From Sphingomonas yantingensis (lineage in GTDB: Bacteria > Pseudomonadota > Alphaproteobacteria > Sphingomonadales > Sphingomonadaceae), in assembly GCF_014199325.1 (NCBI RefSeq), contig NZ_JACIJJ010000001.1, forward strand, positions 682,001 through 746,000: a stretch of DNA of 64,000 nt. Reading direction: 5' to 3'. This document shows, piece after piece, positions 1 through 64,000 of the stretch. The position numbers and the translations under genes are program-made. Position 1 is the first letter of the stretch. Every line of letters starts with the position of its first letter. A model generated the notes under the pieces. The model was not told the DNA's origin. It did not search any database and saw nothing but the letters and a program-made list of their open reading frames with translations.

Positions 1-647
1 ACCGCGAACAGGTTGAGCGCCGGCGCGGAACGTGAGAGCATGCCGACGACGAGGTTGAGGCAGAGCAGCAGGAACCCGACCGGCAGCGCCAGCAGGAACC
101 CGGCCAGAAACGCATAGCCGCCGAACAGCGCGATGTTCTTGATTGCGGCGGCGCCCAGCCACGCGGCGCCAGGCGGCAGCAGCTCATAGGAACGCGCGAC
201 GAGGTCGACGAGGATCAGGTGCCCGTCGACCGACAGGAACAGGAGCGTGAGCAGCGTCGACAGGAAGGTGCCGAGCGCGGGCGTCGCCGCCCCCCGCTGC
301 GGATCGATCATCGTCGCAAAGCCTAGGCCCATCGACCCGCCGATGATCTCGCTGGCAATCAGGGGGGCGGCGAACGCGATCTGGAGGATGAAGCCGAGCG
401 CGAGGCCGACCAGCACTTCGGCGGCGATGGCGAGGAAGGTGGTGAAGGCGAAGACCTGCGTCGGCGCATTGATCGGCATCGACCCCATGACGAGCACGCC
501 GATCGCCGCCGACAGCGTGACGCGCACCGTCGCGGGCACGCTCACCGCGCCGAACACGGGCGCCGCAACGAACGCGGCGCCGACGCGCACCATCACGAAC
601 AGCAGCGTCCAGAGCTGCGGCTCGACGGCAAGGCCGAAGCCCAGCAT
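1..647 (-). CDS. fliR: Flagellar biosynthesis protein FliR (C-terminal end outside window)
   Basis: This is an integral membrane component of the flagellar type III export gate, which with FliP and FliQ forms the entry channel for rod, hook and filament subunits. The frame is open from the start codon at 647 to the window edge. It reads as a very hydrophobic protein beginning MLGFGLAVEPQLWTLL, with several long membrane segments. Only about 215 codons are present, against roughly 250-260 for the family, so the C-terminus is missing because of the window limit. The start lies 3 bases after the fliQ stop codon, as expected for the last fliPQR gene. FlhB would be a normal next neighbour but cannot be seen. 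Confidence 0.9.
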   Translation of the reverse strand, partial: MLGFGLAVEPQLWTLLFVMVRVGAAFVAAPVFGAVSVPATVRVTLSAAIGVLVMGSMPINAPTQVFAFTTFLAIAAEVLVGLALGFILQIAFAAPLIASEIIGGSMGLGFATMIDPQRGAATPALGTFLSTLLTLLFLSVDGHLILVDLVARSYELLPPGAAWLGAAAIKNIALFGGYAFLAGFLLALPVGFLLLCLNLVVGMLSRSAPALNLFA

Positions 648-650
648 CGC

Positions 651-920
651 TTACCGCACCAGATCCGGGATGCGCTCGAAGATGCTGACCGTGAAGTCGC
701 TGAGCAGGCCGAGGATCATGCCGCCGAAGATGACGAGGCTGACGCCCACGACGATCAGCTTGGGCACGAAGGAGAGCGTCTGTTCCTGGATCGATGTCGC
801 CGCCTGGATCATGCCGAGGATGAGGCCGGAGATCAGCGCCGGCAGCAGGATCGGCGCGGAGGCCAGCGCCAGGATCCACATCGCCTGACGCGCGACCGAG
901 AGGAAATATTCGGCGTCCAT
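651..920 (-). CDS. fliQ: Flagellar biosynthesis protein FliQ
   Basis: This 89-residue inner-membrane protein is the family's usual size and has two hydrophobic helices, roughly residues 14-36 and 50-75, joined by a short polar loop. FliQ packs around FliP and FliR in the export gate of the flagellar type III secretion apparatus. The loop with the IQEQTLSFVPK pattern between the helices is typical. It lies 4 bases downstream of fliP and directly upstream of fliR, the fixed fliP-fliQ-fliR order, so the assignment is secure. Confidence 0.95.
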   Translation of the reverse strand: MDAEYFLSVARQAMWILALASAPILLPALISGLILGMIQAATSIQEQTLSFVPKLIVVGVSLVIFGGMILGLLSDFTVSIFERIPDLVR

Positions 921-924
921 CCGC

Positions 925-1719
925 CTAGCTCACGAAGGAATTGGCGAGGCTGCCCATGGTCAGCGCCCAGCCGTCGACGAGGACGAAGAGGAGGAGCTTG
1001 AACGGCAGCGAGATGATCGTCGGCGACATCATCATCATGCCGAGGCTCATCAAGACGGTCGCGACGACGAGGTCGATGACGATGAACGGCAGGAAGACGA
1101 GGAAACCGATCTGGAACGCGGTCTTGAGCTCCGACGTGACGAAGGCGGGGAGCAGGACCGAGAAGGGCACCTCGTTCGGGTTGGCATACGGCCCCGTCTT
1201 GGCGATGCCAGAGAACATCGTGATGTCCTTGACCCGCGTCTGCTTGAGCATGAATGCGTGGAGCGAGGCGCCGCCGGTCTCGATCATCTGTTCGGCGCCG
1301 ATCTGGCCGGCGGCATAGGGCTTGATCGCGGCGTCGTTCACTTTGGAGATCGTCGGCGCCATCACGAACAGCGAGAGGAACAGGCTGAGGCCGATCAGCA
1401 CTTGGTTGGGCGGCGTCTGTTGCAGGCCGAGCGCCTGGCGCAGGATCGAAAGGACGATGATGATCCGCGTAAAGCTGGTCATCATCAGGATGATGCCCGG
1501 CAGGACCGTCAGCAGGCCCATGATGATGAGCACTTGCAGCGACAGCGCGAGCGGCGCGTCGTTGCCGCCGCCGAGCTGGCCGAGGGCACGGTCGAGCGCG
1601 CCCGTCGCCGAAGGCGCGGCGGGTGCCGCCGGCACTGCCTGTGCGAGGGCAGGCTGCGTCATCACCAGCGCGAGCAGGAACGCGCCGAGCACGAACAGGA
1701 AAGGCTTGGCGAAACGCAT
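925..1719 (-). CDS. fliP: Flagellar biosynthesis protein FliP
   Basis: The core subunit of the flagellar export gate, 264 residues. I chose the start at 1719 because it gives a cleavable signal peptide (MRFAKPFLFVLGAFLLALV, ending near QPALAQA), a hallmark of FliP. The frame stays open further upstream, but those codons overlap fliO. After the signal come about four membrane helices, with conserved stretches such as LTRIIIVLSILRQALG-like text near residues 85-100 and PFKLLLFVLVDGW near the C-terminus. The start codon shares one base with the fliO stop, implying translational coupling. The FliP family is highly conserved, so confidence is high. Confidence 0.96.
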   Translation of the reverse strand: MRFAKPFLFVLGAFLLALVMTQPALAQAVPAAPAAPSATGALDRALGQLGGGNDAPLALSLQVLIIMGLLTVLPGIILMMTSFTRIIIVLSILRQALGLQQTPPNQVLIGLSLFLSLFVMAPTISKVNDAAIKPYAAGQIGAEQMIETGGASLHAFMLKQTRVKDITMFSGIAKTGPYANPNEVPFSVLLPAFVTSELKTAFQIGFLVFLPFIVIDLVVATVLMSLGMMMMSPTIISLPFKLLLFVLVDGWALTMGSLANSFVS

Positions 1720-1970
1720 CACTCGGCCTTGTCGATCAGGGTCACGCCCGCGCGACTGACCGAGACGAGCAGGCGGCGCCCCTCGAATTCGAGCACGGCG
1801 AGCTTGGTGCCGGTCGAGACCATCATCGTCTCGCGCACCTTGAGCATCCGCTCGCCCTGATTGCCGGGCATCCGCGCCTCCAGCCGGCGCCAGAGATAGA
1901 GGCAGCCGATGAGCAGGCCGCAGACCAGCGGCAGCAGCACGACCAGCTTGAGGATGTAGGACCACATCAT
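1719..1970 (-). CDS. fliO: Flagellar biosynthetic protein FliO
   Basis: A small 83-residue protein with one N-terminal membrane helix (about residues 6-26) followed by a cytoplasmic domain containing TKLAVLEFEGRRLLVSVSRAG, a pattern seen in FliO where a short beta-rich domain follows the anchor. FliO assists FliP assembly into the export gate and is poorly conserved, so the call leans on position between fliN and fliP and on topology. Two adjacent methionine codons are possible starts; the first is used. It overlaps fliP by one base and follows fliN after 6 bases. Confidence 0.85.
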   Translation of the reverse strand: MMWSYILKLVVLLPLVCGLLIGCLYLWRRLEARMPGNQGERMLKVRETMMVSTGTKLAVLEFEGRRLLVSVSRAGVTLIDKAE

Positions 1971-1976
1971 GGCGCG

Positions 1977-2282
1977 TCAGCGGACCCGGCGCTCGGGGCT
2001 GACCAGCTCGGTCATGCGCACGCCGAAGCGGTCGCCGACGGTCACCACCTCGCCGCGGCCGATCAGCGTGCCGTTGACGAACACGTCGAGCAGTTCATTG
2101 GCCTGTCGGTCGAGCTCGATCACGCTTGATTCGCCGAGTGCGAGCAGTTCGCGCAGCGTCAGGCTGGTCGAGCCGATCTCGACCGTCAGCTTGACGTCGA
2201 CGTCCTGGAGCAGCCGGAAATTGGCCGCCACGCCGGGGCTGAGCGGCGCATCCTGGGCAAAGCCGCCGGTCATGTCGTTCAT
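1977..2282 (-). CDS. fliN: Flagellar motor switch protein FliN
   Basis: FliN forms the lower part of the flagellar C-ring, where it works with FliM in direction switching and docks FliH for export. The 101-residue product is nearly all SpoA/CheC-like domain, with LLQDVDVKLTVEIGSTSLTL near residues 24-43 and VFVNGTLIGRGEVV with the final VRMTEL pattern near the C-terminus. The N-terminal extension of enterobacterial FliN is absent, making a short form. The start overlaps the fliM stop by 4 bases (ATGA), so I prefer it to more distant in-frame starts that would lie inside fliM. Confidence 0.93.
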   Translation of the reverse strand: MNDMTGGFAQDAPLSPGVAANFRLLQDVDVKLTVEIGSTSLTLRELLALGESSVIELDRQANELLDVFVNGTLIGRGEVVTVGDRFGVRMTELVSPERRVR

Positions 2283-3241
2283 GGATGTTCGTCCTCTAGA
2301 TCGAGCTGTTCGAGATGATGGATGCAGATCGCGGCCTTGCCGTTCTGGGTGCCGACGACGCCGGTGCCGAGCCGGTGGGTACCGACCATGATCGGCACGA
2401 ACTGGCCGAAGCTGACCGGGATGATGTCGCCTTCCTTCAGCTCGATCAGCGCGCCGAGCGACATAATCGGCTCGGCCAGCACGGAACGGACGGGAAAGCG
2501 GACGCTCATCGCCGCGCGCGCGAGGCCGTTGCGCCACTTGGGTTCGGGATCGGCGGTGCGCCCGTGGACGCGCGCGTTGAGCGAGGCGCCGATCGGCTTC
2601 AGCGCCGCGACCGGATAGACGAGATCGACGAACACCGGCTTGTCGCTGGCGGCGGCGATGCCGAAGCGAGTGACGATCACCGCGTCCTCGGCGTCGAAAT
2701 CGGAAAGCATCGCCGCGTTGATCTCCACCCGGCCGGGTGTCAGATCGATGCGCGACACCGGCTCCCATGCGGCGGCAAGCGGTTCGGCGATCGACCGGCC
2801 CAGCCGCTCGACCAGCGCTTCTGCGGCGGGCGAGAACTCGGTCGGCAATACCGGTGGCGCTTCGCCGAGCCCGCCGAAGTAGAGGTCGAGCATCTCGAGT
2901 GTGAAGCGCCCGTCCATTACCAAGAGCGCATGGCCGGTGACGGGGCTGCCCGCCGGGCGGATCGCCAGCGGCAGCCAGGCGGTCAGCACCTTGGGCCGTT
3001 CGGCCACGTAATCGGCGAAGCGCATGACGCTGAGCGGTTCGGCCCAGCTTCGCGTCGCGCGGCGCAGGATCGGCTCGAACACGTGGCGAAGCCCGCGTGC
3101 GAACCGCGCAGACAGATGCTGGAGCGTGTGCAGGTCGCCGAACGGATTCAGGTTGGCGACGCCCAGCGCCGCGGCATGGGCCGCGTCCTGCCGGGGTCGC
3201 TGTCGCCGCTCGCTCGCGGTTCCTGAAGCCGTGTTAACCAT
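2279..3241 (-). CDS. fliM: Flagellar motor switch protein FliM (no visible CheY-binding N-terminus)
   Basis: FliM is the C-ring subunit that links FliG to FliN and normally receives CheY-phosphate. This 320-residue protein has the CheC-like middle domain (roughly 50-235) and a C-terminal SpoA domain (about 240-310, with IELKEGDIIPVSF). The N-terminus reads MVNTASGTASERRQRPRQDA and lacks the usual LSQxEIDALL-like peptide that binds CheY-phosphate. There are only 6 bases to the fliL stop, leaving no room for an upstream start, and the other frames do not encode the motif. The identity is secure from the domains and position; the mode of switching is open. Confidence 0.92.
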   Translation of the reverse strand: MVNTASGTASERRQRPRQDAAHAAALGVANLNPFGDLHTLQHLSARFARGLRHVFEPILRRATRSWAEPLSVMRFADYVAERPKVLTAWLPLAIRPAGSPVTGHALLVMDGRFTLEMLDLYFGGLGEAPPVLPTEFSPAAEALVERLGRSIAEPLAAAWEPVSRIDLTPGRVEINAAMLSDFDAEDAVIVTRFGIAAASDKPVFVDLVYPVAALKPIGASLNARVHGRTADPEPKWRNGLARAAMSVRFPVRSVLAEPIMSLGALIELKEGDIIPVSFGQFVPIMVGTHRLGTGVVGTQNGKAAICIHHLEQLDLEDEHP

Positions 3242-3247
3242 CGATGT

Positions 3248-3850
3248 TCACTGAACAACGAAATTGGTAAAGTAGACGTTACCGACCCCGCCGAACCCTT
3301 CCTTTTCCTTGAGCGTGTCGTTGATCGCCTTGGCCAGCCGCTTCTGGAGCTGCTGCTTGCCGGCGGGGGTGAACACCTGCTCCTCGTCGGTCTCCGTGAG
3401 CGCCATCAGGATCGCCGAGCGGACTGCAATCTCGTGCGTCTTGAGGTTGGTGATGACCTTCTCGTCATAGGGCGTCGACACCGCGATCCCGACCTGAATG
3501 AAGTGGACGCTGTCGAGCAGGTTCGAGGTGAACTCCTTGTCGAAGGTGTAGTAGGACGAGGCGTTGGCATCGGCGCCGCCTTCGCCGCCCTCCGCGCTGG
3601 CGCTCGCACCCTCGCCGCTGCCCTCGCCGCCTTCGCCCGAGCCGGCATATTTCTGCTCGCTCTTGGGGACGAGGTGGGGCACGTCCTTCTTTTTCTCGTC
3701 ATGCGCGCCGCCGCTGCCGCCGATCATGCCGGTGGCATAGAGGCCGCCGCCGACGCCGCCGCCGGCCAGGATCAGCGCGCCGACCCCGATCAGAATCCAT
3801 TTCTTCTTGCCGCCCTTCTTCTTGGGCGCGTCTTCCTTGGCATCGCTCAT
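3248..3850 (-). CDS. fliL: Flagellar basal body-associated protein FliL
   Basis: A single-pass inner-membrane protein of 200 residues associated with the stator near the basal body. A lysine-rich cytoplasmic N-terminus (DAPKKKGGKKK) is followed by a membrane helix at about residues 18-42. Next comes a low-complexity glycine, serine and glutamate-rich linker (about 50-95), then the periplasmic FliL domain with LLDSVHFIQVGIAVSTPYD and a C-terminal VYFTNFVVQ ending. The linker is longer than in many homologues. It sits between fliK and fliM with short gaps (16 and 6 bases), as part of the same operon. Confidence 0.93.
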   Translation of the reverse strand: MSDAKEDAPKKKGGKKKWILIGVGALILAGGGVGGGLYATGMIGGSGGAHDEKKKDVPHLVPKSEQKYAGSGEGGEGSGEGASASAEGGEGGADANASSYYTFDKEFTSNLLDSVHFIQVGIAVSTPYDEKVITNLKTHEIAVRSAILMALTETDEEQVFTPAGKQQLQKRLAKAINDTLKEKEGFGGVGNVYFTNFVVQ

Positions 3851-3866
3851 CGGTCAGTCCCCCCGT

Positions 3867-5483
3867 TCAGGCGATTCGTTCGTCGGTTGGCGTGTCGGCG
3901 GCGCCGCGATGGGCGGCGCGCCGGTTCGGAATGGGTGCATCTGTCTGCTGGCGCGGCTGCTGCGGCTGCGGCCGGTCGCCGCTTCCCTCGCCGGCGCCCG
4001 GCTGGCTCATCGTCAGGCGTAGACCGCGCGATTCGGCCAGCTCGGTCAGCCGCGGCGCGGCCTCCGCCAGCAGCGCGCGCGCTTCGGGCGCGGCATCCAC
4101 CACGACTTCGATCCCGCGATCGGTTTCCTTCAGACGGACGGCGACTTCGCCCAGCGCGTCCGGCGATAGGCGGATGTGCGTCTCGCGGCCGTGCGCGGGC
4201 GCGGCGGCGGCGAAATGTTCGATCCGGTCGAGCATCTGCGTCCGCCACTCGCGAGTCTCCGTATCGATCGGCGACGGCGCGCTTGCTGCCGCTTGCGCCG
4301 GCGCGGCCGGATGGGTCGGAACGGTCTGGGCGGCCGCGAGCGATGCGTCGGCGGTGGCGGTGACAGGGCCAAGGGCGAAGGCGGTGTTGGGCCGCGCGCG
4401 CAGCAGGCGGTCGGTCGCTTCCGCCGACGTCGGCCGGCTGATCGGCGTCTCGGGAGAGAGCGTGCGCGCACGCGGTACGCGCGGATTGGCCGCGGTCGGC
4501 GACCGGGTGCGCGTCGGGGCGACGACGGACGAAGTCGTTGGGGACGCGGGAGCGCCAGTGGCTACTGAAATCGGGATGCCGGTGGGCGGGGCCACCACGG
4601 CCTGTGCCGGTGCGAGCGGCATGGGGCCGCGGATCGCCGGTGCGACGCTGTCAACCAGCAGCGCCCCGGCGGGCGCGTTGTTCTGTCCGGAAGGCACCGC
4701 CGTATCACGCACGGCTGCCGGCCCAGTTGCGGTACTCGCTTCGTGATCTTCGCCGAGCGTCTCCGCGAGCGGCAGGCGCCCCGCGTGCACCGGCGCGGCG
4801 GTGGCGAGCGACGGCAGAGGTACAGGCTCGCTTAGCGACGGATCGAGAGCTTGCGCGACATTCGGCGCAAGAGTTGACGGTGCGACAGGCAGCGGTGCGA
4901 GCGTTGGCTGCGCGAGGAACGGCGGCGCGGGATCGGGCGCGTCGGCACATGCCCCGCGATGCATCGTGAGGGCGGCGACCTCATCCGTCCCGCTGGTCGC
5001 GGCGGGGATCGTTGCGGCGACCTCGCGGCGGGGATCGGGTGTCGGAACTGGGGGCGGCAATGGCGAGGGCGGCAGCGCCGCCGCCGGGGTGTAGCCAGAT
5101 TCTGCGGTGTCGTCGGTCGCCGCCGGCTCGTCGCCCTCGTCCGTCACAGGCGCGCCCGCACGCGTTGCCGGGCGGGCGGGCGGCAAGGTCTTGCCGGTCG
5201 CGGCATGCGCTTGCCGGGGCGCGGGCCGCGCAAGTTCGGGCGAGGGCGGCGGTGGGCTCGCGACCGGCGGATCGGCGGTGGCGGGGGCGAGATCGGCGGT
5301 CGACGAGGGATCGGCGACGAGGGCGGCTACGGTCAGCGGCACCTTCGGCTCGGGCTTCGCCGCCGGCCGGTTCGCCGTGATCAGCGCGTCGAAGTCACCC
5401 GCGACCGGCTTGCCGGGCAGGGAAATCGCGGACGTCGGCGCGGTGAGCGCGGTCGAAAGAGGGGGCGAGATCGCGTCGGGCAT
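3867..5483 (-). CDS. fliK: Flagellar hook-length control protein FliK
   Basis: FliK is exported during hook assembly and acts as the ruler that switches the export gate from hook to filament substrates. The 538-residue product is mostly a low-complexity proline, alanine and threonine-rich region, expected of the extended ruler. A compact C-terminal domain (about residues 415-510) contains HIRLSPDALGEVAVRL and VVVDAAPEARALLAEAAPRL, the recognisable FliK C-terminal pattern. The tail beyond it is glutamine and arginine-rich. Its place between fliJ and fliL supports the call; the N-terminal part would not be recognisable alone. Confidence 0.88.
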   Translation of the reverse strand: MPDAISPPLSTALTAPTSAISLPGKPVAGDFDALITANRPAAKPEPKVPLTVAALVADPSSTADLAPATADPPVASPPPPSPELARPAPRQAHAATGKTLPPARPATRAGAPVTDEGDEPAATDDTAESGYTPAAALPPSPLPPPVPTPDPRREVAATIPAATSGTDEVAALTMHRGACADAPDPAPPFLAQPTLAPLPVAPSTLAPNVAQALDPSLSEPVPLPSLATAAPVHAGRLPLAETLGEDHEASTATGPAAVRDTAVPSGQNNAPAGALLVDSVAPAIRGPMPLAPAQAVVAPPTGIPISVATGAPASPTTSSVVAPTRTRSPTAANPRVPRARTLSPETPISRPTSAEATDRLLRARPNTAFALGPVTATADASLAAAQTVPTHPAAPAQAAASAPSPIDTETREWRTQMLDRIEHFAAAAPAHGRETHIRLSPDALGEVAVRLKETDRGIEVVVDAAPEARALLAEAAPRLTELAESRGLRLTMSQPGAGEGSGDRPQPQQPRQQTDAPIPNRRAAHRGAADTPTDERIA

Positions 5484-5498
5484 GGTTCGCCCGAGCGA

Positions 5499-5930
5499 TC
5501 AGCAAGGATCGTGCCGTTTTGGCCCGCGGCCCGGCGGCAGCGATTCGAGCGCGCGGATCGCTTTCAGCGCGGCGGCGTGATCGGCGCGGACGATCAGCTT
5601 CTCGACCGCGCTCTGGTCGCGCCGCGCTTCCCGCGTGGCGGCCTGGGCGGTCGCGAGGCCGTCATGGGCGGCGGTGACGCGGGTCTGCGCCGCCTGCGCC
5701 GACTGGTGCAGCCGCTCGCGATAATGCGCGGCGGCGGCGAAGCTCAGCGAATCGGCGGGCTGGGGGGAGGGGGTGGGCGCCACCTCGTCAGCCAGCCGGG
5801 CGATGCGATCCCGAAGGGCAAGTTCGCTCGCCACGCGGTCGACCGCGCGCGCCTCGTCCGCTCGGGTCAGCCCGAGCTGGAGCGTGCGGACGCGCAGGAT
5901 GCGCGACAGTTTCTTCGCGTCAGCCGGCAT
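5499..5930 (-). CDS. fliJ: Flagellar export protein FliJ
   Basis: FliJ is a small coiled-coil protein that inserts in the FliI ATPase ring and helps couple it to the export gate. The 143-residue product is strongly alpha-helical and charged, with almost no hydrophobic segments and alanine/arginine-rich heptad-like stretches. The primary sequence is weakly conserved, so the identification depends mainly on size, coiled-coil character and position right after fliI, whose stop it overlaps by 11 bases. A proline-rich break near residues 50-58 separates two helical halves. Confidence 0.82.
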   Translation of the reverse strand: MPADAKKLSRILRVRTLQLGLTRADEARAVDRVASELALRDRIARLADEVAPTPSPQPADSLSFAAAAHYRERLHQSAQAAQTRVTAAHDGLATAQAATREARRDQSAVEKLIVRADHAAALKAIRALESLPPGRGPKRHDPC

Positions 5931-7251
5931 CGCCGAACACGCCGACCAGCTCGGTCACGGCATCCTCGAGGCTCACGATCTCGTGCGCGTCCTGGCGGAT
6001 GTATTCGAGGACGGCGCCGTGCGCGGCGATGGCGGCGTCGATCGCGGGGTCCGCTCCCGCGCGATAGGCGCCCATCAGCACGAGGTCGCGATTTTCTTCA
6101 TAGGTGGCGAGGTGACGGCGCAGCGTCCGGGCGGCCAGCACATGCTCGCGCGGGACGATGTCGGTCATCACGCGGCTGACCGAGGGGCCGACGTCGATCG
6201 CCGGATAGATACCCCGCTCGGCCAGCGCGCGGCCGAGGACGATATGCCCGTCGAGGATCGAGCGCGCCGAATCGACGACCGGGTCGTTGCCGTCGTCGCC
6301 GTCGGCCAGCACGGTGTAGATGGCGGTGATCGACCCGCCCGAGGAGACGCAGGTACCCGCCCGCTCGATCAGGCTGGGCAGCATCGCGATGGCGCTCGGC
6401 GGATAGCCGCGCGCCGATGCCGGCTCGCCGAGCGCGAGGCCGATCTCGCGCCCCGCATGCGCGACGCGGGTCAGCGAATCCATGATGAGCAGGACCTTCT
6501 TGCCCTCCGCCCGGAACGCCTCGGCGATCGCGGTCGCGCGCAGAGCGCCGCGGATGCGCAGGACGGGCGAGTGGTTGGCGGGCACCGCCACCACGACGCT
6601 GCGCGCGCGGGCGGCGCCGGCGACCTTGGTCTCGAGGAAGTCGGCGACCTCGCGGCTGCGCTCGCCGATCAGGCCGATGACGATCACGTCGGCCTGCGCT
6701 GCGCGCACCATCATGCCGAGCAGCACCGACTTGCCGACGCCCGAGCCCGCCATGATGCCGACGCGCTGCCCCTGGCCGATGGTCAGCAGGCCGTTGATCG
6801 CGCGGACGCCCACGTCGAGCGGTTCGAGCACGCGCCCGCGGTCGAGCGGCGACTGGAGCTTGCCGGCGAGCGGCCAGCGCCCCGCGCCGCGAATGGGACC
6901 CAGGCCGTCGATCGGCTTGCCCGCGCCGTCGACGACGCGGCCGAGCAGGGCGGGGCCGACCTCGGCCTCCCCCGGCGGGCCGATCGGGCGGACGGGCGCC
7001 TGCGGCAGCAGGGCGGCGGGACCGCCGAGGTTCATGAGCAATGTGCGCGGGCCGCGAAAGCCGATCACCTCGGCCTCGACGCGGGCGCCGCCTTCGCCGA
7101 TCTCGCAAACGGTGCCGACCGGCAGGGACAGCCCGACCGCTTCCATGAGCAAGCCGTCATAGGATGCGAGGCGACCCGACACGCGCGGGCGCGGCGCGAA
7201 GCCGGCGGCGCCGATCGCACCCAGATAATCGTCGGCGAAGCGGGTCAGCAT
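5920..7251 (-). CDS. fliI: Flagellum-specific ATPase FliI
   Basis: The type III export ATPase, 443 residues, related to the F1 beta subunit. The P-loop GSGVGKSV lies at about residues 169-176 and a Walker B stretch KVLLIMDSLTR lies near residue 250. The following RVAHAGREIGLALGEPASARGYPPS segment is characteristic of FliI. It hydrolyses ATP at the cytoplasmic face of the export apparatus with FliH and FliJ as partners. It overlaps fliH by 7 bases and fliJ by 11, so translation of the three is probably coupled. Length and motifs match the family well. Confidence 0.97.
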   Translation of the reverse strand: MLTRFADDYLGAIGAAGFAPRPRVSGRLASYDGLLMEAVGLSLPVGTVCEIGEGGARVEAEVIGFRGPRTLLMNLGGPAALLPQAPVRPIGPPGEAEVGPALLGRVVDGAGKPIDGLGPIRGAGRWPLAGKLQSPLDRGRVLEPLDVGVRAINGLLTIGQGQRVGIMAGSGVGKSVLLGMMVRAAQADVIVIGLIGERSREVADFLETKVAGAARARSVVVAVPANHSPVLRIRGALRATAIAEAFRAEGKKVLLIMDSLTRVAHAGREIGLALGEPASARGYPPSAIAMLPSLIERAGTCVSSGGSITAIYTVLADGDDGNDPVVDSARSILDGHIVLGRALAERGIYPAIDVGPSVSRVMTDIVPREHVLAARTLRRHLATYEENRDLVLMGAYRAGADPAIDAAIAAHGAVLEYIRQDAHEIVSLEDAVTELVGVFGDAG

Positions 7252-7991
7252 TTGGGCAGCGGCACCTGATCGATCGCGGAGGCAAGCTGTTCGAGCCAGC
7301 GCGCCGGCCCATCCTCGACGATGGTCGATGCGGCCTCGAGGCTGAACGCACCGCGGGCGATGCTCGCGTCGCCGACCGGGAAGACGGTCTTGGGCAGGCG
7401 TCCCTCGACCAGCGGCAGGTCGGCGGGATTGAGGCGCAGCATCGACGCCTCGGCGCTGTCGGCGAGCAGATCGGTCGCGGCCGCGACCCGCGCGGCCATG
7501 CGCGCGCCATCGATACCCGCCTCGTCGACAAGGTTGGTGACGAGCGCGAGCACGGTCTGGCGCAGACGCAGCGCGAACTGGTCGCGGTCGAGCCAGGCGG
7601 CGCTGGTGATCGCGCGGGCGAGTTGATCCATCAGCGCCATGTCGCGAGTGCGCTCGGCCGTCGCCTCGTCGGTCGCGGCGCGAAGGCCCTCCTCGTAGCC
7701 CTCGGCGCGGGCGACGGCGACAGGATCGACGGGCGCGGCGAAGGGGTCCCAGGCGTCGGTCGGTACCGAGTCGCGGTCGGCGGGGTGGAAATGCTTCGGG
7801 CCATCCGCTGCCGGTTGGGGCGCAGGCGCGGCCTCCACCGGGCGACCCGGCGGCGTCGGCGCGAAGCCGGGTGGCGGCGAGAAGGCTCGGCGCAGCGCAT
7901 CGCCGATATCGGCATGGCGGCCGGCGAAGCCCGCGGCGAAGGGAAAGCCGCCCATCGCGAAGCGGTCGGAATCTGCAAACGCCTCAGACAT
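7245..7991 (-). CDS. fliH: Flagellar assembly protein FliH
   Basis: FliH binds and regulates FliI and tethers it to FliN at the C-ring. The 248-residue product has a proline-rich N-terminal part (about 1-85), a helical stretch, and a C-terminal region resembling the FliH/YscL fold (about 130-240), with DQFALRLRQTVLALVTNLVDEAG and a final region carrying the MLRLNPADLPLVEGRLP pattern. It overlaps fliG at its start (8 bases) and fliI at its end (7 bases). The sequence is poorly conserved, but the gene order is decisive. Confidence 0.88.
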   Translation of the reverse strand: MSEAFADSDRFAMGGFPFAAGFAGRHADIGDALRRAFSPPPGFAPTPPGRPVEAAPAPQPAADGPKHFHPADRDSVPTDAWDPFAAPVDPVAVARAEGYEEGLRAATDEATAERTRDMALMDQLARAITSAAWLDRDQFALRLRQTVLALVTNLVDEAGIDGARMAARVAAATDLLADSAEASMLRLNPADLPLVEGRLPKTVFPVGDASIARGAFSLEAASTIVEDGPARWLEQLASAIDQVPLPKC

Positions 7992-8991
7992 AATCGTCCT
8001 CGCCCCCGCCCATCATGATCGTGCCGTCCTTGGCGAGCTGGCGCGCGGTGGCGATGATCGCCTTCTGCGCGTCGAGGACTTCGGTGAGGCGCATCGGCCC
8101 GCGCGCTTCCATCTCGTCGCGGATGCCGTCGGCGGCGCGCGCCGACATGCAGCCGAGGAAGCGATTGCGTCCCGCCTCGTCGATGCCCTTCAGCGCGCGG
8201 ACCAGCAGGTCGGTCTCGACGTTGCGGATCAGGACGCCGATATTCTTGTCGTCCATGTCGAGCAGGTTCTCGAACACGAACATCGCTTCCTCGATCGCCT
8301 TGGCGACGTCGCGGTCGATCTTGGCGAGCTTGGGCATGACGCGTGCTTCGGTCGCCTTGCGCGCGCTCGACAGGATCTTGGCCGCGTCCTTGGTTCCGCC
8401 GAGCTGGAGGCCCGCGGCGGACTGCGACTGGCCGATCCGGTTCGACAGCGCGGTCTTGAGCGTCTCGATCGCCTCGGGCGTGATCGGTCCCAGGCGGGCG
8501 ACGCGATGCAGGATCTGCGGTTGTAGCGCCTCGGGCAGGATTTCGAGCACCTGGGCGGCGATCGCGGGGTCGAGATTGGCGATCAGCACGGCGGCGATTT
8601 GCGGATGCTCGCTCTCGATCAGGCTGGCGATCTCGCCCGCGTCGAGCCAGTCGAGCAGGTCGATCGCGCACGCGGCTTCTGCGGGCGTGATGCGGGCGAG
8701 CACGCTGTCGGCCTTTTCGGGGCCGAGCGCCTTGTTCATCATCCCCTCGATCTTGGGACGCGGGTCGAAGCCGATCGCGGTCCGCTCGCGGGCATGGGCG
8801 ACGAAATCGTCGAGGACGTGCTCGACCTCCTCCTCGCTCACATCGGCGACGGCGAACATCGCCTTGCCGAGCTGGCGGACTTCCTCTGGCTCCAGCTTCT
8901 GGAGGATGGCCGCGGCCTCCTCCTCGCCGACGAGCATCATCAGCACCGCGGCACGCTCGGTGCCGGAGAACTGGCGCGGGGGCTCGATCAC
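7984..8991 (-). CDS. fliG: Flagellar motor switch protein FliG
   Basis: FliG is the rotor protein that sits on the MS-ring and interacts with the MotA stator to generate torque. It is 335 residues, the usual length. The N-terminal domain (about 1-100) starts with FSGTERAAVLMMLVGEE. The middle domain carries the conserved EHPQ motif in SLIESEHPQIAAVLIANL near residue 128. The C-terminal domain has charged residues in the expected region (MFVFENLLDMDDKNI...). Its start overlaps the fliF stop by 4 bases. Confidence 0.97.
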   Translation of the reverse strand: MIEPPRQFSGTERAAVLMMLVGEEEAAAILQKLEPEEVRQLGKAMFAVADVSEEEVEHVLDDFVAHARERTAIGFDPRPKIEGMMNKALGPEKADSVLARITPAEAACAIDLLDWLDAGEIASLIESEHPQIAAVLIANLDPAIAAQVLEILPEALQPQILHRVARLGPITPEAIETLKTALSNRIGQSQSAAGLQLGGTKDAAKILSSARKATEARVMPKLAKIDRDVAKAIEEAMFVFENLLDMDDKNIGVLIRNVETDLLVRALKGIDEAGRNRFLGCMSARAADGIRDEMEARGPMRLTEVLDAQKAIIATARQLAKDGTIMMGGGEDDYV

Positions 8992-10673
8992 TGGGCGCCG
9001 TCCTTGATCATGTCGCGCACGGCAAGTGCGGCGCGGGTGGGATTGTCGCGGGTGAAGCCGCGGACCATGCCGATCCGCTCGTCATAGCTGCGCGCGCCCT
9101 GAAGCATCTCGATGCTGACCGGGGCGGCGGGGGCGGCGTCGGGCGCGGGCGGCGGCATCGGCTTGCCGTCCGCGTCCAGCATCGCCGATGCGGCGGTGCG
9201 GGTGCCGTCGGCGGCGGGCAGGGCCATTGCGGCATCCGGCTTGTCCTCGCCCTTCTTCTTGGAAAGCGAGCGGACGATCGGGCGGATGCCGACGAACAGG
9301 ACGAGCAGCGCGATAACGAGTGCGGTGCCGTTGCGGGCGGCCATCGGCACCCAGGCGGCGTCGTACCAAGCGACCTTGTCGGCCTCGGTCACCTCGGCCG
9401 AGAAGGGGCGGCTGATGACCGTCACCTGATCCTGGCGGGCCGCCGAATAACCCATCGCGGCGCGGACGAGTTCGGTGATCTGGCGGATTTCGGCGGCGGT
9501 GCGCGGTTTGGACCCGGCAGGCTCGCGAAGCAGGACCGCAATCGACAGGCGCTTGATCGCGCCCGGGGCCTGGCGGCTGACCGACACTTCCTTGCCGAGG
9601 TCGTAGGTGCGGGCATATTCCTCGCTCGCTTTGCCGGCGGCCGTGCTGTTGCCGGCACCGGGCTGGGTCGCGGGATTGTTCGGATTGGTCAGCGTCGCGG
9701 CGGCGGGCGGCGTGTTCGACAGCGCGCCGGGGATACCGCCGGGGGCCTGGCCGGCGGGCGCCTGCGGCGACTGCCAATTGCCCTGCTCGGCGCGGATCAC
9801 GCCCGACTTGTCATAGGTCTCGCGCGTCGCCTGCTGCTCGTCGAGGTCGACATCGGCCTGTACCTCGGCCGAGAAATTGCCCGCGCCGACCAGCGGCGTC
9901 AGCAGCTTCGATAGCTGGAGGCGGAACTTGTCCTCGACCCGGCGCTGATAGTCGATGCGCGCGTCGCCCGCGCCGGTGCCGGTCTGGCTGTCCTTGGACG
10001 ACAGGAGCGCGCCCATCTGGTCGACGATCGTCACGTCGTCGGTCTTCATCCCCGGCACCGACCCGGCGACGAGGTTGGTGATCGAGCGGACCTGATTGTC
10101 GGACAGCGTGCGGCCGGGTTCCAGCCGGACGATGACGCTGGCGGAGGGACGTGCACTGTCGCGCACGAACACCGATGCTTCCGGCGTGGCGAGGTGGACG
10201 CGCGCGTCGATGACGGCATCGATCTCGCCGATCGAGCGGGCCAGTTCGGTTTCGCGCGCCTGGCGAAGGCGCTCGCCCTCGACCGCGCGGCTGACGCCCA
10301 TCGGCAATTCGTCGAGGATCGCGTAGCCGCCGGGTGCCGCCTTGGGCAGGTCCTGGCTGGCGAGCAGCATCCGCGCGCGGTGATAGTCGTCCTCTGCAAC
10401 GGTGAGCGCGCCCGACTGGTCGAAGTCCGACGCGATGTTGGCCGCCGACAGCGCTTCGCTGACCGCGGCCTTGTCGGCATCGCCCAGATTGGGGAACAGC
10501 ACGCGCTGCGGCGGCTGGGCGATCATCATCCACGCAAGCGCCGCGGCCGCGATCAGGCTGACGATAGCGACCAGCGGCAGCGCGCGCTTGACCGCGGGCT
10601 GCTGGAAAAAGCCCTGCGCCTGCCGGAGCGGCTGGACGATGGCGGGCGGGAGGGTTGCGAGAGCGTTCGACAT
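8988..10673 (-). CDS. fliF: Flagellar MS-ring protein FliF
   Basis: FliF builds the membrane ring that anchors the flagellum. The 561-residue product has two transmembrane segments at about residues 31-51 and 441-462. They flank a periplasmic region with ring-building motifs, including RVLFPNLGDADKAAV, MLLASQDLPKAAPGGYAI and SVSRQAPGAIKRLSIAVLL. The C-terminal cytoplasmic tail, which contacts FliG, ends with DAAPAAPVSIEMLQGARSYD and RAALAVRDMIKDG. The periplasmic glycine, proline and asparagine-rich insert around residues 300-350 is a normal variable feature. The gene lies 6 bases after fliE. Confidence 0.97.
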   Translation of the reverse strand: MSNALATLPPAIVQPLRQAQGFFQQPAVKRALPLVAIVSLIAAAALAWMMIAQPPQRVLFPNLGDADKAAVSEALSAANIASDFDQSGALTVAEDDYHRARMLLASQDLPKAAPGGYAILDELPMGVSRAVEGERLRQARETELARSIGEIDAVIDARVHLATPEASVFVRDSARPSASVIVRLEPGRTLSDNQVRSITNLVAGSVPGMKTDDVTIVDQMGALLSSKDSQTGTGAGDARIDYQRRVEDKFRLQLSKLLTPLVGAGNFSAEVQADVDLDEQQATRETYDKSGVIRAEQGNWQSPQAPAGQAPGGIPGALSNTPPAAATLTNPNNPATQPGAGNSTAAGKASEEYARTYDLGKEVSVSRQAPGAIKRLSIAVLLREPAGSKPRTAAEIRQITELVRAAMGYSAARQDQVTVISRPFSAEVTEADKVAWYDAAWVPMAARNGTALVIALLVLFVGIRPIVRSLSKKKGEDKPDAAMALPAADGTRTAASAMLDADGKPMPPPAPDAAPAAPVSIEMLQGARSYDERIGMVRGFTRDNPTRAALAVRDMIKDGAQ

Positions 10674-10679
10674 GGCGCG

Positions 10680-11051
10680 TTACACCGGCATGCTCATGAT
10701 GTCCTTGTAGGCGGACAACAGCTTGTTGCGGACTTGCAGCGTGGCCTCGAAGCCGACGGATGCCTGCTGGCGGGCGAGCATCACCTTGGCGATGTCGATG
10801 GTTTCGCCGCGTTCATAGGCGGCAGACATCTCGCTTGCCTGATGCTGCTGGCGGTTGACCTGGCCGAGTGCGCTTTCCAGCGTCGCGGCGAAGTCTGTGG
10901 CGGCGGGCGTCGTGCGCACGGGGGCGCCGATGGCAGGGGCCGCCACGTCGGTGCCGGCACGCGACAGTGCCTGGTTCTTCTCGAGGATCTGCTGGCGCAT
11001 CGCCATGATCCGGTCGACGCTCATCGCGCCGCCGACGCCGGAAACGCTCAT
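10680..11051 (-). CDS. fliE: Flagellar hook-basal body complex protein FliE
   Basis: FliE is the small adaptor between the MS-ring and the proximal rod. The 123-residue product has a variable N-terminus and a conserved C-terminal half with DFAATLESALGQVN and the ending VMLARQQASVGFEATLQVRNKLLSAYKDIMSMPV-type pattern (about residues 90-123), which is diagnostic. The start overlaps the end of the sigma-54 activator gene by 4 bases, making fliE the first structural gene of the operon. Confidence 0.95.
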   Translation of the reverse strand: MSVSGVGGAMSVDRIMAMRQQILEKNQALSRAGTDVAAPAIGAPVRTTPAATDFAATLESALGQVNRQQHQASEMSAAYERGETIDIAKVMLARQQASVGFEATLQVRNKLLSAYKDIMSMPV

Positions 11052-12304
11052 GCCGTGGCCCTCCGGTCGAGGCTCTGGTCACCCTGTTCGCGAAGCCGTG
11101 CGAGGCGGTAGCGGAGTGTGCGTTCGGAGATGCCGAGGCGGCGGGCGGTCTCGATCCGGCTGCCGTTGCAGGCGGCCAGCGTTTCGCGGATCGCCTGAAA
11201 CTCGTGCATCTGGACGATGTTCGAGAGGCGGCCGTTGCCCTCATCATTGGCGACCACGGGGCGCGCGGCGGGACGGTCGAAGATGATGTCGCCCGCCTCG
11301 ATCCGCTCGCCGGCGGACAGGAGCAGCGCGCGCTGAATCACGTTTTCCAGCTCGCGGACGTTGCCCGGCCAGTCATGGCCCTCAAGCTTCGCCAGCGCGT
11401 CCGACGACAGCCAGGGAAGCTGCGCGCGGCTGCCGCCATGGCGGACCAGCATCGCGGTCGCGAGCGCGGCGATATCGGCGGGCCGCTCGGCCAGCGCGCG
11501 GGTCGTCAGCGGGAAGACCGACAGGCGATAGTAGAGGTCGGCGCGGAAGCGGCCCTCGGCCACCTCGGCCTGAAGGTCGCGGTTGGCACAGGCGATGACG
11601 CGCACGTCGATCTTCTCGGGCTCGGTCGCGCCGATCGGCACCACCTCGCGCTCTTGGAGCGCGCGCAGCAGCTTGGCCTGGAGCGGCAGCGGCATCTCGG
11701 CGATCTCGTCGAGGAGAAGCGTGCCGCCATTGGCGGCGCGGAAGAAGCCCTGACCGCCCGACGACGCGCCGGTGAACGAGCCCTTGGTATGGCCGAACAG
11801 CATCGCCTCGAGCATCGATTCGGGCAGCGCCGCGCAGTTGATCGCGACGAACGGCCCGTCGCGGCGGTCGGAGGCGCGGTGGATCGCGCGGGCAAGCACT
11901 TCCTTGCCGGTGCCGGTGGGACCACCGATCAGGACGGTGATGTCGCTGCGGCCCACCCGCTCGGCCAGCGCGAACAGCGCCATGCTTTCCGGATCGGCTG
12001 CGACCGCGGCCTCGGACCCGCGCAGCATCGCCGCGGCATAGCCCGCGCCGGTCGCCGCGTCGGCGGGATCGAAGCCGATCATCGCGGGCGTGCCGTCGCC
12101 GAACGGCCGGGCGATCTGGCGCCCCGCCGCGACGATCATCGTGCGGGCGGGCACGGCCGCCATCTCGCCCCCGGCGATCAGGAAGCGATCCCCCGGACGC
12201 GGGGCCGAATCGGCCTCCGCAATCTCAAGCCCGGCGGTGCGAAGCATCGACAACAGCAGGAAATGATCGCGCTGGACGGCGCGCGACGGGATGATCGACG
12301 ACAT
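11048..12304 (-). CDS. Sigma-54-dependent flagellar transcription activator (FleQ/FlbD class)
   Basis: This 418-residue enhancer-binding protein probably drives class II/III flagellar genes with RpoN. The central AAA+ domain has the Walker A motif GPTGTGKE at residues 128-135, GSFTGA at 175-180 (the sigma-54 contact loop, usually GAFTGA) and Walker B GGTLLLDE at 193-200. A Fis-type helix-turn-helix follows near 387-405 (ETARRLGISERTLRYRLARL). The first 105 residues do not look like a phosphorylatable receiver. The start at 12304 is preceded by AAGGGGG about 10 bases upstream; longer starts would extend into leader DNA. It heads the fli operon, implying autoregulation. FleQ and FlbD names are both possible, so no symbol is given. 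Confidence 0.9.
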   Translation of the reverse strand: MSSIIPSRAVQRDHFLLLSMLRTAGLEIAEADSAPRPGDRFLIAGGEMAAVPARTMIVAAGRQIARPFGDGTPAMIGFDPADAATGAGYAAAMLRGSEAAVAADPESMALFALAERVGRSDITVLIGGPTGTGKEVLARAIHRASDRRDGPFVAINCAALPESMLEAMLFGHTKGSFTGASSGGQGFFRAANGGTLLLDEIAEMPLPLQAKLLRALQEREVVPIGATEPEKIDVRVIACANRDLQAEVAEGRFRADLYYRLSVFPLTTRALAERPADIAALATAMLVRHGGSRAQLPWLSSDALAKLEGHDWPGNVRELENVIQRALLLSAGERIEAGDIIFDRPAARPVVANDEGNGRLSNIVQMHEFQAIRETLAACNGSRIETARRLGISERTLRYRLARLREQGDQSLDRRATA

Positions 12305-12372
12305 TGATTGGCCCCCTTGAGGACCCATCCATGCACTTGCGATAGTTAACGGCCGGTAAAATCTGCCGGGTC

Positions 12373-12387
12373 CGGCAAGAATTTTCC
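12373..12387 (+). promoter_or_regulatory. Candidate sigma-54 promoter of flagellin
   Basis: The site CGGCAAG-AATT-TTCC matches 8 of 11 consensus positions of TGGCACG-N4-TTGC with correct GG-to-C spacing. It would give a leader of about 165 bases before the flagellin start. I saw no convincing sigma-28 site in the gap. Confidence 0.35.
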
Positions 12388-12403
12388 GCTTCTGTATCCC
12401 CCG

Positions 12404-12413
12404 CGTACGTACG
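12404..12413. promoter_or_regulatory. 10-bp perfect palindrome, possible operator
   Basis: CGTACGTACG is a perfect palindrome located between the two opposed sigma-54-like sites in the divergent flagellar gap. Its position suggests a regulator site, but nothing in the sequence identifies the protein. Confidence 0.3.
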
Positions 12414-12417
12414 GGAT

Positions 12418-12433
12418 CGAAATCCGCGTGCCG
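12418..12433 (-). promoter_or_regulatory. Candidate sigma-54 promoter of the fli operon
   Basis: Read on the minus strand the site is CGGCACG-CGGA-TTTC, compared with the consensus TGGCACG-N4-TTGC. The GG element is intact, but GC at -12 is TC. It lies about 115 bases upstream of the activator gene. The match is by eye only. Confidence 0.35.
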
Positions 12434-12562
12434 GCGCGAGGGGCCAGCGATTTTTTCGCTTAAGCCCGCCGCCCCGCGGTCGTTCCCCGGCATGACTGCC
12501 CAGCCCCGAGGTTTTCATTCGGGGGGGCCTCAGGGCGGTCCGGGAACTATGGAGATCGGACA

Positions 12563-13396
12563 ATGACCGTTATCGGAACCAACATCGGTTCGCTTCGTGC
12601 AGCGAACGCCGCCACTTCGGCGAGTGAAGCCCTCAAGTCGTCGATGGAGCGTCTGTCGACCGGCAAGCGCATCAACTCGGCCAAGGACGACGCCGCCGGC
12701 CTCGCCATCGCCACGTCGATGACCTCGCAGATCAAGGGCATGAACCAGGCCGTCCGCAACGCCAATGACGGCATCTCGCTGGCGCAGACCGCGGAAGGCG
12801 CGCTGAGCGAAGTCACGAACATGCTGCAGCGCGTCCGCGAGCTGGCGATCCAGTCGTCGTCGGAAACGTACAGCGACGACGATCGCGACAACATGCAGCT
12901 CGAAGTCGCCGAACTGACGACTCAGATCAACGACGTGCTGACCAAGACGAAGTTCAACAATGTTGCGCTGTTCAACACCACGGCGACCGCGACGGCCGCC
13001 GCCGACAACTTCGACATCCAGGTCGGCGCTGCGGCTGGCGAGAAGGTGACCATCAGCAAGGTGCAGGTCGACGCGGCCGATTTCACCGCAACGGGTCTGA
13101 ACATCGACTCGGTGGCCAATGCGGCAACCACGCTGACCAACGTCGACGACGCGCTGAAGTCGGTCAACACGGCGCGTGCCACGCTCGGTGCGCAGCAGAA
13201 CCGCCTGCAGTCGGTCGTTTCCAATGTCACCACCAACATGACCAATCTGACCGACGCGCGCAGCCGCATCGAGGACGCCGATTTCTCGGCCGAGACGACG
13301 ATGCTCGCCAAGGCGCAGATCCTCTCGCAGGCCTCGACCGCGATGCTGGCGCAGGCCAACCAGTCGCAGCAGGGCGTGCTGTCGCTGCTCCGCTAA
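12563..13396 (+). CDS. fliC: Flagellin
   Basis: The filament subunit, 277 residues. The N-terminal D0/D1 helices run to about residue 140, with [17 protein letters not shown] and [22 protein letters not shown]. The C-terminal D1/D0 region covers about 195-277, with [32 protein letters not shown] and the terminal LLR. Only about 55 residues of central sequence lie between them, so the outer D2/D3 domains are essentially absent. The start follows an ATGGAGATCGGACA leader with a plausible GGAG ribosome site. It is divergent from the fli operon and followed by a strong terminator, so it is probably monocistronic. Confidence 0.96.
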
Positions 13397-13509
13397 GCGG
13401 ACCGGTGATCGAGTAAAGCGTAACCGGCGCCGCCCGCCTCCCCCCTTGAATGAGGGCGGAAGGCGCCGGCCCGGCCGGTCCGCCGGGACAGCGGACACGG
13501 CAAGGCGAG

Positions 13510-13540
13510 AACCCCGGTCGGACATCCGACCGGGGTTTTT
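13510..13540 (+). terminator. Intrinsic terminator after flagellin
   Basis: A 12-bp perfect stem (AACCCCGGTCGG with its complement) closes a 4-base ACAT loop and is followed by TTT and then CGCG. It lies between flagellin and the convergent kinase gene. Confidence 0.85.
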
Positions 13541-13545
13541 CGCGT

Positions 13546-15387
13546 TCAGGCGTTCGGGGTCGGGATGACGGGCACGGCGACGATCGCCGCGGGCGCGTCG
13601 GCGAACAATGCGGCGGCGGCGGCGACCAGCGCGGGCGCGGCGAAGGGCTTGGCGACAATCGGCACCGCATCGAACCCGGCAGGCAGGTGGTTGCGGCCAT
13701 AGCCGCTGACGAACAGGAACGGGATGCCGCGTGTTTGCAGCGCCAGCGCGATGGCATCGACCATCTCGCCCTGAAGATTGCCGTCGAGGAGCGCGGCATC
13801 GACCGGCTCGGTCCCGATCAGCGCCAATGCGTGCGCGGCGCTCGCGGCCGGGCCGATCACCACCGCGCCGGCATCGTTCAACACCTGCCCCAGTTCGATC
13901 GCGACCAGCGGCTCGTCCTCGACGACGAGGATGCGCTTGCCCGTCAGCGACAGCGGGTCGGCGGGCCGTGCCGCTGACGGTTCGGCGACGATCGGGCGCG
14001 GCGCGGTATGGAGGCGGGCGTTGGAGGGGAGGCGCAGGCGCCAGGTCAGCCCCTCGGGTGCGAACTCGGCCTCGGCCCCGCCGCCCTCGGCGCGGAGACT
14101 CCGCTCGATCAGCGCCGAGCCGAAGCCTCGCCGCTGCGGCGTGGCGACCGGCGGCCCACCGCGCTCCTGCCATTCGAGAAGGAGCTGGCCCTTGACGCGC
14201 GTCCAGCGCAGCGACGCGGTCCCTGTGGGCACCGACAGCGCACCATATTTATGCGCGTTGGTGACCAGCTCGTGCAGCACCAGCGCCAGATGCAGCGCGG
14301 GCTCGGGGGCAAGGTCGACGTCGGGGCCGTCGATGACCAGCTGGCTGGCGGCAACGGTGCCGGTCAGCAATTGCCCCTCGACCAGTTCGCGCAAGCTCGC
14401 CCCCTGCCACGTCGTCGCGCTCAACAGAGAGTGTGCACGCGCGAGCGCGTGGATGCGCCCGATGAACGTCGGCGCGAAGTCGGACGGCCCGGTCGAATGG
14501 CGCAGCGTCTGCGACGCGATCGCCTGGACCGAGGCGAGCGTGTTCTTCACCCGGTGGTTGAGCTCGCCGATCAGCAGCCGCTGCGTCTCCTCCGCGCGCT
14601 TGCGCTCGGTCACGTCGAGGATCTGGATGCCGATCGAGGCGAGGCGGCCGGCGGCGTCTAGCAGGGCCGAGCAATAGCATTCGACCTCCAGCGTCAGGCC
14701 GACCGCGTTGCGCATCCGCATCGCATGGACCGCGCGCGGGCGGTGGCCGGCGATCATCCCGCCGATCAGCTCGCCGAACGCGCCGGCATGACCCGCATCG
14801 AGCCATTCGAGGTCGTCGGGGCGGAAGCCTGCCACTTCAGACAGGCGCCAGCCGAACAGTCGCTCGGCACTGTCGGACCAGCCGGTGATGCGCTGATCCG
14901 GGCCGATCTCGACATAGGCGAGGGGGGAGTTGTCGTGGTGCGCGTTGAGCTTGGCGAGCGCGGCGGCGTGGTCGTCGCGCTGGCGGGCAAGTTCGTGGCG
15001 CTGGCGGGCCAGCTCGACGAAGATGTCGACCTTGCTGCGCACGACATGCGGGTCGAGCGGTTTAAAGAGATAGTCGACTGCGCCCGCGCCGTATCCGCGA
15101 AAGGTGCGCCGCTCGTCGGGGCCGGCGGCGGTGACGAAGATGATCGGCACGCGCCGCGTCCGCTCGGTCCCGCGCATCAGCTCGGCCAGCTCGAACCCGT
15201 CCATTCCGGGCATCTGCACGTCGAGCAGCGCGAGCGCGATGTCGTGGACCAGCAGCGCCTCCAGCGCCTCCACCCCCGAACGCGCGGTGATGAACTGAAC
15301 GTCGTCGCGGCGCAGCAGCGCTTCGAGCGCCACCAGGTTCTCGTCGATATCGTCGACTGCGAGGATCTTGACGGGTTCAGGCGGCAT
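13546..15387 (-). CDS. REC-PAS-HWE histidine kinase-REC hybrid protein
   Basis: A cytoplasmic 613-residue signalling protein with no membrane segments. The N-terminal receiver (about 5-125) has a likely phosphoacceptor Asp56 and Lys109. A PAS domain follows (about 150-265). The HWE/HisKA_2-type kinase core has GELNHRVKNTL with His278, HELVTNAHKYGA near 372-383 and RRGFGSALIERSL near 419-431. A second receiver (about 483-600) has Asp535 in AALLDGNLQGE. HWE kinases of this form are common in alphaproteobacterial light, stress and general-stress signalling; the stimulus here is unknown. Its start overlaps the CheR gene by 11 bases, so the two are co-expressed. Confidence 0.88.
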   Translation of the reverse strand: MPPEPVKILAVDDIDENLVALEALLRRDDVQFITARSGVEALEALLVHDIALALLDVQMPGMDGFELAELMRGTERTRRVPIIFVTAAGPDERRTFRGYGAGAVDYLFKPLDPHVVRSKVDIFVELARQRHELARQRDDHAAALAKLNAHHDNSPLAYVEIGPDQRITGWSDSAERLFGWRLSEVAGFRPDDLEWLDAGHAGAFGELIGGMIAGHRPRAVHAMRMRNAVGLTLEVECYCSALLDAAGRLASIGIQILDVTERKRAEETQRLLIGELNHRVKNTLASVQAIASQTLRHSTGPSDFAPTFIGRIHALARAHSLLSATTWQGASLRELVEGQLLTGTVAASQLVIDGPDVDLAPEPALHLALVLHELVTNAHKYGALSVPTGTASLRWTRVKGQLLLEWQERGGPPVATPQRRGFGSALIERSLRAEGGGAEAEFAPEGLTWRLRLPSNARLHTAPRPIVAEPSAARPADPLSLTGKRILVVEDEPLVAIELGQVLNDAGAVVIGPAASAAHALALIGTEPVDAALLDGNLQGEMVDAIALALQTRGIPFLFVSGYGRNHLPAGFDAVPIVAKPFAAPALVAAAAALFADAPAAIVAVPVIPTPNA

Positions 15388-16236
15388 GGTGCGCGCGTCC
15401 TAACGCGGTTCGGTTGCGGCGGTACAGTTTTTCGCGCTCGTCGAAATCGTCGAACGCGGCCGACTGGCTCGAAAAGCGCAGCGTCTCCTTCGAGCCGAGG
15501 CCGAGGAACCCGCCGCGCACCAACGACTCGCCGAACAGCCCGATCGCGCGATCCTGAAGCTCGCGGTCGAAATAGATGAGGACGTTGCGGCTGGAGATGA
15601 GCTGCATCTCGGAGAACACCTCGTCGCTGGCGAGGTTGTGTTCGGCGAAAACCGCCCGGCGGCGCAGCGACTTGTCGAACACGGCCGCGCCATAAGCGGC
15701 AGTATAATAGTTGGAGAGCGAGGACTTGCCGCCCGAGCGGCGGTGGTTCTCGGTGAACTGGGGAATGCGCTCGACATCGTAAATGCCGGCCTCCGCCTTC
15801 TCGAGCGCGGCGGGGCTGATGTCGGTGCAGTAGAAGATCGTGCGATCCTCCAGCCCCTCCTCGCGGAACAGAATGGCGAGCGAATAGAACTCCTCGCCGT
15901 TCGCGCAGCCGGCGATCCACACCTTGAGCGAGGGCCAGGTGCGCAAGTGCGGGACGACGTGCTCGCGCAGCGCCTTGTAATAATGCGGGTCGCGGAACAG
16001 CTCGCTCACCTGGATGGTGAGGAAGCCCATCAGTTCGTTGAAGACCTTCGGCTCGCGCAGGATATGGTGCTGGAGCTGCGACAGGCTGTCGAGGCCGAAG
16101 CGGCGCATCGCCCGGTCGACGCGCCGCTGGAGCGAGGCGCGAGAATAGCCGCGAAAGTCGTAATGATGGTGGCGGTGGATCGCCTCGAGCAACAGGTCGA
16201 GCTCGATCGCCTCGTGCGCCGCAAAGGCGCGATCCT

Positions 16237-16252
<16 letters not shown>
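15377..16252 (-). CDS. cheR: CheR-type chemoreceptor methyltransferase
   Basis: A SAM-dependent protein-glutamate methyltransferase of the CheR family, 291 residues from the chosen start. The N-terminal helical domain (about 20-80) includes HHYDFRGYSRASLQRRVDRAM. The SAM-binding motif AGCANGEEFYSLA lies at about 114-126, and SSRNVLIYFDRELQ is the conserved C-terminal motif. The start at 16252 is preferred because it overlaps the upstream kinase stop by 16 bases and fits the family N-terminus; a longer start at 16327 would lie within the kinase. No cheB, cheA or receptor gene is adjacent, so the target may not be a classic chemoreceptor. Confidence 0.9.
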
Positions 16253-19326
<3,074 letters not shown>

Positions 19327-19497
19327 CGGACGCTTGGACTCGGGCGGAGGATAAAGCGCGCCTTATTTCAGTCCGATCCCGCGCGAACAAGCATGGAAAA
19401 AGGGCCGGGGTCCCGCTTGCCCGCGCGTCGACGCAGCGGTTCGTCGGCCGATCGGTGCGACTCGCGGCGCTTCGGACCCGATTGCAGCTTGCGCAGT

Positions 19498-19525
19498 TGA
19501 TCGCCCACAAGGTTGCTGTAGTTTT
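19498..19525 (+). promoter_or_regulatory. Weak candidate promoter for the RBBP9-like gene
   Basis: TTGATC and TAGTTT are separated by 16 bases, 31 bases before the start codon at 19556. The rest of the 229-base gap shared with the divergent kinase shows nothing I can name. Confidence 0.25.
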
Positions 19526-19555
19526 GCTGAACGGCCTTCAACTGGAGTCGCGGCG

Positions 19556-20095
19556 ATGGATCTTGCTCTGCCTGCGCTTGCCAATCGCTTCTCGGTCGTC
19601 ACGCTGGCCGAGCGGCGTGTTCCTGCCTGGTCTCGGCTACTCGACTGGCCGGCAGCGGGCAACGGCCATGTGCCCGTCCGTGCGCGCCGGCTGTCCGACC
19701 GCAACCTGCTCGCCGCGAAGATCGACCGGGCGGTGCTCGATGCCGATCGCGCCGTGCTGCTGGTGGCGGAGGGGGCGGGCTGCTTTGCCGCCGCCTGGTG
19801 GGCGCGGCTGTCGCCCGCCGATTATGTCGGCCGCGTCGCCGGTGCGCTGTTCTTCGAACCCGGCGCCAAGGACGAGGCGCGCTTCGCCTCGCCGCGCGTC
19901 GCGCTGCCCTTTCCCTCGGTCGTCGTCGGCGATGCGGAAATGCGCGCGCTGGCCGATGGCTGGGGCAGCAGCGTCGTCGATGGCGACGAGGGGCCGTTCG
20001 TCCGCGCCCAGCGCGCGGTTCAGCGCTTCACCGCCGCGGTGGTCGAGCGCGAGGTGAGCCGCGGCGAGCGGCTGTGGCTCGGCGTGGTGCGCTGA
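19556..20095 (+). CDS. RBBP9/YdeN-like alpha/beta hydrolase, active site apparently lost
   Basis: A 179-residue protein resembling the RBBP9/YdeN serine-hydrolase family in overall pattern: VLLVAEGAGCFAAAWWA at about 67-82, GALFFEPGA at 97-104, LPFPSVVVGDAEMRALADGWGSSVVDG at about 117-143. In active members the first stretch holds a GHSLG nucleophile elbow. Here it reads AEGAGC, with no serine at the expected place, so a hydrolase function is doubtful. No signal peptide is visible. It stands alone between a divergent kinase gene and the DUF1206 gene. The family placement is from pattern only. Confidence 0.6.
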   Translation: MDLALPALANRFSVVTLAERRVPAWSRLLDWPAAGNGHVPVRARRLSDRNLLAAKIDRAVLDADRAVLLVAEGAGCFAAAWWARLSPADYVGRVAGALFFEPGAKDEARFASPRVALPFPSVVVGDAEMRALADGWGSSVVDGDEGPFVRAQRAVQRFTAAVVEREVSRGERLWLGVVR

Positions 20096-20141
20096 TCCTT
20101 TTGCGCTGAAGTGCGTTGCGTCCCCGAAACAAGGGGAGCGA

Positions 20142-20927
20142 ATGCCGATGAAGCCCGACGAACGCATCGCGATGTTGGCGCGCATCGGCTATCTGGCGCG
20201 GGCGATCATCTATTTCGCGCTCGGTTATCTGTCGCTGGCGACTGGCCGCGCGGAGGGAACGACGAGCGTGCTGTCGCCCTTGTCGCGTATTCCCGGCGGT
20301 GAGGCGCTGACGGCAGCGTTGGCAATCGGGCTGACGGCGTACGGCCTGTTCCGGCTTTACGGCGCCTATGTCGATCTCGAGGCTGATGGCGACGATGCCA
20401 AGGGGATCGCCAAGCGCGCGGGCCACGCGCTCAGCGGCTTTGCACATTTCGGCCTTGCCTATGGTGCCGCCTCGCTCTTCGCATGGGGGACCCAGCCGGA
20501 TGACGGCGCGGCGGGGCGCGATGCCACTGCCTATGCGCTCGGCCTGCCGTTCGGCTGGGCAATCCTGATCGTCGTCGGTATCGGCTTCGGCATCGCGGCG
20601 TTCACGCAGGCGGAGAAGGCATGGAGCGCCAATTTCATGCGCCTGCTCACCCGCGATGCGCCGCACTGGAGCGAGGTGGTCGGCCGCATCGGCTATGCCG
20701 CGCGCGCAGCCGTGTTCGCCGCGATCGCCTGGGCACTGGTCGATCTTGGCCGGTCGGGGCAGGCGGACGAGGTCGGGTTTCAGGACGCGCTGGCCGCCTA
20801 TGACGGGCGCGGATGGCTGTTCGCGGGGGTGGCCGGCGGGCTGATGCTGTTTGGCGTGTTCAGCTTGGTGATGGCCCGCTATCGCGACGTGTGCGACACG
20901 GCATGGGTGCGCAAGCTCACCGCCTGA
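20142..20927 (+). CDS. DUF1206 multi-pass membrane protein
   Basis: A 261-residue inner-membrane protein with about six helices arranged as three similar two-helix units. Each begins with a pattern like RIGYLARAIIYFALGYL (about 15-31) or RIGYAARAAVFAAIAWALVDL (about 187-207), the signature of DUF1206 proteins. The function of this family is unknown. The N-terminus is PMKPDERIAMLARIGY; the first ATG in the frame is used. The last 11 bases overlap the 3' end of the convergent metW gene, so the two transcripts would be antisense over that stretch. Confidence 0.85.
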   Translation: MPMKPDERIAMLARIGYLARAIIYFALGYLSLATGRAEGTTSVLSPLSRIPGGEALTAALAIGLTAYGLFRLYGAYVDLEADGDDAKGIAKRAGHALSGFAHFGLAYGAASLFAWGTQPDDGAAGRDATAYALGLPFGWAILIVVGIGFGIAAFTQAEKAWSANFMRLLTRDAPHWSEVVGRIGYAARAAVFAAIAWALVDLGRSGQADEVGFQDALAAYDGRGWLFAGVAGGLMLFGVFSLVMARYRDVCDTAWVRKLTA

Positions 20928-21504
20928 GCAGGAACACTGCGTGCTCGGCGAAGAGGTTCGCCGCGGCGGGGCGGGCGGGTCGCCCGTCGGACAGGAACCA
21001 CGCGCCCTCGACGGTCAGGCCGCGCTCGCGGACGAAGGCGCGAAAGTCGTCGATCGTGACGTGGTGGATGTTGGGCGTCTCGTACCACTCGAGCGGCAGA
21101 AGGCGGGTGACGGGCATCCGCCCGCCCCACAACAATGACACGCGGACGCGCCAGTGCGCGAAATTGGGGAAGCTGACGAACGCGCGCCGGCCGATCCTGA
21201 GCAACTCGTCCAGCACGACATGCGGGCGCATCGTGGTCTGCAGCGTCTGGCTGAGGATCGCATAGTCGAAGCTCTGGTCGGGATAGTCGGCAAGGTCGGT
21301 GTCGGCATCGCCCTGCACTACCGACAGCCCGCGTCCCACCGCGGCGGCGACATTGCCGGGGTTCAGTTCCAGCCCGCGCGCATCGACGTTCGCCGTGTCG
21401 CGGAGCGCTGCCATCAACGCGCCGTCGCCGCAACCCACGTCGAGCACGCGCGACCCCGGCGCGACGTTCTTCGCGATGATCGCGAGATCGGGGCGGAGAT
21501 TCAT
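20917..21504 (-). CDS. metW: Methionine biosynthesis protein MetW
   Basis: A 195-residue SAM-dependent methyltransferase-fold protein, with the nucleotide-binding motif VLDVGCGDG at about 20-28 and the MetW-specific stretches [15 protein letters not shown] and [22 protein letters not shown]. MetW partners with MetX in the acyl-homoserine branch of methionine synthesis in many proteobacteria. The start overlaps the metX stop by 4 bases, so translation is coupled. The 3' end overlaps the convergent DUF1206 gene by 11 bases. Confidence 0.95.
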
Positions 21505-22613
21505 CGGCCGTTCCCCAGAAACCCCGCGACCACCCGGTTCAACTCCGGGCTGTCGAGCAGGAACGCGTCGTGGCCGAAGGGCGAGGACAGTTCAACGAAG
21601 CTCGCCGCCGCGCCCGCGGCGTGCAGCGCCTGCACCACCGCGCGGCTCTCGCTCGTCGGATAGAGCCAGTCGGTATCGAAGCTGACGAGGCAGAAGCGCG
21701 TCGCTGCCCCCCGGAACGCGTTGGCGAGGACGCCGCCATGCTCCTCGGCGAGATCGAAATAGTCGAGCGCGCGGGTGATGTAGAGATAGGCGTTGGCGTC
21801 GAAGCGGTCGGTGAAGGCGAGGCCCTGATGCCGGAGGTAGCTTTCAACCTGGAAATCGGCGTCGAAGCCGAACGACTTGGCTTCGCGAGCTTGCAACCGC
21901 CGCCCGAACTTCTCGGTCAGGCCGGCTTCGGACAGATAGGTGATGTGCGCCGCCATCCGCGCGACCGCCAGGCCCGCGGCGGGGGGCGTCCCTTCATAAT
22001 AGTCACCGCCGTTCCAGTTGGGATCGGCCATGATCGCCTGTCGCCCGACCTCGTGAAAGGCGATATTCTGCGCCGAATGTCGCGCGGTCGAGGCGATGAC
22101 GACCGCGGCGGCCACGCGATCCGGGAAGGTCGCGGCCCAGCTCAGCGCCTGCATCCCGCCCATCGACCCGCCGACCACTGCCTTCAGCCGCCCGATGCCC
22201 AGATGGTCGAGCAGCATTCCTTGCGCGCGCACCATGTCGCGGATGGTGATGACGGGAAAGCTCATGCCCCACGGCTTGCCCGTCGCCGGATTCACGGTCG
22301 CGGGGCCTGAGGTGCCCATGCAACTGCCGAGCACGTTCGAGCAGATGACGAAATCGCGTGCCGGGTCGATCGGCTTGCCCGGCCCGATCATCCGCGTCCA
22401 CCAGCCGGGCTTGCCGGTGACGGGATGGTTCGACGCGACATACTGGTCGCCGGTCAGCGCGTGACAGACGAGGATCGCGTTCGTCCCCTCGGCATTGAGC
22501 GTGCCGTACGTCTCGTACGCGATCTCGACCGGTGACAGCAGGACCCCGCCGTCGAGGCGGAGCGGGCCGGGCAGGACGGCGCGGCAATTCTGACCAAGGG
22601 CGGGGGCGGACAT
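21501..22613 (-). CDS. metX: Homoserine O-acyltransferase MetX
   Basis: An alpha/beta-hydrolase-fold enzyme of 370 residues that activates homoserine for methionine biosynthesis. The nucleophile Ser150 is in [12 protein letters not shown], with His348 in [10 protein letters not shown] and an acidic residue in [10 protein letters not shown]. Family motifs include [11 protein letters not shown] and [13 protein letters not shown]. Whether the donor is acetyl-CoA or succinyl-CoA cannot be read safely; alphaproteobacterial MetX can use either. The gene is divergent from hisC across 84 bases and is co-transcribed with metW. I see no SAM-II riboswitch pattern in that gap. Confidence 0.93.
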
Positions 22614-22697
22614 GCTGGCCGCGCCCTAGCCGAGCGCGCCGCCGCCGAAAAGGGCTGGCCTTGCGGGTACCGGCCCACGGGCTTATCGGCAGGCCCC

Positions 22698-23795
22698 ATG
22701 TTCGCACCCGTTCCCAAGCCCTGGATCATGGGCATCGCTCCGTATGTCCCCGGCCGGTCGAAGACCGACGACGGGCGCAAGGTCGTCAAGCTGTCGTCGA
22801 ACGAGAACCCGCTCGGCACCGCGCCAGAGGCGCGCGAGGCATTCGCCGCCGCCGCCGGCAGCCTCGAACGCTATCCCGACCCCGGCGCGGCCGAACTGCG
22901 CGAGGCGATCGGCGCGCGCTACGGCCTCGACCCCGCGCGGATCATCTACGGCACCGGGTCGGACGAGGTGCTGCATCTGGTGGCCGGCGCCTATGCCGGA
23001 CCGGGGGACGAGGTCGTGTTTGTCCGCTACGGCTTTGCGGTGTACGAGATCGCAGCGCGCCGGGTGGGCGCGAGGCCCGTGATCGCCCCGGACAAGGATT
23101 ATGCGACTGATGTCGACGCAATCCTGGCTTCGATCACGCCCGCGACGAAGGTCGTCTATGTGGCGAACCCCAACAACCCCACCGGCACCTTCGCCCCGCG
23201 CGAGGAGATTTCGCGGCTGCACGCCGGGTTGCCGCGCGACGTGATGCTGGTCATCGACCAGGCCTATGCCGAATATATCGACGCGGGCGACGACGACGGC
23301 GCGCTGGAACTCGCCAAGACCGAGGCGAACGTCATCGTCACGCGCACCTTCTCCAAGATATACGGCCTCGCCGCCGAGCGGATCGGCTGGGGCTACGGCT
23401 CGGCCGAGGCGGTCGAGGCGATGCACCGCATCCGGATGCCGTTCAACATCACGACCGCGGGGCAGGGGGCGGCGCTTGCCGCGCTCGCCGCGCAGGACTT
23501 CGTCGAGGCGAGCCGAGTCCACAACGAGGAGTGGCGCACTTGGTTCGCGGCCGAGATCGGCAAGCTCGGCAATGCCGGGCTGCGCGCCGTCCCGTCGATG
23601 TGCAACTTCGTCCTCGTCCTGTTCGAGGGGCCGGTGAGCGCCGAGACCGCGTACAAGGGGCTGATGGACGCGGGCTATCTCGTCCGCTGGCTGCCGGGAC
23701 AGGGCCTGCCGCACGGCCTGCGCATCTCGATCGGCACTGCCGAGGAGACGCAGGGGGTGATGGCGGCGCTGCGCGCAATCGTCGAGCGGGGATGA
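22698..23795 (+). CDS. hisC: Histidinol-phosphate aminotransferase HisC
   Basis: A PLP-dependent fold type I aminotransferase, 365 residues. The substrate-binding N-terminus has [20 protein letters not shown] lies near 155-164 and the PLP lysine is Lys220 in [17 protein letters not shown]. It converts imidazole acetol phosphate to histidinol phosphate; in alphaproteobacteria the enzyme may also serve in aromatic amino acid transamination. That fits its partner, the dehydrogenase TyrA, whose start overlaps the hisC stop by 4 bases (ATGA). Confidence 0.94.
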
Positions 23796-24697
23796 GCTTC
23801 ACCCGGATCACCGTTGTCGGGCTGGGCCTGATCGGCTCGTCGGTCGCGCGCGCGGCGCGCGCGCGGATCGAGGGCGTGCAGGTGACCGGCTACGACGCTG
23901 ATCCCGAGGTACGGGCGACCGCGCGCGAGATCGGGCTGTGCGACGAAATCGCCGACGATGCCGACGCAGCGGCGCGCGAGGCGGACCTGGTGGTGCTGTG
24001 CGTCCCCGTCGGCGCGATGGGCCGTGCGGCGGCGGACCTCGCGCCGGCGCTGCCCGCCGATGCGATCGTCACCGACGTCGGCTCGTGCAAGGCGAGCGTG
24101 GTCGAGGCGCTGGCCGCCGCGCTCCCCGGCCATGTCATCGTCCCCGCGCATCCCGTCGCCGGCACCGAGCAGAGCGGCCCGACCGCGGGCTTCGCGACCC
24201 TGTTCAACCACCGCTGGTGCATCCTGACCCCGCCCGAGGGCACCGACCCCGTCGCGGTCGATCGCGTCGCCGGCTTCTGGCGGGCGCTGGGGGCGGAGGT
24301 CGAGACGATGGCGCCCGACCACCACGACCGCGTGCTGGCGGTGACCAGCCACCTGCCGCACCTCATTGCCTACACGATCGTCGGTACGGCGTCCGATCTG
24401 GAAGAAGTCACCCAGTCCGAGGTCATCAAATATTCGGCGGGCGGGTTTCGCGACTTCACCCGCATCGCCGCGAGCGACCCGACGATGTGGCGCGACGTGT
24501 TCCTCGCCAATCGCGAAGCGGTGCTCGACATGCTCCAGCGCTTCTCGGAAGATCTCGCGCTGCTCCAGCGCGCGATCCGCTGGGGACAGGGCGACGCGCT
24601 GTTCGACCATTTCACTCAGACCCGCGCCATCCGCCGCTCGATCGTCGAGCAGGGGCAGGACGACGCGCGCGCCGATTTCGGGCGCACGCACGAGTGA
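23792..24697 (+). CDS. tyrA: Prephenate/arogenate dehydrogenase (TyrA family)
   Basis: A 301-residue NAD(P)-dependent dehydrogenase of tyrosine synthesis. The Rossmann motif GLGLIGSS is at residues 10-17. [11 protein letters not shown] starts at residue 120, with the conserved histidine of the family. [14 protein letters not shown] and [12 protein letters not shown] are further family patterns. There is no chorismate mutase or ACT domain, so it is a single-function protein. Specificity for prephenate or arogenate is not visible. The start overlaps hisC by 4 bases. The 3' end faces lysK with a 13-base gap. Confidence 0.92.
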
Positions 24698-24710
24698 CGT
24701 GGCGCGGGGG

Positions 24711-26288
24711 TCAGCCCCGCGCCAGCGCCTCCGCGATCAGATTGCGGCTGTTGTCGATGCCATAGAGCGCGATGAAGCTGCCCATGCGCGGCCCCTGGCT
24801 CGATCCCAGCAGCGTTTCGTACAGCGCCTTGAACCAGTCGCGCAGGTTCTCGAAGCCGCCGGTCTTGCCGATCTCGTAGACGATGTTCTGGATGTCCTCG
24901 GCGCTCGCTCCCTCGGGTAGCGCCGCCAGTTCGGCATCGAGGCGGCGCAGCGCGTCGACCTCCACCCCCTCGGGCGCGCGGCGGACGGGCTTTTCCGCCA
25001 CGTCGCGGACATAGGCGATGGCGTGCCCGATCAGCGCGTCGAGCGCCGGGTAACGCTCGGGGCTGGCGTCGGCGACATAATTGCCGAGATAGCCCCAGAC
25101 CTGATCCTTCGTCGCCTCGCCCATCACGCCAATGAGGTTAAGCAAAAGCCCGAAGGTGACGGGCAGCTTCTCCGCCGGCGGCTCGCCATTGTGGATGTGG
25201 TGGACGGGGTTGCCCAGCCGCTGCTCGACCGGCTGGCCAGCATAATTGCCGCGGAACTGCCAATATTCGTCGATCGCGCGCGGAATGACGCCGAGGTGGA
25301 GCTGCTTGGCCTTTTTGGGCTCGCGATAGGCGTAGAAGGCGAGGCTCTCCTCCGGCCCATAGGTCAGCCACTGGTCGAGGCTGAGGCCGTTGCCCTTGGA
25401 CTTCGAGATCTTCTGCCCATGCTCGTCGAGGAACATCTCGTAGTTGAAACCCTCGGGCGGGCGCGCGCCGAGGACACGGGCAATCTTTGACGACTGCGTG
25501 ACCGAATCGATCAGGTCCTTGCCCGCCATCTCGTAATCGACGCCGAGCGCGACCCAGCGCATCGCCCAATCGACTTTCCACTGAAGCTTCGCCGCGCCGC
25601 CCAGGATCGACTGCTCGATCCGCTGGCCCTCATCCATGAACGCGATTCTGCCGGCGTCGGCATCGACGACCTCGACCGGCACCTGAAGGACGATGCCGCT
25701 CGTCGGGCTGATCGGCAGCACGGGCGAATAGGTCGCGCGCCGCTCCTCGCGCAGCGTCGGCAGCATCACGCCCATGATCGCGTCATAGTGGCGCAGCACC
25801 GCCTTCAGCGTCTCGTCGAACCGACCGCTCGCATAGTAATCGGTGGCGGAGGCGAACTCGTAATCGAAACCGAAGCGGTCGAGGAAGTCGCGCAGCATCG
25901 CGTTGTTGTGATGCGCGAAGCTCTCGAACTTGCCGAACGGGTCGGGCACCTTCGTCAGCGGCTTGCCCAGATGCTCGGCCAGCATCTCGCGGTTCGGCAC
26001 GTTGTCGGGCACCTTGCGAAGCCCGTCCATATCGTCCGAAAACGCGATCAGGCGCGTCGGCTGGTCGCTCAGCGTCTCGAACGCGCGGCGGACCATCGTC
26101 GTGCGCAGCACTTCGTTGAAGGTGCCGATATGCGGCAGGCCCGAGGGGCCGTAGCCGGTCTCGAACAATATGGGCGCGCCGCCCGGCTTGCCCTCGAGGT
26201 AGCGGGCGAGGAGCTTGCGCGCCTCTTCATAGGGCCAGGCCTTGGACGTGGTGGCGGCGGTGCGGAGTTCGGGGGTTACGGTCGGCAT
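24711..26288 (-). CDS. lysK: Lysyl-tRNA synthetase, class I
   Basis: A class I LysRS of 525 residues, which charges tRNA-Lys. The HIGH-type signature is LPHIGTFNEV (HIGT at 53-56) and the KMSKS-type signature is KISKSKG near residue 292. The catalytic core contains FSDDMDGLRKVPDN, typical for the class I form, and the C-terminal part is helical for anticodon binding. Most bacteria use the unrelated class II enzyme, but class I is frequent in alphaproteobacteria. It is transcribed toward tyrA and divergent from the bestrophin-like gene. Confidence 0.95.
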   Translation of the reverse strand: MPTVTPELRTAATTSKAWPYEEARKLLARYLEGKPGGAPILFETGYGPSGLPHIGTFNEVLRTTMVRRAFETLSDQPTRLIAFSDDMDGLRKVPDNVPNREMLAEHLGKPLTKVPDPFGKFESFAHHNNAMLRDFLDRFGFDYEFASATDYYASGRFDETLKAVLRHYDAIMGVMLPTLREERRATYSPVLPISPTSGIVLQVPVEVVDADAGRIAFMDEGQRIEQSILGGAAKLQWKVDWAMRWVALGVDYEMAGKDLIDSVTQSSKIARVLGARPPEGFNYEMFLDEHGQKISKSKGNGLSLDQWLTYGPEESLAFYAYREPKKAKQLHLGVIPRAIDEYWQFRGNYAGQPVEQRLGNPVHHIHNGEPPAEKLPVTFGLLLNLIGVMGEATKDQVWGYLGNYVADASPERYPALDALIGHAIAYVRDVAEKPVRRAPEGVEVDALRRLDAELAALPEGASAEDIQNIVYEIGKTGGFENLRDWFKALYETLLGSSQGPRMGSFIALYGIDNSRNLIAEALARG

Positions 26289-26389
26289 GGGAGGAGCCTC
26301 TAGCGACGGTAACGCTTCCTTACAAACGGGACCGGAACACTTCGCGGTCGCAACAATTCATGTGGGCGTCCAACACAGGTTAAGCCGCC

Positions 26390-27280
26390 ATGATCGTCAA
26401 CGACACCCCCCGCATGAGCACCATCGTCGTCGAGGTGTGGAAGCCGCTGGCCTTGCTGTTCGTCTGGGACATCGCGGTCACCGCCTTCTACATGATGACG
26501 ACGTTCAAGGCGCCGTCGCTGCCGCTCACCATCTTCGGTACGGTGCTGGCGCTGTTCCTCGGCTTTCGCGACAATTCGGCGTACCAGCGCTGGTGGGAGG
26601 GGCGGCAGCTTTGGGGGCTGATGATCAATGCCTCGCGCAACCTCGCCCGCGCGGCGATCGCCTTCATCCCCGATGAGCCGGCGCGGGCGAGAGACCTGAA
26701 GCGCTCGATCGCGCTGCGCCAGGTCGCCTATGTCAACGCACTGCGCGCACAGCTTCGCAAGCTTGGCGACTGCCCCGAGGTCTATGACTTCGTGTCGAAG
26801 GAGGAGGGCGCGGAGCCGATGAGCCGCGTCAACGGCGCCAACGGCTTCCTCGACGGCACCTCGAAGCGGATCGAGGAGGCGCGACAACAGGGGTGGATCG
26901 ACACGATCCAGCAGACGCAGATGGAGCGCATCCTCGTCGACATCGCCAATGCACAGGGCGGCATGGAGCGGCTGAAGAACACGCCGCTGCCCGTCCAGTA
27001 CCGCTTCTTCCCGTCGTTCTTCACGCGGCTGTTCTGCCTGCTCCTGCCGATCGGGCTGGTCGAGACGCTGGGCTGGGCGACGCCGATCGGCTCGACGCTG
27101 GCGGGCCTGATGTTCCTCGCCGCGCTTCAGATCGGCGACGATCTGGTCGATCCGTTCAGCAATACGCCCCACGACCTGCCGATGAACGCGATGTGCCGGA
27201 CGATCGAAATCGACCTGAAGCAGGCGATCGGCGACGAGGCGCCGAAGCCGCTGACCCCGGTCAAGGGCGTGCTCTGGTAA
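26390..27280 (+). CDS. Bestrophin-like membrane channel protein
   Basis: A 296-residue inner-membrane protein of the bacterial bestrophin family, homologous to eukaryotic chloride channels. Visible are the N-terminal helix pair (about 17-60), the conserved FRDNSAYQRWWEGRQLWG (about 64-81), helices near 205-245 in FFPSFFTRLFCLLLPIGLVE, and an ILDPFSNTPHDLPM-like segment (here DLVDPFSNTPHDLPM) near 257-271. It probably conducts small ions; selectivity cannot be told from sequence. It stands alone between lysK and ccrM. Confidence 0.88.
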   Translation: MIVNDTPRMSTIVVEVWKPLALLFVWDIAVTAFYMMTTFKAPSLPLTIFGTVLALFLGFRDNSAYQRWWEGRQLWGLMINASRNLARAAIAFIPDEPARARDLKRSIALRQVAYVNALRAQLRKLGDCPEVYDFVSKEEGAEPMSRVNGANGFLDGTSKRIEEARQQGWIDTIQQTQMERILVDIANAQGGMERLKNTPLPVQYRFFPSFFTRLFCLLLPIGLVETLGWATPIGSTLAGLMFLAALQIGDDLVDPFSNTPHDLPMNAMCRTIEIDLKQAIGDEAPKPLTPVKGVLW

Positions 27281-27294
27281 CTTTTGTCGGCGGT

Positions 27295-28617
<1,323 letters not shown>

Positions 28618-28625
28618 GCGCCGCC

Positions 28626-29696
28626 GTGCACCTGCGCCCCGTCCAGTTCGTCGACACGCCCGTGGGCCGCGACGGCGAGGTCGCGCGGCTGGCCGGCGGC
28701 CTGCAATGGTTCGCCGGCTATGAGGTGATCGGCGGGGGCGAGCGGCGGACGGTGCCGGTCACCGGCTTCGACGATTTCGTGGCGACGCTGCCCGAGCCGC
28801 AGGCCGAGCGGGCCATGCTGCTTGCGCGCCGCATTTCCGCGCCGCGGTCAGCAATCACCGCGGGGGAGCGGGTGCTGCGCTTCGACCAGCCGCAGGTGAT
28901 GGCGATCCTGAATCTCACCCCCGACAGCTTCTCCGACGGCGGGCGGCACGACGGCGATCCGGCCGCGGCCGCTGCAACGGCGGTCGACATGGCGGCGGCG
29001 GGAGCGGCGATCGTCGATGTTGGCGGCGAATCGACCCGGCCGGGTGCGGCGACCGTCTGGGAAGGCGACGAGATCGCCCGCGTCGTGCCCGTCATCGAGC
29101 GGCTGGCGGCGAGCGGCACGCCCGTCTCGATCGACACGCGCAAGGCGGCGGTGATGGAAGCGGCGCTGGCGGCGGGCGCACATCTCGTCAACGACGTGTC
29201 GGCGCTGCTCTACGACGACCGCGCGGCTGGGGTGGTGGCGCGCGCGGGGGTACCCGTCATCCTGATGCATTCGGCCGATCCGAAGCGCGGGGCCGAGGGG
29301 GTGATGGCGGGCGGCAACGCGCTTACCGACACGTTCGACTGGCTCGAGGCCCGGATCGAGGCGGCGGTCGCCGCGGGCATCGACCGCGCGAAAATCCTCG
29401 TCGATCCGGGCATCGGCTTCGGCAAGTCGCTGGCAGAGAACATGGTGGTCCTGAACGGCCTGTCGCTGTTTCACGGGCTCGGCTGTCCGCTCCTGCTGGG
29501 GGCTAGTCGCAAGCGGATCGTCGGCGCGCTGTCGGGCGAAGCGCCGGTCGAAAAGCGCCTCGGTGGGTCGATCGCATTGGCGCTCAAGGGGGCGGAGCAA
29601 GGGGCGCAATGGCTGCGCGTCCATGATGTCGAGGAAAGCGTGCAGGCACTGCGCGTGTGGCGCGGCCTTCGCGACGCAGCGCTTGTCGCGAGGTAA
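28626..29696 (+). CDS. folP: Dihydropteroate synthase FolP with N-terminal extension
   Basis: Catalyses condensation of p-aminobenzoate with hydroxymethyldihydropterin diphosphate in folate synthesis. The TIM-barrel domain starts near residue 95 with VMAILNLTPDSFSDGG, followed by VDVGGESTRPGA, SIDTRKAAVMEAAL, DPGIGFGKS and LLGASRKRIVG, all DHPS motifs. The first 90 residues, including LAGGLQWFAGYEVI, are an extension I recall from sphingomonad homologues. The GTG start at 28626 is favoured because VHLRP matches that extension's beginning. An ATG at 28593 inside ccrM is an alternative. It is 8 bases after ccrM. Confidence 0.9.
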   Translation: MHLRPVQFVDTPVGRDGEVARLAGGLQWFAGYEVIGGGERRTVPVTGFDDFVATLPEPQAERAMLLARRISAPRSAITAGERVLRFDQPQVMAILNLTPDSFSDGGRHDGDPAAAAATAVDMAAAGAAIVDVGGESTRPGAATVWEGDEIARVVPVIERLAASGTPVSIDTRKAAVMEAALAAGAHLVNDVSALLYDDRAAGVVARAGVPVILMHSADPKRGAEGVMAGGNALTDTFDWLEARIEAAVAAGIDRAKILVDPGIGFGKSLAENMVVLNGLSLFHGLGCPLLLGASRKRIVGALSGEAPVEKRLGGSIALALKGAEQGAQWLRVHDVEESVQALRVWRGLRDAALVAR

Positions 29697-29886
29697 ACGA
29701 CCCCGCCGGATCGGAGCTTCCGGCGCAGCACCCGGTTGAAATTGCGCCGTTTTGGATTGACCCCTTTCAGCGCCGAGCGGCCCTGGCGACCGGATCATCC
29801 GAAATGAAGCAAACGGAACATTTGGGGTCCATGTAACTTGCGTCAATATCGTCTCCGGATCGAAACCATCGACAGGGGTGCACGGG

Positions 29887-30831
29887 ATGGAAGGATCGAC
29901 AAGTTATCTGGGTGCGCTCGACCTTGACGAGCGGGTGGTGGTTGCGATCGGCGATGGCGATGCCGTCGAGCTGATGGCGGAAGCGGCGCGTGCGGCAGGG
30001 GCGCGGGTCGCGGGCCGCGTCTCCCTGGCGGAGGGGCCGCGGCGGCTGTCGATGCAGGCGCGGCTTCATGTCGTCGCGCTCGACCTGCCCGCCGGTGAGG
30101 CGGATGCGGCGACGATGGCCGTGCTCGACGCGGCGGCGGCGGCGGCGCATCGCCACGATGCACTGGTCGTCGCGGCGTTCCCGCCCGAGGCGATCGACGT
30201 GGTCGCGGCGGCACTGGACGGCGTGCGGGCGGAGCTGCTGTGCAATCCGACGCCGATCGACCGGCTTACCGCCTTCGCGCTCGCCGCGCCGCCGTCGCAG
30301 ACGCTGCACGACGCCGCGCGCGAATCCGACCAGCGGCGGCTGCGCCAGCTGAACGACGAGGTGGCGCGGATCGCCGAGACGCTGGCCCGGCTCGCCCGTT
30401 CGGAGCCGGGCACCGCCACGCTGATGACACAAGTCGCCGACAAGGCGCCTGCATTCCGAGCGATGCCCGACGACGGCGAGCCTGCGGTCGATCCCGCGGA
30501 TATCCGCGCGGCGATCCGTGCGCGCCGGATGCGCGACCAGTTCTTCGCCGGCGACCTGTTCGCCGATCCCGCTTGGGACATGCTGCTCGACCTGTTCGCC
30601 GCGCATCTGGAGCATGTGCGCGTCTCGGTCTCCAGCCTCTGCATCGCCGCGTCGGTGCCCGCGACGACGGCGCTGCGCTGGATCACGACGATGCGCGAGG
30701 CGGGGCTGTTCGAACGGCACGACGACCCGTTCGACCGCCGCCGCGCCTATGTCGGGCTTAGCGAGACGGCGGTGATGGGGATGCGGCGATACTGCGCGGC
30801 CATCCGGCGCGCGGGGCTGTCCATCCCGTGA
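29887..30831 (+). CDS. Winged-helix protein with pseudo-receiver-like N-terminus
   Basis: A 314-residue protein I do not recognise by name. Residues 15-130 alternate strands and helices like a receiver fold (RVVVAIGDGDAVELM, LHVVALDLPAG, DALVVAAFPPEAID) but lack a clear acidic cluster. A charged helical linker (about 145-185) follows. The C-terminal 85 residues look like a MarR-type winged helix, with AASVPATTALRWITTMREAGLFERHDDPFDRRRAYV containing the wing pattern. It is probably a transcription regulator. The ATG at 29887 follows GACAGGGG by 8 bases; a GTG at 29878 is possible. It is not operonic with folP (190-base gap). Confidence 0.7.
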   Translation: MEGSTSYLGALDLDERVVVAIGDGDAVELMAEAARAAGARVAGRVSLAEGPRRLSMQARLHVVALDLPAGEADAATMAVLDAAAAAAHRHDALVVAAFPPEAIDVVAAALDGVRAELLCNPTPIDRLTAFALAAPPSQTLHDAARESDQRRLRQLNDEVARIAETLARLARSEPGTATLMTQVADKAPAFRAMPDDGEPAVDPADIRAAIRARRMRDQFFAGDLFADPAWDMLLDLFAAHLEHVRVSVSSLCIAASVPATTALRWITTMREAGLFERHDDPFDRRRAYVGLSETAVMGMRRYCAAIRRAGLSIP

Positions 30832-30887
30832 CGCAACGAGTTGCGATCTCGCGGGTTGAACCCCGGTAACAGACGGAGCAAGTCCCG

Positions 30888-31124
30888 ATGAAATCCCGCT
30901 ATTTCCTTGCCCTGCCGCCGATCGCGCTGCTTGCGGCATGCGGCGGCACCGCCACCGATCAGACCGCCACGACGACCAATACCGGCAACGTCATCCTGAA
31001 CGACGCGCAGGCCAATTATTCGTTCGAGAACGACGCGGTCCTCAACACCGCCGCCGACGATGCCGCTGCGATGAACGCGATGGGTAACGACATGAACGGC
31101 GCGATGCCCGCCAACGGCATGTGA
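30888..31124 (+). CDS. Small predicted lipoprotein
   Basis: A 78-residue secreted protein. The N-terminus MKSRYFLALPPIALLAACGG is a lipoprotein signal peptide with lipobox LAAC, so Cys18 would be acylated. The mature part is threonine, asparagine, alanine and methionine-rich with no recognised domain (GNVILNDAQANYSFENDAV, then a tail of Asn/Met/Ala). A GGAG ribosome site sits about 10 bases before the start. Function unknown; probably anchored to the outer membrane. The DUF3140 gene begins 2 bases after its stop. Confidence 0.75.
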   Translation: MKSRYFLALPPIALLAACGGTATDQTATTTNTGNVILNDAQANYSFENDAVLNTAADDAAAMNAMGNDMNGAMPANGM

Positions 31125-31126
31125 CG

Positions 31127-31465
31127 ATGGACGACGGCGAGAAGAAGCAGGTCCGCGACGACTTCGCCGAGGCGGTCAACATGCCGCCGGCCGCGATCGA
31201 GAAATTCCTCGATACCGAAGAGTCGAAGTTGGTTGGGCAGAAGAAGGGCGGCGGCGAGAGCGTCGGTCACGCGTCCGGCCGTCGGATCGTCGAGATCAAG
31301 CGGACGAAGCAGGCCGACCTTACCGACGACGACTATGCGCACATGAAGAAGGTGGTGAGCTATGTCCGCCGCCATCTGGCCCAAGGCGGGCCGAAGGACG
31401 ATGCCGAACATTCGGACTGGCGCTATTCGCTGATGAATTGGGGTCACGATCCGCTCAAGGATTGA
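31127..31465 (+). CDS. DUF3140 family protein
   Basis: A 112-residue soluble protein matching the DUF3140 pattern: FAEAVNMPPAAIEKFLDTEES near the start, GESVGHASGRRIVEI in the middle, DLTDDDYAHMKKVVSYVRRHLAQ, and the C-terminal WRYSLMNWGHDP. The family is small, highly conserved and of unknown function. It is rich in charged residues. The ATG at 31127 is chosen; a GTG at 31121 overlapping the lipoprotein stop is the alternative. No obvious ribosome site is visible, so it may be translated by coupling. Confidence 0.85.
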   Translation: MDDGEKKQVRDDFAEAVNMPPAAIEKFLDTEESKLVGQKKGGGESVGHASGRRIVEIKRTKQADLTDDDYAHMKKVVSYVRRHLAQGGPKDDAEHSDWRYSLMNWGHDPLKD

Positions 31466-31523
31466 AGCGGGCGTTTCCCAATCCCTCTTGACCCTTCGTT
31501 GCGAGGCGACAACGGTCGCCTCC

Positions 31524-32822
31524 ATGTCGATCCTGCCGCTTGCACTCGCCCTTGTCGCCGCTTCCCCGCAGGAAGCGCCCGCTGCCGCGCCTGCAGACAG
31601 CGTCGTCATCACCGCCGACCGGATGATCGATGTCGTCACCGGCAAGGTGATCGAACGCCCCGTCATCGTCGCAGCCAAGGGGCGCATCGTGTCGGTGGTG
31701 GGCGAGGGGACGTCGCGGCCCGTCATCCCCGCGGGCGCGCGGCGCATCGACCTGCCCGGCCGCACGCTCGTCCCCGGCCTGATCGACATGCACGTCCACC
31801 TGACGAGCAACCCGAAATATGGCGGGTACAGCCGCTATCAGTTCACCGACAGCTTCTGGACCGCGCAAGGCGTCGGCAATGCCGAGCGGACGCTGCGCGC
31901 CGGCTTCACCACCGTGCGCAACGTCGGCAGCGACGACTACGCCGATGTCGGGATCAAGCAGGCGATCGAGGAGGGGTGGGTGACCGGCCCTCGCATCGTC
32001 CCCGCCGCCTATGCGCTGGGTGCGACCGGCGGCCATTGCGACGAGACGTTCCTGCCGCCCTCCTATGCCAAGAAGTCGCCCGCGGTCGGTGACAGCCCCG
32101 AGGAACTGCGCCGCCGCGTGCGCGAGCAGCGCAAATACGGGGCCGAGATCATCAAGGCGTGCGCGACCGGCGGCGTGTTCAGCCGCAATACCGAACCGGG
32201 CGTCCAGCAATTGAGCCTCGATGAGCTGAAAGCGATCGCCGATGAGGCGCATTTCTGGAAGCTGAAGGCCGCCGCGCATGCGCACGGCGCCGACGGCATT
32301 CGCGCCGCGATCGAGGCGGGGTTCGACACGATCGAGCATGTGAGCTTCATCGACGATGCCGGGATCAAGGCGGCGAAGGCGAAGGGCACCTTCCTCGGCT
32401 TCGACATCTACAACACCGAATATACGCTGTCGGAGGGCGAGAAGAACGGCGTCCTGCCCGAGAATATTGAGAAGGAGCGCCGCGTCGGCACGATCCAGCG
32501 CGAAAACTTCCGAAAGGCGGCTCAGGCGGGCGCGCGGATGATCTTTTCGACCGATGCGGGCATCTATCCGCACGGCGACAATGCGCGCCAGTTCGCGGTG
32601 ATGGTCCGCTACGGCCTGACCCCGCTGCAGGCGATCCGGGCGGCGACCTCGAATGCGGCCGAAGCGCTGGGGCGTAGCCAAGACGTGGGGGCGATCGCGG
32701 TCGGCCGCCATGCCGACATCGTCGCGGTGGAGGGCGACCCGCTGACCGATATCCGCACGCTCGAAAAGCCGGTCGCCGTCATCAAGGGCGGTGAGGTCGT
32801 GGCCGGGGCGGTGGCGCCATGA
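31524..32822 (+). CDS. Exported metal-dependent amidohydrolase (Xaa-Pro dipeptidase-like)
   Basis: A 432-residue amidohydrolase-superfamily enzyme. A short hydrophobic N-terminus (SILPLALALVAASP) suggests export. The metal-binding HxH is in GLIDMHVHL (His90, His92). ATGGHCDE, IIKACATGGVFS (probable carbamylated or metal-bridging lysine region), AAHAHGADGIRAAIEAGFDTIEH and STDAGIYPHGDNARQ are all features of the peptidase-like amidohydrolases. The C-terminus closes the small beta domain. It likely cleaves dipeptides or N-acyl amino acids; substrate not determinable. ATG 31524 was chosen over a longer frame because it begins the signal. Confidence 0.85.
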   Translation: MSILPLALALVAASPQEAPAAAPADSVVITADRMIDVVTGKVIERPVIVAAKGRIVSVVGEGTSRPVIPAGARRIDLPGRTLVPGLIDMHVHLTSNPKYGGYSRYQFTDSFWTAQGVGNAERTLRAGFTTVRNVGSDDYADVGIKQAIEEGWVTGPRIVPAAYALGATGGHCDETFLPPSYAKKSPAVGDSPEELRRRVREQRKYGAEIIKACATGGVFSRNTEPGVQQLSLDELKAIADEAHFWKLKAAAHAHGADGIRAAIEAGFDTIEHVSFIDDAGIKAAKAKGTFLGFDIYNTEYTLSEGEKNGVLPENIEKERRVGTIQRENFRKAAQAGARMIFSTDAGIYPHGDNARQFAVMVRYGLTPLQAIRAATSNAAEALGRSQDVGAIAVGRHADIVAVEGDPLTDIRTLEKPVAVIKGGEVVAGAVAP

Positions 32823-33814
32823 GCGTCATCGCCACCCTCGCGCTGCTTCAGGTCGCCGCGGCGTCGCCGGCCCCCGTGCCGGCGACGCCCGACCTAGGCG
32901 CCAATCTGGAGCGGTTCGACTATCCCTTCACCGTCGAACGGCTGCGTGTGTCCATGGGCGGCGAGGTGGCGCAGATGGCGTTCATGGACGTGCGCCCGGA
33001 GACGGCGAACGGCCGCGTTGCGGTGCTGCTGCACGGCAAGAACTTCTGCGGGGCGACGTGGGAAGCGGCGGCGCGGATGCTCGTCGCGCGCGGCTGGCGG
33101 GTGCTGATCCCCGACCAGATCGGCTTCTGCAAGTCGGACAAGCCGGCGGGCGCGCAATACACACTGTCGGGCCTCGCGGCGAACACCGCGCGGCTGATGA
33201 AGGCGCGCGGGATCGGCCGGGCGGTGATCGTCGGCCATTCGATGGGGGGCATGCTCGCCGCGCGCTTCGCGATCGACCATCCCGAGCTCACCGACCGGCT
33301 GGTGATGGTCAATCCGCTCGGCCTGTCGGATCGCGCGGCGGAGGGCGTGCCCTATCGCCCGCTCGCCGACCTGATCGCCGACGAGCGCAAGACGACCGCC
33401 GCGACGATCAAGGCGTATCAGCTCGCCAATTACTATCACGGCGAATGGCGCCCGGCGTACGACCGCTGGGTGCGGATGCTGGCCGGCCAGTCGGCGGGGG
33501 CAGGGCGCGAGGCGGTGGCGACCGCGCAGGCCAAGACCAGCGAGATGATCTTCACCCAGCCCGTCGTCTATGGCTTCGGCCGGATCAAGGCGCCGGCGAC
33601 GGTGATCGTCGGCACCCGCGACACGACGGTGTTCGGCAAGCGCCAGGCACCCGCCTCGCTCCAGCAGTTCCTGAAGCCGATCCCCGCAATCGCCCCGGCG
33701 GCCGTCGCGAAGATCGCGGGCGCACGACTGGTCCGGCTCGACGGGGTGGGCCACGCGCCGCAGGTCGAGGCGCCGGACCGCTTCCACGAGGCATTGCTCG
33801 CCGCGCTCGGCTGA
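32819..33814 (+). CDS. Alpha/beta hydrolase, probably exported
   Basis: A 331-residue hydrolase with a hydrophobic N-terminus (SVIATLALLQVAAASPAP) that may be a signal peptide. The oxyanion region VAVLLHGKNFCGATW is at about 68-81. The nucleophile Ser141 is in VIVGHSMGGM. VIVGTRDTTVFGK precedes a final LDGVGHAPQVEAPDRF with the catalytic histidine. The substrate is unknown. The start overlaps the amidohydrolase stop by 4 bases, so the two are coupled and may act in one degradation pathway outside the cytoplasm. Confidence 0.85.
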   Translation: MSVIATLALLQVAAASPAPVPATPDLGANLERFDYPFTVERLRVSMGGEVAQMAFMDVRPETANGRVAVLLHGKNFCGATWEAAARMLVARGWRVLIPDQIGFCKSDKPAGAQYTLSGLAANTARLMKARGIGRAVIVGHSMGGMLAARFAIDHPELTDRLVMVNPLGLSDRAAEGVPYRPLADLIADERKTTAATIKAYQLANYYHGEWRPAYDRWVRMLAGQSAGAGREAVATAQAKTSEMIFTQPVVYGFGRIKAPATVIVGTRDTTVFGKRQAPASLQQFLKPIPAIAPAAVAKIAGARLVRLDGVGHAPQVEAPDRFHEALLAALG

Positions 33815-33839
33815 CGGCGCGGGCGCGGGCGGGGCGGTG

Positions 33840-33868
33840 TTGACCGTCCCCCATGCCCCGCGTATAGG
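33840..33868 (+). promoter_or_regulatory. Sigma-70-type promoter of the rpsL unit
   Basis: TTGACC and TATAGG are separated by exactly 17 bases. Transcription would start near 33875, giving a leader of about 150 bases before rpsL. It is the best housekeeping promoter match I saw in the window. Confidence 0.7.
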
Positions 33869-33921
33869 CCCGCCGGTTCCTGTCGGGGTCTTTCGAGTCA
33901 CGACCGGACATGCGCTGAACG

Positions 33922-33995
33922 TTGCTGGAGACGTCAAAGGCCTGGGCGCACGCGTCCGGGTCGTTTTCGTATTCGCTCGTAAAGGGCTCCAGCAA
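33922..33995 (+). promoter_or_regulatory. Structured leader upstream of rpsL
   Basis: TTGCTGGAG at 33922-33930 is perfectly complementary to CTCCAGCAA at 33987-33995, enclosing 56 bases. The second arm ends 29 bases before the rpsL start, so the fold could affect translation of the operon. Possible ribosomal-protein feedback site; inference only. Confidence 0.4.
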
Positions 33996-34023
33996 AGTAA
34001 CCATTTGGAAGGTGAAGGGCTTC

Positions 34024-34395
34024 ATGCCGACGATCAACCAGCTGGTCCGCAAGGGCCGCGAACCGCAGAAGGCCAAGTCGAAGGTCCCTGCGATGGACCA
34101 GAACCCGCAGAAGCGCGGTGTCTGCACCCGCGTCTATACGACGACCCCGAAGAAGCCGAACTCGGCGCTTCGCAAGGTGGCCAAGGTCCGTCTGACCAAC
34201 AGCCGCGAAGTCATCTCGTACATCCCGGGCGAGGGCCACAACCTGCAGGAGCACTCGGTCGTGCTCATCCGCGGTGGCCGTGTCCGCGATCTTCCCGGCG
34301 TTCGCTACCACGTCCTTCGCGGCGTGCTCGATACGCAGGGCGTCAAGGATCGCAAGCAGAGCCGCTCGAAGTACGGCGCCAAGCGTCCGAAGTAA
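34024..34395 (+). CDS. rpsL: 30S ribosomal protein S12
   Basis: S12 of the 30S decoding site, 123 residues, the usual length. The start at 34024 gives the universal [12 protein letters not shown] beginning. [15 protein letters not shown] surrounds the lysine associated with streptomycin sensitivity in other bacteria, [13 protein letters not shown] is also present, and the protein ends KYGAKRPK. It is the first gene of the str unit, preceded by a strong promoter and a structured leader; rpsG follows after 60 bases. Confidence 0.98.
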
Positions 34396-34455
34396 TCGCC
34401 ATAGTAAGCGCCGGACAGGTTCCGGGTTCGCTGAAGTTCTAGAAGGAAATCTGAG

Positions 34456-34926
34456 ATGGCACGTCGTCGTCGTCCCGAAAAGCGGGAAATCCTGCCTGAT
34501 CCCAAGTTCGGAGATCAGGTCCTGTCGAAGTTCATGAACAGCGTCATGCTGGACGGCAAGAAGGCCGTTGCCGAGGGCATCGTCTACACCGCGCTCGAGA
34601 CCGTCGAGAGCCGTGCGAAGCGCGATCCGATCGGCGTGTTCCACGACGCGCTCAACAACATCAAGCCGGGCATCGAGGTCCGCAGCCGCCGCGTCGGCGG
34701 TGCGACCTATCAGGTTCCCGTCGAGGTGCGTCCCGAGCGTGCGCAGGCGCTGGCGATCCGCTGGCTCATCACCTCGGCCCGCAACCGCAGCGAGAACACC
34801 ATGTCGGCGCGCCTGTCGGGTGAGCTGCTCGACGCCGCCAACAATCGCGGCAACGCGGTCAAGAAGCGCGAGGACACGCATCGCATGGCCGAAGCGAACC
34901 GCGCCTTCTCGCACTATCGCTGGTAA
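34456..34926 (+). CDS. rpsG: 30S ribosomal protein S7
   Basis: S7 organises the 3' domain of 16S rRNA and contacts E-site tRNA. The product is 156 residues, starting [19 protein letters not shown], with the [10 protein letters not shown] and [24 protein letters not shown] motifs and the C-terminal [21 protein letters not shown]. An AGAAGGAAAT ribosome site precedes it. A very strong hairpin starts 11 bases after its stop, before fusA. Confidence 0.98.
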
Positions 34927-34936
34927 TGACTATATA

Positions 34937-34962
34937 GGGGGCGAGGCTTCGGCCTTGCCCCC
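34937..34962 (+). terminator. Strong TTCG hairpin after rpsG
   Basis: GGGGGCGAGGC pairs with GCCTTGCCCCC (11 bp, one wobble) around a TTCG tetraloop. There is no T-run after it, so it may stabilise or partly terminate rather than end transcription fully. Confidence 0.5.
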
Positions 34963-34967
34963 ATTCC

Positions 34968-35046
34968 CCGTTCGTCCCGAGCGCAGCCGCGGGACCGCCA
35001 CGAGCCGATGCTCGCGGTTCCTTGCGACTTCGGTCGCGACGAACGG
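34968..35046. repeat. Cruciform-like structured element between rpsG and fusA
   Basis: The outer arms CCGTTCGTC and GACGAACGG (9 bp) enclose two further hairpins: GGGACCG..CGAGC pairing with GCTCGCGGTTCC (34991-35021), and GCGAC-TTCG-GTCGC (35024-35037). The result is a three-way junction. The start resembles dispersed intergenic repeats known in sphingomonads, from memory. Confidence 0.55.
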
Positions 35047-35096
35047 CACCGATTTTCAATTCGCCCCCGCCGCCATTCGGCACCAGGAGTAAGATC

Positions 35097-37190
<2,094 letters not shown>

Positions 37191-37202
37191 GCCCAAGGCG
37201 CA

Positions 37203-37363
37203 CGGAGGCAGGCTCGCCTGTCTCCGAGACGCCGAACGGCCGGCCGGTGCCGGGCACAGCCCGGCGTCCGACGACAGCGGATTTACTCCGCTGTCGGCCC
37301 GACCGGGGGCTGGCGCTCGATGAAAACACCCGTTAAGGGGCCGCGTTCGCGTGGCGCCCTTAC
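37203..37363 (+). promoter_or_regulatory. Hairpin cluster between fusA and tuf
   Basis: Three hairpins lie in the 206-base gap: 37203-37226 (10 bp, CTCG loop), 37272-37296 (perfect 10-bp stem CGACAGCGGA, loop of 5) and 37334-37363 (ends in TAAGGG/CCCTTA with an inner CGCG-TTCG-CGTG part). No T-run follows any. Their role is unknown. Confidence 0.5.
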
Positions 37364-37396
37364 CGGCCGCGAAATTGATCCAGAAGGTAGGAAATC

Positions 37397-38590
<1,194 letters not shown>

Positions 38591-38644
38591 TATAGGCGCG
38601 AGCCTTGCCGGGGCGGGGTGACTCGCTCCCGGACTTCAGGACAG

Positions 38645-38682
38645 CGGCCGGACCGAGCAATCGGTTCGGCCGTTGCCTTTTT
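38645..38682 (+). terminator. Intrinsic terminator after tuf
   Basis: CGGCCGGACCGA pairs with TCGGTTCGGCCG (12 bp, one wobble) around a GCAA loop, followed by TTGCC and then TTTTT. It separates the str unit from the S10 unit. Confidence 0.75.
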
Positions 38683-38780
38683 ATGAGGGCAGGGTGCCTC
38701 GGCGCCCGCTCAACCAGTCAGTCGCGTAGAAACAGTATGAGCCCGGTCACGGGCCCGCTCTTTCGCATCGGTAGGGACAC

Positions 38781-39089
38781 ATGGACAACAACATCCGTAT
38801 TCGCCTGAAGGCGTTCGACCATCGCGTGCTCGATCAGGCCGCTGGCGACATCGCCGACACCGCGCGCCGCACCGGCGCCCTGATCCGTGGCCCCATCCCG
38901 CTGCCCACGCACATCGACAAGTTCACCGTCAACCGCGGCCCGCACATCGACAAGAAGTCGCGCGAGCAGTTCGAGACGCGCACCTACAAGCGCCTTCTCG
39001 ACATCGTGCAGCCGACCGCGCAGACGGTCGATGCGCTGATGAAGCTGGACCTTGCCGCCGGCGTCGACGTCGAGATCAAGCTGGCCTGA
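38781..39089 (+). CDS. rpsJ: 30S ribosomal protein S10
   Basis: S10 is a 30S head protein that also forms the NusB-S10 antitermination complex. The product is 102 residues with [16 protein letters not shown] at the start, [29 protein letters not shown] in the middle and [12 protein letters not shown] at the end, all typical. Its promoter was not clear. A small GCCCG-GTCA-CGGGC hairpin lies just upstream of the ribosome site. rplC follows only after a 308-base structured gap, an unusual separation. Confidence 0.98.
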
Positions 39090-39397
39090 TCGGCCGCTTC
39101 GCGCCTTCGGGTCTGCGGTTGACGATCTCACCTGCATTCCCTAAAGGCGCTGCTTCCGCAGGAGATGATTCTCCGGCGTGTTGAGAATCGCTCCCGGAGC
39201 GGTGCTCACGAAAGCAGGGATACCGGCCAGTCACCGACTGGCGCCTGAGTCCCCGTCTTTCGCTTTTAACCGAAGCGAAAACCTGGCCCTGACGGGGGCA
39301 CTTGAAATTGGGCTGGCCCTTCGGCGGTGACGCTGGGGGGTCTTTTCGTTGGCACGCTCCCCCCGGGGAGCCTCTGTTGTGGGAAGGAATACGCATC
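39090..39397 (+). promoter_or_regulatory. 308-base structured gap between rpsJ and rplC
   Basis: No gene is seen. Four perfect hairpins are: GATTCTC/GAGAATC (39167-39189), GCCAGTC-ACC-GACTGGC (39226-39242, extendable by GGGA/TCCC), TTTCGCTT/AAGCGAAA (39258-39280), and GCTCCCC/GGGGAGC (39356-39371) just before the rplC ribosome site GGAAGG. This is a plausible regulatory leader for the rplC-to-rpmD genes. I saw no known leader class. Confidence 0.5.
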
Positions 39398-40153
39398 ATG
39401 CGCACTGGCGTGATCGCGAAGAAGATGGGGATGACCCGCCTGTTCCAGGACGACGGCCGGCACGTGCCGGTGACCGTTCTGGCGCTCGAGGGCGTCCAGG
39501 TGGTTGCACAGCGCACCGCCGACCGTGACGGCTATGTCGCCGTCCAGATCGGTGCCGGCACCGCCAAGGCCAAGAACGTCGCCAAGCCGCAGCGCGGCCA
39601 CTTCGGCAAGGCCGAAGTCGAGCTGAAGGCGCAGCTTTGCGAGTTCCGCGTCGCTGACGATGCGATGCTCGACGTGGGTGCCGAGATCGGCGCCGACCAC
39701 TTCGTCGCCGGCCAGATGGTCGACGTGTCGGGCCGCACGCAGGGCAAGGGTTTCGCCGGCGCCATGAAGCGCTGGGGTTTCGGGGGCCTTCGCGCCACGC
39801 ACGGCGTGTCGCTGAGCCACCGTTCGCATGGTTCGACGGGTAACCGCCAGGATCCGGGCAAGGTCTTCAAGAACAAGAAGATGGCCGGTCACATGGGCGA
39901 CCGCGAGCGCACGCAGCAGAATCTCGAGATCGTGTCGACCGACGTCGAGCGCGGCCTTCTGTTCGTGAAGGGCTCGGTGCCCGGGCACAAGGGTTCGTGG
40001 CTGGTCGTCAAGGACGCGGTCAAGGTCGCGCGCCACAAGGATGCGCCGTACCCGGCCGGCCTGCGCCAGGTCGCAAACAACAACGACGCCGCCGCCGACA
40101 CGCCCGCCACGGGTGCTGACGACGCTGCGGCGACCGACGGCCAGGAGGGCTGA
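39398..40153 (+). CDS. rplC: 50S ribosomal protein L3 with acidic C-terminal tail
   Basis: L3 reaches toward the peptidyl transferase centre. The product is 251 residues, starting [27 protein letters not shown] and [33 protein letters not shown] are the core L3 loop. The last 27 residues are an alanine, aspartate and threonine-rich tail ([20 protein letters not shown] and onward) beyond the usual end, seen in some alphaproteobacterial L3 proteins. ATG 39398 is chosen because the upstream in-frame codons belong to the leader. Confidence 0.97.
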
Positions 40154-40155
40154 AC

Positions 40156-40782
40156 GTGAAGGTCAAGGTCCAGACCCTCGACGCCGCCGACAAGGGCGAG
40201 ATCGAGCTCAACGACACCGTGTTCGGCGTCGAGCCGCGCGCGGACATCCTGCACCGCGTCGTCACCTGGCAGCTGCACAACCGCCGCGGCACCGCGCGTC
40301 CGACGCGCGAGCGTTCGGAAGTGTCGCGCACCGGCAAGAAGTTCGGTCGCCAGAAGGGCGGCGGTACCGCCCGTCACGGCGACCGCGCCGCGCCGATCTT
40401 CATCGGCGGTGGTAAGGCTCACGGTGCACGGCTTCGCGACTTCAATTCGAGCCTGAACAAGAAGGTTCGCGCGCTCGGCCTGAAGATGGCGCTGTCGAGC
40501 CATGCGGCTGCCGGCACGCTGGTCGTCCTCGACGACCTCAACGTCGCCGACGCCAAGACCAAGGCGATGACCGGCACGCTGTCGAAGCTCGGCTTCGGCA
40601 AGAAGGTGCTGGTGATCGACGGCGAGGCGGTCGAGAACGGCTTCGCGCTGGCGACCCGCAACCTGTCGGGCGTCAATGTGCTGCCGGCGATCGGCGCCAA
40701 CGTCTATGACATCCTGAAGCACGACACGCTGGTCCTGACCCGCGCTGCCGTCGAGAAGCTGGAGGCGCGCTTCAATGGCTAA
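40156..40782 (+). CDS. rplD: 50S ribosomal protein L4
   Basis: L4 is an early assembly protein and lines the exit tunnel; in enterobacteria it also represses the S10 operon. The product is 208 residues from a GTG start 2 bases after rpl[25 protein letters not shown] and [27 protein letters not shown] form the tunnel loop region. The end overlaps rplW by 8 bases. Whether this L4 regulates its own operon is unknown. Confidence 0.97.
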
Positions 40783-41092
40783 GAAGGGCAAGGCTGCGAT
40801 CGACGTGCGTCATTATGACGTGATCGTCGCGCCGCACATCACCGAGAAGGCGACCCTCGTTTCGGAGGCCAACGCCGTCGTGTTCAAGGTCGCGAATGAC
40901 GCCACCAAGCCGCAGATCAAGGCGGCGGTCGAGGCGCTGTTCGACGTGTCGGTGACGGGCGTCAACACGATCGTCCAGAAGGGCAAGACCAAGCGCTGGA
41001 AGGGCGTCCCCTACAAGCGCACGGACATCAAGAAGGCGATCGTCACGCTGAAGGACGGCGATTCGATCGACGTCACGCAGGGGGTCAACTGA
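40775..41092 (+). CDS. rplW: 50S ribosomal protein L23
   Basis: L23 sits at the tunnel exit and is the docking site for trigger factor and SRP. The product is 105 residues, with [17 protein letters not shown] near the start, [23 protein letters not shown] and [20 protein letters not shown] typical of L23. It overlaps the rplD end by 8 bases and is 2 bases upstream of rplB. Confidence 0.97.
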
Positions 41093-41094
41093 CC

Positions 41095-41940
41095 ATGGCG
41101 CTGAAGAACTACAATCCGACGTCGCCGGCGCGTCGCGGCCTGATCCTGGTCGACCGCTCGGCGCTGCACAAGGGCGGTCCCGTCAAGGCGCTGACCGAGG
41201 GCAAGCGCAAGACAGGCGGCCGCAACAACAAGGGCCATGTGACCAGCCGCGGCATCGCGGGCGGCCACAAGCAGCGCTATCGCATCATCGACTTCAAGCG
41301 TCGCAAGTGGGACGTCGAGGGCACGGTGGTGCGTCTCGAATACGATCCCAACCGGACGGCGTTCATCGCGCTGGTGAACTACGGCACCGAAGAGGCGCCC
41401 GAGTACACCTACATCCTGGCGCCGCAGCGTCTCTCGCCGGGCGACAAGGTCGTCGCTGGCAAGAAGACCGACGTGAAGCCGGGCAACGCGATGGAGCTCG
41501 GCCAGATGCCGGTCGGCACGATCGTCCACAACGTCGAGATGAAGCCCGGCAAGGGCGGTCAGATCGCGCGTTCGGCGGGCACGTACGTGCAGGTCGTGGG
41601 TCGCGATCGCGGCATGGTCATCGTCCGCCTGAACTCGGGCGAGCAGCGCTATGTCCGCGCCGACTGCATGGCGACGGTGGGTGCGGTGTCGAACCCCGAC
41701 AACGGCAACACCAACCTGGCGAAGGCCGGCCGCAATCGCTGGCTCGGCAAGCGTCCGCTTACCCGCGGCGTCGCCAAGAACCCGGTCGATCACCCGCACG
41801 GCGGTGGTGAAGGCCGGACCTCGGGCGGCCGTCATCCGGTCACGCCTTGGGGCAAGCCGACCAAGGGTGCGCGCACCCGCCACAACAAGGCGACGGACAA
41901 GTTTATCATCCGTAGCCGCCACGCGAAGAAGAAGGGCTAA
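41095..41940 (+). CDS. rplB: 50S ribosomal protein L2
   Basis: L2 is needed for subunit joining and peptidyl transfer. The product is 281 residues. [19 protein letters not shown] opens it. [28 protein letters not shown], the [12 protein letters not shown] stretch and the C-terminal [27 protein letters not shown] with the conserved histidine region are all present. It is 2 bases after rplW and 3 before rpsS. Confidence 0.98.
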
Positions 41941-41943
41941 ACG

Positions 41944-42222
41944 ATGGCTCGTTCGGTTTGGAAGGGTCCGTTCGTCGAGCTCAGCCTTCTCAAGAAGGCA
42001 GAGACGGCACAGGACGCCGGCGGTCGCGGTGGCCCGATCAAGACGTGGTCGCGCCGCTCGACGATCCTGCCGCAGTTCGTCGGCCTGACGTTCAACGTCT
42101 ACAACGGCCGCAAGTTCGTGCCGGTGTCGGTCAACGAAGAGATGGTCGGCATGAAGCTGGGTGAGTTCGCGCCGACGCGCTTCTTCCCCGGTCACGCCGC
42201 GGACAAGAAGGGCAAGCGCTGA
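41944..42222 (+). CDS. rpsS: 30S ribosomal protein S19
   Basis: S19 of the 30S head, 92 residues, complexes with S13. [19 protein letters not shown] at the start, [28 protein letters not shown] and [21 protein letters not shown] at the end are typical. The stop codon shares one base with the rplV start (TGATG), so translation is coupled. Confidence 0.98.
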
Positions 42223-42602
42223 TGAGCAAGGAAAAAGCTCCCCGCCGCGTCGCCGATAACGAAGCGCTGTCGGTCGGCACGCAGATCCGCGGTTCGGCGC
42301 AGAAGCTGAACCTGGTCGCGGGCCTGATCCGCGGCAAGCGGGCCGGCGACGCCCTCAACATCCTCACCTTCTCGAAGAAGGCGATGGCAGAGGACGCGCG
42401 CAAGGTTCTCGCTTCGGCGATCGCCAATGCCGAGAACAACCACAACCTCGACGTCGACGCGCTCGTCGTCGCCGAGGCGTCGGTCGGCAAGTCGATCACG
42501 ATGAAGCGGTTCCACACCCGTGGCCGCGGCAAGTCGACGCGCATCCTCAAGCCGTTCTCGCGGCTGCGGATCGTGGTTCGTGAAGTGCAAGAGGAGGCCT
42601 GA
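42222..42602 (+). CDS. rplV: 50S ribosomal protein L22
   Basis: L22 lines the exit tunnel, and its loop is a site of macrolide effects in other bacteria. The product is 126 residues, with [44 protein letters not shown] and the loop [24 protein letters not shown]. It starts on the last base of rpsS and ends 3 bases before rpsC. Confidence 0.97.
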
Positions 42603-42605
42603 TCC

Positions 42606-43316
<711 letters not shown>

Positions 43317-43321
43317 GTCCG

Positions 43322-43753
43322 ATGCTGCAACCGAAGCGCACCAAGTTCCGCAAGGCCTTCAAGGGCCGGATCAAGGGCGAGGCCAAGGGCGGCGCGACGC
43401 TGAACTTCGGCGCCTATGGCCTGAAGGCCATGGAGCCCGAGCGGATCACCGCGCGCCAGATCGAGGCGGCTCGCCGTGCGATCACGCGCCACATCAAGCG
43501 TCAGGGCCGCCTTTGGATCCGGGTGTTCCCGGACCTTCCGGTCTCGTCGAAGCCGGCCGAAGTCCGCATGGGCTCGGGCAAGGGCGCGCCCGAGTTTTGG
43601 GCCGCTCGCGTCAAGCCGGGCCGCATCCTGTTCGAGCTGGACGGCGTTCCCGGCCCGCTCGCGGCGGAAGCGTTCGAGCGTGCGGCGATGAAGCTGCCGA
43701 TCAAGACCAAGGTCGTCGCTCGCCTCGGCGACACGTCGCACCTGGAGGGCTGA
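43322..43753 (+). CDS. rplP: 50S ribosomal protein L16
   Basis: L16 helps position tRNA at the A and P sites. The product is 143 residues starting [41 protein letters not shown], the [19 protein letters not shown] signature and a C-terminal [14 protein letters not shown] match the family closely. rpmC follows after 2 bases. Confidence 0.98.
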
Positions 43754-43755
43754 AC

Positions 43756-43959
43756 ATGACCAAGGCAACCGATCTGCGCGCCAAGAGCGACGATCAGCTG
43801 GGCGAGGACCTCGGCAACCTGAAGCGCGAGGCGTTCAACCTCCGCTTCCAGGCCGCGACGAGCCAGCTCGAGAAGTCGAGCCGCGTGCGCGAAGTGCGCC
43901 GCGACATCGCGCGCATCAAGACGCTGCAGAACGAGCGTTCGCGCTCGGACTCGAAGTAA
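43756..43959 (+). CDS. rpmC: 50S ribosomal protein L29
   Basis: L29 is a small helical protein at the tunnel exit next to L23, 67 residues. It has [51 protein letters not shown], the two-helix pattern of the family. The start 2 bases after the rplP stop is chosen over longer in-frame starts that would lie within rplP. Confidence 0.96.
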
Positions 43960-43972
43960 GGAAGGGACCGAC

Positions 43973-44251
43973 ATGCCGAAGCGTGTGCTGACCGGGGTGA
44001 TCGTCTCGGACAAGACCGACAAGACGGTGGTGGTGAACGTCGAGCGCAAGGTGAAGCACCCGCTCTACGGCAAGATCATCCGCCGCTCGAAGAAGTACCA
44101 TGCCCATGACGAGGGCAACGAGTATCGCGAGGGCGAGACCGTGCGCATCGAAGAGACCGCGCCGATCTCGAAGCTGAAGACCTGGAAGGTCGTGGCGCGG
44201 GTCAACACCCACGCGACGCCCGAAGAGGTCGCGGCGGAAGCCACCGCGTAA
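43973..44251 (+). CDS. rpsQ: 30S ribosomal protein S17
   Basis: S17 is an OB-fold primary 16S rRNA-binding protein, 92 residues. [47 protein letters not shown] is diagnostic, with [16 protein letters not shown] following. A GGAAGG ribosome site precedes the start. An 81-base gap separates it from rplN. Confidence 0.97.
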
Positions 44252-44332
44252 GCAAAACTGCCGCCGGTCCGCCGGTGGTTGGTGAAGGCGGGGTTGGGTC
44301 GGTATCCACCCCAGTGAGAAGGAACGGGTCAC

Positions 44333-44701
44333 ATGATCCAAATGCAGTCCAACCTGGACGTCGCTGACAACAGCGGCGCCAAGCGGGTCCAGTGCATCAA
44401 GGTGCTGGGCGGCTCGAAGCGCCGTACCGCGGGCGTGGGCGACGTCATCGTCGTCAGCGTCAAGGAAGCCGCGCCGCGCGGCCGCGTGAAGAAGGGTGAC
44501 GTGCACCGCGCCGTCATCGTCCGCACGCGCAAGGATATCCGCCGCGCCGACGGCTCGGTCATCCGCTTCGACGGAAACGCTGCCGTGCTCGTGAACAAGA
44601 ACGAGGAGCCGATCGGCACTCGTATCTTCGGCCCCGTCGTCCGCGAGCTGCGCGGCAAGGGCTATATGAAGATCATCAGCCTCGCGCCGGAGGTGCTGTA
44701 A
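44333..44701 (+). CDS. rplN: 50S ribosomal protein L14
   Basis: L14 contacts the 30S subunit in bridge B5/B8, 122 residues. [31 protein letters not shown] opens it and [23 protein letters not shown] ends it, both typical. A GAAGGAA ribosome site lies upstream. Its stop overlaps the rplX start by one base (TAATG). Confidence 0.98.
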
Positions 44702-45018
44702 TGGCCGCCGCCAAGATCAAGAAGGGCGACAAGGTTGTCGTCCTGTCGGGCAAGGACAAGGGCCGCACGGGCGAAGTCATCGCCTCGATGCCGCGGGACG
44801 GCAAGGTCGTCGTCGCCGGCGTCAACGTCGCCGTCCGCCACAAGAAGCCCACTCAGGCCGCGCCGCAGGGCGGGCTCGAGCGCTCGGAAGCGCCGCTGCA
44901 CATCTCGAAGGTCGCGCACGTGACCGCCGATGGCAAGCCGACGCGCGTCCGCTTCGAAATCCGCGACGGCAAGAAGGTTCGTGTCGCCGCCAAGACGGGG
45001 GATGTCATCAATGGCTGA
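44701..45018 (+). CDS. rplX: 50S ribosomal protein L24
   Basis: L24 initiates 50S assembly. The product is 105 residues, with [21 protein letters not shown] (KOW motif), [19 protein letters not shown] and [25 protein letters not shown]. It is coupled to rplN by a one-base overlap, and its last 8 bases overlap rplE. Confidence 0.97.
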
Positions 45019-45598
45019 CACCTACACGCCCCGCCTGCGCAAGCTGTATGACGACAGCATCGCCAAGGCGATGACCGAGAAGTTCGGTTACAAGAACGCG
45101 CTCGAGATCCCGCGCATCGACAAGATCGTCCTGAACATGGGCGTCGGCGAGGCGACCCAGGACAAGAAGAAGGTCGAGCAGGCCGCTTCGGAAATGGAGC
45201 TGATCGCGGGGCAAAAGCCGGTCGTGACGCGCGCCAAGAAGTCGATCGCGCAGTTCAAGCTGCGTGAGGGCATGCCGATCGGCGTCAAGGTCACGCTTCG
45301 CCGCGAGCGCATGTACGAGTTCCTCGACCGCTTCGTCACGATCGCGCTGCCGCGCGTCCGCGACTTTCGCGGTCTGAACCCCAAGAGCTTCGACGGTCGC
45401 GGCAACTATGCCTGCGGCATCAAGGAGCAGCTGATTTTCCCCGAGATCAACTATGACCGGATCGAGAAGATCCGCGGCATGGACGTGATCGTGACCACCA
45501 CCGCGAAGACCGATGAAGAGGCTCGCGAGCTCCTCCGTCTGTTCGGCTTCCCGTTCCCGCAGGTTGCGGCGGACGACGATGCCAAGCAAGCGGCTTAA
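45011..45598 (+). CDS. rplE: 50S ribosomal protein L5
   Basis: L5 binds 5S rRNA in the central protuberance. The product is 195 residues from the start at 45011, which overlaps rplX by 8 bases. [41 protein letters not shown] and [29 protein letters not shown] are characteristic. A longer in-frame start inside rplX is rejected because the family begins near [13 protein letters not shown]. The C-terminus has a short acidic/alanine tail. Confidence 0.97.
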
Positions 45599-45617
45599 GG
45601 AAGGAAGAACTTAAGTC

Positions 45618-45923
45618 ATGGCGAAACTGAGTTCTGTGAACAAGAACGAGAAGCGTCGCAAGATGGTCGCGAAGTATGCGCCCAAGTATGCGAAGCTCAA
45701 GGCGATCGCGAACGACAAGTCGGCCGACGAGACCGACCGTCTGATGGCGCGCCTGAAGATGGCGGAGCTGCCGCGCAACGGCAATCCGACGCGCATCCGC
45801 AACCGCTGCGAGCTCACCGGGCGTCCGCGCGGCTATTACCGCAAGTTCCGTCTTGCTCGCGTCATGCTGCGTGATCTGGCCAACAAGGGCCTGATCCCCG
45901 GCGTCACGAAGTCGAGCTGGTAA
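45618..45923 (+). CDS. rpsN: 30S ribosomal protein S14 (zinc-independent long form)
   Basis: S14 of the 30S head, 101 residues, with [20 protein letters not shown] at the start and [38 protein letters not shown]. Only one cysteine is present, so the four-cysteine zinc ribbon of the short form is absent. This is the normal long type in proteobacteria. A GGAAGGAAGAA ribosome site precedes it. Confidence 0.98.
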
Positions 45924-45935
45924 GGGATCAAGACA

Positions 45936-46331
45936 ATGGCAGTGACCGATCCCCTGGGTGACATGCTCACCCGCATCCGCAACGGCCAGCGCGCGCGCAA
46001 GGACAGCGTCCTGACGCCTGCGTCGAAGCTGCGGGCCCGCGTGCTCGACGTGCTTCAGCGCGAGGGCTATATCCGCGGCTATTCGAACGAGCAGCTGGGC
46101 CCGATCGAGGGCATCCGCATCGAGCTCAAGTATTTCGAGGGCCAGCCGGCGATCAAGCACGTCGCGCGCGTCTCGAAGCCGGGCCGCCGCGTCTATTCGG
46201 GTTCGCAGGAGCTTCCGCGCGTCCGCAACGGCCTCGGCATCACGATCGTCTCGACGCCGAAGGGCGTTCTGTCCGACGCCGAAGCGCGTGAGCAGAACGT
46301 CGGCGGCGAAGTGCTGGCGGAGGTGTTCTGA
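45936..46331 (+). CDS. rpsH: 30S ribosomal protein S8
   Basis: S8 is a primary 16S rRNA binder and the spc-operon repressor in enterobacteria. The product is 131 residues, with [21 protein letters not shown] at the start and [33 protein letters not shown] at the end. The stop shares one base with the rplF start (TGATG). Whether S8 regulates this operon is not visible. Confidence 0.98.
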
Positions 46332-46864
46332 TGAGCCGCATCGGCAAGAAGCCGGTCACCGTCCCCTCGGGCGTGACGGCGAACATCGCTGGCGGTGAGC
46401 TCAGCGTGAAGGGGCCCAAGGGCACCCTCACCATGCCGCTCGCCGACGACATCAAGTACGAGACCGTCGACGGCGGCATCTCGGTGCAGCCGGCCAACGA
46501 GACCAAGCGCGCTCGCGCGTTCTGGGGCATGCAGCGCACGCTGGTGCAGAACCTGATCACCGGCGTGACCGAGGGCTTCTCGAAGAAGCTGCTCATCACC
46601 GGTGTCGGTTACCGCGCCAACGCGCAGGGCAAGACCCTGAAGCTGCAGCTCGGCTACAGCCACGACGTCAATTTCGAGATCCCCGAGGGGATCGAGATCA
46701 AGACGCCGGATCAGACCACGGTCGAGATCAGCGGCATCGACAAGCAGAAGGTCGGCCAGGTCGCCGCGGAAATCCGCCGGTGGCGCAAGCCCGAGCCCTA
46801 TAAGGGCAAGGGTATCAAGTACGCCGACGAGTTCATCTTCCGCAAGGAAGGGAAGAAGAAGTAA
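46331..46864 (+). CDS. rplF: 50S ribosomal protein L6
   Basis: L6 near the GTPase centre, 177 residues. [15 protein letters not shown] begins the protein. [26 protein letters not shown] lies mid-protein, and [31 protein letters not shown] is the typical end. It is coupled by one-base overlaps to both rpsH and rplR. Confidence 0.98.
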
Positions 46865-47217
46865 TGAGCAAGGGTCTCTCTCTCTTCGAGAAGCGGCGTC
46901 GCCGCAACCGTACTGCGCTCCGCGCGCGGGCCGGCCTTCGTCCCCGTCTGTCGGTGCACCGTTCGGGCCGTCACATCTATGCCCAGGTGATCGACGATAC
47001 CGAGGGCAAGACGCTGGCCTCGGCCTCGAGCCTCGTGAAGGGCGGCGGGCAGATCGGCGCGACCGTCGCGTCGGCGGCGGAAGTCGGCAAGAAGCTTGCC
47101 GAGGCAGCCAAGGCAGCGGGCGTCACGCAGGTCGTCTTCGACCGCGGCGGCTTCCTCTATCATGGCCGTGTCAAGGCGCTGGCGGATGCCGCGCGTGAAG
47201 GCGGATTGGAGTTCTGA
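46864..47217 (+). CDS. rplR: 50S ribosomal protein L18
   Basis: L18 binds 5S rRNA, 117 residues. It has [38 protein letters not shown] at the N-terminal half and [28 protein letters not shown] at the end. The start overlaps the rplF stop by one base and the rpsE start follows after 2 bases. Confidence 0.98.
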
Positions 47218-47219
47218 CG

Positions 47220-47933
47220 ATGGCCGACGAAAACAACCAGACCGAGACCCCGGTCGAGGCGACGTCGCCCGACGCGAACACCGGCGCCCCGCGCGGCGGC
47301 CGCGGCGGCCGTGGGCGTGGCCCCGGCGGCGGCGACAACCGCGGTCGCGGCGGCCGTGACGGCAACCGTGGTCGCCGTGACGACCGCAACCGCGACGAGG
47401 GTGGCGAGGAGCTTATCGAGAAGCTCGTCCACATCAACCGCGTGTCGAAGACGGTGAAGGGCGGCAAGCGCTTCGGCTTTGCGGCGCTGGTCGTCGTGGG
47501 CGACGGCAAGGGCCGTGTCGGCTTCGGCCATGGCAAGGCGCGCGAGGTGCCTGAGGCGATCTCGAAGGCGACGGCTTCGGCCAAGAAGAAGATGATCCGC
47601 GTGCCGCTTCGCGAGGGCCGGACGCTGCACCATGATGGCCGCGGCCATTTCGGTGCGGGCAACGTCTACCTCCGCTCGGCGCCATCGGGTACCGGCATCA
47701 TCGCCGGCGGTCCGATGCGTGCGGTGTTCGAGAGCCTGGGCGTCGCCGACGTGGTGACCAAGTCGACGGGCACCTCGAACCCCTACAACATGATCCGCGC
47801 GACGTTCGAGGCGCTGGGTGAGCAGAGCTCGCCCAAGGCCGTCGCACAGCGCCGGGGCAAGAAGATCGCCGACCTGCTCGGCCGCGGTGGGTCGCAGACC
47901 GCCGAGGCTGACGCCGCGGCGCTCACGGAGTAA
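47220..47933 (+). CDS. rpsE: 30S ribosomal protein S5 with RGG-rich N-terminal extension
   Basis: S5 maintains decoding accuracy, 237 residues. The first 60 residues are a low-complexity arginine, glycine, asparagine and aspartate extension ([20 protein letters not shown] and onward), longer than in E. coli S5. The core begins near [23 protein letters not shown] and includes [32 protein letters not shown]. The extension is basic and might bind RNA. It starts 2 bases after rplR. Confidence 0.97.
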
Positions 47934-47938
47934 GCGAC

Positions 47939-48115
47939 ATGGCGACGATCAAGGTGACGCAGACGGGTTCGCCCATCCGCCGGACCAAGGATCAGCGCGC
48001 GACGCTGATCGGCCTGGGCCTCAACAAGATGCACCGGACGGTCGAGCTCGAGGATACCCCCTCGGTGCGCGGCATGATCCAGAAGGTGCATCACATGGTG
48101 TCGGTCGAGGGCTAA
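47939..48115 (+). CDS. rpmD: 50S ribosomal protein L30
   Basis: A 58-residue ribosomal protein, with [20 protein letters not shown] at the start and [22 protein letters not shown], both typical of L30. It begins 5 bases after the rpsE stop. A terminator-like hairpin follows it at 48142, before rplO. Confidence 0.96.
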
Positions 48116-48141
48116 TCCTCGATTAGACATGACAAGACGAG

Positions 48142-48173
48142 GGAAGGGGGCTAACGGCCCCCTTCCTGATTTT
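48142..48173 (+). terminator. Terminator-like hairpin between rpmD and rplO
   Basis: GGAAGGGGGC pairs perfectly with GCCCCCTTCC (10 bp, loop TAACG), followed by TGATTTTA. It looks like an intrinsic terminator or attenuator inside what is usually one spc operon. Confidence 0.6.
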
Positions 48174-48204
48174 AGCGCGAACCAAGCGAAAGCGAGTGCA
48201 AGAC

Positions 48205-48759
48205 ATGAAACTGAACGACATCCGCGACAACAAGGGCGCCCGCAAGGAGCGCGTGCGCGTCGGCCGTGGCATCGGCTCGGGCCTGGGCAAGACCGCCGGC
48301 CGCGGCCAGAAGGGCGCCAAGGCGCGTTCGGGCGTCGCGATCAACGGCTTCGAGGGCGGTCAGATGCCGCTCCACATGCGGCTGCCGAAGCGCGGCTTCA
48401 ACAACCCGTTTGGCAAGGACTATGCCGAGATCAACATCGGCGCCCTTCAGAAGGCGATCGACGAGGGCAAGCTCGACAAGGGCGCGACGCTCGACCAGGC
48501 GGCGCTGAACGCCGCCGGCCTGACGCGCGGCGGCAAGGACGGCGTGCGCGTGCTCGGCAAGGGCAGCCTGTCGGCCAAGCTGAGCCTCAAGGTCGCCGGC
48601 GTGTCGAAGGGCGCGCGCGAGGCGATTGAGGCAGCCGGCGGCAGCGTCGAGGTGATCGAGGTGGTTCCGGCCGCCGAGAAGGCCGCGGCCAAGAAGGGTA
48701 AGGCCCGCACCGAGCGTATGGCCGTCAAGGCCGAGAAGCAGAAGGCCGCTCAGGCCTGA
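48205..48759 (+). CDS. rplO: 50S ribosomal protein L15
   Basis: L15 is a late 50S assembly protein, 184 residues, with [37 protein letters not shown] at the N-terminus and [17 protein letters not shown] mid-protein. The C-terminal 20 residues form a lysine and alanine-rich tail longer than usual. The ATG at 48205 is used; a GTG 9 bases upstream is a minor alternative. Confidence 0.97.
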
Positions 48760-48768
48760 TTGAACGAT

Positions 48769-48795
48769 GGGGGCGTCCGGTAACCGGGCGCCCCC
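48769..48795 (+). terminator. Terminator-like hairpin after rplO
   Basis: GGGGGCGTCCGG pairs with CCGGGCGCCCCC (12 bp, one wobble, TAA loop) and is followed by ACTCGTTTCC, a weak T-rich tract. Confidence 0.6.
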
Positions 48796-48850
48796 ACTCG
48801 TTTCCGCCGTCCGCGGCGGCACCGGGCGCTGGCAAAGACCGCCCCGGCAT

Positions 48851-48878
48851 TAGACATCGCCGCATCACGGCCTATATG
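48851..48878 (+). promoter_or_regulatory. Candidate promoter upstream of secY
   Basis: TAGACA and TATATG are separated by 16 bases. The site lies 57 bases before secY and 56 bases after the rplO hairpin, so secY-adk may have its own transcript. Confidence 0.5.
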
Positions 48879-48934
48879 CACGAACCGGACGGGCGAAGGT
48901 TCCGCCCGCACTGATTCCCGGGACAGACATCCAG

Positions 48935-50308
48935 ATGGCATCCGCAGCCGACAATCTCGCATCCAGCATCAGCCTGTCGAAATTCGGCAAGGCGACCGAG
49001 CTCAAGAAGCGGCTCTGGTTCACGCTGGGGGCACTCATCGTGTTCCGCATGCTCAGCTATGTGCCGCTTCCCGGCATCGACCCCACGCAGCTCAATCTGC
49101 TCGCGCAGCAGACGCAGGGCGGCGTGATGGACTTCTTCAACACCTTCTCGGGCGGCGCGCTGCAGCGCATGTCGATCATCGCGCTCGGCGTGATGCCGTA
49201 CATCACCGCCTCGATCGTCGTGCAGCTCGCGACCTCGCTGTCGCCGCAGCTTGCCGCGATCAAGAAGGAAGGCGAGAGCGGCCGCAAGCGGCTCAACCAG
49301 TATACCCGCTACGGCACCGTCCTGCTGACCGCGATCCAGGGCTGGTTCATCGCTGTCGGCCTTGAGGCGTTCGGCGCCTCGGCCGGCGCACAGGCGGTGG
49401 TCGAGCCGGGGATGCTGTTCCGCGTCGGCGCGGTCGTGTCGCTGATCGGCGGTACGATGTTCCTGATGTGGTTGGGCGAGCAGATCACCAGCCGCGGTAT
49501 CGGTAACGGCATCAGCCTCATCATCATGGCGGGCATCGTCGCCCACCTGCCAACCACGCTGGTCCAGCTGTTCGAGGGCAGCCGCACGGGCACCGTCGAT
49601 CCGGTTCGCCTGCTCGGCATCATCGCCGCGGTCGCGGGCCTCGTCCTGTTCATCTGCTTCATGGAGCGCGCGCAGCGCCGCATCCTGATCCAGTATCCCA
49701 AGCGCCAGACCGCGCGCGGCGTCCAGGCCGAGCGCAGCCACCTGCCGCTCAAGATCAACACCGCGGGCGTCATTCCGCCGATCTTCGCCTCGTCGCTGCT
49801 GCTGATGCCAGTGACGATCAGCCAGTTCGCGGGTAAGAACATGAACGCCACCGGTGGCGGCATGTGGAATGACGTGATGATCTGGCTGAACCAGTCGCTT
49901 CAGCACGGCAGCCCGATCTACATGACGCTCTATGCGGCGGGCATCATCTTCTTCTCGTTCTTCTACACCGCGGTCGTCTTCAATCCCGAGGAGACCGCCG
50001 AGAATCTGAAGCGCTATGGCGGCTTCATTCCGGGCATCCGGCCGGGCAAGAACACGGAGAATTATTTCGATTATGTGTTGACGCGCATCACAGTGATCGG
50101 TGCGGCGTACCTGACGATCATCTGCCTGTTGCCAGAATATCTCGTCTCGGCGCTCAGCATTCCCTTCTACCTTGGTGGCACTAGCCTCCTCATCGTCGTC
50201 AACGTAACGATGGACACGGTGACGCAGATCCAGTCGCACCTGCTGGCGCACCAGTATGGCGATCTGATCAAGAAGGCGAAGCTGAAGGGCGGGCGCGTCC
50301 GCCAGTAA
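48935..50308 (+). CDS. secY: Preprotein translocase subunit SecY
   Basis: The core channel of the Sec translocon, 457 residues with ten membrane helices. The sequence includes LGVMPYITASIVVQLATSL (about 86-104), KEGESGRKRLNQYTRYGTV, SHLPLKINTAGVIPPIFASSLL (about 268-289) and RPGKNTENYFDYVLTRIT with the cytoplasmic loop arginine used by SecA. It is preceded by its own candidate promoter and followed by adk after 39 bases. Confidence 0.98.
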   Translation: MASAADNLASSISLSKFGKATELKKRLWFTLGALIVFRMLSYVPLPGIDPTQLNLLAQQTQGGVMDFFNTFSGGALQRMSIIALGVMPYITASIVVQLATSLSPQLAAIKKEGESGRKRLNQYTRYGTVLLTAIQGWFIAVGLEAFGASAGAQAVVEPGMLFRVGAVVSLIGGTMFLMWLGEQITSRGIGNGISLIIMAGIVAHLPTTLVQLFEGSRTGTVDPVRLLGIIAAVAGLVLFICFMERAQRRILIQYPKRQTARGVQAERSHLPLKINTAGVIPPIFASSLLLMPVTISQFAGKNMNATGGGMWNDVMIWLNQSLQHGSPIYMTLYAAGIIFFSFFYTAVVFNPEETAENLKRYGGFIPGIRPGKNTENYFDYVLTRITVIGAAYLTIICLLPEYLVSALSIPFYLGGTSLLIVVNVTMDTVTQIQSHLLAHQYGDLIKKAKLKGGRVRQ

Positions 50309-50347
50309 GGGCGGACGCCGCACGGACGGCGTTCAAAGGGGGAAAGC

Positions 50348-50998
50348 GTGGACATCATCCTGTTGGGGCCGCCGGGTGCGGGCAAGGGCACGCAGGCGGG
50401 CCGCCTCGTCGCCGAGCGCGGCATGGTGCAGCTTTCGACCGGCGATATGCTGCGCGCCGCGGTCAAGGCGGGGACGCCGACCGGGCTCGCCGCCAAGGCG
50501 GTGATGGAGGCGGGGCAGCTCGTGTCCGACGAGATCGTCTCGGGCATCATCGGCGAGCGGCTCGACGAGCTGGGGTCGGAGCCGGGGCTGATCTTCGACG
50601 GCTATCCGCGCACCGCGGCGCAGGCTGCATCGCTCGACGAGCTGCTGGCCGCGCGTGGGCGCAAGCTCGATTATGTGATCGAGTTGATTGTCGATGAAGA
50701 GGCGCTGGTCGAGCGCATCACCGGCCGCTTCACCTGCGCCAGGTGCGGCGAGGGATATCACGACGTGTTCAAGCTGCCCGCGGTCACGGGCACCTGCGAC
50801 GTGTGCGGCTCGACCGAGTTCAAGCGCCGCCCCGACGACAATGCCGAGACCGTGCGCACGCGGATGGCCGAGTATCGCGCCAAGACCGCGCCGATCCTGC
50901 CGCACTACGAGGCGCAGGGGCTGGTGCGCCGGATCGACGGCATGGCCGACATCGCGGACGTCACCGCGGCGATCGAGGATATTCTCGGCGCACGCTGA
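50348..50998 (+). CDS. adk: Adenylate kinase (zinc-lid long form)
   Basis: Adenylate kinase interconverts AMP, ADP and ATP in the cytoplasm. It is 216 residues from a GTG start preceded by AAAGGGGGAAA. The P-loop GPPGAGKGTQ begins at residue 7, DGYPRT is the AMP-site motif, and RITGRFTCARCG with TCDVCG gives four cysteines in the lid, probably binding zinc. It lies between secY and rpsM, the common order. Confidence 0.97.
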   Translation: MDIILLGPPGAGKGTQAGRLVAERGMVQLSTGDMLRAAVKAGTPTGLAAKAVMEAGQLVSDEIVSGIIGERLDELGSEPGLIFDGYPRTAAQAASLDELLAARGRKLDYVIELIVDEEALVERITGRFTCARCGEGYHDVFKLPAVTGTCDVCGSTEFKRRPDDNAETVRTRMAEYRAKTAPILPHYEAQGLVRRIDGMADIADVTAAIEDILGAR

Positions 50999-51004
50999 GA
51001 CCGG

Positions 51005-51026
51005 GCGGGGGCGGGTTCGCCCCCGC
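51005..51026 (+). terminator. Hairpin after adk
   Basis: GCGGGGGCG pairs with CGCCCCCGC (9 bp) around GGTT. No T-run follows. It lies 70 bases before the rpsM promoter candidate. Confidence 0.4.
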
Positions 51027-51076
51027 GTGCCGGGCGCTGCGCGTTATCGCACGCCGAAACCATCAAAAGGTTCCGC

Positions 51077-51124
51077 TTGACAGCGCGCGACTCGCTTGAC
51101 AGGCGCCCGCGCGCCGCCTAGTTG
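51077..51124 (+). promoter_or_regulatory. Candidate promoter of the rpsM-rpsK-rpoA unit
   Basis: A TTGACA at 51096 lies 17 bases from TAGTTG at 51119. A second TTGACA at 51077 is part of a 10-base direct repeat, CGCTTGACAG, offset by 19 bases. A leader of about 125 bases precedes rpsM. Confidence 0.5.
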
Positions 51125-51256
51125 GCCCTCTTCCGACACCGCGGACCACCGGCGGCGCGCTTTCGCGTCCGCCGATTCCGCATGGGCTCGGATCAACGCG
51201 ACGAGATAGCGGACGTGCTGCCATGCCGTTCGCTGTGGAGCTGGGAGAATAGATTC

Positions 51257-51625
51257 ATGGCTCGTATTGCGGGTGTCAACATCCCGACCAACAAGCGCGT
51301 GATCATCGCGCTTCAGTATATCCACGGCATTGGCCCGTCCAAGGCCAAGGAAATCACCGACAAGCTGGAAATCGCCGCGGACCGCCGCGTGCAGGACCTG
51401 AGCGACCAGGAGGTTCTTCAGATCCGTGAGGCGATCGACGCCGGCTACACCGTCGAGGGTGATCTTCGTCGCGAGACCGCGATGAACATCAAGCGCCTGA
51501 TGGACCTCGCCTGCTATCGCGGCCTGCGTCACCGCAAGGGCCTGCCCGTCCGCGGCCAGCGCACGCACACCAACGCGCGCACCCGCAAGGGCAAGGCGAA
51601 GCCGATCGCGGGCAAGAAGAAGTAA
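51257..51625 (+). CDS. rpsM: 30S ribosomal protein S13
   Basis: S13 of the 30S head contacts P-site tRNA and the 50S. The product is 122 residues: [32 protein letters not shown] at the start and [36 protein letters not shown] at the end. ATG 51257 fits the family start and is preceded by GGGAG; an upstream in-frame start would add leader-encoded sequence. It is the first gene of the alpha unit, with its own promoter candidate. Confidence 0.98.
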
Positions 51626-51626
51626 C

Positions 51627-51655
51627 TCGGTCCGCCGGACCGATTTCCTTCTTCT
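51627..51655 (+). terminator. Attenuator-like hairpin between rpsM and rpsK
   Basis: TCGGTCC-GCC-GGACCGA (7 bp) is followed at once by TTTCCTTCTTCT. It may reduce read-through into rpsK. Confidence 0.45.
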
Positions 51656-51728
51656 CCATCGGAAGGCTGGTGTGGGGCGAACAGCCCGCCGGCCTCCGTA
51701 CCACGACACAAAGTCAGGATGATTTCCA

Positions 51729-52118
51729 ATGGCACGTGAACCGCAGCGCCTTCGCCGTCGCGAGCGCAAGAACATCACCGCCGGCGTCGCGCATGTGAAC
51801 GCCAGCTTCAACAACACCATGATCACGATCACCGACGCGCAGGGCAATGCGATCTCGTGGTCGTCGGCCGGCATGATGGGCTTCAAGGGCTCGCGCAAGT
51901 CGACGCCCTACGCCGCGCAGGTCGCCGCCGAGGACGCGGGCCGCAAGGCCGCCGAGCACGGTGTCCGCACGCTCGAGGTCGAAGTGAAGGGTCCGGGTTC
52001 GGGCCGCGAATCGGCGCTTCGCGCGCTGCAGGCGGTCGGCTTCCAGATCACCTCGATCCGCGACGTGACCTCGATCCCGCACAACGGCGTTCGTCCGTCG
52101 AAGCGTCGCCGCGTCTGA
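51729..52118 (+). CDS. rpsK: 30S ribosomal protein S11
   Basis: S11 of the 30S platform, 129 residues. [28 protein letters not shown]-like text (here [20 protein letters not shown]) opens the core, [23 protein letters not shown] follows and [23 protein letters not shown] ends it. It lies 103 bases after rpsM and 107 before rpoA. Confidence 0.98.
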
Positions 52119-52225
52119 TTTGAATATCGCGTCGCGCGGCGGTGCCGGCTGATGAAGCCGTGCCGCCGCGCGACGCCGCGTTTCGGCGGGAAGCGCCCCG
52201 TTCCCGCCCAACCCAGGGGAAGCCT

Positions 52226-53293
52226 GTGTCTGTCAACGCAAAGAACTGGCAGGAACTGAAGAAGCCCAACGGCCTCGAAAAGAAGTCGGGCACCGATTCG
52301 AAGCGGAAGGCGACCTTCGTCGCCGAGCCGCTGGAGCGTGGCTTCGGCCTGACGCTCGGCAATGCGCTGCGCCGTGTGCTGCTGTCCTCGCTCCAGGGCG
52401 CGGCAGTCACGTCGATCAAGATCGAGAACGTGCTGCACGAATTCTCGAGCCTGACGGGCGTTCGCGAGGACGTGACGGACATCGTCCTGAACGTCAAGCA
52501 GATCGCCCTCAAGATGCAGGGCGAAGGGCCGAAGCGCCTTCAGCTGTCGGCGACCGGCCCGGCCGAGGTCAAGGCGGGCGATATCGCCGTCACCGGCGAC
52601 ATCGAGGTGATGAACCCCGAGCTGGTGCTCTGCCACCTCGACGATGGTGCGACGCTCAACATGGAGCTGACCGCCGACACGGGGAAGGGCTATGTGCCCG
52701 CGACCGCCAACCGTCCGGCCGATGCGCCGATCGGCCTGATCCCGGTCGACGCGCTCTACTCGCCAGTCCGTCAGGTCAGCTACAAGGTCGAGAACACCCG
52801 CGTCGGGCAGGAACTCGACTATGACAAGCTGACACTGACGGTCGAGACCGACGGCACCGTGACCCCGGACGACGCGCTCGCCTATGCCGCGCGCATTCTC
52901 CAGGATCAGCTGGCGCTGTTCGTCCACTTCGACGATTCGGCGATGACGCGCGCGGCCCCCGCGGCCACCGCCGGCCTGCCGGCGCCCGCCGCCGATACTC
53001 CGGGCGACACCGCGACGATCAACCGCTACCTGCTCAAGAAGGTCGACGAGCTCGAGCTATCGGTCCGCAGCGCCAACTGCCTCAAGAACGACAACATCAT
53101 CTATATTGGCGATCTGGTCCAGAAGACCGAGGCCGAGATGCTGCGCACGCCGAACTTCGGCCGCAAGTCGCTCAACGAGATCAAGGAAGTGCTGTCGAGC
53201 ATGGGCCTTCGCCTCGGTATGGAAATCCCGGGCTGGCCGCCCGAGAATATCGAGGAAATGGCCAAGAAGCTCGAACAGGAGATCATGGGCTGA
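52226..53293 (+). CDS. rpoA: DNA-directed RNA polymerase subunit alpha
   Basis: The alpha subunit dimerises to start polymerase assembly. It is 355 residues from a GTG start at 52226, preceded by CAGGGGAAG. The N-terminal domain (about 25-240) has [24 protein letters not shown] proline and alanine-rich linker follows (about 248-265). The C-terminal domain (about 270-345) has [17 protein letters not shown] and [21 protein letters not shown]. The GTG is preferred over a longer frame because [14 protein letters not shown] matches the alphaproteobacterial start. Confidence 0.97.
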
Positions 53294-53300
53294 GCCGCAT

Positions 53301-53384
53301 CGGGCTAGCTTCGGCTAGCCCGAAGACGGCGCAAGCCCGGCCGGCGAGCCATCGGCTCGTCCGACGGCGCGGCTTTGCCGCGCC
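53301..53384 (+). promoter_or_regulatory. Three hairpins between rpoA and rplQ
   Basis: CGGGCTAGC-TTCG-GCTAGCCCG (53301-53322), CGAGCC-ATC-GGCTCG (53345-53359) and GGCGCGGC-TTT-GCCGCGCC (53366-53384) are all perfect stems in the 205-base gap. None has a T-run. The gap also holds GGGCCA/TGGCCC arms further down. Confidence 0.5.
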
Positions 53385-53498
53385 GGGCCATCGACAAGGG
53401 GCTCCGCATCGCCGGAGCGACGTACACAGGGTGGCCCGACGTCCCACCTGGTCCGGGGTACCTGACACGGCCCCCGAACGAACGAAAAGGAAGATCAC

Positions 53499-53921
53499 AT
53501 GCGTCACAAGTATGGCGGCCGTAAGCTTCAGCGGACCTCGGCCCACCGCACCGCGCTGTTCCGCAACATGTCGGCCGCGCTCATCAAGCACGAGCAGATC
53601 ACGACGACGGTGGCCAAGGCCAAGGAGCTTCGCCCCTATGTCGAGAAGCTGGTGACGCTGGCCAAGAAGGGCGGCCTGTCGAACCGTCGTCTGGCACATG
53701 CCCGCCTGCTCGACGATGCGCAGCTCGTGAAGCTGTTCGACGTGCTGGCCTCGCGCTATGCCGACCGCAACGGCGGCTACACCCGCATCATCAAGACCGG
53801 CCCGCGTGCCTCGGACGCCGCGCCGATGGCGATCATCGAGTTCGTCGACCGCGACGTCAGCGCCAAGGGGCAGGATTCGGGTCCGGTGATGACCGACGAG
53901 GATTTCGACGAAGCCGCCTGA
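53499..53921 (+). CDS. rplQ: 50S ribosomal protein L17
   Basis: L17 near the tunnel exit, 140 residues. [56 protein letters not shown]-type text is diagnostic. The C-terminal 20 residues form an acidic extension ([14 protein letters not shown]) common in alphaproteobacteria. An AAAAGGAAG ribosome site precedes it. It is the last gene of the ribosomal block and is followed by a terminator. Confidence 0.97.
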
Positions 53922-53948
53922 TCGGCCCGTCATCTCACGGACTTGCAG

Positions 53949-53990
53949 GAAAGGCCGCATCCCGTCAGGGTGCGGCCTTTCTCGTTTCTC
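53949..53990 (+). terminator. Terminator after rplQ
   Basis: GAAAGGCCGCA pairs with TGCGGCCTTTC, with a bulged T, then CCC/GGG around GTCA. CTCGTTTCTC follows. It ends the ribosomal block before the peptidase gene. Confidence 0.75.
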
Positions 53991-54004
53991 CGGAGACTAT
54001 CTCG

Positions 54005-56155
54005 ATGGCTCGCGCGATCCTTCTCTTGCCGCTCCTGTTCGCCGCCCCCATCCATGCGGCTGAAGACAAACGGCCGGAGACGCGAAGCACCGTGGCAGCC
54101 CCGATCACTTATCCCGCGACCGACAAGGTTCCCGTCACCGAGACGCTGTTCGGCGAGGCCGTCGCCGATCCCTATCGCTGGCTCGAGAACGACGTGCGCA
54201 GCGATCCCAAGGTCGCCGCCTGGGTCGCGGCGCAGAACAAGACGACCGATGCCTATCTGGCGACGCTGCCCGGCCGCGCGGCGTTCAAGGCGCGACTGAC
54301 GCAGCTGTTCAACTATGAGCGGTTCGGTGTGCCCGAGAAGAAGGGCAGCCGATACTTCTACAGCCGCAACTCGGGGCTTCAGAACCAGGCGGTGCTGTAC
54401 GTCCGCGACAGCCTGGACGGCGAGGGGCGGGTGCTGATCGACCCGAACACGTGGGCCAAGGACGGCGCCACCGCGCTCGGCGAATATCAGCCGTCCGAGG
54501 ACGGCAAGCGCCTCGTCTATTCGATCCAGGACGGCGGGTCGGACTGGCGCACCGTCAAGGTGCTCGACGTCGACACCGGCCAGGTGATGCCCGACGAGCT
54601 GAAGTGGGTGAAGTTCTCCGCCCTCGCCTGGGCGAAGGACGGGTCGGGCTTCTTCTATTCGCGCTTCCCCGAGCCGAAGGCCGGGGCGGAGTTTCAGGCG
54701 CTGAACGAGAACCAGGCGGTCTATTTCCACAAGCTTGGCACGGCTCAGGCCGCCGACCGCCTCGTCTATTCGACACCCGACACGCCCAAGCGCGGCCATT
54801 CGGCGCAGGTGACGGACGACGGCCGCTACCTGATCGTGACAACGAGCGAGGGTACCGACAATCGGTACGAGGTCACGCTGATCGACCTTGCCGACGGCAA
54901 GTACGCGCCGAAGAAGCTGGTGAACGGCCTCGAGAACGAGTGGAGCTATGCCGGCAACACCGGCAACACCTTCTACTGGCAGACCAACAAGGATGCGCCG
55001 CGCGGCCGCATCGTCGCGATGGACGTGACCCGCCCGCAGGCGATCCGCGACGTCGTGCCGCAGGATCAGGCGGTGCTGGAGGGCGCACGGACGATCGGCG
55101 GGCAACTGGTGCTGAGCTACCTCGTCGACGCCAAGACCGAGATCCGTCGCTACGCACCGGACGGGCGGAAGCTCGGCACGGTGAAGCTGCCCGGGATCGG
55201 CACCGCGTCGATCAGCGGCGATGCCGACGATGCGGAGGCCTTTTACGCCTATACCAGCTTCAACGCGCCGACGACGATCTATCGCTACGACGTGAAGGCC
55301 GACCGCGCGACGGCGTGGGCCAGCCCCAAGGTGGCGTTCGATCCCAGCCGCTACGGTGTCGAGCAGCGTTTCTACACCTCGAAGGATGGCACGCGCGTTC
55401 CGATGTTCGTCGTGCGGCGCAAGGACGTGACAGCCCCGGCGCCGACGATGCTGTGGGGCTATGGCGGGTTCAACGTCAGCTATACGCCGGCCTTCTCCGC
55501 CTCTCGCATCGCATGGATGGAGCAGGGGGGCGTGTTCGTCCTCGCCAACATTCGCGGCGGCGGCGAGTACGGCAAGGCATGGCATGACGGCGGGCGGCTG
55601 AAGAACAAGCAGAACGTCTTCGACGACTTCATCGCCGCGGGCGAATATCTGATTGCCGAGGGGATCACGAAGAAGGACGGCCTTGCGATCCAGGGCGGGT
55701 CGAACGGCGGCCTGCTGATCGGCGCGGTCGTGAACCAGCGGCCCGACCTGTTCGCAGCGGCCCTGCCCGCCGTGGGGGTGATGGACATGCTGCGCTTTGA
55801 CCGCTTCACCGCCGGTCGCTACTGGGTCGACGATTACGGCTATCCGTCGAAGGCGGAGGACTTCATGATCCTGCGCGCCTACTCGCCCTATCACAACATC
55901 ACGGCGGGCAAGACCTATCCGGCGATCCTGGCGACCACCGCCGACACCGACGACCGCGTCGTGCCGGGGCATACGTTCAAATACACCGCGATGCTCCAGG
56001 CGACGGATATCGGTCCCAAGCCGCACCTCGTCCGCATCGAAACGCGCGCCGGCCATGGCAGCGGCAAGCCCACCGACAAGATCATCGAGGAAACCGCCGA
56101 CCTCTATGCCTTTGCGGCGAAGTGGACCGGATTGGAGGTCAGGCCCGTCGAATAG
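54005..56155 (+). CDS. Exported prolyl oligopeptidase family serine peptidase (S9A)
   Basis: A 716-residue prolyl oligopeptidase. A signal peptide (ARAILLLPLLFAAPIHA) implies a periplasmic location. A seven-bladed propeller covers about residues 95-440, where repeated DG..R and VYS patterns occur. The hydrolase domain follows, with TMLWGYGGFNVSY, Ser566 in IQGGSNGGLL, the acidic residues of TADTDDRVVPGH (649-650) and His684 in ETRAGHGSGKP. It should cleave short proline-containing peptides. The gene sits 14 bases after the rplQ terminator and is probably transcribed separately. Confidence 0.92.
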   Translation: MARAILLLPLLFAAPIHAAEDKRPETRSTVAAPITYPATDKVPVTETLFGEAVADPYRWLENDVRSDPKVAAWVAAQNKTTDAYLATLPGRAAFKARLTQLFNYERFGVPEKKGSRYFYSRNSGLQNQAVLYVRDSLDGEGRVLIDPNTWAKDGATALGEYQPSEDGKRLVYSIQDGGSDWRTVKVLDVDTGQVMPDELKWVKFSALAWAKDGSGFFYSRFPEPKAGAEFQALNENQAVYFHKLGTAQAADRLVYSTPDTPKRGHSAQVTDDGRYLIVTTSEGTDNRYEVTLIDLADGKYAPKKLVNGLENEWSYAGNTGNTFYWQTNKDAPRGRIVAMDVTRPQAIRDVVPQDQAVLEGARTIGGQLVLSYLVDAKTEIRRYAPDGRKLGTVKLPGIGTASISGDADDAEAFYAYTSFNAPTTIYRYDVKADRATAWASPKVAFDPSRYGVEQRFYTSKDGTRVPMFVVRRKDVTAPAPTMLWGYGGFNVSYTPAFSASRIAWMEQGGVFVLANIRGGGEYGKAWHDGGRLKNKQNVFDDFIAAGEYLIAEGITKKDGLAIQGGSNGGLLIGAVVNQRPDLFAAALPAVGVMDMLRFDRFTAGRYWVDDYGYPSKAEDFMILRAYSPYHNITAGKTYPAILATTADTDDRVVPGHTFKYTAMLQATDIGPKPHLVRIETRAGHGSGKPTDKIIEETADLYAFAAKWTGLEVRPVE

Positions 56156-56284
56156 CGGACCTTAAAGGAACTTAACCCTTTGATAGTGGTAGGTCGCGTG
56201 TCGCGTTTGAACGGCGCGCGACCCAACCTGACGGCGGCTGCGGGACGACGTTCGCGGCCGTCGGCGTTCATCGGGGGCAGGACG

Positions 56285-56404
56285 ATGCCGAGTGAGTGTG
56301 AAATCCAGCGGATCTGCCGCGAAACCGGCATGGATCGGATGCAGGCGATCTATCACCTGCGCGCGCGCGCCGAACTATTGCGCCGGATGCCGCCCCGCCG
56401 CTGA
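56285..56404 (+). CDS. Candidate small protein of 39 residues
   Basis: A short gene starting at an ATG preceded by GGGGGCAGGACG, a good ribosome site. The product begins MPSECEIQRICRETGMDRMQ and is basic and helical, ending in RRMPPRR. The CxxxxxC spacing and amphipathic helix suggest a small nucleic-acid or protein-binding peptide. I cannot place it in a family. The frame is open further upstream (to 56180) but without a ribosome site. It lies between the peptidase and guaA and was not expected from either. Confidence 0.45.
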   Translation: MPSECEIQRICRETGMDRMQAIYHLRARAELLRRMPPRR

Positions 56405-56449
56405 AGCCCTTCGCGCTTGCCCTCGCCCGTGCTTCGGCTAGATGGGCCC

Positions 56450-58006
56450 ATGGTCGAACAGCCCGAATCCATCCTCATCGTCGATTTCGGTAGTCAGGTG
56501 ACGCAGCTCATCGCGCGGCGCGTGCGTGAGGCCGGCGTCTATTCCGAAATCGCCCCCTTCACCGCCGCCGCCGACGCGTTCGCGCGCATGAAACCCAGGG
56601 GCATCATCCTGTCGGGCAGCCCCGCCTCGGTTCTCGATGAGGGAAGCCCGCGGGTGCCGCAGGCGATCTTTGACAGCGGTCTGCCGGTGCTCGGCATCTG
56701 CTACGGCCAGCAGGTGATGATGCATCAGCTGGGCGGGGCGGTGCAGGGCGGCGACAGCGGTGAATTCGGCCGCGCGTTCATCGAGATCGCCGACCGCTGC
56801 GCCCTTTTCGACGGCCTGTGGGGTGAGGGCGAAAGCCATCAGGTCTGGATGAGCCACGGCGACAAGGTGACGGCGCTGGCGGACGGCTTCCGCCCTGTCG
56901 CATCGAGCACCGGCGCGCCCTTCGCCGTCATCGCCGACGATGACCGCCGCTATTACGCGATGCAGTTCCACCCGGAGGTCGTCCACACCCCCGATGGCGG
57001 GCGGCTGCTCGCCAATTTCGTGCGCCATGTCTGCGGCTGCGCGGGCGACTGGTCGATGGCCGAGTTCCGCGCCGCCAAGATCGCCGACATCCGCGCGCAG
57101 GTGGGCTCGGGCCGGGTCATCTGCGGCCTGTCGGGCGGCGTCGACAGCGCGGTCGCGGCGGTGCTGATCCATGAGGCGATCGGCGAGCAGTTGACCTGCG
57201 TCTTCGTCGACCACGGCCTTATGCGAAGCGGCGAGGCCGATCAGGTCGTCAGCCTGTTCCGCGGCCACTACAACATCCCCCTGGTCCATGTGAACGCGGA
57301 GGCGCTGTTCCTCGGCGGCCTGGCCGGCGTCACCGACCCGGAGGCCAAGCGCAAGTTCATCGGCAAGACCTTCATCGACATCTTCGAGGAGGAGGCACGC
57401 AAGATCGGCGGGGCCGAGTTCCTGGCACAGGGCACGCTCTATCCCGACGTGATCGAGAGTGTCAGCTTCACCGGCGGGCCGTCGGTGACGATCAAGAGCC
57501 ACCACAATGTCGGCGGCCTGCCCGAGCGGATGAACATGAAGCTCGTCGAGCCGCTGCGCGAGCTGTTCAAGGACGAAGTGCGCGCGCTCGGCCGCGAGCT
57601 GGGCCTGCCCGATATCTTCGTCGGGCGGCATCCGTTCCCCGGCCCCGGCCTCGCCATCCGCATCCCGGGGGAGGTGACGAAGGAACGCTGCGACATCCTG
57701 CGCAAGGCCGACGCGATCTACCTTGAGGAGATCCGCAACGCGGGCCTTTACGACACGATCTGGCAGGCGTTCGCGGTGCTGCTCCCCGTGCGATCGGTCG
57801 GCGTGATGGGCGACGGGCGGACGTACGACAACGTGTTGGCGCTGCGGGCGGTCACGTCAACCGACGGCATGACTGCGGAGGCGTTCGGCTTCCCCGGCGA
57901 CTTCCTGCCGCGCGTCGCGACGCGGATCATCAACGAGGTGCGCGGGATCAATCGCGTGACCTACGATTATACGAGCAAGCCGCCCGGTACGATCGAATGG
58001 GAATGA
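56450..58006 (+). CDS. guaA: GMP synthase (glutamine-hydrolysing)
   Basis: Converts XMP to GMP using glutamine and ATP, 518 residues. The class I amidotransferase domain (about 8-195) has Cys84 in LGICYGQQ and His174/Glu176 in MQFHPEV. The ATP-pyrophosphatase domain has the PP-loop SGGVDS at 228-233. The dimerisation domain ends with [24 protein letters not shown], the family C-terminus. ATG 56450 is chosen over an in-frame upstream codon. The stop codon lies inside the left arm of a long palindrome. Confidence 0.97.
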
Positions 58007-58050
58007 CGAAGACTCGAAATCCCGCGGTGCGGGATTTCGGCTTCGTCATT
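58002..58050. repeat. Long palindrome overlapping the guaA stop
   Basis: AATGACGAAG and CTTCGTCATT form the outer arms (10 bp). Inside, CGAAATCCCGC pairs with GCGGGATTTCG (11 bp) around GGT, with only ACT and G unpaired. The total is 21 bp of stem. There is no T-run, so terminator or REP-like element are both possible. Confidence 0.6.
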
Positions 58051-58277
58051 CGGCGGCGCGAGCCGCCGCAGACGGGGAGTTGCCGCCGCGGGGCGGGATT
58101 TCGGCCGGATCGTTCGGCGACGCAAGCGGCGCGGGTGGACAGACTAACTTCCGTTACGCTTCTGTAATTTCTTGTTTCGCCCGGAAATCGCGTGCGTCCG
58201 GCGCATTGGTCTGTCGCAGACCGGCGACAGCCGGCGCACCGCAGGAACCGAAACCGGACGAGAGAGGAGATCCCCTG

Positions 58278-58691
58278 ATGTCCCTGATGCTGGCCCTCGC
58301 CGCGACCACGCTTGGCGACACGATCGAACACCGCGTGACCGTCGCCCATGCCGGCGCGGAGCACGCTGCCACCTATCGCGCGCGCGTCGCACTCGATACG
58401 AAGACGATCGGGGCGCACACGCCCAACCGGCCCTCGCGCCAGCAATGCATGTGGACCGCGGCAGTGACCGTGGAGCGCGCGCTCGACGCCGCACCGCAGG
58501 CCGCCCGCGCGGTGGCGACCGACCGTACGCTCCGCGGCACGCAGCCCGGTGACTGCCGCACTGCGCGCCCGGCGATCGAGCAGGCGGTTGCCGACCGCAG
58601 CCCTGCGATTCGCGACCGGTTGGTGGCGGCGGCGGAGAATGACCGGGCGACGCTCGTCGCCGAACTGGAGGCGCTCGTACCGAATGGTTGA
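58278..58691 (+). CDS. Hypothetical protein, possibly secreted
   Basis: A 137-residue protein I do not recognise. It starts SLMLALAATTLGDTIEHRVTV, where a short hydrophobic stretch might be a weak signal. Two cysteines (in QQCMWTAAVTVERAL and GDCRTARPAIEQAV) could form a disulphide if exported. The rest is alanine and arginine-rich and helical. ATG 58278 follows AGAGAGGAGA, a strong ribosome site. It overlaps the next gene by 8 bases, which suggests a two-gene unit with an outer membrane protein. Confidence 0.6.
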   Translation: MSLMLALAATTLGDTIEHRVTVAHAGAEHAATYRARVALDTKTIGAHTPNRPSRQQCMWTAAVTVERALDAAPQAARAVATDRTLRGTQPGDCRTARPAIEQAVADRSPAIRDRLVAAAENDRATLVAELEALVPNG

Positions 58692-59436
58692 TCGAATGAG
58701 AATGTTGCTCGCGCTGGGGCTTATCGCCGGCGCGAGCGCAGTGGAGGCACAGGATCTCGGCCGCCCGACCGGCTCGCTGGAGGTGACGACCGACCATCGC
58801 CGCAGGGGCCTGTCGTGGAGCGACGGTGATCCCGCGTTGGATGCGATCGTATCGGTGCCAGTCGCGGGCCTGCGCCTCGACGCGCGCGCGACGACGTTGC
58901 GCGGTGCGCGGCGGCATGGCGGGGCGGATGTCGTGATCGACCCTTCCGTCAGCTATTCGCGCGATCTTGCCAGCGGCGTGTCGCTGAACGTCGGCGCCAC
59001 CGGGCATTTCTTTGCCGGGTCGGACGTGAAGGCCGATTACGGCGAGATCGACCTCGGCCTCGGCTATGCGCTGGGTCCGCTGCAGCTCGATCTGGCGGCG
59101 AACTACGCACCCGATCAGGATGCGATCGGCGGCGACAACCTGTACCTACAGGCGCGGGCGAGTGCGGGCATCCCCGGCACCGGGATCGAAGTCGCGGCGT
59201 ATGTCGGGCGGACGTCGGGGTCGACCGACGATCCGATCCTTGCCGCGCGGCTGCGGCCGGAACTCAAGAGCTATGTCGATTGGGGTGTGCGGGTGGAGCG
59301 GCGGTTCGGGCCGCTGGCACTTGGGCTTCGCTATTCAGGCACCGATGTAGATACGCGGGCAGTGGTGGCTTCGCCCTTTGCCGATCCCGATGATGCCGGC
59401 GACCGGCTGACCGCCCACGCGGTGGTTTTCTTCTAA
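58684..59436 (+). CDS. Predicted outer-membrane beta-barrel protein (TorF/gcw_chp-like)
   Basis: A 250-residue exported protein. A signal peptide (MLLALGLIAGASAVEAQ) precedes alternating amphipathic strands through the whole length, such as SLEVTTDHRRRGLSWSDG, GEIDLGLGYALGPLQLDLAANYAPDQDAIGG and WGVRVERRFGPLALGLRYSGTD. It ends in VVFF, a C-terminal phenylalanine typical of barrel insertion. The pattern resembles the conserved proteobacterial gcw_chp/TorF putative porin family. ATG 58684 overlaps the upstream gene; ATG 58696 is also plausible. It is convergent with clpA across a terminator. Confidence 0.7.
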   Translation: MVDRMRMLLALGLIAGASAVEAQDLGRPTGSLEVTTDHRRRGLSWSDGDPALDAIVSVPVAGLRLDARATTLRGARRHGGADVVIDPSVSYSRDLASGVSLNVGATGHFFAGSDVKADYGEIDLGLGYALGPLQLDLAANYAPDQDAIGGDNLYLQARASAGIPGTGIEVAAYVGRTSGSTDDPILAARLRPELKSYVDWGVRVERRFGPLALGLRYSGTDVDTRAVVASPFADPDDAGDRLTAHAVVFF

Positions 59437-59440
59437 ACGA

Positions 59441-59477
59441 AAACGCCGCCCCGGTCGCAATGACCGGGGCGGCGTTT
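59441..59477. terminator. Bidirectional terminator between the barrel gene and clpA
   Basis: A 16-bp perfect stem (AAACGCCGCCCCGGTC with its complement) encloses GCAAT. On the minus strand the stem ends in TTTTCGTTT, on the plus strand in TTTCGATC, so it serves clpA best and probably both genes. Confidence 0.85.
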
Positions 59478-59480
59478 CGA

Positions 59481-61808
59481 TCAGTCCGCCTTCTCCGCCT
59501 CCGACCGCTTGCCGCCCTTCTTCTTCGCCTTCTTGGGCGGGGCGGGGACGATCTCGAAGCTGAGCGCATTGTCCTTCAGCTTCACGCTCACCTCGCCGCC
59601 ATGGACGAGCTTGCCGAACAGCAGCTCCTCCGCCAGCGGCTGCTTGATCTTCTCCTGGATCAGGCGGCCCATCGGACGCGCACCGTAAAGCTTGTCATAG
59701 CCGCGCTCAGTCAGCCAGGTCTTCGACTCCTCGTCCAGCCGGATGTGCACGCCGCGATCGGCGAGCTGAAGTTCGAGCTGGAGGATGAACTTGTCGACGA
59801 CGCGGTTGACCACCGCCGGCGGCAGATAGGCGAACGGCACGATTGCATCTAGACGGTTGCGGAACTCGGGGGTGAAGAGCTTCTTCACCGCCTCCTCCTG
59901 CACGTCCTCGCGCGCAATCTCGCCGAAGCCGATCGATTCCTTTGCCATGTCCGACGCACCGGCATTGGTGGTCATGATGAGGATGGTGTTGCGGAAATCG
60001 ACGGTCTTGCCGTGGTGGTCGGTCAGCTTCCCGTTGTCCATCACCTGCAACAGGATGTTGAACAGGTCGGGATGCGCCTTCTCGATCTCGTCGAGCAGCA
60101 GCACGCTGTGCGGGTTCTGGTCGACCGCATCGGTGAGCAGGCCGCCCTGGTCGTAGCCGACATAGCCCGGCGGCGCGCCGATCAGCCGGCTAACCGAATG
60201 CCGCTCCATATATTCGGACATGTCGAACCGCTGGAGCGGGATGCCCATGATCTCGGCCAGCTGCTTGGCGACCTCCGTCTTGCCGACGCCGGTGGGGCCG
60301 GAGAAGAGGTAGTTGCCGATCGGCTTATCGGGATCGCGCAGGCCCGCACGGCTGAGCTTGATCGCCGAGGACAGCACCTCGATCGCGGTATCCTGTCCGA
60401 ACACCACGCGCTTCAGGTCGGTCTCTAGATTGGCGAGCACCCGCGTATCGTCGCTGGAAACGGTCTTCGGCGGGATGCGCGCCATCGTCGCGATGACCTG
60501 CTCGATCTCCTTCGGCGTGATGACCTTCTTGCGCTTCGAGGGCGGCACCAGCATCTGCATCGCGCCCACCTCGTCGATCACGTCGATCGCCTTGTCGGGC
60601 AGCTTGCGGTCGTTGATGTAGCGGCTCGACAGCTCGACCGCCGACTTGATCGCGTCGGGGGTGTACTTGACCGAGTGATGCTCCTCGAACGCCGAACGCA
60701 GACCGGCGAGGATCTTGATCGTGTCCTCCACCGACGGTTCGTTCACGTCGATCTTCTGGAACCGGCGAAGCAGCGCGCGATCCTTTTCGAAGTGGTTGCG
60801 GAACTCCTTGTAGGTGGTGGAGCCGATGCAGCGGATCGTGCCGCCCGACAGCGCGGGCTTCAGAAGGTTCGACGCGTCCATCGCCCCGCCGCTGGTCGCG
60901 CCGGCGCCGATGACGGTGTGAATCTCGTCGATGAACAGGACCGCGTGCGGCAGCTTTTCGAGTTCGTTGACGACCTGCTTCAGCCGCTCCTCGAAATCGC
61001 CGCGATAGCGGGTGCCGGCGAGCAGCGCGCCCATGTCGAGCGAATAAATCACCGCCTCGCGCAGCACGTCGGGCACGTCGCCCTCGACGATCTTGCGCGC
61101 CAGCCCCTCGGCGATCGCCGTCTTGCCGACGCCGGGGTCACCGACATAGAGTGGATTGTTCTTCGACCGGCGACACAGGATCTGGACGGTGCGGTCGACC
61201 TCAGGCCCGCGGCCGATCAGCGGATCGACCTTGCCCACCTTGGCCTTTTCGTTGAGGTCGACGGTGAACTGCTTGAGCGCGCTTTCGCCCTTGCCGTTCT
61301 TTTCCGGCTGCTTGGCCTGCGGCTTTTCCTCCTCGGCGCCCTTCACTTCGCGTGGCTCCGTGGGCGTGCCGCCCTTGCCGACGCCGTGGCTGATATAGCT
61401 GACGGCATCGAGGCGGCTCATGTCCTGCTGCTGCAGGAAATAGACGGCATAGCTCTCGCGCTCGCTGAACAGCGCGACGAGGACGTTGGCGCCCGTCACC
61501 TCGTCACGGCCCGACGACTGGACGTGGAGGATCGCGCGCTGGACGACGCGCTGGAAGCCGCTGGTGGGCGAGGGGTCGGTAACGCTGTCGACCTTCAGCG
61601 CCTCGAGCTCGGTATCGAGATAATGGGCGACAGTGGTCTTGAGTTCGCCGAGATCGACGCCGCACGCGCTCATCACCTTCGAGGCGTGCTCGTCGTCGAC
61701 GAGAGCCAGCAAGAGGTGTTCGAGCGTCGCATATTCGTGGCGGCGCGAGGATGCGGCCTCCAGCGCCTTGTGCAGCGTGGATTCGAGCGCGGATGCGAAG
61801 GACGGCAT
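59481..61808 (-). CDS. clpA: ATP-dependent Clp protease ATP-binding subunit ClpA
   Basis: A Hsp100 unfoldase, 775 residues, which feeds proteins to ClpP. The N-domain covers about 1-145. The first AAA+ module has GDPGVGKT at 223-230 and the second GPTGVGKT at 504-511. The ClpP-docking loop carries IGF at 626-628. There is no ClpB-type middle coiled coil. ATG 61808 (PSFASALESTLHKALE) is the family start; the open frame continues upstream without similarity. No clpS gene is next to it; the upstream minus-strand gene is DUF1192. Confidence 0.96.
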   Translation of the reverse strand: MPSFASALESTLHKALEAASSRRHEYATLEHLLLALVDDEHASKVMSACGVDLGELKTTVAHYLDTELEALKVDSVTDPSPTSGFQRVVQRAILHVQSSGRDEVTGANVLVALFSERESYAVYFLQQQDMSRLDAVSYISHGVGKGGTPTEPREVKGAEEEKPQAKQPEKNGKGESALKQFTVDLNEKAKVGKVDPLIGRGPEVDRTVQILCRRSKNNPLYVGDPGVGKTAIAEGLARKIVEGDVPDVLREAVIYSLDMGALLAGTRYRGDFEERLKQVVNELEKLPHAVLFIDEIHTVIGAGATSGGAMDASNLLKPALSGGTIRCIGSTTYKEFRNHFEKDRALLRRFQKIDVNEPSVEDTIKILAGLRSAFEEHHSVKYTPDAIKSAVELSSRYINDRKLPDKAIDVIDEVGAMQMLVPPSKRKKVITPKEIEQVIATMARIPPKTVSSDDTRVLANLETDLKRVVFGQDTAIEVLSSAIKLSRAGLRDPDKPIGNYLFSGPTGVGKTEVAKQLAEIMGIPLQRFDMSEYMERHSVSRLIGAPPGYVGYDQGGLLTDAVDQNPHSVLLLDEIEKAHPDLFNILLQVMDNGKLTDHHGKTVDFRNTILIMTTNAGASDMAKESIGFGEIAREDVQEEAVKKLFTPEFRNRLDAIVPFAYLPPAVVNRVVDKFILQLELQLADRGVHIRLDEESKTWLTERGYDKLYGARPMGRLIQEKIKQPLAEELLFGKLVHGGEVSVKLKDNALSFEIVPAPPKKAKKKGGKRSEAEKAD

Positions 61809-61944
61809 GGGGGAAGTTACTCCGGTGGGGCCGCTTGGGGACTCGCGACCCGGAACAGCAATGTCGGGTGCGAAGGCGCGGTGTGCAAGACACGGGCCTT
61901 CGGGTGGGGGCCGCGCCGCACGCGCATCGGGCGGCGGCGGTTGG

Positions 61945-62142
61945 TCATCGGCGGAACAGCGCCTCGGCCGAATTGCGGTGGCTGCCCGCCTTGTCGCGGT
62001 GCGCCTTGACCCGCGAAATCTCGGCCTCCAGCGCGGCGATGCGCGCGCCAAGCTCCTCGATCGACAGGGGATCGAGATCCTGGCGCGCCAGCATCGCGAC
62101 GGGGTCGTCGCTGCGGCGCGGCAAAATATCGTCGGCATCCAT
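61945..62142 (-). CDS. DUF1192 family small protein
   Basis: A 65-residue protein with the DUF1192 pattern: MDADDILPRRSDDPVAMLARQDL, then LDPLSIEELGARIAALEAEISRVKAHRDKA and a tail ending AEALFRR. The C-terminal half is a short coiled coil. Function is unknown; the family is largely confined to alphaproteobacteria. A longer start at about 62196 is possible but the family begins at the chosen Met. It lies upstream of clpA on the same strand with a 136-base gap and faces the oxidoreductase gene. Confidence 0.82.
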   Translation of the reverse strand: MDADDILPRRSDDPVAMLARQDLDPLSIEELGARIAALEAEISRVKAHRDKAGSHRNSAEALFRR

Positions 62143-62239
62143 GCCCCAAGCGTTGACCGCATGGCCCGCGATGTCAATAAGCGCGGGATTCACCATAGGT
62201 CGAACAGGGCGGCCGCGGTGATGCCGGGGGGAGCGGGCG

Positions 62240-63238
62240 ATGAGCATACCGGACACCATGCGTGCGATCGACCCGGCCGAAGCTGGCGGTCCCGAAGTGC
62301 TGACGGTCGTCGAACGGCCGGTGCCGCAACCGGGCGATGGCGAGGTGCTGATCCGCGTCGCCGCCGCCGGGGTCAACCGCCCCGACGTGCTCCAGCGCAA
62401 GGGCGGCTATCCGCCGCCGACGGGCGCCCCCTCGATACCCGGCTTGGAAGTGGCGGGTGAGATCGTCGCGGTGGGCGAGGGCGTCGAGGATGCGCTGATC
62501 GGCCAGACCGTCTGTGCACTGATCGCGGGCGGCGGCTATGCCGAATATTGCCTCGCCCCCGCGGGCCAGTGCCTGCCCGTGCCGGAAGGGTTGTCGATCG
62601 TCGAGGCGGCGGCGATCCCCGAGACGCTGTTCACCGTCTGGACCAACCTGTTCGAGCGCGGTTTTGCGAGCGAGGGTGACAGTGTGCTTGTCCATGGCGG
62701 GACCAGCGGCATCGGCACGATGGCGATCCTGCTCGGCAAACTGTTCGGGCTGGAGGTGATCGTGACCGCGGGCAGCGATGCCAAGTGCCGGGCGGCGCTG
62801 GACCTCGGCGCGGCGCACGCGATCAACTACAAGGACGCCGATTTCGTCGCCGAGGTGAAGCGGATCACGGGCGGCCGCGGCGTCGCGGTGGTGCTCGACA
62901 TGGTCGGCGGCGACTATCTGCCGCGCAATCTCCAGTGCCTGGCCGAGGACGGCCGCCACGTGTCGATCGCGGTCCAGCGCGGCGCGGAGGCGACGATCCC
63001 GATCTTCGACATCATGCGTCGCCGCCTGACGCTGACGGGCTCGACGCTGCGCCCGCGCGATGCCGGGTTCAAGTCGATGGTCGCGGACGAACTCGCCCGC
63101 ACCGTCTGGCCGCATGTCGAGGCGGGGGCGTTGAGGCCCGTCATCGACAAGACCTTCCCGCTGGCGGAAGCCGCCGCTGCGCATGCACGCATGGAGGGTG
63201 GCGACCATGTGGGCAAGATCGTGCTGACGGTCGGCTGA
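62240..63238 (+). CDS. NAD(P)H quinone oxidoreductase, zeta-crystallin/PIG3 type
   Basis: A 332-residue medium-chain reductase without catalytic zinc ligands. The GroES-like domain has RVAAAGVNRPDVLQRKGGYPPPTGAPSIPGLEVAGEI (about 40-76). The Rossmann domain starts with VHGGTSGIGTMAI (about 151-163), and INYKDADFVAEVKRITGGRGVAVVLDMVGGDYL follows. The PIG3-like form reduces quinones with NADPH. The ATG at 62240 is used. It is divergent from DUF1192/clpA and not in an obvious operon with the next gene (85-base gap). Confidence 0.9.
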   Translation: MSIPDTMRAIDPAEAGGPEVLTVVERPVPQPGDGEVLIRVAAAGVNRPDVLQRKGGYPPPTGAPSIPGLEVAGEIVAVGEGVEDALIGQTVCALIAGGGYAEYCLAPAGQCLPVPEGLSIVEAAAIPETLFTVWTNLFERGFASEGDSVLVHGGTSGIGTMAILLGKLFGLEVIVTAGSDAKCRAALDLGAAHAINYKDADFVAEVKRITGGRGVAVVLDMVGGDYLPRNLQCLAEDGRHVSIAVQRGAEATIPIFDIMRRRLTLTGSTLRPRDAGFKSMVADELARTVWPHVEAGALRPVIDKTFPLAEAAAAHARMEGGDHVGKIVLTVG

Positions 63239-63323
63239 CGCGGTCCCGTAACGCCCGCGCCCACACGCTGTAACAATCCTGCCCCATGCCGCCCGGAGCC
63301 ACAAGCTTGCCGGGGAACACGCC

Positions 63324-64000
63324 ATGGGCACCGTCACCAAGCTGCCGTTCGAGGCCGCCGACCTGTTCGATTTTGCCGCAAGCTCGCCGCAGCGGCCCGA
63401 GCGGGACGGGATCGTGCGCCGGCGCTATCGCACCGTCTGGATCAGCGACGTGCATCTGGGCACCCGCGGCTGCAACGCGGAGATGCTGATCGACTTTCTC
63501 GATCACGTCGACAGCGAGACGATGTACCTGGTCGGCGACATCTTCGACGGGTGGCAGCTCAAGCGGAAATTCTACTGGCCCGCCAGCCACAACGACATCG
63601 TCTGGCGGATCATGAAGCGCGCCAAACGCGGCACGCGCATCGTCTACATCCCCGGCAACCATGACGAGATGTTCCGCCAGTTCACCGGCCTCGACTTCGG
63701 CGGCGTGAAGATCAAGCGACAGGCGATCCATACCACCGCCGACGGTCGCCGGCTGCTCGTCCTGCACGGGGACGAGTTCGATGCGATCACGCTGTCGCAC
63801 CGCTGGCTCGCGCATGCCGGGGATGCCGCCTATCACGTGATGATGGTGCTCAACCGCTGGGTGAACGCCTATCGCCGGGCGATGCGGCTGCCCTATTGGT
63901 CGCTCAGCAAATACGCCAAGCACAAGGTCAAGAACGCGATCGAGTTCATCTCCCGCTTCGAGGAGATCGTCGCGCACGAGGCCAAGGTACGCGGCGTCGA
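63324..64000 (+). CDS. Metallophosphatase, UDP-2,3-diacylglucosamine diphosphatase-like (3' end outside window)
   Basis: A calcineurin-type phosphoesterase cut by the window end, about 225 codons present. Metal-binding motifs are visible in order: WISDVHLGT (Asp42, His44), LVGDIFDGWQ (71-78), IPGNHDE (109-115), and LLVLHGDEFDA near residue 150. The final GHTH motif would lie beyond the window. Similar alphaproteobacterial proteins are annotated as lipid A pathway hydrolases (LpxH-like), but another phosphoesterase role is possible. ATG 63324 is preceded by GGGG at a usable distance. Confidence 0.85.
   Translation, partial: MGTVTKLPFEAADLFDFAASSPQRPERDGIVRRRYRTVWISDVHLGTRGCNAEMLIDFLDHVDSETMYLVGDIFDGWQLKRKFYWPASHNDIVWRIMKRAKRGTRIVYIPGNHDEMFRQFTGLDFGGVKIKRQAIHTTADGRRLLVLHGDEFDAITLSHRWLAHAGDAAYHVMMVLNRWVNAYRRAMRLPYWSLSKYAKHKVKNAIEFISRFEEIVAHEAKVRGV

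Follow-up and report, generated by a model that had tools for sequence, protein, structure and literature searches.

We found that the gap between rpsJ and rplC of Sphingomonas yantingensis contains a conserved, pseudoknotted RNA, and it is fairly likely that this RNA is a cis-acting ribosomal protein leader, found so far in one family only, the Sphingomonadaceae and close kin as judged from its named members. The core of the RNA (39209-39397, + strand) covers the last 189 nt of the gap, up to the rplC start codon. What distinguishes the leader is strong sequence evidence, a spread over a large family of Alphaproteobacteria, a pseudoknot and an unusual place. Most of what is known about leaders of ribosomal protein genes concerns E. 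coli, B. subtilis and related bacteria. The position of the present one would free S10, which is also NusE (PMC10931766, in a figure legend), from the control of its neighbours, and the leader would probably allow the cell to turn down many ribosomal protein genes as one large block, with rpsJ left outside this control.

All positions refer to the window, that is, the whole 64,000-nt stretch of DNA analysed. Upstream of and outside the leader lies rpsJ (S10; 38781-39089, + strand), a 102-aa open reading frame with a tblastn partner in relatives. The first gene 3' of the leader is rplC (L3; 39398-40153, + strand), and it is followed by more ribosomal protein frames, which we take from the usual gene order to be rplD, rplW, rplB and so on. 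The two genes leave a gap of 308 nt (39090-39397), as a first-pass annotation of the sequence had reported. It had also held that rpsJ and rplC are usually close, and in other families of the order we indeed measured 4-27 nt in 19 of 20 loci, the last one (L126) being unmeasurable; together with the tuf-rpsJ spacing there, which is short as well (see below), this leaves too little space for such an RNA. A longer rplC frame that starts upstream at an in-frame TTG (39302, 283 aa) was rejected, because the ATG and its ribosome site are conserved and the preceding stretch is RNA with many insertions and deletions.

The gap had been described as structured, and its predicted fold agrees with this. 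The RNA from 39085 to 39405 folds at -150.5 kcal/mol, compared to -128.8 kcal/mol (sd 5.2) for 100 dinucleotide shuffles, none of which was as low (z -4.17). Four perfect local hairpins with arms of 7-8 bp, already pointed out by the annotation, are present. The first (39167-39173/39183-39189) falls 5' of the conserved RNA; the other three are found at 39226-39232/39236-39242, 39258-39265/39273-39280 and 39356-39362/39365-39371. The fourth was said to adjoin the rplC ribosome site; it ends 9 nt before GGGAAGGAA, which contains the rplC Shine-Dalgarno sequence, a purine-rich ribosome binding site (39381-39389, + strand) recognized by its sequence. The most telling pairings, named P1, P3 and P5 below, are not local hairpins.

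For the comparison with relatives, loci with rplC were taken from named genomes (80 loci) and from whole genomes, where 112 of 120 had a match and 30 were taken as loci. The rpsJ-rplC gap was 62-387 nt long in the 99 measured among 112 sequences, and only L042 (62 nt) fell below 150 nt; the 112 include the window and its re-fetched copies, 11 that lie on the other strand and were left unmeasured, and L039 and L105, which are without rpsJ. Alignment A1 comprises 53 sequences, chosen among the 90 distinct gaps with a length of 100 nt or more and leaving out L042, L019 and cores at least 85% alike. In these 53 sequences, the order of elements in the 5' part is GGGAUACC, the P2 hairpin, GCGUCCCCCGUC, the P4 hairpin, CAGCCC, GGACGGGG, CGCAU and GGGCUG, and in the 3' part an optional insert, CACGC, the P7 hairpin, GCCUCUGU, the ribosome site and GAUC AUG. 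The residues AUACC lie outside the helices and are invariant in all 53 rows. The GAUC directly before the rplC start codon (A1 columns 327-330) is nearly invariant as well, which is more than a spacer needs; the window has CAUC here.

A covariance model, R1, was built with the helices P2, P3, P4 and P7, while P1 and P5 were left out. In the window it matches 39209-39400 with 88.9 bits, and this is the sole match in the source genome. R1 gave one match each in 94 of the 95 sources provided, the miss being L042; the match set included L101, L104 and L108, which lie on the other strand and are unmeasured for the gap, and copies were left out. The resulting alignment A2 covers 94 loci, of which 93 are distinct. 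Of its 3560 base-pair cells, 94.7% are paired, compared to 77.9% in shuffles and 34-53% with the partners slid, and 28 of the 39 pairs show changes on both sides. The covariation score was 0.480 versus 0.175. Double changes were seen in six of six pairs of both P2 (39226-39242, + strand) and P4 (39258-39280, + strand), and in five of the nine pairs of P3, whose two helices have 91.1% and 93.5% of their cells paired. These counts for P2, P3, P4 and P7 lean towards structure, because A2 was fitted to those very helices.

The helices outside the model are free of this leaning. The 5' strand of P5, UGGCCC (39284-39289, + strand), pairs with GGGCUG at 39310-39315; 99.5% of its cells are paired, with A-U to G-C as well as G-C to A-U changes. 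P3 is formed by a 5' strand at 39246-39257 (+ strand), of which the outer part UGAGU (39246-39250) pairs with 39300-39304 and the inner part (39251-39257) with 39291-39297. Since the 5' strand of P5 lies inside P3 and its 3' strand outside, the two helices cross and form a pseudoknot. P1 pairs GGGA (39217-39220, + strand) with UCCC (39250-39253) and covaries, with GAGA/UCUC and GGAA/UUCC in other sequences; the two inner variable pairs hold without exception, and the outermost pair fails in 10 sequences. The 5' strand of P3 overlaps the 3' strand of P1 and uses the same C residues, which puts P1 in competition with the long form of P3 and may amount to a two-state switch. Taken together, P1 and P5 pair in 98.6% of the A2 cells and show 35 double-change cells versus 5.8 in shuffles. 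The number of further pair types counts against them, with 8 versus 8.1 in shuffles, because the changes are few in kind.

Both helices were also followed in a second set of loci, comprising the 30 best family matches of R1 together with L165 and L216. This was no random draw, and with two duplicates (L216 equals L021, L156 equals L034) it leaves 30 new, mostly best-scoring sequences. P1 and P5 pair in 99.1% of the cells here, with 8 double-change cells versus 1.1 in shuffles and 5 pair types versus 6.8. All 32 matches lie between rpsJ and rplC, with the last three model bases on the rplC start codon. The covariation search across relatives that the first-pass annotation had proposed thus returned strongly covarying stems, also in sequences outside the model; the lack of such stems, which the annotation had named as a refutation, was not observed. 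From comparison of sequences the RNA family is well established; a ligand and repression are what we infer from it.

With regard to its distribution, R1 was present in 207 of 249 sampled genomes of the family, belonging to 78 of 96 genera, with one match per genome among the genomes listed. In a sample of the order (196 genomes), 109 genomes had a row at E <= 1; 106 of these reached E 6e-13 or better and all lie in the family, and the marginal rows (E 0.05, 0.94 and 0.97) include two outside it. Across the class, R1 was found in 4 of 289 genomes, all family members; the other 285 gave no R1 match, and the 20 of them that were listed all belong to other families. In large samples such as these, weak matches can be lost through the filters.

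Members of the family with no or a weak R1 match were studied separately. Our sample comprised the 20 listed of 42 R1-negative genomes and 2 weak ones; 4 of these 22 were without an rplC match, which left 18 loci with rpsJ-rplC gaps of 37-230 nt. The gap of one, L166, is identical to that of L042. In all 18, GCCUCUG stands before the rplC ribosome site, mostly on the 3' side of a hairpin that starts with CANGC, and it occurs twice in tandem in L169 and L173. A script found a P7-type hairpin in 15 of the 15 minimal loci given to it (L166, L172, L182 and L183 were not given). In the window, GCCUCUG (39370-39376) is part of the P7 hairpin, which has an internal loop (39351-39378, + strand). Being kept beside the ribosome site in every one of these loci, the motif points to a possible binding or initiation site.

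In alignment A3 of 45 full and minimal sequences, 96.6% of the P7 cells are paired, with 60 double-change cells versus 19.4 in shuffles; counted as pairs with double changes, the 5 seen do not exceed the 4.3 in shuffles. The source of A3 was a set of 88 P7 segments, from which 13 of 15 minimal segments and roughly half of the remaining ones (every second) were taken and seven were removed by hand. Below the internal loop, two pairs are formed in 97.3% of the cells and show 16 double-change cells versus 2.1. It counts against the base of P7 that its pair types are no more numerous than in shuffles, and the C-G to U-A change there may be a single event, since it is seen in Sphingobium-type loci. 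On a quick tree of S10 and L3 (110 rows, 36 open forks, midpoint root) 3 changes are required to explain the minimal form, which may be either an ancestral core or the result of reduction. A minimal form of one hairpin with GCCUCUG offers a small target for finding the ligand.

A model of P7 alone, R2, was searched in 36 chosen genomes at E <= 1. Its 11 strong rows (E <= 1.6e-5) come exclusively from genomes of the family, and by their coordinates each of them falls on the leader before rplC. This search is not fully sensitive, because the rplC sites of G171, G191 and G219 went undetected, although the hairpins of these genomes (L179, L174 and L173, respectively) are in the R2 alignment itself. 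Use of P7 as a site elsewhere was considered, and nine loci from among the weaker R2 rows were read and taken as chance. The matches L196 and L199-L202 overlap long open frames, and L198 is found where such a frame begins. L197 corresponds to a terminator-like hairpin downstream of an rpsD-like frame, and L203 precedes an aldehyde dehydrogenase-like frame (both gene names by eye). The ninth, L204 in G077, falls within a long CRISPR-like array whose repeat contains GGGGATGGGCC.

Two kinds of platform are found between P5 and the start codon. Between P5 and P7, 22 of the 94 loci, including the window, carry a U-run with CGUUGG or a near form behind it; among the members of this type are Sphingobium, a part of Sphingomonas that includes the window, and L046. 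The window carries a terminator-like hairpin of 12 bp (39315-39342) followed by UUUU (39343-39346) and CGUUGG (39315-39352 in all, + strand), and the stretch 39310-39352 folds at -23.1 kcal/mol. This type looks like an attenuator. By a perfect-stem rule in a script, a stem of 9-12 bp stands right before the U-run in 7 of the 22 loci, the window being the one with 12 pairs, and none was found in 15. As the U-run is absent in 72 of 94 loci and the stem is present in only 7 of 22, termination is not the common mechanism. A GRAUGG-like pattern within the P7 hairpin occurs in 61 of the 72 loci without the U-run versus 2 of the 22 with it. On the S10 and L3 tree, the U-run type requires at least 7 changes. 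We read these patterns as one RNA domain with two possible ways of acting on rplC, and the two platform types could serve as a test of how a regulator changes its mechanism in evolution.

The CGUUGG after the U-run, or a near form of it, is kept between distant lineages (39343-39352 in the window together with 21 other loci). A pairing partner for it was looked for and none was found. Pairing of the 5' strand of P5 with GUUGG after the U-tract is perfect in Sphingobium by eye; it is not kept in the type of the window and was rejected.

The first-pass annotation had proposed an autoregulatory leader of the genes after rpsJ. The leader part is supported by covariation and fits the position right before rplC in the 94 loci and in the 32 of the second set, and the autoregulatory part is our inference from position, structure and the general logic of ribosomal protein operons. 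According to our proposal, one of the proteins encoded by the operon, most probably L4 or else L3, would bind the leader when free. The bound leader would deny ribosomes access to rplC and, through coupling, to the downstream genes as well. In the U-tract type, to which the window belongs, the bound form may also or instead stop transcription before rplC. Lying upstream, rpsJ would escape, and S10/NusE would stay apart from the feedback. Some family members do without the pseudoknot, which is a counterpoint to this reading. The fuller picture is put forward tentatively, at a little less than an even chance: a new family of ribosomal protein leaders whose single pseudoknot receptor domain became coupled, depending on the lineage, to either of two expression platforms, a transcription terminator or just a hairpin beside the ribosome site, and which, by lying behind the first gene, keeps S10/NusE out of the feedback on the remaining S10 operon.

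As to the ligand, a rough apportioning makes L4 the best guess, if short of even, and L3 clearly less probable; another protein of the operon or no ligand at all would be quite improbable, to the same degree. L4 comes first by analogy, because it controls this block in E. coli by termination and translation (PMC10931766) and because PMC7247131 assigned L4 to an archaeal rplC leader on similar grounds. L3 comes second because rplC is the next gene. Mimicry of rRNA was looked for with exact motifs against the 23S rRNA of the genome and the rest of the rRNA contig, and only matches of up to 7 bases were seen; the 23S rRNA contains CCUCUG two times, which hardly exceeds chance. Such short matches were rejected as evidence for any ligand, be it L4 or L3.

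A different explanation would be a constitutive mRNA element without ligand, which sets the ratio of S10 to the other proteins through processing, partial termination or protection from nucleases. The stable GC-rich structure, the separation of rpsJ from the rest and the U-run type in a subset of loci would all suit it. However, the conserved unpaired residues and the pseudoknot exceed what a plain stabilizer needs, and the U-run is not common to the family, so that we regard this explanation as unlikely. Next in order is a riboswitch-like leader that senses something other than a ribosomal protein of the operon, be it a metabolite or ion, a translation factor or some general growth signal. 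An elaborate pseudoknot, invariant residues outside the helices and two kinds of platform are features as in riboswitches. Yet the RNA always precedes rplC in the loci examined, with one match per listed genome, it is confined to one family in our samples, and only the portion adjoining the ribosome site persists in its minimal versions; we consider a riboswitch-like role quite improbable.

There is a very small chance that the structure is the end of the rpsJ transcript or a separate small RNA with rplC served by its own promoter, since the terminator-like hairpin before rplC and the promoter-like site in 14 of 90 gaps would fit, but conservation runs through P7 to the start codon and a promoter upstream of the RNA would still make it a leader. 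The site in question, TTGACG-N17-TAAAGG (39119-39147, + strand), lies within the gap of the window upstream of the conserved RNA. The 14 gaps with such sites at 17-nt spacing compare to 0.19 expected and at most 2 in 200 shuffle rounds, with the proviso that the 90 gaps come from related loci and are hence not independent. A stricter sigma-70 scan found no promoter at the rpsJ-rplC gap of the window. In L034, the gap of 154 nt has no room for the promoter-like site, so that the RNA must be read through from rpsJ there.

The preferred reading, a ribosomal protein leader, places the RNA among systems that differ from it in position or lineage. In PMC10931766, uL4 is described as controlling the E. 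coli S10 operon via its leader by attenuation and translation. That leader resembles ours in the gene block, which is largely the same, in being long and structured, and, for the type of the window, in a terminator-like hairpin ahead of the ribosome site. In contrast, it belongs to another lineage and sits before rpsJ while the Sphingomonas RNA sits after it, which counts against both the likeness and our reading, and the pseudoknot domain and GCCUCUG hairpin set ours apart by description. Within the Alphaproteobacteria, the L2 r-leader, rated as borderline in PMC7247131, is likewise a candidate r-leader inside the S10 gene block; it lies before rplB instead of rplC. The window has no room for it, because the putative rplW (end 41092) and rplB (start 41095) are 2 nt apart. 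The S10 r-leader of Firmicutes/Clostridia and the rpsJ motif of Peptostreptococcaceae (PMC7247131 and PMC11109978) are leaders of the rpsJ block too, likened here by description; they lie before rpsJ and in other lineages.

Intercistronic sites have been described in E. coli, where those of S7 (between the S12 and S7 genes) and S8 (between the L24 and L5 genes) lie inside the str and spc operons (PMC2704228); by description they are alike in placement, in other operons and another lineage. In B. subtilis, the L10(L12)4 and L20 leaders act by attenuation (PMC10931766), and a choice between a terminator and other folds driven by a ribosomal protein is what they would share with our RNA, in other operons.

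The annotation had seen no earlier description of the arrangement. In line with this, no regulatory RNA or site between rpsJ and rplC was found in the consulted portion of the open-access literature, a scope outside of which subscription journals and supplements lie. The word rplC has a single occurrence in the main texts of PMC7247131, PMC11109978, PMC5770649 and PMC2864571, namely in the archaeal entry of Table 1 in PMC7247131. At the curated cut-offs of Rfam 15 there was no match in the 64-kb window; near the gap, four matches were seen, all far below cut-off. One of these, ctRNA_p42d (39311-39353, 19.5 bits with a cut-off of 50), covers the terminator-like hairpin and was taken as chance. 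Because there is neither an Rfam match nor a published description found, the RNA is, as far as can be told, a new RNA family of a known kind.

Upstream, a terminator-like hairpin of 15 pairs followed by TTTTT (38642-38675, + strand) sits between tuf and rpsJ, and because of it rpsJ probably has its own transcript start and probably heads the S10 transcript. A lenient script run without shuffle control found such hairpins in 51 of 72 measured loci, while 8 loci had no tuf in reach. The tuf-rpsJ spacing among these 72 loci is 901-1287 nt in L005, L020, L053 and L075, which looks like insertion; eight further loci have 339-681 nt and the remainder 96-272 nt. Elsewhere in the order, outside the family, the spacing is short, at roughly 30-70 nt for the 18 loci with an identified tuf.

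Some minor observations concern the loci themselves. On the minus strand of the window, long open frames of up to 760 aa (34914-37196, 37283-38365 and 39266-40036) lie opposite fusA, tuf and rplC; they look like shadows of GC-rich coding sequence. The rplC match is in three pieces in G048 (C1, 1881769-1882481) and contains one in-frame stop in G141 and G217 (L168 and L177), each due to either sequencing error or real damage. Finally, a record titled Bacillus sp. 2B10 (L031) holds a Sphingomonas-like S10 operon with the same RNA and an L3 that is 83% identical, and it is probably mislabelled or contaminated.
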